In this document: one piece after another, positions 1-64,000 of the stretch
How the letters are laid out: every line of letters starts with the position of its first letter
Numbering within the stretch: position 1 is the stretch's first letter
Assembly (NCBI RefSeq): GCF_018873765.1
Contig: NC_057920.1
Coordinates: forward strand, 14,831,307 to 14,895,306
DNA: 64,000 nucleotides
Direction: 5' to 3'
Source of the DNA: Telopea speciosissima
Lineage: Eukaryota; Streptophyta; Magnoliopsida; Proteales; Proteaceae
Program-made: the position numbers and the translations under genes
The notes under the pieces: generated by a model
What the model saw: the letters and a program-made list of their open reading frames with translations, nothing else
Database searches by the model: none
What the model was told of the DNA's origin: nothing

Positions 1-1207
1 CTAGTTCTTACTAAGTCCTATCGGTTCTACATAGATCCTAGTATAATTATAGTTTTTATTTCTAGAATCTTTCTAGAACCCTTAACTGCTTTATTCCCAC
101 TAATAAAATATCCAACCACACAATTTGATGTGGAAGGCTAATAAATAACATTCACACTTCTTAAAATCCAAAAGTACAGAAAATTTTATCCATGGTTAGC
201 ATGGTTCGATATCGATTGTGAACCTCTACCAAATATGACAAGAAATCTTCAGGCTCTTAACAGAAAATGTTGAGTTAGCTTCATGTATTAAGTAAATATA
301 TAATCAACCCCAAAGCCCTCCAACTCTATCACGAATCATATCTTTTAACAATTGTAAGTTGTCAAATCCTTTCTCACTATCCTAGACCAGATACTTTCAA
401 GCCCTAGTTCTTTAGTGCTTCAACCTGTATCAAATCACTTTGCTGTCATTATTCTCTGATGTGGTGCAAAAGACCAAATCCTCTACTATATAACTCAGAT
501 CTACATGATGCATATGACTAGATGCTAATATTTGTTGTTGTTCTAATATATTGTCAAAAAATTACAGTTTCACTTGACTTCTGCCTAGTTCCCGATATTC
601 ATGGTTACATCACTAAAACACCAAAACGATATACCTAGGTCACAACTAAAATTTTGACCACTTCCATAGACTTTTCTCTTTTCATGGACCCAAACTATAA
701 TAAACCAAAGTAATAGAGAATATGGGATAACCTTTGATGAGTCCAATGCATCAAAATTCACAGTTAAAAAGCCACAAACGTTGAACATTTTTATATTGTA
801 CCATCATCAAATGTATATTACTATGAAAATAGTACCTGAACTTTCAATCACATACCAATGGAAAGCATCAAAGTTACAAAAGGAGCCTAAGTATACAGTA
901 TCAACAATATAGGACATTATCGTGATAAGTATGATACCAACCACAAGAACATATGGCCATTTTGTAATATGAAGTGCAATCTTTAATAATTCAACATACG
1001 TCTAGAGCACACTTAATTCAAAAATAAAATCTAAACTTCGACTTTTAATTTAAAACAGAAGAAAAAAAATTGAATTTTATCTACAGATTTCCATCTTCTA
1101 TTGGCCATCTCTCGTTTCTAAAAATAACTGCGCTGAGTTACAAGTCAATAGGGTCAACTTTAAGTCAAAGGGGCTCCCAAAGGGTATTTTCATGTCCCAG
1201 GTGGTCC
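1..1207. other. AT-rich DNA, probably intron of the BBR-like gene
   Basis: No coding region, RNA gene or clear repeat boundary is visible. The BBR-like gene on the minus strand has a phase-0 donor at 5820 and its remaining exons were not found down to position 1. This stretch is therefore probably part of one large intron, or lies within or beyond that gene's 3' part. Short open frames at 585-788 and 1070-1328 lack recognisable protein character. Confidence 0.4.
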
Positions 1208-1212
1208 TTCGG

Positions 1213-1655
1213 TGGTGGAGGGCTGTTTGGAAAGAGGAAAAATCTGAGAAGGGGTTATTAAAGTTGCAAGGGAGAGGGGAAATCGCATAAGAAGAGGGGG
1301 GGGGGAAGGAACACACAAAACCAGCCACGCAGTCTCTTCACAAATACAAACTCAATTCATCTTTTTCAATCTATTCAATGATGGGAAAATACACCATATA
1401 TAAAGAGAAATAAAAGACTCCTAAAAATAAAGACTAACTCTCTAACAAGGAAACTAAGAACAATTGGGAAACCAAATACCCTACGTAGCTAACTTCTAAA
1501 ATAAACAGAATAAAATAAACTAAAAGACATTATTTCCCCAAATAACATAAATTCAAAAAATCCTACTAGATCCAAAAACTCAAACAGGATTTGGTTCATC
1601 TCCATCTAGATACACAAATGGGTTTGGGTCGGTTCAAGGTAGATAACTTGCATCA
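1213..1655 (-). repeat. 3' LTR of the non-autonomous retrotransposon
   Basis: This 443-bp LTR has TG...CA ends on the minus strand and directly follows the purine-rich tract at 1656-1667. Long colinear blocks match 3247-3657 and 5172-5380, for example the stretch starting 'ggaaactaa' near 1448. The internal open frame ends a few codons inside it, at 1634. Confidence 0.8.
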
Positions 1656-2044
1656 ATTCCCCCAGTGTTGAGAAAAACTCGCCCACGAGTTTTGTAAAAC
1701 AAGAGAATCAGCACCACTCGATTGGAATCCACAAATATAAACTTTGATGGGGCGATGATGCAATGCATCTCATGATCAACTGTCATGATCTTCTGATGAT
1801 CGTTAACAAACGACATCTCTTCGACGGGAATTTGATCGTTGGGTTTCACAAATGAAATCGGATTGTCGATCAATTCTTCAATTGCAACCTTGATCTGACC
1901 ATTAGCTTGATTGTCATGTTCGTTGGCCACCACTGATCCGCCTTTTGAAGATTCTATCATGATTGACACCTTATCATAGAAGCGATTATTATTGTCGGCA
2001 AGCTCCCAACAACCTATCTTGAAATCAAGAAGGCAAGAAGCCAT
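1634..2044 (-). CDS. 136-aa open frame inside the LTR retrotransposon, unknown function
   Basis: An uninterrupted 136-codon frame starts MASCLLDFKIGC and ends GGIDASYLP, with its stop inside the downstream LTR. It has no gag zinc knuckle, protease, RT or integrase motif. It holds an acidic, hydrophobic central part and a basic stretch KTRGRVF near the end. Its place just upstream of the polypurine tract is where a retrotransposon's last internal sequence lies. It may be a relic of a longer polyprotein or a conserved spacer. I do not recognise the family, and whether it is translated is unknown. Confidence 0.35.
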   Translation of the reverse strand: MASCLLDFKIGCWELADNNNRFYDKVSIMIESSKGGSVVANEHDNQANGQIKVAIEELIDNPISFVKPNDQIPVEEMSFVNDHQKIMTVDHEMHCIIAPSKFIFVDSNRVVLILLFYKTRGRVFLNTGGIDASYLP

Positions 2045-3246
2045 GTATGAAGATTACAAAGTTGTTTTTGCAATTTATGAAAACTATCTCTGATCAAAAG
2101 GAGTAACTCGTACCGATCAACCTCCATGATATAGCCTCAGGTTCGGCTTTGCTGTAAATAAATCTTTAAGGGCTATTGGGACATCAGAATAAGGATATGA
2201 AATAAGGTTAAGAATTATAGATGGAGGGCAAACTAGGAATTGAGGCTAAAATAAGGAAAGGTGGAATAAAATGGCACGGGTATAAAAGGAAAATATTTAT
2301 TTTTTTAACACAATGTGGATGACATAGGAAGGGGGTAAATCTGGAAAAGAAAAATAAGGCTAAAGTGTAAGTGGGGCTTACAGGGGGATAGTTTGGGAAA
2401 TAAAAAGGAAAAACTTAAAGATAAAGGAGCAAAAGGGAATTGGGAGAGGGATATCATGTTTGAGAGGAACTCACTCTCAGAAGACCGAGAAGGAAGGGAG
2501 CTCCGCGACTTCAGAAGACGGCAAAGAGGCGAGGGAGCCGACCAATCTAGAGAATGGGAATCAACTCGCAGCGGGAAGAAGGAAAAATCAGGTACGATTT
2601 CTCTTTCTTTCTTTTTTTTAGATTCCTCTTCTGGGTCGATCAAGGTCAGGGTAATGAGGGAATAGGGGGCGCTCCAGACGGTGAAAGTGGTTCTGTGGAA
2701 TCGAAGGAGGTGGTTCTGGGTTTCTGGTTAGGGTTGGATTTGATATTAGGGTATGCAGTTTCAGCGGAAGATGGCCTTTTTTTTTTTTGAGGGAGTCAAA
2801 GGGTTAGGGTTGCCGTCGGTTGGAGTTTCAATGGAGTCGAAGGAATGGGGTGGGGTTACTGGATGCAGTGGGAATCAATGGAGAGGTAGGGTTGTGTAGT
2901 ATTTGTGGGATGCGGCTGGGGATTGTTGTGGATTTCAATGGGGGGTTTTTTTTTTGGGGGGGGGGGGGTGGGATGGAGCTGGGGATTGTTGTGGATTTCA
3001 GTGGGGTTTTTTTTTTTTTTTTGGGGGGGGGGGTAGATCCTAAATGGTTGCAGCGGTAAGGGAAGAAGATAGGATTAGTTTTCTAGTCTGGAGAGGGGGG
3101 TTGTGATAATCAGAGGATTGGGTTGGGGGTTTGGCTGATGTCGTAGGGTTGGGGTTTGCTGCCCCTTTTTTTCAATGCTGATGGCAGAAACAGAACAGGA
3201 CAAAATTTTGGGGAAGGAGATGGATCCTTCGACTCAGATACCAAAT
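2045..3246. other. Interior of the LTR element with G-rich and homopolymer tracts
   Basis: No gag-pol protein can be read. The segment has purine-rich DNA (2390-2680) and two near-identical units around 2905-3045. Each unit has a run of G following a run of T and the phrase 'tggggattgttgtggattt', so this is a short tandem duplication. The primer-site-like sequence is at the 3230-3246 end. Confidence 0.5.
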
Positions 3247-3659
3247 TGGTGGAGGGCCAGTTAGGAGAGGGGAAGAAATCTGAGAAAGGAATATCAAAGT
3301 TGCAGGGAGAGGGGAAATCGTATAAGAAGAAGGGGGAAGGAACGTACAAAACCAGCCATGCAGTTTCTTCACAAACACAAACTTAATTCATCTTTTTCAA
3401 TCTATTCAACAATGGGAAATTACACCATATATAAAGAGAAATAAAAGACTCCTAAAAATAAAGACCAACTCTCTAACTAGGAAACTTATTCATATAAGGA
3501 AACTAATAACAATTGGGAAACCAAATACCCTACGTAGCGAACTTCTAAAATAAACTAAAAGACATTATTTCCCAAATAATCTAAATTCCTAAAGTTTGAG
3601 AAATAAAAGACTCCTAAAAATAAAGACCAACTCTCTAACTAGGAAACTTATTTATATAA

Positions 3660-5171
3660 GGCCATCTTTGGTATAGTTTTTATTTTTGATTTTTGCCTTA
3701 AAAACGTTTTTGGTTGCGTTTGGTATGGTTTATGGAGCCTGTTTCTATTTAAAAAAGAGTGAAAAAAATCAAAAACCAAAAATAGATCGAAAGCCGTTTA
3801 TGGTTTTTGGCCAAAAATCACTTTTGACCATTTATGCGGGACTTTAATGAGCACGTGCTCATAGCTCTCAAAATCGAAGGGTGAAAGCGTCTTTTCATCG
3901 TTTAATTAGAATTATCAAACCTCCTGCTCCTTTTCCTCGTCATCCTCCTCTTTCTTCTTCTTCTTCTTCTTCTTCTTCTTCTTTCTGCAACCCATCCGCC
4001 ATCGGTACCCAATAGTTGTTTACCCCTTTATGATGACGGATACGACGGAGGATTTGATCTTTGTCGAGGGTCTCTAAAGTTTGAGAAGGTTTCAGGTAAA
4101 GGCAGCTGCTCACTGTGTTTAGGGTTTCTGCTTCTTCTCTTTCCTTTGAGTTGGATTTTCCACTTGTGAGTGTACACTTTGAAGCTAAAGAGGGTTTATT
4201 TCTTTATAGGACTCGAGGGGAGTGTGTCTCTGTGATCTCTGCGTCTTAGTGTCACTGCGATTAATAGATCTAAGGCCTAATGGAACATTTTTATAGGGTT
4301 GGTTGATCGGTGGCTTTGGGCTTTTTTCTGAGTGGAAGTACACTTCCAAAGAATAGCCTAAAGATAATACTGGAGGGTTGTAAAGACCTGATTCTATTGG
4401 ATGCAAGGAATTGCAGTGGTTTTGAAGAGGATGAGGAAGAGATATTGAAGATGGCATCTCAAATCAAGACATCCATTTTTTGATGGTTCAGTATCTTTCT
4501 GTTTGGACCCTTTCAAATCATACTATTACTCCCATTTATTCTATCAAACCATGAAAAATAGCTACTTCGTGTCCAGAATCCTTCAGTCTTTAGCCTCCTG
4601 TAACCCCTTCTTTGAACTATCTGAGTATCTGAACACTTTAGCCCTAACCATAACCACCTCAGAAGCTAGTGAAATCCTCCAAGCCCTCGAATTCTTCCGC
4701 TTCTGTTCCTCTTCAATCCCCGGTTATCGACATGATTGCTTCACCGACAATCGACTTCTTACCATTTTGGCCAAGTCGTCTGCACCCGATTCTATCCAAC
4801 TTGTTCATGGGATTGTTGATGAGTTGGAACAATTGGGTATGAGGGGTAGCATTTCCACGGTCAATATCTTTATTTCAATTATTTTTCTATTCTTTTAATT
4901 GAATTGACTGTATCAATTTGATTAATCTGGGCTTCTTCTCATTCCTTTCTGTTTTCGCAGGAAGGAAGATGGGTGAAGAGGGAATCTCTTCATCCACCAT
5001 TTCTTCAAAAAATTATTCTACACATAGACATACCAATCCATTTATCATTCCACACTCTATTATGTCTAATGTTTACCAAACGATTTTTAGTTTTTGATCA
5101 AAAATAGTTTTCATTAATGATTTTTGTTAAATAGACAAAAATCAAAAATAAAAACTATACCAAAGAGAGCC
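3660..5171. mobile_element. PIF/Harbinger-like element carrying a PPR gene fragment, TSD TAA
   Basis: The left end reads GGCCATCTTTGGTATAG and the complement of the right end reads GGCTCTCTTTGGTATAG. The match continues inward for about 38 bases with few differences. The element is flanked by TAA on both sides (3657-3659 and 5172-5174). A 3-bp TAA/TTA duplication with GGCC..TTTGGT-type ends is typical of PIF/Harbinger and Tourist-like elements. The empty site is visible in the other LTR copy and in the internal LTR duplication near 3497, where 'ataaggaaactaataac' is uninterrupted. No transposase is present. The 1.5-kb body holds a TTC repeat (3954-3981), leader-like sequence and the PPR-like frame. 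Confidence 0.8.
4503..4898 (+). pseudogene. PPR protein N-terminal fragment captured by the transposon
   Basis: The frame (about 120 meaningful residues) contains ALEFFRFCSSSIPGYRHDCF, then NRLLTILAKS and DSIQLVHGIVDELEQLGMRG. This resembles the region before and into the first helices of plant P-class pentatricopeptide repeat proteins, organelle RNA-binding factors. Similarity stops near 4865 after 'STVNI', where the frame runs into TTT-rich sequence; a possible acceptor 'tttcgcag' follows at about 4961. Only one partial repeat is present, against ten or more in a functional PPR protein. It is therefore a captured 5' gene piece, possibly with its leader, not a working gene. The assignment rests on pattern, not alignment. 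Confidence 0.55.
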
Positions 5172-5820
5172 TAAGGAAACTAATAACAATTGGGAAACCA
5201 AATACCCTACGTAGAGAACTTCTAAAATCAACATAATAAAATAACCTAAAAGACATTATTTCCCAAATAACCTAAATTCCTATTATCCTACTAGATCCAA
5301 AAACTCAAACATAACCCAGTTCATCTCCATCAGGATACCCGAATGGGTTTGGGTTGGTCGAAGGTAGTGCACCTGCATCATTCGGACATTCCATTCTAGG
5401 TTCTATTGGATTGTAGGAGATATTTAGGGATTAAGCATTGACAGATTTTCACAAGTAGCAGTAGATCTAGTGCTTGGAGCTGTAATTCTCTTTGCTATTC
5501 TGTCTTTTTTTTAACCTTTTCTTACTAAATTTACATGTTAATCAAAAAGATTGTAATAATGCTAACAAAGATGACCTTTAACATAGATACAAACAGATAA
5601 GACAGATTGAAATAGAGATAAAAAGCTGGTAATGAAGGAAAAACTTATACTCACAATGATATTTAAGTAGGCGAGTATAATGTGTTTTAAGAATCAAACA
5701 TCTTCTGCCTAAAGCTAAGAATTTCATGTCTATATTTTAAAACATGTGACAATGATCAGATGACGGTGATGACATATAATAGCCACAACCTGATGTTTAA
5801 ACCAAGGGAAAGCAAACTAC

Positions 5821-6795
5821 CTGAGAGTTACTACCATGGTCTTCAGTGTCTTCTGCCTCCCCTAAAATGAACAATAAATGGAAGAAACTCCAATGAGCAA
5901 CCAAAAGAGCAAAAGGGAAAAAGAAGACAGTGCTATTGACACAGCAATTTAACTAGAAATCAGAACACTCAATCGCACCTTTTACCCAAATGTTTTCATA
6001 TAAGGCAGATAGAGGGTTCAGAGTGAATAACAAAGATAAAAAATAAAAAATAAAAAATAAATCTGGCAATGAAGCAACTGGTGAGCATTAAAATAGTATC
6101 AATATGTCCGTTAAGGATAATTGCTAAACCACTCACAGTCATTTATCCCAGCGAGTGACATTAAATGAACAGCCAATTCTCTCTCTTCAGCTTCTTGGAG
6201 GGCTCTTGCATAGGCTTCATCATTATCGAATTCATTACCCTGATCATCATCCGCTTCATCAGCATGGGCATGCACATCAAACGCATCTTCTTCAGCATCA
6301 GTCCCAGCATTTTCATCCTCGTCCTGATCATCATCCTCATCTTCATCAACAAAACTACCAGCATCCGAACTTCCATAATCACTTGCTTCACCGTTCATTC
6401 TCAACATCATATAAGCCCTTTCCTGTCCAAGAAAAACCATCCCCAGTCAAACTTTTTTCATGTCCTCAATTAAAGATACAATTAAAACCACTATCAATCA
6501 AATTGAACGTGCAGATTAGAGCAATTAACTACACAGATAACTTATTAAAAGATTCACCTTGGGAGGGTTCGAATTGAAAATCAAACAAATACAGAAGTTC
6601 TGAAAGAACCTGTTCCTGTAAAGCCCTTGCAAGAGCAAGGTCCGCATCGACCTGGCTGAGGCTTGTGAATGGCGTCCTTGAAGCCTGCCGAGACGCAGGC
6701 AAATCTGATTCGGGTTCGACTTCAGCTTCCGTCGCAGGATTAGGGTTTTCTTCGTTAGTTTTTGCTTCACCGCCAGCTTCCTTGGCATTGTCCAT
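5821..6795 (-). CDS. BBR: BIG BROTHER-related-type RING E3 ubiquitin ligase, N-terminal exons (partial)
   Basis: Three exons can be joined: 6795-6610, 6422-6137 and 5861-5821 (513 nt, 171 codons, ending in phase 0). Each has GT/AG borders; the first junction joins ALQEQ to ERAYMM. The protein begins MDNAKEAGGEAKT and contains PFTSLSQVDADLALARALQE, a long Asp/Glu-rich acidic segment (about residues 75-130) and NDEAYARALQEAEERELA. This order (DLALA-RALQEQ-ERAYMM, acidic stretch, second ARALQEAEER) matches Arabidopsis BIG BROTHER-RELATED. That family ends in a C-terminal RING-H2 domain and ubiquitinates substrates in organ-growth control. The RING exons were not found from 1 to 5820 and presumably lie beyond the left edge, giving an intron of at least 5.8 kb that hosts the LTR element. 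Arabidopsis BBR is about 340 aa, so half is missing. Start is the first ATG before the conserved block. Confidence 0.8.
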
Positions 6796-7340
6796 AATCT
6801 CAGAGCAAGAGGGAGCAGGGAACCCTAGAATATAGCAGGCAAAAGTGATGAAAAAGAGAAATACAGAGCATTCAAATCGAGAGACTTGGGATGTTCAATT
6901 GTATTGTATCAGAAATATATATATAGGTATCAAGAAATTTAGAAGAAACACTCTAAACAGAGAGAGAGAGAGAGTTGAATCGAAGGAGTACTATTTGATT
7001 TCGTGTAGGAATCCACAACCACAATGGTGATATATACGAGAATTAGAGTCTGTAATCTGTACACGATTAGTTTAATTAATTGCTTTTGCGGAAATAATCC
7101 ATAATGTGAGCTTGACTGGTAAGAGTCGTGAGACGGTGCTGTGTTCTGAAAAGTTGGATTCGAATCCGACGGTACTAAACGTATTTGCATAAACTGCCTT
7201 AGATACCTATCCAGCTGTTGATAGCTCGGCAGCGGCTATACTTCCATTAAAATGAAAATTATGAATTAACCCCTAAATTAGAAAGGAGAATATGAGAAAG
7301 CATCATAGGGAGATTCCAACGGGTATCATGGGCCGATTTC
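6796..7340. promoter_or_regulatory. Upstream region of the BBR-like gene (5' UTR and promoter side)
   Basis: This lies directly 5' of the minus-strand start codon. It includes an (AG)n microsatellite at about 6959-6974 within the probable leader and AT-rich DNA near 6905-6925. No TATA box can be fixed with confidence. It also holds the tRNA-like motif described separately. Confidence 0.35.
7104..7177 (+). other. tRNA-like A-box/B-box pair, possible SINE head or tRNA relic
   Basis: The phrase 'tgagcttgactgg' resembles a tRNA D-arm/A-box. It is followed about 40 bases later by 'ggattcgaatcc' (7156-7167), resembling a B-box and flanked by a possible five-pair stem (gttgg/ccgac). The T-loop would be eight rather than seven bases and no acceptor stem closes, so this is not a functional tRNA gene. 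It may be a SINE head or a decayed tRNA. Confidence 0.3.
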
Positions 7341-7860
7341 TGCAGACTTAGGCCCACGAGCACCGTGTGGACTGGTAGTCTGGTATAGCCCATTGTAGTT
7401 TTAAGCACCTACAAAATTTCTTCCCATTGGCATTGTCTAGTATAAGAGCAGAAAGAGCCTCCAGAAGACTAATATACACAGATGGATCTTCTAGTAAGAG
7501 TGTAGAAACCCAACCAGAAAATCTGCACAATTATTGATCTCTCTAACATGATGTATGAAGACACAGCTCGTGAATATCATCAACCAATCCAATAATGTGC
7601 CATGGAATCTAGAATCGACCTATGAGCATTTGCACCGCCACTATGGAGTCTGATCGTATATGAATCTGACGGAGGTTCAACAACTAATGGAATGCTAAGC
7701 AGGGCACGCACGAATCCTGATGCTATGAATGTTTGAAGTCTAATAGGACTTGGACATGGATCGGCATTGGCCTCTTCCAATTTCATCCTGAATTGAGTCT
7801 GCCAAGTTTGAGCATATAAAGGAATATGGAAAATCAAGTTTTCTAACTTGACTCATTTGT
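7340..7860 (-). mobile_element. L1-type LINE RNase H remnant
   Basis: Minus-strand translation over stops and frame changes gives LRQIHIRSDSIVAVQMLIG, resembling the plant L1 RNase H segment with its conserved 'xSDS..A...L' core. A few later phrases such as IIGLVDDIHELCLH fit the same domain. Several stop codons are present and no ends can be defined. It is a decayed fragment on the BBR-like gene's upstream side. Confidence 0.5.
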
Positions 7861-7925
7861 TCAAAAACCTAGTGGGTCGACTCAGTTAAATCTAGTCAGG
7901 ACGAGTCATGTTTTAATTTTTTTTA

Positions 7926-8627
7926 TATGGTACTTTTGGAGAGCCAGGAACGATCTCATCTACAATAAATTTTCTTGGTCTCCCATGGATGTTATTAAAG
8001 CTACTAATTAAGCTTTTCAAGAATTCCAGCAGGTTAATTTACATCCATCCATCACTTCTATTCCTACAGAGTCTTCTCTATCTCCTATTCAGTCATTGGC
8101 TGCTAAATGGACTCCTCCCTTGGCTCCTTGGGTTAAATTGAATGTTGATGCTGGCTGAAACAAAGGTTCGAATAATGGTGATCATCCGAGATCACTTTGG
8201 CCTTCCTCTCTCGACGTATTCATTTGGGGTTCAATGCGACTCAACCTTTATTGGGGAAGCTATAGCCATTTGTTCTGGGCTCTTGCCTGCAATTAGGGGT
8301 GGCCTCAAGAAGGTTTTGGTGGAATTTGACTGCTCCAGTTTAATCAACCAAATCGCTTCTTCTAATCCAGATATTGCTATTAGCAGCATTTTCCATGATA
8401 TTGTTCTTTTACAAAAATCTTTTGATGATTGTTCTTTCTCCTTTGTTCCAAGGTCTGTCAATTCTGTGGCTGATTCCTTGGCCAGGTCGGCCCTTTCGGT
8501 GGAGTCCCTGAAAGTTTGGCCTCTTACCACTCCTTGGCTTCTACGTCTGTGTGAAGCAGAAGCCATTGGTTGTACTAGCTCCTTTTGTCAATGAAATTTC
8601 TCTTTACCCAAAAAAAAAAAAAAAAAG
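7926..8627 (+). mobile_element. 5'-truncated L1 LINE, 3' end with RNase H and poly(A)
   Basis: Plus-strand translation begins TFWRARNDLIYNKFSW and aligns with WKARKDMIFNAKSW in the L1 at 42358. It then gives PWVKLNVDAG and the RNase H part (8142-8594), including GEAIAICSGL, VLVEFDCSSLINQI and SFVPRSVNSVADSLARSAL. The element ends with 'ctctttaccc' followed by about 16 A (8611-8626), the 3' end style of the other plus-strand L1. A stop interrupts AFQEF and a frameshift lies near 8155. It is a dead, 5'-truncated retrocopy. No target duplication could be fixed. Confidence 0.8.
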
Positions 8628-9090
8628 AGTATTTAAATTTAAATGTAATTAAATAATAAAGATCATAGCAAATATAAAAAAAGAAAAAAAGAAAATCACA
8701 TATCAATGATTTATGAATTTATTTTTTTTTCATTTACCAAGAAGAGTAGTTGAGAGGATATACGAGGCAGGGAACGTCATGTGTCCTCCACCTCACCTCT
8801 TTAGGGAGAGAGAGAGAGAGAGAAACAAATAAAGAGTTGCCTAAGACCCACATAAAACATAAAATTGACTCCATGACCACTCACCGGGGAAATTGGTCGA
8901 ACCGTCAATCTGATTGTGGTTCAATGTTTGGTCTTGAGAAGGTGTCAACCCGGTCCCCCCGGTTAAAATGGTCTCCTTATTACTTGGCCAAACTAAATAT
9001 AGCACATGCAACTAAATAAGCCAAATAAAATACAAGAAATAAAAGATAGGGTTTATGGCACATACCTGGAGCTTTTGGCTATATAACAAG
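8628..9090. other. Intergenic DNA, no gene recognised
   Basis: AT-rich DNA with a short GA repeat at about 8806-8822. Nothing coding or with clear repeat borders is visible. The small open frame at 8750-9019 lacks family features. Confidence 0.4.
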
Positions 9091-9250
9091 GGTTAAATGA
9101 GCATGCACCCCCGAAATCGTCCCAATATTCCACATGCCCCCTAAGATTCTGATAATTTCACACACACCCCTTGAAAATATCATGGGCACCCCCTACTTTT
9201 CAAATTAATCTCATTTAAATCCACGCCATTAATATCAGGCGTTATACGTT
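9091..9250 (+). repeat. Left terminal inverted repeat of the Pack-MULE-like element
   Basis: It begins GGTTAAATGAGCATGC and pairs with the complement of 10778-10934, which begins GGTTAAATACACATGC. Several 12-20 base blocks are identical. Similarity fades near 9250. Confidence 0.7.
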
Positions 9251-9591
9251 AAAAATTTATTTTATTGGCCAAACTACCCTTTCTTCTAACCACCCTATAA
9301 TTTGAAAAGACATTTTTGCCCAACCCTCATCTTCTTCTTTTACAATCCCACACAATCAAACCCTAAAATTATCCAATCACCCACAGTAACAATGCTTATT
9401 AAAACGAGCATCATCATCATCATAAAAAAGTTCCAAAAAAAAAAAAAAAAAGTGGAACAGGCACTCTAAAATCCCATCTCCATTCTAAAATTTGATGCTA
9501 AATCTAGGGTTTTAAAAATCATTGTGCTCCACAAACGATGAGTGGAGGAGGGTCTGAACACCTTAATCGTCGGGAATCGGGGGAACAAGCC

Positions 9592-9985
9592 ATGAGAAAG
9601 GACAAACAACCGGCGGCCGTCATCGGCAAATTCTTTGTATGCTTCGAGACCAAACCCTTGGTGGCTACATGGGTGGTGGTGACGATGGTCATGATGATTT
9701 GGAACCTCCAGCCCTACTACGACAACTTTCTCTCCTGCACCAGCCACTGATCTTCCTCCGCCACATCCACCGCCACGTCTTTTCACCCAATTTCTCCATT
9801 AAACCTTCGGATGAAAAGAAGAAGTTGTTGTCCACCGCCCTCAGCCCGAAACCCTCCCCACCGAAAGCGGCCGACCCAAACAAGTGTCTCTTCTACTCTT
9901 ACGGCAACGCCGCCTCTTTGTTCGTCCAAATGGGTGCTTACCATGGCGGTCCCCAAACCTTCGCCATCGTTGGCACACAGCAATT
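9592..9985 (+). pseudogene. Galactan beta-1,4-galactosyltransferase (GALS-type, GT92) 5' fragment
   Basis: The fragment starts MRKDKQPAAVIGKFFVCFE, continues TKPLVATWVVVTMVMMIWNL and QPYYDNF, then stops at 9748-9750. Another frame from about 9740 continues with ADPNKCLFYSYGNAASLFVQ and MGAYHGGPQTFAIVG. This is the N-terminal layout of plant GALS proteins: a short cytosolic tail, one membrane anchor, a variable stem, and the start of the luminal domain with a GNAA..F..MGAYRGGP-like signature. GALS enzymes extend pectic galactan from UDP-galactose in the Golgi. Only about 130 residues remain, with a frameshift, so it is not functional. Similarity ends near 9975. Confidence 0.65.
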
Positions 9986-10142
9986 AGAGCTAGGTAATTC
10001 CAATAAATCCAATGATCATAATTCAGAACCGAACAAGATATCAAAAATCTGAGACCCTAAACACACTTAGAAACAAATAGAACAAAGATGAAAGTAAAAT
10101 CAATAAAACAGAGCAGAGCACAAAGTCCAATCTGCTCCATAC

Positions 10143-10325
10143 TTGGTGAAAGATGAGGTTACTGTCGAATTCACCAGCAAGTTCTTTCACTCTTTGAATG
10201 GCCACCTCGGAGGATTTATGGAGATTATCTATAACTGTGGCTTTAAATCCACCTGACAAGAGTTGAAGAACCATGTGGCTGCCGATATATTCAGCACCAC
10301 CAGTGACCAGAATGGTTTTCATCAT
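10143..10325 (-). pseudogene. UDP-glucose 4-epimerase first-exon fragment
   Basis: Sixty-one codons begin [17 protein letters not shown] and include [16 protein letters not shown] and [10 protein letters not shown], ending in FHQ at a retained donor GTATGG (10137-10142). This is the N-terminal NAD-binding part of plant UGE enzymes, which interconvert UDP-glucose and UDP-galactose. The glycine-rich motif normally reads TGGAGYIGSH; here one Gly is Glu (GGAEYIG), expected to harm NAD binding. Only the first exon, some following intron and upstream leader-like DNA were captured. The full enzyme is about 350 residues. It lies tail-to-tail with the GALS-like fragment. Confidence 0.75.
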
Positions 10326-10777
10326 GGACAAAAGTGATTTTTTAAGCTGAAAAAGCAGTGAAGGAAGACTGAATACTAAGATCTAAGCAACGGAGAGAAG
10401 TGAAGTTAGTTGTAAAGAAACCAGAGAGTTCGAATCGATTCTAGAGCACAAAAGAGATTTAAAAACTCGATTGGACTTCCCACCATTTTTTATACTTAGC
10501 AACTTTTGGAGATTCGCATTACGTTCCACGATGCCGATGGAGTGACGCTCGCGGTAAGGGCTGCTCTGGAGCCGTGGGTGAGAGATGGGAGGGCGATGGT
10601 TCAGGACATTAGAGGTCAGGCAGAGTTTGGGGTAAGATTTGGGGAAGAAGATGATGATTTGGGGAAGATGAGGGTCTTTTGGTCTTTCCTCCAATCTACT
10701 CATAAGGGCATTGTGGTAATAATGCCCTAGTGAGTGTATAATTGTACATTACAGTCTTCGATTTCAGATCTGTTAGC
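10326..10777. other. Interior of the Pack-MULE-like element upstream of the UGE fragment
   Basis: This probably includes the captured UGE 5' leader just above 10325. A plus-strand open frame at 10506-10730 has 74 codons and no recognisable family. It could be a third captured piece or chance. Confidence 0.3.
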
Positions 10778-10934
10778 TTTTAATGCCTAATATTAACAAC
10801 GTGGACTTAAATGGGATTAATTTGAAAAGTAGGAGGTGATCGTGGAATTTTTAAGGGGTGTGTGTGGAATTGTCAGAATCTTAGGGTGTATGCGGAATAT
10901 TGGGACGATTTTAGGGGGGCATGTGTATTTAACC
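10778..10934 (-). repeat. Right terminal inverted repeat of the Pack-MULE-like element
   Basis: Reverse complement of the left repeat with scattered substitutions; it ends 'tatttaacc' at 10934. Confidence 0.7.
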
Positions 10935-12180
10935 TGTTAAAAGTGAGTCTTCGACACCAAGAGCTGATTAACAGTAATTCATATAAAGCAATGGTTAAAT
11001 CAAATCGTTTTTGCCCCATTATTTAGGACATAGTCTGTAATGGTATGCAAAGTTTGGGATCAATTTGAAAAAGTTTGGAGGTTATATACATTATAACGGC
11101 ATTATGGTCATTTTCTTAGAGAACCTCTTACATCTTTTTATATTGAGATTTTCGATGAAATTCTAGAACACTCTAATCATCATTGTTGATACAATTCCCG
11201 GGGTGACAAAGGTCAATGTCTATAGGTGGTGGTTTGATTTTGTGAAAATCTTTTAAACGATCATATGGGAGTATGGGACAATGCCTATGAATTGCGGGGG
11301 TATGTTAATTGTGGTACATGCTATGAGCTTACCTAAGTGGATGTAGGGGTGAGGCCATCTCTGATGAGATTTGTATGGAAAATTTCTTTAAACATTTATG
11401 ATCTAAGATGGAGACATCCACTCAAATATATAGGGTACATTGAAGGGTCAGATGATAAGAGATTAGTGGTAGGTCAGCCGGCTACTCCAATGAGAAAAGG
11501 TTCAATAAGTCTGACTTCACATGTGCTCTGTAACATAGCCTATCAAACTTAGTGTAGATTCAAATATGGAAGATTTCTAACTATAATGTGTCTTATCTTT
11601 CTAATTTGCTCAAACTATTCTGTTTTGCCAATATTTTGTATTTTGTGGGGGGAGAGTACTGTTTGTTTTAAAATAAATTTAAATCAAAAATTCAAAATAC
11701 CTGTTTTTGTTTTGCTTGGTTTCCTTCATCATGCCATGTTGTATTGCGGCACTATGAGATGAGGTGCAGGTTTGTGAGTATTTTCTTCTTGGGTGGTATA
11801 GTATTTATAATGGAGAGAAGGGGTATCTATGTATAGACACACCCCTTATAGGCAAGAAATATATCTCTTGGATGAGATACACTCTTACATATACAAAGAG
11901 GTATAAATCATACCCCCTACAATCCTACATATGAGGATAGACATCTCTACATACTTGAAAAAAGTATGAAGATGTGCCTCAATGTAAAAGAGACATGTCC
12001 ATACATAGTGTTGAGCCGTTACTAAAAGGAAGCTATATTTGGAGGCGTGATCATAATCAAGGATTTAGAATCCTAGTTGTATAAACCAGATAGACACAAC
12101 CCTTCAAACAGGTGCCGTTGAAAAGATGTCTTTCCTCTATAAATGGAGGGAGTAGCCAGCATCTCAATTCACTCAATTTG
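10935..12180. other. Intergenic repeat-like DNA without recognised genes
   Basis: No coding region is recognised. A frame at 11337-11552 contains MRKGSISLTSHVLCNI and has no family match I know. The segment 11810-12000 has many short palindromic phrases (tatgta/tacata) as in some plant LTRs, but no ends could be set. Confidence 0.3.
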
Positions 12181-12370
12181 TGTTATTCTCCTCAGACCCA
12201 TTTGAATGTAGCAGACAATAGTGGGGCTCGAGAATTGATGTGTATTCAAATCATAAGAGCTAGTGATCTTTGTTGTATATTTACGTACATATACATAAAT
12301 CAAACGTGACAACGACTTGATACCAATGCAGCAGTTGTCATTGATCAAGAAGGAAATCAAAAAGGAATAA
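12181..12370 (+). pseudogene. rpl14: Nuclear copy of plastid DNA: rpl14 fragment with internal deletion
   Basis: Translation of 12188-12262 gives [17 protein letters not shown] followed by MCIQIIRAS, the N-terminus of plastid ribosomal protein L14 (family start [20 protein letters not shown]). Further on, 12330-12369 gives NAAVVIDQEGNQKG, from its C-terminal half. The piece between (about 130 bp in a plastid gene) is mostly missing and an unrelated AT-rich sequence joins the two. The usual start ATGATT is changed to TGTTAT. Substitutions and the deletion show an old, non-functional nuclear plastid insertion, not the plastid genome itself. No neighbouring rps8 or rpl16 sequence is recognised. 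Confidence 0.8.
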
Positions 12371-13119
12371 GACAAGCTCTCCTTCTTTCTCTCTCTTCCA
12401 ATGTTGTGAGTAAGAAAGTATGTGCTTTAGTAGCACTATAATTTTGTCCTCCAAGGTCCATCATTGTGAGTTTTATAATGCAGTTTATAAATAGGTCTTT
12501 ATTTGTTGGATTGAACATAACTCCATCGTACTCGAAAGGGTGCAATAATCGTGTGCACATCTACTGTCGCAAGCCAACATACTATTATATCATAGATACC
12601 ATTTTGTATTTATCTAGTTGCAACATAGAAAGGAAATATGGTATATAGGAGAGTTTCAAATGGCATGTGTATACCTTTTGCGATATTTACTAGCAAGTTC
12701 AATGAAACACTCTCCTACCCACGCAAAAAGAACACTTAAGGCAAATAAGTTCATTCTCTCATTAAGTTTGATTGCCATTTTTTACAACTTAAACATTTTT
12801 AACTTTTTATTCTATTACTTTCCGAGTATTTGAAAACTTGAATGGTAAAAAATCTACAAATAAATAAATCCAAATTGACTGAGTATCATCGCACTTAAAT
12901 ACGAGCAATGGTGCAAGAGAATAGTGAGTTTCATTGGGTCAAGACAAAGATTGCACTAACATGATCAATGGGGCCGTGGCGATTTGAAAGAAAAAATTTT
13001 GTCATTGTAATAATTTATAGGTATCTTGTCAAAATGCACAAAGTCTCTCTCTCTCTCTCTCTCTGATATGTATATTGCTTAAAACGATGGTGCATATTTT
13101 TTTGATCAGACAAGTTTTT
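12371..13119. other. Intergenic DNA, no gene recognised
   Basis: AT-rich sequence with a (TC)n microsatellite at 13045-13064. The open frames in it have no recognisable protein character. Confidence 0.35.
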
Positions 13120-13290
13120 CATAGGAACCGTTCTCTGCATGGGAGCAGAGGGTCACATGCGTACAACAGCCAATGAGAGCATGCACTAGCAAATTGGGGG
13201 CAAAAATTCTGTCATTCGTGGGGGTGGGACGATCATTTCCACCCCCAATGTGTTTGGGCGTGACCCCTACGTCCCATGCTGGGAACTTTT
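13120..13290. repeat. Fold-back MITE-like repeat
   Basis: The left half 'ggaaccgttctctgcatggg' pairs with the complement of the right half, which reads 'agaaaagttcccagcatggg' and then 'aggggtcacgccc'. The whole 170 bp forms an imperfect hairpin. It abuts the long-TIR element starting near 13300. No target duplication could be fixed. Confidence 0.5.
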
Positions 13291-14326
13291 CTCCTAAATT
13301 ATAATTGTTTATTGGTTGTGATAATTAACTGGTTACTCAATTTTTTCCTATTCTCTATTTTACCCTTGTAAATAATTATTGTTAAAAATCTACTTCTTCT
13401 ATTTCTTATTTTGCCATAATAAATAATCTTTTATTTTTCTAATAATATAAAATTCTAGTGAGACCCACATCACCAACCCCTCCTCTTCTTCTCCTGTAAC
13501 CCCACCAGCCCCCACCCCCTGCTGCAATCCAACTTAATCCCACACGGCCCTAACCCCTGCTGCAATGTAACGCACCGGCCACCATGCCCCACCCTCCCTG
13601 TCTTCCCCTTCCCTCTGATCTTTCCCACCATCCCACCCTACCCCATCCCATGCTGCGATATCAGCCCCATTGCGACCCCAAACCCCCACCCCCTGACTCC
13701 ATCCGGCCACAGAGTCTCCCTCCGCGATCCTACCCCTTTACGATCTCAAGCAGCTCAGCTGCGACGACTTCGGCTGATGTCAGATGAGAAAAGCTCGGTA
13801 TATATCAGCGGGTCTAAAGAAGGGCAATACAGGAAGTGAAGCAGAGGGGGGGGGGGAGAAAAAGAGAAGATAGCAGAAGGAAGACAAGGGATCATGCATC
13901 GTTTTCATCCCATGAATAAGAAACCGTCATGGGCTTTGGAGAAGCGCAGATCATGTCAGCAGCGAACTTGGGCTCTAGGGAACCAGTTCCAATGAAAGGT
14001 GCAGTAGTAGAAGAGAACAAAGAAGAGTGATTGAAGAAGACTCTGTCGTCACCACCATCATTCATGGTAGAAATTGAAATCCCAAATAAGCCTTATAGAC
14101 GCAATGAACTCAACACCATTATCTCTGCACTTCTTCTTCCCCTCCTTTTCTTTAGGTACAAGTCTTCGATACCTTCAGGCATACCAGGGGATCATCACTA
14201 GTCCTCTCTATTTGATCAATTCTAAGTCAAGATTCAATATATTCTATTGCAAATGATTTATTATATGTGATTATTTTTTAATTAAAATGTTGGTTTTTTA
14301 AAGATGAAATCAAAAGTTTCAGAGAG

Positions 14327-14665
14327 GTGGTGGTGCTTCCTAGTTATTTGTATTTTCTTGAGAGAGGTAAGAGCCCATTTGAAGTATACACTGAACAAGA
14401 ATGTTCTTTGATAAAGACTGCAGTAGAGGATCATAACCGTTCATTTAATGATCTAAATACTGTCTTTTTGTTTCTGCCAAAGCAGCAAACAGGAACACAA
14501 GTGGAGTCGTACAAAGAGTACTTCCTTAAGGTGTGGAACGCCCCCTATATGTGCAGATCCGGGTTAACCTTGGCGTTCTACCTCAAAGATAAATCACTTC
14601 AATCGCAATTGGCAGCACCCAAAAGTGATTACAATATGGAGTACCCAAAGGTAATTGCTCAGTAA
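14327..14665 (+). pseudogene. Open frame of unknown origin inside the long-TIR element
   Basis: Uninterrupted frame of 112 codons with protein-like composition: SPFEVYTEQECSLIKTAVED, SFNDLNTVFLFLPKQ and VESYKEYFLKVWNAP. I do not recognise the family. Its position between long terminal repeats suggests a captured host-gene fragment. A stop at 14663-14665 precedes the LTR-like segment. It may equally be chance. Confidence 0.3.
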
Positions 14666-14740
14666 TCAGAAAGGAAGAAGAAGAAGAAAGGAAACAAACA
14701 GAATGCAGAGAGCACACTGTTTGAAGAGAACAGGAAACAC

Positions 14741-14808
14741 TTGCACGAATTGTATTTGAAACCCAAAGCCCATTAGCACGAATTGTATTTGAAACCCAAA
14801 GCCCATTT
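14741..14808 (+). repeat. 33-bp tandem duplication
   Basis: The phrase 'gcacgaattgtatttgaaac' plus 'ccaaagcccatt' occurs twice in succession. Confidence 0.75.
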
Positions 14809-15153
14809 GTATTTATAGGCCTACCAGTACCTGTACGTATGGGATGTGTCTCTACACACTTGTACATGTACAGACATGTACACTTTCATATACAAACCCC
14901 TCTACGTATAGGTATGTATACATACTAAGTCCCTACGTATGGGTGCATGTATATGCATGTGCCTATCCTTGCCTCAGGGCACGCGTGTGTGAAAAGCACC
15001 CTGGACCCCAACCTCACACAAGGAACAAGGAAGACTTCCCCTAGAACCCTGTGTCCCTTGTAAGCTACATGAGCTCATATTAGCTCACTTTTCTACTTGT
15101 CCCTAAGCAATGTGGGACTAAACTTGAAGAGGTACTCAAGCCTTTTCAAGTTT

Positions 15154-15565
15154 CCTAATGTTGGATTTTGTGTTTTCAAAAAATAGTTTCAAAGCTTTCA
15201 TTTTTCAAATGCTATTTTTGAAATATAAGTTTCAAATATGAAAAACCATTTCCCTCCACTTTGTTTTGATTTTGTTGGAACACTTGTATATGTGTGTGCA
15301 TGGTGGTTTGAACCAAGGACCTCTAGTGTAACCTTGTAAGGAAACTTGAAAAGGCTTGAGTACCTCTTCAAGTTTCCATACAAGGTTACACTAGAGGTCC
15401 TTGGTTCAAACAACCATGCACACACATATACAAGTGTTTCCAACAAAATCAAAACAAAGTGGAGGGAAAGAGTTTTTCATATTTGAAACTTATATTTCAA
15501 AAACAACATTTCAAAAAATGAAAGCTTTGAAACTATTTTTTGAAAACACAAAATCCAACATTAGG
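15154..15565. repeat. ~410-bp near-perfect inverted repeat (long hairpin)
   Basis: From 'cctaatgttggattttgtg' at 15154 the sequence reads to a centre near 15358 and then returns as its complement, ending 'cacaaaatccaacattagg' at 15565. Mismatches are few: two or three short ones in about 200 bp per arm. There is almost no loop; even the centre 'aaggcttgagtacctctt' is close to self-complementary. A further copy of the central phrase ('gaggtactcaagcctttt') stands just left at 15130-15147. A transcript across it would fold into a long double strand suited to DCL2/3/4 processing. No coding role is seen. Confidence 0.85.
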
Positions 15566-16096
15566 CCATTTGATCTCTCATATTGGAGACGTGGAAGGTG
15601 TTGACTTTTGATAGAACACAACTACCCAACAACATTGTGGGGGGTTTGGGGTCGCAGCGGGCCTGAGATCGCTGCAGGGGGTGGGAGGTTGGGAAAGGAA
15701 CAGAGGAAGGGGGGAGACGAGGGAGGGTGAGGCATGGTGGTAGCTGGCTGCAGTAGGGGTTAAGGTTGGGTGAGATTGGGTTGGGTTGTAGTAGAGGGTG
15801 GGGCCGGTGGGGTTGAAGGAAGAAGAAGAAGAAAATAAGAAGAAGAAAAGAAGAAAAAAAGGAGAGGGGACTGGTATACCAAAAAAAAATATCTACAAGG
15901 GTTAAATAGGAATTAGGAAAAAAAAATTGAGTAATCGGTTAATTATAATCTAGTTTAGGTATCCAAACATAATATATGAAACATTAGGTACCTAAGTTAG
16001 AGTATATCAAAATGTTAGATACCTTGAATGCCATTTACCCCAAAAATAATGAGTACAACTAATAAGATAGATGTTTTCAATGAAATGTTGTAGACC

Positions 16097-17634
16097 GGTA
16101 GCAAACACCCGGGAAACCTAACGTATTGATATATTGTAGCTTAGGTACCCAACGTTTTATATATTGTGTTTGGGATACCTAAATTCGAATATAATTAATC
16201 CAATTATTTATTATTATTTTTTTTCCAAATGTACCTGTGAATAATTATTTTTATTTTTTAATATAAAAACCTAAGGACCCACGTCATCGTCTCCCCCACC
16301 CCTTCTTCTTCCTTTTCCTACAACATCGCCATTTCGCTCCCTATTGCAATCCAACCCAACCCCACCGTCATGCCCCACTCTCTCCGTCTCCCCCTCCCTC
16401 TGTTCCATAACATCTCTCCCACGTTCTTCGTACTTCCTTCTCTCTCTCTCTCTCTATGTAACCAATTTTTCTCCCAATGCTATTCTTCTTTTTTTGCTTT
16501 TTCGATGATGCCCATCCCTTGTTACCTTCCCTCGCTTCAAAGCGAAATTTATGAGAAATTTTAGTTTGCATGGTGTTCGGTCCTTTGAAGCATTTTATAG
16601 GAAGGAGAATAGAACAACGGAGGAAGAATGACGGATATCGCTCTTCCGATCATAGAGGAGTATGAGAGGAGGACCAAGATCTCTGATGAAAGAATAGGTG
16701 GTCGCCGAGAGAAAGTCTACATGATATCTTGTGTCCCTCTTCTTTCTTGGAGGCTCGATGGGGTCTCTTGGGTTAAGAAAGCTCAACAAAAAATTGACTT
16801 CGCTAAGACGGTTCTTGATCTCAAGTCTGAGCTCGTTCTCGCTGCCATTAACGGCTTCTTCTCAACCTGACTAATATCCAATTTTACGATTGCTGATTAG
16901 TCGATTTTCTTATGTAATTTTGTAACTCTCTTTTTTTAATGAAAGTGTAATCACACAAACCACACACCAATCCCAAAAGGTTAACCGTAATTTTGTAACT
17001 CTTGTACATAGAGTTTTTTTTATTTATTTATGGGGGGTGGGGGTAGGACTCTGTACATAAAGATTGTTAGCAAATGGTTTACAAACTTAAACTGAGTCTC
17101 TCTCAACCCTCCTCCCTTCAGTGTTGTTGTTGGATTTTTGTCTATGAGACTATAAGAGCCTAAACAATGAATATTTCTTTTCTGATTTTTTTGGGGGTCC
17201 CATTGTATAGAAGCGCCTACAAACTTTCTTTGCACCAAGATCATTCATTTAATCCAAATGAGTCATGGTATGTATTTCAGCTCATAAGAAAATTGGTGCC
17301 CAGGTTCTGCAGGTTCTTAATTTTCATGGTAGTGGGTTTAGGTTGGAGGGGTAGGGGCTGGTGGAGTTGGGTTGGGTTGTTGCAAGTAGCAAGGGCAGTG
17401 GTGTTGCAAAAAGAAGAATAAGGGGTTGGGGAGACAGTGATGTGGGTCCCTAGGGTCATATACTAAAAAATAAAAATAATTATTTACCAAGGTAAATGTA
17501 GAAAAGAGAAAAAAAAAATTCAATAATTGAGTTAATTATAATCCAATTTAGATACCTCAAATACAATATGTGAAACGTTGGGTACCTAAGCTAATATAAG
17601 TCAAAACATTTGGTACCCTGGGTATCATTTACCC
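16097..17634. mobile_element. Second long-TIR (MULE-like) element of the same family
   Basis: The left end 'ggtagcaaacacccggg' followed by 'ttaggtacccaacgtttta' is inverted at the right end (17570-17634: 'gtgaaacgttgggtacctaa', ending 'gggtatcatttaccc'). The terminal repeats continue inward through 'aattataatccaa' and a C-rich (left) or G-rich (right) tract, about 300 bp each. The same ends occur at 16038. The interior holds an open frame at 16628-16870. No 9-bp duplication could be established. Confidence 0.6.
16628..16870 (+). pseudogene. Probable captured gene fragment, 80 codons, origin unknown
   Basis: The frame MTDIALPIIEEYERRTK, then GGRREKVYMISCVPLLSWRL, ending QKIDFAKTVLDLKSELVLAA and NGFFST, has plant-coding character: charged amphipathic segments and GC-rich third positions compared with the surrounding AT-rich DNA. 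I do not recognise the parent gene. Its place between inverted terminal repeats fits a transduplicated exon. A function is not claimed. Confidence 0.4.
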
Positions 17635-17756
17635 TTCTTTTTTATAAAAATTTTTGTTTGGTTTTAACAAATTAATCTAGAAGGTTGAACCGGTGGTCGC
17701 TTCTTGGTCAACCTTTTGGGTCTGGGATGGGCCTCAAACAAGTGTTGACAGACACC

Positions 17757-17991
17757 ATGGTTCATAATACCGGGATCGATCAGGGCCGATACCTATCCAG
17801 ATTGGTCAAATCGGTCTGTATCGGTAAAAAATGATCAAAAATGGATTTCACTAGATCGGTTCTTGTATCGGCCAGTATCAGTTAGAAAAATAATAAAAAA
17901 TTACAAAGAGTAAAAGTAAATCAAAAAATCACGACTGATACTGATTTGATCTGAGTGAATCGACTGATCTGGTCCTGGGATTATGAACTAT
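17757..17991. repeat. MITE-like repeat with ATGGTTCATAAT ends
   Basis: The left end 'tggttcataataccggg' and the complement of the right end 'atagttcataatcccagg' match, and the interior has repeated 'gatcggtc/gaccgatc' phrases. Related sequence occurs at 54953-55097, and similar 'accgat' phrases at 22960-23135 and 23680-23830. Confidence 0.5.
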
Positions 17992-18344
17992 TTTAGAATT
18001 ATAATGAACGATACCAACCAATCCGATCCTGAGATTCGAGCGATCCAATCGAGTTGACTGATTCAGGAAACAATCCACTTATCCACTAATATCGGGCATG
18101 ATTGATCATTATTCAAGATTGGTCTAAGCCAATACCGATCCGATTTGGATGATTTGGAGGGTGTGCACGTCACCATCACAAGAGACAAGAGTCACAAAAC
18201 TCACAAAGAGACAAAAACACTGGAGCTGAATAATAATAACTAATTATAATTATTCCTATTTTTAATTAAAAAAAATTAAATATTAATTTTTCCGCCATTA
18301 AAGGTGATGTCGTGCGCTACCCTCATGGATACCACAAGTCTGAT

Positions 18345-18517
18345 GGAAAATTATCTCCTCCAGCTTTCTGCCCCGCCCAGTTCCCCAATTCCTCTAATAG
18401 GGGGTGGTGGACCCCACCCAGGCAGAGTGTTTGGGCAGGGGTAGGGTGGTCATTCCAGTCCCCCCTTGTTAGAGGAGCTGGGGAACTGGGCCGAGCAGGG
18501 AACTAGAGGTGATAAAG
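18345..18517. repeat. Fold-back MITE, possible TSD GTCTGAT
   Basis: The left half 'ttatctcctccagctttctg' pairs with the complement of the right half 'tttatcacctctagttccct', and 'gcccagttcccca' recurs inverted. The flanks share 'gtctgat' (18338-18344 and 18518-18524). A half copy of the same family is at 56620-56682. Confidence 0.6.
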
Positions 18518-18649
18518 GTCTGATTGCATAAGATTACCTGTCACCCTAAACTTGTAGTTGTAGAGATGATGGGTCAGTGGAAGTCGAAGCATTTCTGTCA
18601 ATCCATTCAAGCAAATATTGGGAATAGAGGCGTGAATGCAATGAACAGT

Positions 18650-18990
18650 AGTGTTGTAGATCAGTGCGAAATCCCCTTGTTGACTCGCTCCCCCTCTTCC
18701 TCTTGGAATGCGCTGGACCACCTTAAGGGCGAGCGAAGTCTTTGATCTTCGAACCTACTCTCCTGTTTGTTGAGTTTCTTGTCCCGTCAACGAACAGAGT
18801 ACACCACACAAAAAAGGGCAATAGCGTGAAGCAAAGGCATAGAGGCTAGCGCGTACTAAGTATTTATAGCAACCTACTCTAAATCTTTGTATATCGTCTA
18901 TTGGATTGTAGAACTTGCACCCCGAATTCTAGGTTTGTCCTTATGTCTTTTCGGAAAGATTTTCCTCTTTTCTTTTTAATTTATTCTTTG
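18650..18990. other. Higher-GC segment, possibly organelle-derived
   Basis: Composition changes from AT-rich to mixed, with phrases such as 'ttgactcgctccccctcttc' and 'gggcgagcgaagtctttgat'. The texture recalls plant mitochondrial intergenic DNA, but no mitochondrial gene can be read, so this is only a suspicion. Confidence 0.2.
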
Positions 18991-19370
18991 AGCCCTTAAT
19001 GTCTCACTACTTTTTTTGCGGATTATGAATTTGATTTTACAAGTTCTCATTTCATGTGGCATATAAAGCTATGTGGTTTAGAATCAGTCTTTATCCATTA
19101 AAAAATTTAACCTGAAACCTCTTGGCTTCTCTCTTTTCACCTCTAGAAAAGTTCATGCAGAAAATGAAATCATTATTATGTTATTCATCTTTTATAATTG
19201 CTTTTTGAACTCTTAAAGTCTGGTGGAGGCTCTTAAGAATAAGGTTCCATTAACCAATGCTACGATCGCTAAAGATGTGCAAGTATTCTCAAAGCTTTGG
19301 AGTTGCTTGGCTCACTAATATTCTCCCCATCCGTTCCCCTGGTAGTGGTGTTTTCCCTAGCATTGTAGAT

Positions 19371-20175
19371 TCAATATAAAGCAGGAAATAATAATTTGGA
19401 TTTTGGAATGTTTGGGATCATAATAGTACCTGGCACCAGGGAAATCTTTACTCTCGAAACTGTAAATGCTTGTGAAAAATGCTGGAAAAGAAGATGAAGG
19501 AATATTGTGAGATGCGCGATTTTATAGGTTTCAACTTTTAAGAAAAATTTTAGTATAAAATGGCCCAATCTAGGGGAGAAGGTTTGATGATAAATGTCAT
19601 TGTCTTTTCTGATACCAAAGCTATGATTGTAATTATGAGACCTTCTTAGAATGTAGAAGACATATTAGAACCAAACTCTCTTTCAAAAGAAAACGAAACA
19701 CCTCTTGAGTAGTAATGACTCCAATCCTAGAAAAGGGACAAAACCAACTAGAAGAGAACAATGATTGATTAATAGGAATTTGAACAATGGTCTTTCCAAG
19801 ATGGGAGAGAAAAATTGAAAAGATCAAACTATGATTTCATTCCCCTTTCCACAACAACTCATTCACTTAACTAAAACATTGAATTCGAGGACAAGATTGA
19901 GAAAACATGAATCCCTTAAGAGAAGACACCCATTGGTCATCCCAAATGGATAGTGTGGAGCCTTCGACTACCCTAAGACATACTAAGTTTTCAACAAAGA
20001 AAGGGTTGAGATAATACTTGATCAAATAAGAGAACCATTTTTCTTCAAAGTATGGGGATCAAGAAGAGAGAAATTATTAACATATCCAGCTTTTAAAATT
20101 TGTGCCCATAAATCATCAGGATTAATTAACAACCACCAAGCTAACTTAACCAATAAAGTCTTGTTGTGGAGTTCC
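19371..20175 (-). mobile_element. L1-type LINE remnant
   Basis: Minus-strand translation from about 20175 gives NKTLLVKLAWWLLINPDDLW and AQILKAGYV, the segment following the RT domain in plant L1s ('...KLGWRL...P.SLW...LK.KY'). Downstream frames (19633-19827, 19371-19568) continue with stops between. The RT domain is missing. Confidence 0.55.
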
Positions 20176-20221
20176 CTCCCTCTAAACCCCAACCCCCTAT
20201 AGGTACTAGCAACCTAATGAT

Positions 20222-21030
20222 GACATTTTAGGTGGTGTCGTCCCCCCTCCCCTGTGCTGCCACTGGCAAGATGAGAAGGGGGATTGGAAAAACATGATGA
20301 GGAGTCGTCACCTAGGAGGAGGGCCTTGGACACATGGGGGGGAAGCTCAATTCCTGGTCTAGGAAGGGAGTTGGGTTAGATTCCATATTGTCTGGTCAGA
20401 ATCTAGGTAAGGGTTAGGTTACGGAGGTGGGAAGATGTTAGGTACCCACTTTGGCCGACGTATGTCGGTCTTTCTATTAGATGCTAAGATTCAGACATTC
20501 TCCCAAATTATTAGTCCCCTCCCCACATGTATGACTAACTTCGATTGATTATTGTTCATTACTATACAAAAAAAGAACTACATATCACCACCAAACATGC
20601 ATGTCTATTTTATTCTAATTTACACTACCCCCTTGCTACTATATTGATCTACATCGTATTAAATTAAATAGAGAAAAGGTGGTTATACCTGAGTTCGACC
20701 CTTGATGAGGTCAAAAGGGGAAGGCCCCTTTGCTCCAAACGTGCACTTTTTGTTGGCTCTCGGCTTATGGGGAGGGGACTAACCGGTTTTTTTTTTTCTC
20801 TCTTTTGAAAGACTACACTCCTTAAGAAACTAAGGGTTTTTTGGTATTCTAGGGGCGTTTGGGCAACGGGAAAGCTTCAAAACGTACTTCGAGTCCCAAG
20901 GAGGGGTGGCTTGGGGAGTATGAGGGGTCCCCTACTTTTAGGGGACTCAAATGGGAGTTGGGGGGCAAAGCAGTAATTCATGAATCCGTGGAGAGGTTCA
21001 ACGGATCAGTTTTGTGGATTCCTATGCGCC
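20222..21030 (-). repeat. Putative solo LTR, diverged copy of the 42511-43724 repeat
   Basis: It shares with the repeat at 42511 the start 'tgacattt', the block 'gtcacctagga', 'ggtctgatcaga'-like and 'gggaag.t.ttaggtaccca' phrases in the same order, then 'tctttctattagatgct'. The right boundary is uncertain. Minus-strand reading 'gggtacctaacatcttccc' resembles a motif common in plant Ty3-type LTRs. Confidence 0.4.
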
Positions 21031-21034
21031 ACTG

Positions 21035-21270
21035 ATTCTTCCGTATATCAATGGAAAGCCCGGTTCCCACCTTCCCACAAATCATTTCTTCTAAACCCAA
21101 TTCCATTTTTCGGTTTGAAATCAATCAAATCATGATTAAAAAGGTTAGACATGGGGAAATATTTTGTCTTTAGAATCTTACTCCAAAGTGAAGACGGATT
21201 ATTTAAGAGCCCCCAACCCAACTGAATGAACAAAGATTTATTATGCACTAAACTTAATCGAAAACCCACA
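21035..21270 (-). mobile_element. Second L1-type LINE fragment
   Basis: Minus strand encodes NKSLFIQLGWGLLNNPSSLW followed by SKILKTKYFP and KNGIGFRRNDLWEGG. This is the same post-RT domain as in the remnant at 20175, so the two come from different L1 copies rather than one interrupted element. Confidence 0.6.
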
Positions 21271-22577
21271 CCTTCTCAACTCTTAGGTTTACACATTTTA
21301 AACCATGATATTAATGACAGTTTCTTATTGTCTTTTGTTTCCCTTCTCTAAAATTGAGCATTTATAGAGTCGAAGGTAGAGCAAATACTCTTTGTAATTG
21401 AGAAGCAAGGCTTTAATTAAGTTGTAATATGCTTTTATTTATCCGTGGTCTTATTCTCCAAAGTTTCTTAAATCAAAGGCAAGAAAAAGTTTTCAAAATA
21501 ATTTAAAAATGATTTGCGATTATGTCATTTTCCTTGCATGTCTTTTGAGTATACTTGTGAAATAGTATTTTACCCCCATTGAAAGAAGAAATGTGTTATA
21601 TTAAAAAGACAAAAATTAATAGGTCTAACTTATTTTTCACCAACTTTGATTACAACTAGATTTCACATTAGAAAATTGTTTAGGTAGGTTTGAACTTTGA
21701 AACATTTTAACTTAGTGACCATTTACCAACTATCCCAAAATAAATAAATAAATAAAAAATAATAATACTATTGAACAAGTGCTCCTCAAATGAACCTAAG
21801 TAATTAAAAAAGAGATTTAAAAAGCCAATGTAATGCTTCACCCGGAAGTGATCGTTCGTCACAGGTTTCACCTTCCAAAGGCGCTCACATAACTACACCT
21901 AAACAGCTTCAAAGGAAAGTGATTAACTAACTAACCTTTGAAAATGTCCTATTTCTCTCTCATGATTGGAAAGGCTACTTCTACCCAAAAAAAAAACCAA
22001 AGAAGATTGGAAAGGCTACCAATATCTTTAAAACTAGTGGTCTTTAAAATTTCCATGTTTCTTTTGTAATTTCCTTGACGAGCAAAAGTATTAATGATTT
22101 GTGACATCATCTTCTGCCAATTTCCAAGCACTTGGAGTGCATCAAATGCCTATTTGTTTTTCATATGTAGTAGTACTGAGTATCAAACAAACAAAATATC
22201 AAGGATATCTTTGTGTTTGTGGTTCAACATTAGTGTGAAGGATTATCCATCTCCAAAATAAAAAGAGCTAAGAAAAGGTCTCACACATACACCATGTCTA
22301 ACTTAGCGAACTCCTTGTGTTTGTGGTTTAATATTTGGACCGGCGCGGGGAGGATTATCTATCTCTAAAATCTAAAAAACTAATCATAACCACTCATATA
22401 GTCCTTACACTAGCACATGACCAATGAGAGTATGCACAAAGGCGTTGGTTTGGATGGAATTTTCGATTTCACTAGGGATTAAACAGCCTTTTTACTCACT
22501 TTTGTGTCTAAACTTAAGAACCATGCGATTGATTAGCGTTCATTTTCAAAAGGAATATAGAAAATTTTAGGGGAGAA
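21271..22577. other. Intergenic AT-rich DNA
   Basis: No gene recognised. A diverged duplication of about 105-bp spacing occurs at 22205-22375 ('ttgtgtttgtggttcaa' and 'ttgtgtttgtggtttaa', each followed by a 'ggattatc.atctc.aaaat' phrase). Confidence 0.35.
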
Positions 22578-22578
22578 A

Positions 22579-22705
22579 GAATGCTACCTAGTCGCGTGGC
22601 CTAGGTGGCTATTACACGGAATCCCACCTAGGGCGATACTTGCCCACACGTTCCCATTGACTAACCAGCACACACATGCAGGCTCTAGAGGACTAGGCAA
22701 CGTTC
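22579..22705. repeat. Short MITE-like inverted repeat
   Basis: The left end 'agaatgctacctagtc' and the complement of the right end 'agaacgttgcctagtc' match at most positions. Confidence 0.4.
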
Positions 22706-22709
22706 TAAA

Positions 22710-24009
22710 ACCCTAAATTTTATTAGTTTTATTGAGAATTTTTATATATATATATATTTTCTAATTTCAATGCAAACGGTTATTTGATCGATCTTTTAAA
22801 GATAAAAATTAATATCAAACCAATAAATTCAATCTGATCAATTCCATTGACACAATCCCACTTTTCCAGTCCCTGGCCACCTGTTTGTAGGTCAACTTTA
22901 ACCTTTTGGTTGGGATCTTATTTAGATGGGTTGTGATGAGTCTGATTCAGGGTTTTAGTAATTGGTATTGATATGGAACCGGATTAATTTACCCCTCTTT
23001 TTTTCTTAAAATTTTAGAATTTTTAACATTTTTATCCCTATTTGTATCGATTCACCGATATTAGATCAGTCAAGAATTAGTATTAATCACGGATACCGAT
23101 ACAAATAGGCTATAATACCGATTCCTCAAACCATGGTTTGATTGCGTGATACAGTGTACGACGTGGTAAGCCCTAAGCCACCAACGCGATTAGGTTCCAT
23201 GTCCATCAATTCTTTCTTAAATCCAATTAACTCCACTGATCCTAAGACACGTGGCGGATGCATACGACCTCATATTATCTATACTAAAAAAAAGAAAAAA
23301 AAACCCTTTTTTTTAAACAGAAAATAAAGAAATTCAAATAAAGTAAACTTCTATACTCAAAGTAGAGGAGCACAACTAGAAAAGTACATATCACGGGCCA
23401 TAGTAAGAAAACAAAGGGATTGCACTTTTGGACTTTCCCTTTTCTTGACCATTTCAGACGTCACTACGCCAAGTGAAGTATAACCCTTTATTATTCGTCA
23501 TTTGATTTTACATGGATTAGTCTAAAGTCCTTGCTGGAATGACCACTAGACCCCATGTATGGTGGAAATTCTGCTCCTTTTGTGCCACCTCGTGCGCTCT
23601 CTCATTGACTAGTGCACGATATGACCCCTGAGTTCCACCTAGAAAAACAACGCCCCAATCCTCATATACACCCAAGTTTTTAAGAATCGGGATTGATTGA
23701 TTCGTATCGAAATCAACGGTGATCGATTCCAATTTCGACTGATCCGACATGATTGATTCCCCTAAAAATTTTATTGTTTTTGGATATATGGACCGATTCT
23801 AGGGTTCTTGAAGATTGATTTCATTTTATTTCGATTTAATTGGTTACTATCCTATTCTGTCTTCAATTCTATATTTTATAACCTTGTATACATCTCAATG
23901 GTCAAATATTAATTCATAATAAAGATAGACAATTACTCAAACTATGATTCAAAATCCAAAGTAAAGATGGATAGTTGTTCAAACTCCGATTCAAATTTTA
24001 ATAATAGGA
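22710..24009. other. Intergenic DNA with diverged repeats
   Basis: No gene recognised. It includes an (AT)n stretch at 22741-22758 and repeated 'accgat'-type phrases related to the MITE-like family at 17757. Confidence 0.35.
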
Positions 24010-24175
24010 TTGAGTTTCCCTCCACCCATGGTGAATGAGATCCCATTCATCGAGGTGCGAGAGAGCAGGGAATGAGTATCAGAAAGGTATTTTGAAATAT
24101 ACAAAACCTTGGAGGGATTTGTGAATCTTAGAATGGTAGGTGAATCATTAGGTGGAGAAAAACTTAGTCCTTAAT
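24010..24175. repeat. MITE-like repeat, family shared with 59205-59350
   Basis: It shares 'tgaatgagatcccattcatc', 'ggtattttg.aatatacaaa' and 'gaatggtaggtgaa'-type blocks with 59205-59350. It ends near the upstream region of the triosephosphate isomerase gene. Confidence 0.6.
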
Positions 24176-24398
24176 AAAATTATTAAAATGCAATCAACAT
24201 AGATCAATATAAAATACAAAATGAATCTTTTGTAAATATTATACTTCACTAGGCATAGTGAAGGAAAGAAAATATATATTTTAGCTTAATTTATTCTTAG
24301 TCTGCCTCTATTATACTGTTTACCTGCTTGTGTTGTTTGTGGCTTTAGCCTTTTAGGTGTGTGAGGTAAGGTCAGGTGAGGTGAGCGTTAGAGTTGCA
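24176..24398 (+). promoter_or_regulatory. Promoter and leader region of plastid triosephosphate isomerase
   Basis: This is the 220-bp AT-rich segment immediately upstream of the start codon. A TATA-like 'aatatatattt' lies near 24270, about 130 bp before the ATG, but the transcription start cannot be assigned from sequence alone. Confidence 0.35.
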
Positions 24399-37535
<13,137 letters not shown>

Positions 37536-37760
37536 TTATTCTTGTAGTTTCAGCGCAGAAGGAAGGTCTAATAACCGCAATCTATGATCAGCAGGGTTTT
37601 GATTGTGCCCAGTTTTCCCCTTCATGAGTAAAGCAGTTGCTTTAGCTTTTATGTTGTAACTTTTATCTGTGTTGGACGTACTATACTAATTTTCTTGGTT
37701 GAAATTGAATTAATAAAAGATTATTTAGTTAAAATTGAATTAATAAAAGATTATTTAGTG
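37536..37760 (+). other. 3' untranslated region of the TPI gene
   Basis: AT-rich trailer with 'gaattaataaaagatt' occurring twice (37707-37721 and 37736-37750), each a plausible near-upstream poly(A) signal. The two form a short tandem duplication of about 29 bp. Confidence 0.5.
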
Positions 37761-38035
37761 ACATGGCATGCATTTGCGTTTTTTTTGAATGAAATCTCAA
37801 TCGTACCAGTCACATTATGATGAAAGTCGAGCGCTAGTCACATTTTAGGCTATGTTTGGAAGCCAAGAAAAGAAAAGAAAAGAAGAAGAAACATTATAGC
37901 TTTAGTGTTAGATTCCTGGCTGTGTCAATTGATGGTGGTATATTGCAGCAGTTGAATACAATTGCAGATTGTTTCATTAATTTTAAATTTGATCAGATTT
38001 ATGGCAGTTTCTATGTGCTTATTTTTGAACTGATT

Positions 38036-38285
38036 TTATTTTATTTTATTTTATTATTTTTTTTGCTAAAGGTCAGCAAAGTGTATATTAAAATGAAATA
38101 AAGTGGTACAGAGCGGCTACATAAATCTATAGGAAGGCCGTTCTAGCGCTTCCTAGTTAACAGCATGTTGAATAAAAGGTAGGGGGGGGGGTAGTCCAAC
38201 AAGTGCTGATCTTCCTTTTCGACGCATAATTTGCAAGGGCATCAGCTGCAGAATTAGCCTCTCGATAGCAATGTGTGAAACTAGG
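38036..38285 (-). mobile_element. Short 5'-truncated L1 LINE 3' end
   Basis: Minus strand reads THCYREANSAADALANYASK, the C-terminal RNase H segment of plant L1s. About 150 bp of 3' UTR follows, then an A-rich tail (plus-strand T-rich 38036-38062). Only the last 250 bp were retained. Confidence 0.7.
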
Positions 38286-38924
38286 AAATCAAATTATTTT
38301 ATTTTTTATTCATTTTGCTTAGAGTATATTAAATTGTCATGTATTTCCATCTTGGTCGGCCTACCCTGACAAGAGAAGATGCATATTTAGGGGCCTAGGA
38401 GAAGGCCAATGTGGATCTCGGGCATGGTCTGAGTCTCACCAATTGACGAACAAGAGATGTTGCACAGTGGTGTGGTTTCATGGTGAAGGATGGCACGGTA
38501 CCGAATAAAAAATTTTCCAATCCGATACAAGGAATCGATGCCCTCATAGTATAGGGTAATCGAAACAAATAATATAATACAAGTTAAAAGTTACTTATTT
38601 AGTGTCGCAAGTGAAGCATTTCCAACAATTCACCACACTCGAATACCGAATTTTGCAAATGTAGGAATTAATCTCCACTCAATGCTTTGATGGAGAATAG
38701 AAATCACCAACTCTTGGAGAAAATAGAGAGTGTTATTATTTGCATTTTGCTCGCCTTAAGGCTATTAGATTTGTTAGTGAAAAGTGGCATGATCCTATTC
38801 AGCAGTACACCAAGGTAGCTTACAATGAGTCATACTCAATTGGTTAATTAAATTAATTGTATTTTAATTTTGATATTAAATTAATTGCACAATTTAATTA
38901 GTTTTCGTTAAAATAAATTAATTA
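38286..38924. other. Intergenic DNA, no gene recognised
   Basis: AT-rich sequence without recognisable frames. A run near 38830-38930 repeats 'aattaatt' motifs. Confidence 0.35.
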
Positions 38925-39590
38925 CACAAAAGCAAAGGTTAACGTCAAGTTGGAGTTATGAAGATCAACTTTGGAATCAAAAGGTTTCAAAATAAATAAA
39001 ATGAAAAATAGAGTATTTGGTGTGTAACTTAGTTGCACTAGGATGGATAATGATAGTGTAAATATTGATGATGGAGATTCTATGAAGTGATTATTTAGGT
39101 ATATAAGTTCAATCATAATAAAGAAGGTGACATAGAGGATGATGTTTCATAAAGAATTGAAATAGAATGGATGATGTGGAGAAGAATATCCGAAGTATTG
39201 TGTAACCGACGTATTCCTTTAAAACTTTTAAAAACAAATTGTAGGACTTCATACGACTGACTATGATGTATGGTGAGAAATGTTGAGCAGTTAAAAAACA
39301 CCATGTAGATAAACTCAGTGTAGATGAGATAATGATGTTGAGATAGATGTGTGACAAAATAGGTAAGGATAAATTTAAAAATGATTAAATTAGAGCTAAT
39401 TGGGAGTAACTTCATGATAAGCTACGAGAAAGTCGTTTGAGGTGACATGACCTTGTTCAACGAAGGCCTTTAGATGGTCCAATAGAGAAGTGATTTGATT
39501 CATATTGAATGAGCTAAAAGAGCCAAGGGCAGACCTAAATTAATTCTAAAAGAAATGTTGAGAAAAAACATGCATAGATTAGGCCTTGTA

Positions 39591-42500
39591 GTGTGGCTAG
39601 CAATTGGATCTGATCACTGCCCCATTATGGTTGATACTGATGGTGCTTTTGTTAGAGGTTGACGACCATTTCATTTCGAAGCCATGTAGCTCTGCCACCA
39701 AGATTGTAAAAATGCAACTTCGAAAGGATGGGCAGCTCGTCCACATTGTTCAGCAGCCCACATTCTTCACCAAAAGCTCCTACATTGTAAATCCACTTTT
39801 CAGAAGTGGAATTCTAATGTTTTTGTTAAAGTGTAGGTGAGCCTTTGGAAATTAAAGCAAAAATTGGAGGACATTCAAGGTCTTCCTCAATCAGAGTTTA
39901 ATCAACATCAGGAGTTTGATCTTTTAAATCAATTGGATGAAGAATTACTACGTGACGAGGACCTATGGAGACAAAAGTCTCGCATCAGTTGGCTTCAAAG
40001 TGGGGACCAAGATACTGGCTTTTTTCATGTTTCAACGATTCAATGGCGTCATAATAATCGCATCATTTAGTTGAAGCTACCTTCAGGTACCTGGTCTTCA
40101 TCAGAGGGCGATATCAGTAATGCATTCCAGGAGCATTTTCAAAATATTTATTCATCTGAACCGTTTGATATGGAAGCATTATCTTAGACTATTGCAATGG
40201 TCAATCATGTTGTGCCTTCAGATCTAAATAATATTTTATGCCGTGTTCCCACTGTTGATGAGGTGCATCAGACGCTGTTCTCTATGGGGTCTTTAAAATC
40301 ACCTGGACCAGATGGTTTTCCTCCAGTGTTCTTTCAGAATTTTTGGGAGTTTACAAAGTTTGACCTACGTCACTTTATCACAAAGTTTTTTGTTTCAAGT
40401 TCAATGGCAAAGGAGATGAATAGGACATATATTTGTTTGAAACAGTGGACCAATTTCGCCCAATAAGTCTGTGCGGTGTATGCTTTAAGGTCATTACTAA
40501 GATTATTGCATACAGGTTAAAAGGTGCTCTTGATGATATAATTTTTCCAACTCAGTCGGCCTTCATACCAAATCGGGCGATTTCTAATAATATTCTTATG
40601 GCTCATGAGGCTTTCAACTATATTCAGAAGAAAAAAGAAAGGCAAGGCAAAATTCATGGCGCTAAAGTTGAACATGCAAAAGGCATATGACAGGCTCGAG
40701 TGGACTTTTATCCAGAGTATGCTTCTCAAACTCGATTTTTGTAACCGTTTTGTTGATATTGTTATAGAATGCCTCAAATCTATCTCATATATTATGCTTA
40801 TAAATGGTGTTGAAAAAGGACACAGTACCCCTACTCGTGGTATTCACCAAGGTGATCCTCTATTAGTTGTACTATTTATCCTTGCTCACAGGCATTATCA
40901 TCTATTATTAAAAATGCTGAAGACAGGAAAATTACATGGAATTCGGATACGCAATAGGACAATTCCGTTAACACATCTCTTGTTTGCGGATGATTGTCTT
41001 TGTTTTCACATGTCAAACTAAATGAAATTACTACTTTGAAAGGATGTCTAGATTTGTATTGTAGAGCTACTAGTCAAGCCATCAATTTTAGTAAATCCAG
41101 TCTCACTTTTAGTCCAAACACTGAAGCTCGTTTCAAGCGATGGTTTTCACGAGTACTTAAAGTACCATATGGAGACGGACCTTCCAAATACTTGGGGCTG
41201 CCTACGGAGTTTAGGGTTTCTAAGAAGGCTTTATTCAATGATATTAAAGATCGTACCCTCAAATGTCTCCAAGGGTGGAAGAAAAATCTCTTATCGCATG
41301 CAGGAAAGGAGGTAATGTTGAAATCGGACTTTTTCAATGTCAAATTTTGCATGCTCACATTTTAAAATGCCAACATCATATCATGATGATATAAGGAAGG
41401 CAACAACAAATTTTTATTGAGGGGATGATACAAAATCAGTGCATAATCACGCCCTTCTTGCAAAGTTGGCCTGACGGATTTGGTCCTCCCCAGACTCCCC
41501 ATGGGCACGATTTTTCAAAGCTATTTATTTTCCTCGAACTAATTTTCTAAATGCATAATTTGGAAATCATCTTTCATGGGTGTGGAGAAGTATTATGGAA
41601 GACCGATCTGTTTTGCTTGCAGATCTTGTTTGGCAAGTAAGAAATGGGGAAAACATTAAAATTTGGGAAGACAATTGGATCCTTCGGTAAAAGGCTTTCG
41701 TCCCACCAATCCAAAACCAATTGGGTGCACTCTTGAACGTGTAGTGGATCTCATTGATCATTCATGTAGATGGAATCCAATTGAAGATTTGTTAGGCACT
41801 ATCTTTCATCCTTGTGACAAAGCGATGATTATGCAAATCCAATTGAGCTTGTATCACTTGGACGATAAGCTCGTATGGAGCGGATAAAAAAATGGTGTTT
41901 TCACGATTGAATCGGCATACCAATTTTTTTAAACCAACAACATAATTTGGAAGTTCAACAACCATCTTCTTCTTAAACAAAACCTTGGGATATTGTCCCA
42001 AAAGTGTTTTGGAAAAGGATCTGGGGGTACCGAACTCTTCCAAAGATACGATTTTTCATGTGGCATGTTTGTGCACAAGGAGTTGCTTCAGGAGAAGGAC
42101 TTCATCATCGAAGTATTCCCATTGATCCATCCTGTTGGCGTTATGGTGCGGTGATGGAATCAACAGATCATATCCTTTTAGATTGCCCTTTTGCTAGGGC
42201 AATGTGGTTTGGTTCAAGGCTCACCTATGTAGTTCCATCCTCATTGAATCCAAAGATTTATGTATTGTTGCAGGAATGAGACTCAAGCTTCAAAACCTCC
42301 AAATCGGTGGGAAGAGACTCATTATCTTTTGGCTTTCTTCATTTGTCGGTATATTTGGAAGGCGAGAAAAGATATGATTTTCAACGCCAAAAGTTGGACA
42401 CTGGTTGAGGTTTTCGGTCAAGCTAAGAAGGCATTCCATGAATTCAAAAATGCTAACACTCCCACGACGTCTTCACCTCCTATTTCAGGACCAGCTACAA

Positions 42501-44278
42501 CTTCTCCTTGTGACATTTGTAAGTACTGCGGTCCTCGGGACGAGGGTTCCTCAACCTTATGGCGACAAGGATTGGTTTCGATGAGTAACGACATATCGTT
42601 CCGACATATCATCATAGGGATTAGGATCATACTTCATAAAGAAATGGAGTCACCACCTAGGATTAGGGCCTAGGACTCAATAGGTGTAGCCCCATCCGGG
42701 ATCAACGGAAATGGCTACGTGATTTCATATGGTCTGATCAGAAATTCAGGATAAGTAGTCAAGTTACGAGAGTGGGAAGGTATTAGGCACCCACCTCGTC
42801 CGGATAAACCAGTCTTTCTACTAAATGCTTGTTTTCGAATATTCTCCCTTAATAATACATCATATATCAACATGCAAAGCTAGATTTTGATGTACTAAAC
42901 ATGACAAAGAAAGAAAAAAATAATTTACTATGTACACTAAAGCAAGTTACTTTAATGGTCTACATTATGCCAAAAATAATAAGAAGGAAAGAGACAGATA
43001 CCTGTCAAGAAATACAAGAAATAAATGAAAATGTACCAAATACGAAATATGCGATGTCCCACGGTTCAGGTGGAGACGGACGATCGACTTGCCTCTCTCT
43101 TGTCGGACAGAGTAAGGACTATATGAGATGAGTTTCGTTACTCAGAGTTCGGACAGAGCAACGGCTGTATAAGGGATTCTCGTTATCTGTATAAAGACAG
43201 AATAACGACTATAAAATGAGGCTTTTGTTATCTATATGCAAACGGAATAACCTCTTGACTAGGAGGTGAACGCTCTTCACTCAAGCGAGTAATCAATGGA
43301 TCTACCTACAACTCAGAATATTGCTCAAAACTCACTTACAAAGGCTTAAAAGAGGGCAAAAATCGGACTGGGAGGGTTTCCCTAGGCTTGGAATCCATGA
43401 AATGAGGGGAGGGGGACTCTCCTATTTATAGGGGGTACCCCTCTTCTCACGGTGCCGGATAGGCACTCCACGGCGCAGTGGATGATGTCAACAGGCTAAC
43501 GTCGCAGCCCCCCACAGCGGCGTGGTTTTTGGCCACGCTGTCGGGCGTCGTGGTTGGGAAAGGTGAGCAGTACCTCCTTCAACATTTGGTAAAAGGGTCT
43601 TATAAGTCATTTTAGGGATGTTCGGGTGATTTGGCTTAGATGTAGGGATAAGAGTTCTTCTTGAAGAGATACCGATGTCTGTCCGTGTCCTGTTGTCATC
43701 ATCGCCGGGGGGGGGGGATTGACAAAATTCAATATCTACAACATTCTAACCTGGCAACCTCCGTCATTTGGCAAATTCAAAATCAATACTGATGCATCCC
43801 TTCCTAAGGGTGAAAGTAGCGGTGGTATTGGTTTTATCATTTGGGACCATCATGCTGCTCAAATGGTAGCGGTCTCAGAGAAATTAGTTTTTAATTCAGC
43901 TATAGTGGGAGAAGCACTTGCAGTAAGATATGTGCTTAAAGCAACAGTGGAAGAAGGGTATTTGCAAATTCAAGTGGAGTCGTATTATGCATAACTGATA
44001 AACTGTATTATCAATCAAGAGCACGCTTGTGTCCTTGAAATTGGTCCACTTCTCAAAGACATTAAGCATTTATCCACCTTTTCTGGTTGCTCTTTTTCTT
44101 TTACCCCAAGGGGAGCAAATTGTGTAGCTCATTCTCTTGTCAGGAAGGACCTGTCATTAGTGCGTGTGACAGTTTGACCAAATTCCATTCCCTGGCTTCA
44201 TGAATTGTGTGTAAATAAAGCCATGGCTATTACACACTCCATCAATAGATTTTCTCATTACCCAAAAAAAAAGAAAAA
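39591..44278 (+). mobile_element. L1-type LINE, 5'-truncated in the endonuclease, TSD 15 bp
   Basis: It enters inside the endonuclease domain (AIGSDHCPIMVDTDG). It then shows the linker (SLWKLKQKLEDIQGLP), RT blocks SPGPDGFPP (about 40300), FRPISLCGVCFKVITKII (40450), QSAFIPNRAISNNILMAHE (40550), LKLNMQKAYDRLEW (40660) and HLLFADDCLCF (40975; FADD replaces the catalytic YADD). A zinc-finger/RVT segment follows (LPKIRFFMWHVCAQGV, ESTDHILLDCPFARAMW at 42030-42215), then RNase H (KFKINTDASLPKGESSGGIG at 43762) and a poly(A) tail (44263-44278). Flanks carry AGATTAGGCCTTGTA (39576-39590) and AGATTAAGCCTTGTA (44279-44293), a 15-bp target duplication with one change. Many stops and frameshifts make it inactive. 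It is interrupted by the repeat at 42511-43724. Confidence 0.88.
42511..43724 (-). repeat. Putative solo LTR inserted in the L1 element
   Basis: The L1 coding sequence breaks at 'acttctccttg' and resumes at 'aaattcaatatctac'. The 1.2-kb insert lacks protein domains. Read on the minus strand it starts TGTCAATCCCC, has a TATA box TATAAATAGG (43421-43431), the phrase GGGTGCCTAATACCTTCCC common to many plant Ty3-type LTRs (42776-42795), and ends AAATGTCA. TG...CA ends and a promoter suggest an LTR left by recombination. TGACA occurs at both ends (42511-42515 and 43720-43724) and could be either termini or a 5-bp duplication, so exact borders are open. A diverged relative is at 20222. Confidence 0.5.
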
Positions 44279-44350
44279 AGATTAAGCCTTGTATCAAGTA
44301 TAATCTCGAGTAGAGTTGATTAGAGGGTAAGAATCCTTGTAGCCAAGCTA

Positions 44351-46000
44351 AGATTTATTTCTTTGAAAAAAATATCGGGATACCCAAATAAATTGCCCCA
44401 TCATTAATTATATTATCCATCAAGCTACAATGCATTATGTTTTTAATTTCAAAAGAAGCATGTTTACTAAAAAGAAACATGTTTACTAAACACAACACCA
44501 GGTTTATCAAAAAAAACTAAACACAACACCACTTTTTTTTTTTAAATTGATTTGCAGCCCAGAGCATATGAACGAATTTGGTAATTAAAATGTCCATGTG
44601 AATTATTTATTATCTTATTGAAATTAAGATATTTGGTTAAAAGTAAAATAAATTCATTCCCCTTCTTCCCATGTTACTTTCAGCCAGACGAAAAAAAGGG
44701 TGGGTATAACATGATTATTTGATCACAATGAAACAGGAACCATGAACGGTTAACTCTCGCCGGAAAGAAACTCCATAAACCACAACATGAAACATAAAAC
44801 CTTGCTGGAATCCCCATGAAATCTTCATGCTGGGAAAAGGCAAAGTCAACCTTAAAGCCTTAGTCTGTGAAACCCTAACCATTAATCCTTAATCCATCAA
44901 ACTCTAAACCATTAAACCTTTCCATGAATGGAAACTTAAAACAGTGAAAAAGCCATCGGAAAGAGGAAGATCTGACTAATCATCTCTCCACATCCGATAG
45001 ATTACGATTTGTAATCATTGTCGATGACACTGTCATTGATGTTTCTGTAACTGTCTGAAGCCGTTGATTGATGAGATGAACGAGAGAGGAGTGTCTGATA
45101 TGAGAGGAGTTGCAGAGGTTATTCCTGAGATGGGCATTGGTGATAGAGGAGAAGATCTACCAGAATCATATGTCCATGTCCATGCTGCAAAAAAGATGTC
45201 ATTTATTGTCCCCATCGATGATACCGTTGCCATCAACATCGCTGTCACCGTTCTATGTAGTTGACTAATGAGATAAGCAACAAGGAGAGAAGAGAGTTTG
45301 TGACATGAGGACTTGCAGAGGTTCATCACAAGAAGGGAAATGTGCAAATAGAGGAGAAAGGGATAGATGGAATTATGGTTCTATCCCTTATGAAAGTTTA
45401 TAGTACGGGGTGCACGCGTGGATAGCAACAAAGTAAGGTCACAATCTGGTTGGCAGTTGATACCCCTGCAAAATGTCATTAAGAATTTCCCTAAAAAGAA
45501 ATATCATGTTTCACCTATATTAAGCAAACTTGACACTGAAAGACCATGTCAACTGCATTATCAAAATGGAAAAAGGAAAAAAATCCTGTTATTCAAGTAT
45601 GTGATAAAAGAATTCTAGGACACCAATTTTGCATTAGTAATTTCTACTCTCACACATTACAATTGTAGGGGAACAACTTATGAGCCCTATTATGATTAAG
45701 GATGTACAGTTTCATAAGGGAACAAAGTTCACCAAAGCCATCTTCGTGTGAAGTCCCACCAACTATTGATCAAACAAGCTTTCTCCTCGTGTGATCCATC
45801 TTCACAATCCAATGTGGATCATCAATACAAGCTCACTTTTCCACAGGCCTTCAGGTTAGCGATGGAGCCAGAAGCAGTTAGGGCTGTCTAGGATTACAAT
45901 CTTCTAGTACATAGATCACAAGAGGTGTATCACACCACCTCTAACATGCCCTTGTCACCTCTCTCTCCTGCTGTCACTCTTTAAAACTATAACCTGTGAC
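44351..46000. other. Intergenic DNA downstream of the CDPK gene
   Basis: No gene recognised. Open frames at 45064-45264 and 45033-45347 overlap on opposite strands in a segment with repeated 'gagaggagttgcagaggtt' phrases (45100 and 45300), a loose duplication. The 46001 side presumably holds the CDPK 3' UTR. Confidence 0.35.
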
Positions 46001-53365
<7,365 letters not shown>

Positions 53366-53760
53366 GATTTGCAGAATAGCCTCCCGTGTTTGCAGACGAG
53401 AGAACCATCAAATTGATATATAAAGAGTGCTGTTAATCATCAAGACAGATGAGATGGGATTATGGGAAGGGAAGGCTTAAAGCAAAGGGAAGGAAGAAGA
53501 GAAGAAAGAGGGGGTGGTCAAAGGAGGAGACTTTTTTGAAGCCACGACGGTGAGACAGGAGAGAGAAGAGGGAGAAGGGCGGTGATTGCTGGAGCTCCTC
53601 TCCCTGAGTTGAAATTTGGACGTGGACCGTGAAAGGGGAAAAAAACAGAAGAAAAAGAGATACAACCAAGGATTAACACAAATCGTTTTTGATTTGGTTT
53701 TATTGGTTTTCTTAATTCTCTGTTTTGTGACTTTTTCAAGAATTTGCATTATTTTTCTAT
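53366..53760 (-). promoter_or_regulatory. CDPK 5' leader and proximal promoter
   Basis: Directly upstream of the minus-strand start codon lies pyrimidine-rich leader sequence on that strand (plus strand purine-rich, 53460-53600), typical of plant kinase 5' UTRs. Short upstream open frames exist in this leader (53460-53749), one starting near 53669. They could affect translation if inside the transcript, but the transcription start is not known. Confidence 0.4.
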
Positions 53761-54235
53761 AGAGACAATTTCCAAGTTAGTCTCTTTAAAATCATGATTT
53801 ACCCCATTAATCTTGTTTATGATTTAATTGGTGGCCTTAATTTGTGAGATGTGAATTTGTGATCTAGTGATCTTTTGTAAGTTGGCAACTAGTGATTCTC
53901 AATTTCACAGTGGATTCCTCATTCCATTAGTAGTTTCTTGTTAGAATTTGCAAAGATGGGTTGGGTTAGTTACTTAGTTAGGCTCTTTATTATAACCAAA
54001 ACAAAAAATTTAGGGGGAGAGTTTCACACAGGTGCCCGTGTAAGAAGGAATCTGCTCGTTATACCAATGAGGTCTAGAGAATGATATCATTCATATGAGC
54101 TAACATGGTCAAAATAAGAGAGATAGTATCAGTATGGAACCCACTATTTATTTTGTGAGAGTTGTATATCATAATCTACACAAGGGCAGTGCGTACTTTC
54201 TTTCCCCAAAAAAAATAGAAACAAATATGGGGCGT
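53761..54235. other. Intergenic DNA upstream of the CDPK gene
   Basis: AT-rich, no gene or repeat end recognised. Confidence 0.35.
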
Positions 54236-54360
54236 TGTTCTCTATGTTGTAGCATAGGCTGCACCCAAGCACATGGGGGTAGGCACAATGATCACCTTGC
54301 CCCCCTTGAGTGGCAGGCCCATGTGCCTCGGTGCAGCCTGCATTGCAGCACAGAGAACAT
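54236..54360. repeat. Fold-back MITE, family shared with 60550-60600
   Basis: The left half 'gttctctatgttgtagcata' plus 'ggctgcacccaagcacatggg' pairs with the complement of the right half 'gttctctgtgctgcaatgca' plus 'ggctgcaccgaggcacatggg'. A shortened relative ('ctctctgtgcggtgggcgta' plus 'ggctgcgctgcgg') lies at 60555-60600. Confidence 0.65.
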
Positions 54361-54952
54361 TCTCTCAATAAATATTGTCTCCAATGAAAAAGGAAAAGAA
54401 ACTACCACTCATCTAGGGTTATTATCACTTCCCTTCCATTCCCAGTGTGGGTATTTCTATCCCAATCAATGATGACTTTGGTGGCGAAAGAATTCTTCAC
54501 CATGGCTTTAGGAATGATATGTCTTTGTTTCAATACTGTTGTGTACCTTTCATGTTCTTTCCCTTCCAATCAAATATCAGTTTTCTCATGTCTTTGTCAC
54601 CTTGTCTTAACTTTCTTTCTACTATTTTTGCACTCATTTTCATAAGCCCAAACCCATAACTAGCGCAGGGACCACTGTGAGCACACATGGAAACATCAAT
54701 TGAGGCGATTATTTTGCTCCATCATGTGTCTAGGTGTAGGAGCCGCGTCCGGACAAAGTATTTTTATAAATTAAAAAAAAAAAGAACAGGTATTCAAAAA
54801 TGAGTGATCGAGGATCTGGGCTGTCCACAATATGAGGGGGATGTTTAGATATGATCAGGGCTGAACTGGTCTTTTTTTAGTCTCTTTCTCTCCAAAGTGA
54901 ATGAGATCACGTTCTTCATGAAAAATAAAGTCACATAAAATAATGCGACCAT

Positions 54953-55097
54953 GGTTCAAGGTATGAGTCTTCGCCCTAGGCCGATTCTGATGATTAGAAT
55001 CGGTTGGAAATCGGTCTTATCACTCTAGAATAGGCTTGAAAATCCGATTCCAATCAGCCAAAACCGAATTTGGCACCGATTCCGCTGCCAATCATAG
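54953..55097. repeat. MITE-like repeat with internal 'accgatt' palindromes
   Basis: The left end 'catggttcaaggtatgag' and the right end 'tcatagacttgaac' are roughly inverse. The interior has repeated 'ccgattc/gaatcgg' pairs. Related to the repeat at 17757. Confidence 0.45.
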
Positions 55098-56599
55098 ACT
55101 TGAACAAATCCTTGTGTCTATCGAAATTCTAATAGAATTTCACTAGAGAAGCTTCTCCTCCATGTGAAGGATTAAGAACTTTCAAACTCTTCTTACCATA
55201 GAATGAGGCTTCTACTGATTGCTAAAATGTTTCAAATGTTCAGTAAAATCCATTGTTTGGTAAGTACATGAACCGGTTGCCCAATTTGTCAAGAAGTTTC
55301 TACCCAAAAAAAAAATTGCCAAGAAGTAGAGTTTTTGTTTAGAACATTCACGTTTCTTAAGTGAGATATGTTCAAAGAAGAATGTTGTATTTATGTGTTT
55401 TGAAATTTCAAAACATATTATTTTACATTTTTATCCAAATTTTTTTTTTTTTCAAAACAATATTTTAAAATATTCCTCTTATTTGTTGCCTTCAAGGTTC
55501 AAACTCATAACCACCATGGACTTGTTTTTAAGAAAGCAAAAAAGCTGCAACAACAATTTAATCCCACATTACTTATGAAGAAGGGGGATGACATGATTAT
55601 ATATATTTACAGGAATAAAAAGGTAGCGGTAGCGTTCTCATTCCCTACATCTTTCCTCTCCTGTGTCCTGACCTCTACAACCTTAAGGAGAGTGACCTTC
55701 TAGCACGACTTAATCCTACAAGATAAGACTCTCCTATAATTGGTGGGTTTTACTACAACAATAAAGATAAGTTTTTATATTTTTGTTATCCAGTATTATA
55801 TTTTGCCCCTACGTATCGCACTTGTCCGGGTAACGTTCTCTTTCCCTATATTTTATTACAAAAGATCTTTTACTTTATTAGATCACATTAGCACTCAAAT
55901 CATTTTGATTTGGTATCAGGACTTGTAACAAATAAAATTAACTTCTTTTGAAAAGGTCGGTTAGGAGATAATATCAACCTCTCCCTCTCCCTTATCACTT
56001 GCCATCTTTTTAAGGTAGGGTATTTTTTGTAATTTCTCCCTCCACTACCACTCCTTAAACCCTAAACCCTAAATAAAAAATATTTTTTTGTGAAATATTA
56101 CATAAAATGAAAACTTAATTACAATAAGTGTAGAAAGATATTTTTATTATGGAATTTTGCACAAAAAATTCAACATTAAGTAAAATATGTGTGTACTAAA
56201 ATTGAAATAATTTCTAGAAATTATGATGATGTATAAAAATTGAAAAACAAATCCTAGAATTATGCGGGTGAGCAAAAGTGAAAGTCAATTAATATTGTAA
56301 TCTACTCCCACTGAATATGTAATTAAATAATGATAAATTTAAATGATAGTAAATAAAACCTCTACACCACTCCCCGCCTCCCAAAATGATCTTCATTGCT
56401 TGATATATAGGATTTTTCCCACAAAGACAATAAAAAAATCTTAATAAACCTAATCCTTACATAACTACAATTCTATCCTTGTACATGTAATGAATCGTTA
56501 TCCCCGAGGCTCACACTTTACATTAAAAAAAAAATTCTACTATTTTACCTTCTTTTGTTCTCCTTATGCATCTCCCCCGTTTCTTAGATCTCCATGCAC
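55098..56599. other. AT-rich intergenic DNA
   Basis: No gene recognised. The phrase 'tttggtatcaggacttgtaa' at 55911-55930 resembles a retrotransposon primer-binding site. The 300 bp before it may be a degenerate LTR, but no partner LTR was found. Confidence 0.3.
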
Positions 56600-56682
56600 A
56601 CAGCGCCGGGTGGGATCCACCCCCTTTTATTAGAGGCACTTAGGGAACCATACTGGGCAGGAGAACCGTAGGTGATAAAAAT
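56600..56682. repeat. Half copy of the fold-back MITE at 18345
   Basis: Shares 'ttattagagg', 'tagggaac.' and 'agaaccgtaggtgataaa'-type phrases with the right half of 18345-18517. Confidence 0.45.
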
Positions 56683-58620
56683 TCTACATGTAATGGACCC
56701 CTAATCCGATCCAAATCCATACAAGCCACCCAATAATAATTATGTGGACCAGAATAAAATACAAAACATACCATCCAATATTATTTATGATCCATCGCCC
56801 CTCATTGGTGCAGTCCTCTATGACACCTACATAGAGAATCCTCTCCAATAAAAGTTTCATTGGAAACCAAAAGGAAAGAACTACATCATGGTAAAAACAT
56901 CCATCAACCAATATGAAAAAATCCACTCAAACAAAATTATTTGGGAAAAAGTACTAAGAAATCACTCTCATACTTTTGAGATTTTTTTTAATCAATATAC
57001 AAATATTCTGAGAAACTCTCACCCTCATCTCAAAACTCATAGATAAAAATATCCCAAAGCTAGGTTAACTAATGCCACTTCACTAATTTACCATGTTACC
57101 AAGAATTCATTTCTAAGGCAAATAGTTAATATACATCCCATTATAAGAAGATTTCCTCACATTCCCTTTATACTTTGGTATATGAACAACATAATTTGGC
57201 ATTTTAACTGTTGGATAGATAATAAATCCTATCATCACAAATTAAATTTAGTGGCACATATCAACCATGAGTCTCACCATGTATAGGGGTTATTCCTCTT
57301 GATTTTTCAAGGGTCCTTATTATTCAAACAACCCTTATTTTTTTTTTTTCATAATTTTCATAGCATTATAAGGACACACGAGGAAGTCATATATATTGTT
57401 ATGAAGTTTAGTATCTAAGTAGGTAAACCAACTACCACATGGCAATTGCAGCGGTGGATAGGAACCCCTTTACGTATTTTTAATATCCCCCTCAACATGT
57501 TTATCATAGTGCATATCTATTACACTAGTGAAATAACAAATGTTTTTTTATTTAAAAATTTTGAGAAGTGAGAAATCATATATAATAATGTGAAATTTAG
57601 TACGTGACTAAATAATGATGTGGACAACATATCTACTGAATGTAGGTAAACCCGCTAACACATGACAATTATTACGATCTACGATGTGTAGAACTCATCT
57701 ACCCCATTTTTTATTTTCCCTCAACATATTTATCAGAGTGCATCCTTGTAGATGTGGCAAAATAGTAGATGTTGAATTGGTCAATCTAGATATTAAAAAG
57801 TTTTGAAAAGTGGATAAACTCTAGATGAAAAAAATCCTTTTAAGTATGATCAAAATTAAATTAATAAATACTTTTCCTAGTTCTTAGGAATGGACTGATC
57901 AACCTTCCAAACACATACACACGGTCACGTTACTAGAAACAATTCTACCAAAAAACAAAAAACAAAAGTTACTAGAAACAATGACATACCTCTGCTCACG
58001 ATTGTGTTGTAGTGCTTAGAGCCTATGTGGCTTTTAATTAGAAATAGAATATTAACCAAACATAAAAGAAAGTGTAGTTGATCATATGTATTAATATATA
58101 TTAATCATTACATAACATATCTATATTAGTGGGTGGCATGTGGATTTGGCATGAGCAAGTACAAATATATAAGATTAAATATGTAATGGTTGAAAACTAA
58201 TTAAATAAAACAGTTTTCAAAAGCATTTCAAATTGGGTTGCGTATTGGTAATTGCTTATAAATACCTAATTTTAGGTGATTTGACTTACATGACTAATAT
58301 CATTAAAAGAGCACCATTAAATTCAACTTAAATTAAAAAATAATAATAAAAAAATGAACAAGGATAAACTTTTTATGTGAGTTTGTCATACAGGGGAACC
58401 CACATCTTTAATGAGGAAGGAGGGAAGGAGAGGAGCAAGAAGAGAGAGATTGAATAAGGGTGTTAATTGGTTCGATTCAAGATATGAAGGATAGAAACTG
58501 GAATCGAATTGTTTATTAAATGGTTCCAATATCCTAAATCGAAACCGGTTAATAAATGATTTTGGAAGAATGATTTTTTTTTAATGGTTCCGATGAAACA
58601 GTTTTTAGTGATTTTCCTAG
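56683..58620. other. AT-rich intergenic DNA with a diverged tandem duplication
   Basis: No gene recognised. Around 57380-57580 and 57590-57800 two diverged units share, in order, 'catatata..t.tgaa.tttagta', 'gtaggtaaacc', 'acatg.caatt', 'ccctcaacat.tttatca' and 'agtgcat', spaced by about 225 bp. Confidence 0.4.
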
Positions 58621-59190
58621 TTATAGGGAGAAGTGTGGTTGGATGGCCCTCAAGTTGGATATATCTATAGCCTTTGATAGGCTGGAGTGGGATTAGGTCT
58701 CTGCTATTTTTGAGTTCTTGTAATTTAATTAGCATTAGTGTGATATGATATGTTATCTTTCTTCTTGTTTTTATTTCATCAAATTGTAAAGTAGTAGTTG
58801 TAGTTTCATTGAGCCTTCAGGGGTATTCGTCAAGGTTTTCCACTTGGCCATTACTTGTTTATTCTGGCTATAAAAAGGGTTGTCTAGGCTTCTTAAGATT
58901 CACCGTAAATTAATATTTTTTTTAGTTATACAAGTTTATAGGGAGACTCCAGAGATTTCTCATTTGTTTTTTGTCAATGATACATTGATTTTTTGTCATG
59001 CCTTAAAAAATGATGTTTGTTGCATTTAAGCTATCTTGAACCTGTTCCAAGCATTGTCCGGACAACAGATTAATTTTTTTAAGAGTGAGGTCTTGTTTAA
59101 TGAGGGTACCTCGTCTAGTAATAGAAATAAGGTGTATACTTTTCTTGGAGTGTCTCCTATGGAGGAGGGTTCCCTTTATTCAGGACTCGT
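58621..59190 (+). mobile_element. Decayed LINE reverse-transcriptase fragment
   Basis: Plus-strand translation over stops shows KLDISIAFDRLEWD, ISHLFFVNDTLIFCHA (the catalytic FADD box changed to FVND), LFQALSGQQINFFKSEVLF and TFLGVSPMEEGSLY, in the order of an L1 RT domain. Numerous stops and no ends; a relic. Confidence 0.7.
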
Positions 59191-59204
59191 CTAGTAATAG
59201 AAAT

Positions 59205-59350
59205 AGTGAATGGGATCTCATTCACCGAGGGGTAGGAGAGAGTGGTAATGGGTATCAATAGGGTATTTTGGAATATACAAAAACCTTAGGTGGGGTTTGT
59301 GAACCCTAGGATGGTAGGTGAACCGTCGTCCTCTATGAGTGGAGGAAAAT
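59205..59350. repeat. MITE-like repeat, family shared with 24010-24175
   Basis: Blocks 'tgaatgggatctcattcacc', 'agggtattttggaatataca' and 'ctaggatggtaggtgaacc' match 24044-24155 in order. It abuts or interrupts the LINE RT relic at its left. Confidence 0.65.
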
Positions 59351-59849
59351 TTTGTCCAAAAAAATAATCCAAGCCTTGCTCTTGCCCCACTTCAGTTAAA
59401 ATTTTAAAATTAAACCCAACCCATCCCTTTCCTTTCCTTTGCCACTCAACACAACCCCCGACCTTGACCTGTTCATTGGAATCAGAAGAGTCCTAGAGTT
59501 TGCTTCAGTTTATATCTTTCAATTCTAAATGCCAAATGATTTCAATTATAAATATAAATTTAAAATGGGAGAGAGATTATGACAACACTATATTACAGTT
59601 TTCCATGAATGAAAGGGTGGAAAATTGAATCATCTGGTAGAGATAGTGTGAGATCTACAGGTGGGATGTGAGAAGGCGTGTATTTTTTTTTTTTTCGGTG
59701 AAAAGATATAAATTAAAATTTGTAGATGAAGAGAATCTAACCACTAAGATTTTCTCTTCACTGTAGAAGAAAAATATAATATTTTTTTTCAATTAAGGAT
59801 TCCATTGAATTGACTGAATGGTCAGAGAAATAGAAACCATGAAGGTCAA

Positions 59850-60038
59850 GAGTTTGAATCCTCTACTTCCACCTGCCCGTATTTTCATGTGCGTCCTACA
59901 CACAACAGAGTGCATAAAGACTGTCTTACCCTTGCCCGAGCGCCTTGCCCAAGCAGGGGTAAGGCGGTCTTAGCATGCCCCATTATGTGTAGGGCGTACA
60001 TGGAATTAGGGGCAGGCAGAAGTAGAGAATGTGGATTT
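59850..60038. repeat. Fold-back MITE, possible 10-bp TSD TGAAGGTCAA
   Basis: The two halves are complementary nearly throughout ('ctctacttccacctgccc' at left against complement 'ctctacttctgcctgccc' at right; central 'gccttgcccaagc'/'gcttgggcaaggc'). Flanks share TGAAGGTCAA (59840-59849 and 60039-60048), suggesting a MULE-type 9-10-bp duplication. Confidence 0.6.
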
Positions 60039-60048
60039 TGAAGGTCAA

Positions 60049-62805
60049 TGGCATAAGAAAAAGAAAAAAGAAAATGCTGTGAATCAAGACCATTACAACG
60101 GATAAATAAAATGAAGTTGCCAAAGCATATGCATATGACAGATCATTGTTGCATTATTGATAAAATTTAGATCTGCACAAATCTGAATGTCTCTTTAGTC
60201 TTACCCACATTTTCTCTTTCTATGTTGCATATGCAGCTTTCTCTCGTTTTGCGGAAGGTTGTTTTTTTATTTGAACTCGTGAGTCTTGATTATTAAATCA
60301 CAGTAGAGCAACCTTACCATTGCACCGAGGTCCATCTTTTTATTGTTTTTTTTCAAATATAATCCAGAGAATGAATAACACCCAATGAGAAATGACAGCA
60401 TAGAGAGACAGTTATAGAGAATGAATTGAATGGTATCCTCAAATTTGCCTATGGTAGCAAGCAAATATCTTTCTTCAGGCTTTTTTCCTCCTTAAAGGGT
60501 TACATGTGTATTTTTGGAGAAACACAATTTTATATAAATAAATTTAGGCCAAATGCTCTCTGTGCGGTGGGCGTAGGCTGCGCTGCGGTACAAAGAACAT
60601 CAATCCATAAATTTATTTCTTAATTTTAAAATAAGGGTGTTGCTTTATGTGACCATGATAGGTTACATTGAATTTGCCCTTTTCCCTCCATGTGTATGAA
60701 GAAGCTTGTGTCATTTATAAAAATAAACAAAAAATAAACAAAAAAACCAATAATGGTATAAAGATTCTCACATTGACAGTGTAGGGATACTTTCCCACAC
60801 CCTCTCATGGCCTAATCATGTAGATCCCACATTGATACTTTCTCATTCCTTGAGTATATAAATCCTATTAACGAAATCATTCCCATACCTTGATTGATGT
60901 TGTCAGAAAAACAACACAGCATAATGGTAATTTTGTAGAAAAAAACAAAGAGAGAAATTAAGCACACAAGACAATTTTACACGGTTTATCCCTAAGAAAG
61001 AAGGCTACATCTACGGACGAGCGATAGTCCGAATCCACTATTTCTATGAAGAAAATATAAACCCTCTCATGCCTTTCTCAAAGTGATAACCACTATATAG
61101 AAGATAACCCTAACCCATGAAAATACAATACCACCCCTGAAAATCCACATGGTCTAGTCCGAACCAACATAGGGTAAAATACATGTTAAATCGAAACTCT
61201 CAAAGGTGCAATAGCCTGCCGAAAGAAAACACCACAGTACTTTTTGGATTAGAATTGAAATCAGACTTCACCAATAACAGATGTGACATGAGAGATTCCC
61301 CCTACAACATTGGCATGGAGAACATTCTACCAACTATATCTATAAATGGTACTAGCTAAATGATGTAAATGGCTAGGAACAGGAAGAGGGTTCGTATAAC
61401 CTACTGAGATTAGCGTGTGGTTTGTGTGATTGCCAAAAAAAAAACACAAGGAAGAGGGTTCATAGTCTCTGCCATCGCAAGTCCTCCTCCTACCTAAGAT
61501 GGCCCTCTTCCCTTTTTGGTTTTGTCTGTTCACCACGGCATGAAATCATGGAGCAGCTAGAATAACTCGAAAAGAGAGTGGTGTCTAGCACTTGAGAGCG
61601 TATAGGTGTATTTAGAACTTTACATCTTCTTTTGATTGGCCCTTGTCTAATTACTAAAACTTTTTTGAATCGAAGGTAAAAAAAAAAGTTTTCAAAAATA
61701 ATTTTATTATTTCATTATTTCTACACCTTTTTCATGTATACATATGAAATGACATGATTTATCCACACTAAAAAAATGTGTTACATTTAATAAAATATTT
61801 GACAACTTAAAGAATGCCAATCAGAATTTTACATCCCTTTATGTATCCCATGGAGGATTCAGATCTGTCCCCACCCGTCCCCATGTGAGTAACAGATTTG
61901 AACTCGTATATAATAGCCTTTTTCTTTTATTTGTGCCACATGGAGAGAATGTGAAAAGCAAATGGAAGGTGGTAACAAAATCTTTTCTTACAATTAAATA
62001 AAATCAAGGATTAGAAACATAAAATGAGAACTAGACAGAGGGAGGACCTTTTCTGGCCCCTATTACGCATTATTCCTCAATCCTCAGTTTTCCCACTGAC
62101 TTTCCACACCCATGAGAGAGACCAATTACAGACAGATACCTCTTTGACTGTTGTTGATACTTTGGATAAATGGATTAAATTCAAAGTATACAATGATTTC
62201 TCACACCAATTCTTTCAGCCAAATAATAATAACAATAATTATTTATAATAATAAATTTAAAATTTCCTTCAAGTCAAGTCAATACTCCATAGTCAAACAG
62301 TCCACACACAGTAACATGCCTTGCCCCATAAGTTCTTCCTACTCCCTATTGTTATTAAAATTCCACATGATTAAATGATTTATTATTTTTATAATTTTCA
62401 ATTTTATTTTATTGCTTTACCGGACTTATCCCTAACCATCCACTAAATGGAGTAAAATAAATGATCTTGTTTATATAATCCACTTTCTTCATTCAATATC
62501 TGATATTTAATTCATCAAATAGTGATTCAAACGAGAAGAATAATTAATCACTCTTTTCCTTTGGGGTTTTCTTCTGGGTTTGGAAGAAGAGAAAACTAAT
62601 GAACATCAATCAATATTCAGTATTCACTCACTAGTGTCAATGAAGGCGGCACAAATTTTCCAATAGAATGTGATTTTCCAACCAATAGCAAAGCACAGGG
62701 AACAACAGTAAATAGAGTAAAAATACAGAAATAAAGAACAGAGTATCCTAATGGAAGTGAGTGTATCTCAGTATCTGTATCCTAATATTTTTGTCTTTCC
62801 AGCTT
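60049..62805. other. Intergenic DNA downstream of the lysine-rich protein gene
   Basis: No coding gene recognised. It includes the short MITE relative at 60550-60600. The segment 60895-61220 contains 'caattttacacggtttatcc', typical in style of plant repetitive elements, but has no definable ends. A/T-rich from 61670 onward. The 62700-62805 part is probably the 3' UTR of the gene to its right. Confidence 0.35.
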
Positions 62806-63136
62806 TTATGTGGCTCTGGGCTTCTTTTTCTTCTTAGCCAAAACAAAGTCATCATCTGAGATGTCACTGTCGTCGTCCCTACTCTTGCGCTTATTGGACT
62901 TCTTTGACACGGTTGTTGTGCTCACGGTTTTCGACTCCACCACTGACTTCTTCTTTGCCGATGAGGCCGGAGATGTTGAGGCCTTGGCCTTTTTAACGGT
63001 CACACTATTCACGGTTTTCTTCACTGAGGCAATCGCTTTCACTGGAGACCTCAGCTTCTGTTCCTGGTTCCTCTTCAGTTTCTTCTCATAAACTTTCTTT
63101 GCCTCCTGTAGAGGTAGAAGCCCACTCTCCATCATC
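62806..63136 (-). CDS. C-terminal exon of a lysine-rich, probably nuclear protein (partial)
   Basis: The last exon (109 whole codons) begins after an AG acceptor at 63137-63138 and ends at TAA 62806-62808. It encodes MMESGLLPLQEAKKVYEKKL, then a Lys/Ser/Val-rich region with repeated AKKK, VKKT and SPASSAK motifs. The end is NKRKSRDDDSDISDDDFVLA followed by KKKKKPRAT. The basic clusters look like bipartite nuclear localisation signals, and DSDISDDD is a classic casein-kinase-2-type acidic site. A chromatin or nucleolar protein is likely, but I do not recognise the family; the first 20 residues form an amphipathic helix. Upstream exons were not found up to 64000 and must lie beyond the right edge. 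Confidence 0.65.
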
Positions 63137-64000
63137 CTGTCATCACATCATGACTTATTTTAGAACATCACTGGCTGATAACAATTAAACAAGCGCACTA
63201 AATGTTTTACAACCAATGAAATAGTAAAATGGCATTTGAGCTTGAAGAGAATTTAAATGACTGAGATTTTACCTATTTTACAGAGAATATAATTGTTGTG
63301 TTCTTAGATTGTATGGTGAAGCAATTTAACTGACGTGTTCACACACATTTGCCAGTCTAAACATTAAAGTCCTATCATAATTGCTAAGAGAATCTTTCTA
63401 GGGGTTTCAAGGGCAACAAAACAGGAAAGACTCATGACTATCATTACTCAATGTGTCTGTCACGATCATTTTTTACAGGCAGCATTGTGCTATGTACCAC
63501 CGTTGCTTGGTCCGTCAGTTCCATGTATACGGCAACATCAATCTGTGTGCTTCTACGTTTGAATGATACTATACAAATCTATTTACCATGGACTTTCAAG
63601 AGAAGATTCCTCAAACTAAACATCACACATTCGCAAACATGCAGAAAAAACATGGAAGATGACTTTCATGTAGAGAGTGAAGTCAGATATGGTTTCCAAG
63701 ACCCACTTGATATGGAGAATACATAGAACTTGGACAAGTTGCAAAAACCACATTTGTATTTGCGGAAGTGGAGAATTCAGCAATGTAACCATCAACAAAC
63801 CAAGGAAAAATGGAGAAACTATTATGCTTTCCAAGGAAAACCTCAAATATGGCAGCCTCTTTAACACCTCGACACTAAAACCACCTTTTCCATGGAACTT
63901 GGAAAAGTTATAAAAGTACAGCACTAAAACCACCTTTGTATTGGCAGAAATGGAGAATTCTCCAATGTAACCATCAAGTCAGTCAAGAGAATTGGCTCAC
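63137..64000. other. Intron of the lysine-rich protein gene, with a diverged tandem repeat
   Basis: No exon recognised. At 63730-64000 two units spaced by about 183 bp share 'aaaaccac.tttgtattt', 'ggagaattc' and 'caatgtaaccatcaa'; an embedded 'cactaaaaccacctt' also repeats (63876 and 63922). Confidence 0.45.

Follow-up and report, generated by a model that had tools for sequence, protein, structure and literature searches.

The window, a 64,000-nucleotide stretch of the Telopea speciosissima genome (C5:14831307-14895306), contains a 1.84-kb non-autonomous Pack-MULE at 9091-10934. The element carries pieces of two enzyme genes, one nested inside the other. Our preferred reading, to which we give a probability of about 0.9, is that of a composite Pack-MULE which captured part of a GALS-type galactan galactosyltransferase gene, received a piece of a UDP-glucose 4-epimerase (UGE) gene within that capture, and then spread. 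Cores derived from an NB-ARC gene would have arisen in some copies by replacement, the captured pieces would encode no working enzyme, and the pairing of two genes from one sugar route would be coincidental. An earlier note on this DNA had already proposed a Pack-MULE with UGE and GALS pieces. Both of its gene calls proved correct, and both parent genes were located in the same genome (822,943,500 bases in 1287 contigs).

On its contig the element occupies C5:14840397-14842240. Its inverted ends had been put at about 155 bp; they are present, and measure 162 nt per arm when aligned without gaps (K2P 0.20). The left arm gave at least 41 genomic matches at E<=0.001, with 40 of 297 first-look candidates scored. 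Part of the adjacent subterminal sequence (9253-9334) also occurred many times, in several cases adjoining a terminal inverted repeat (TIR) match. Some TIR matches paired into whole elements, five of them 1.2-2.1 kb long (L007, L009, L010, L026, and L034) and one of 7.8 kb (L033). In these relatives the terminus is GGGTTAAAT, one base beyond the coordinate in the earlier note, which suggests that the true first base of the left TIR may be 9090, GGGTTAAAT, rather than 9091. The positions of all features are collected in Table 1.

Table 1. Features of the composite element, in window coordinates.
Feature	Positions	Strand	Evidence
Left terminal inverted repeat	9091-9252	+	134/162 identical to right arm; matches across genome
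Left subterminal MULE sequence	9253-9516	+	9253-9334 recurrent; no match in GALS parent
GALS leader, upstream of ATG	9517-9591	+	Matches GALS parent L075, position 2412 onward
GALS coding fragment, residues 1-131	9592-9974	+	tblastn, frameshift-aware and parent alignment
Joint between GALS and UGE, 3-nt	9975-9977	.	Compared with both parents by eye
Start of UGE intron 1	9978-10142	-	Parent L037/L077
UGE exon 1, codons 1-61, then GT donor	10143-10325	-	PDB E 1.8e-18; parent comparison
UGE 5' UTR and upstream sequence	10326-10523	-	Aligns with parent DNA as far as 10523
Second GALS fragment, residues 272-306 by protein	10524-10634	+	100/111 to parent DNA
Right subterminal MULE sequence	10635-10772	+	Inner-most part beside TIR recurrent in genome
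Right terminal inverted repeat	10773-10934	-	134/162 identical to left arm

Several members of the TIR family carry target-site duplications of 9-11 bp, judged by scoring six relatives and by inspecting further flanks by eye. Among the six, L009 had a perfect 9-bp duplication (9/9), followed by L010 (9/10) and L026 (10/11). Weaker duplications were found in L033 (7/9, inside a T run) and L034 (6/8), and none in L007. By eye, perfect 9-bp duplications also flanked L059 and L076 (9/9 each). L062 had A runs at both flanks, the duplication was not clear for L058 and L063, and a single flank was available for L066. The window copy scored 6/9 with its end set at 9091 (P 0.015) and at best 4/8 with the family terminus (P 0.29). 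Five ORFs of the element, chosen from 26 stop-to-stop ORFs of at least 40 aa over 8800-11300, gave no Pfam match at E<=1 that would indicate a transposase. Nor was a MULE transposase for the TIR family found among the ORFs of its 7.8-kb member, L033, which appeared LINE-like by eye. A search for the TIR pattern in viral contigs returned 0.

Several other features were observed elsewhere in the window. Two stretches, 15146-15573 and 15912-16230, align with themselves in reverse-complement orientation (92.6% and 69%), and further direct and inverted repeats lie within 13321-17634. An RNase H-like domain (RVT_3, E 6.7e-18) is encoded at 8142-8594, while weak matches below the cut-off were obtained for RVT_1 (40542-41021) and for a protein kinase (52874-53407).

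The GALS pieces lie on the plus strand; the earlier note had recognized the 5' part of the gene. The first piece agreed with its parent at 413 of 458 positions and was matched by all 79 GALS homologues fetched. Its coding portion corresponds to residues 1-131 of the Protea GT92 protein P0016, and a Macadamia protein with the name GALS1-like, P0019, is in agreement. Comparison with plant proteins thus found GALS-type GT92 sequence in the 9592-9985 interval first assigned to it, with boundaries that shift to 9517, upstream of the ATG, and to 9974. A second fragment, at 10524-10634, was matched by 78 of the 79 homologues and by the solved galactan synthase 8d3t (E 7.5e-12). The parent is a full-length gene located at C5:6992412 and onward, in which two stretches together match P0016 residues 1-499. 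Relative to this parent, the coding fragment in the window has an in-frame TGA and a 1-bp deletion. When a single piece was used to search for GALS, 0 of 33 candidates passed. In a GALS tree the window fragment joined Vitis (support 0.48) and not Proteaceae. The tree thus lends no support to a Proteaceae origin of the fragment, which the parent in the host genome supports at the DNA level. Two further assignments were rejected. A frameshift-aware alignment had extended GALS across 10469-10523, where the UGE parent covers the DNA to 10523. A splice donor seen by eye where the second GALS piece ends was discarded, as L031 and L032 differ there and the parent continues coding.

The UGE piece lies on the minus strand and contains a first exon with its donor site, as had been reported from the sequence. 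Against plant proteins, 10143-10325 was confirmed as UGE, with 85% identity over 62 aa to the Telopea UGE P0001 and a DNA match to the parent. That interval holds exon 1; the UGE-derived stretch is much longer and runs over 9978-10523, of which 165 nt belong to intron 1 and 198 nt precede the ATG. The parent lies at C9:917362-917876, and its exon 2 (QIDLRDKP...) follows beyond the intron. No exon 2 is present in the window element. Among the 40 matches listed, a near-complete UGE piece was found only in the window, in a copy on C1, and in the parent (3 of 40). Exon 1 has an open frame in the window, where the GGAGYIG motif reads GGAEYIG, with a glycine changed to Glu. This glycine is important in the Rossmann fold. 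Judged from these pieces, the window copy would encode no working enzyme. As a separate observation, 9979-10099 within intron 1 is a dispersed repeat. With 40 of 56 candidates scored, it occurred at 87-94% identity in at least 37 places other than the parent and the composite copies.

Alignment to both parents revealed how the pieces are arranged. The earlier note had described two convergent fragments; because the third piece, 10524-10634, is again GALS, the UGE piece lies within a GALS capture and is not simply convergent with it. The antisense UGE piece takes the place of 419 bp that connect the two GALS segments in the parent. By eye, the first joint has 3 nt of filler and the second shares 1 bp. 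Divergence from the parents was K2P 0.107 for the first GALS piece, 0.108 for the second, and 0.095 for UGE, with 0.113 for the UGE piece of the C1 copy. The window and C1 copies are 0.085-0.189 apart, depending on the segment. These values suggest that the captures and the spread were close together in time. As GALS and UGE are alike in divergence, the order of the two captures cannot be read from age.

A search for further copies in the genome was successful. The UGE/GALS joint is spanned in at least seven places, including the window and C9:3725358 (40 of 893 candidates scored). A second composite copy extends from C1:54843770 to about 54862137 and has the same two inner joints. No match at E<=1e-3 was obtained between its flanks and those of the window copy, consistent with an element that has moved, and no target duplication was seen by eye. 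This copy lacks about 225 bp corresponding to 9526-9750 (leader and GALS 5' part), has lost the UGE ATG in translation, changes frame within GALS, and contains a short insert near its right end. It is also interrupted by an element that appears by eye to be flanked by a 5-bp duplication and has terminal direct repeats about 618 bp long and 92% alike (L031 about 4202-4819 and L027 859-1467). Another locus, L032 on C3, retains the GALS piece together with 28 bp of UGE before continuing into other sequence.

Three relatives (L058, L062, and L066) hold a different core. Each begins with the GALS left boundary of the composite (parent position 2412 or 2414) and retains only leader sequence, to 2486/2487. 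A middle stretch of about 470-500 bp follows, mutually 91.6-94.9% alike, after which come UGE parent positions 3820-3905/3907 and then the GALS piece from 3297/3301. One translated piece of three scanned, the inserted stretch of L062, was recognized by Pfam as NB-ARC (E 2.2e-7, above the curated cut-off). We infer that these relatives derive from the composite through replacement of the core, since both of its outer edges are kept. The TIR family holds other gene fragments too. L034, on C11, has a leucine-rich-repeat fragment at 2555-3133 (LRRNT_2, E 1.4e-10), while seven selected ORFs from six other members gave no Pfam match at E<=0.01.

One further TIR element, L076 (C4:13959001-13968000, element at 2761-4281), contains GALS parent positions 2721-3617 with 88 bp missing inside and gave no UGE match. 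It was considered as an ancestor from before the UGE capture and rejected, as its capture boundaries differ on both sides. L076 shares 1 of 8 derived sites of the window copy and 1 of 7 of its own, a weak test given that the corresponding numbers for the window and C1 copies are only 3 and 2. We regard L076 as a probable separate capture of this GALS gene.

Our data are best explained by the following series of events. A Pack-MULE took up the 5' part of a GALS1-type gene, whose parent lies on C5. A UGE piece from the parent on C9, comprising intron start, exon 1, and 5' flank, would then have entered the GALS capture in antisense and replaced 419 bp. The composite spread, with the UGE/GALS joint kept at the seven or more places, and in three copies the core would have been replaced once more, by a piece of an NB-ARC gene. 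Mechanistically, internal gaps of the element were probably repaired by copying unrelated genes, which would keep the outer parts and swap the core. We favor filling of mid-element gaps from unrelated templates because the outer layers stay in place while cores change among the relatives.

Alternatively, a single repair episode may have brought in both GALS and UGE, by template switching from GALS to UGE and back to GALS, perhaps aided by nuclear proximity. The similar divergence of all three pieces from their parents fits this model equally well, and it is also in keeping with a UGE piece between two collinear GALS pieces and with almost no shared letters at the joints by eye. However, the NB-ARC core of the relatives suggests separate, nested captures within one lineage, and we consider a single episode unlikely on balance. 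Its stronger form holds that co-expressed loci of the same pathway were nuclear neighbors when captured, such that the composition of the element records co-transcription; this we regard as very improbable. We give still less credence, close to none, to two unrelated elements or pseudogenes lying side by side with TIRs that are neighbors by chance. The window copy is indeed without a clear target duplication, as such an arrangement would allow. However, the left end, inner joints, and right end all recur in the C1 copy, which is interrupted by two inserts. Because of this, the two TIRs are assigned to one element, in agreement with the earlier note.

The remaining question is whether the shared sugar route is meaningful, as had been raised before. 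The two enzymes are functionally linked in Arabidopsis, where co-overexpression of AtUGE2 and GalS1 is synergistic (PMC4268804). This would suit a model in which small RNAs or antisense transcripts from the element act on both parents, with the pairing selected to tune the supply and use of UDP-galactose. GALS and UGE also lie on opposite strands, and a transcript of either strand would consequently be antisense to one parent. Exact parent matches of at least 21 nt amount to 182 nt in 6 runs for the first GALS piece, with one run each in the UGE exon (32 nt) and the UGE 5' flank (29 nt). As such runs remain to both parents, small RNAs matching both are possible. However, divergence from the parents is about 10%, and the second GALS piece has 0 runs of 21 nt. 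The three related copies are without most of UGE and GALS and carry the NB-ARC piece instead. Ka/Ks for the UGE exon was 0.68 between copies, from 5 synonymous and 12 other changes, and 0.30 in comparison with the parent, from 8 synonymous and 9 other, although these changes are too few to judge selection. Overall, we consider a selected regulatory role quite improbable.

The meaningful pairing is thus unsupported by the relatives of the element. Their NB-ARC cores and the leucine-rich-repeat fragment of a TIR-family member point to promiscuous capture, and the shared sugar route is therefore most likely a coincidence. This argument comes from the relatives and is not a statistic. None of our analyses favors meaning over chance, whereas the relatives favor chance. 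Capture from more than one gene is common in rice, as MULE-derived putative genes of O. sativa japonica with two or more parents numbered 264, against 1186 with at least one parent (PMC4858842, Table 2).

What appeared to be a pairing at the level of a pathway is resolved into nested gene capture of a promiscuous kind. One genome contains the parents, the joints, a sister copy, and relatives whose core differs, and gene uptake by Pack-MULEs thereby becomes testable. Elements of this kind are already known. What is new is the nested series, with GALS captured, UGE inside it, and NB-ARC inside that, for which both parents and several copies occur in a single genome. In one open-access library we found no pairing of Pack-MULE with UDP-glucose 4-epimerase, and nothing on Pack-MULE with "two different genes" or on nested capture in this sense.

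Animal Pack-TIR elements (PMC8277862) resemble the window element in being inverted-repeat elements with captured host sequence, and gap filling with template switching has been proposed for their origin. They differ in being mostly single-copy and mostly of other superfamilies (hAT, TcMariner). The closer comparison is with the Pack-MULEs of rice, tomato, maize, and Arabidopsis. These are likewise non-autonomous, with long TIRs and gene fragments from distant parents (PMC3310237, PMC4858842). TIRs are typically 100-500 bp, and counts in four plant genomes range from 46 to 2853 (PMC3310237). Some known plant Pack-MULEs also have two or more parents (PMC4858842). Unlike these known systems, the element described here has its second gene nested in the first, a third gene as the core of its relatives, and a host among the Proteaceae.
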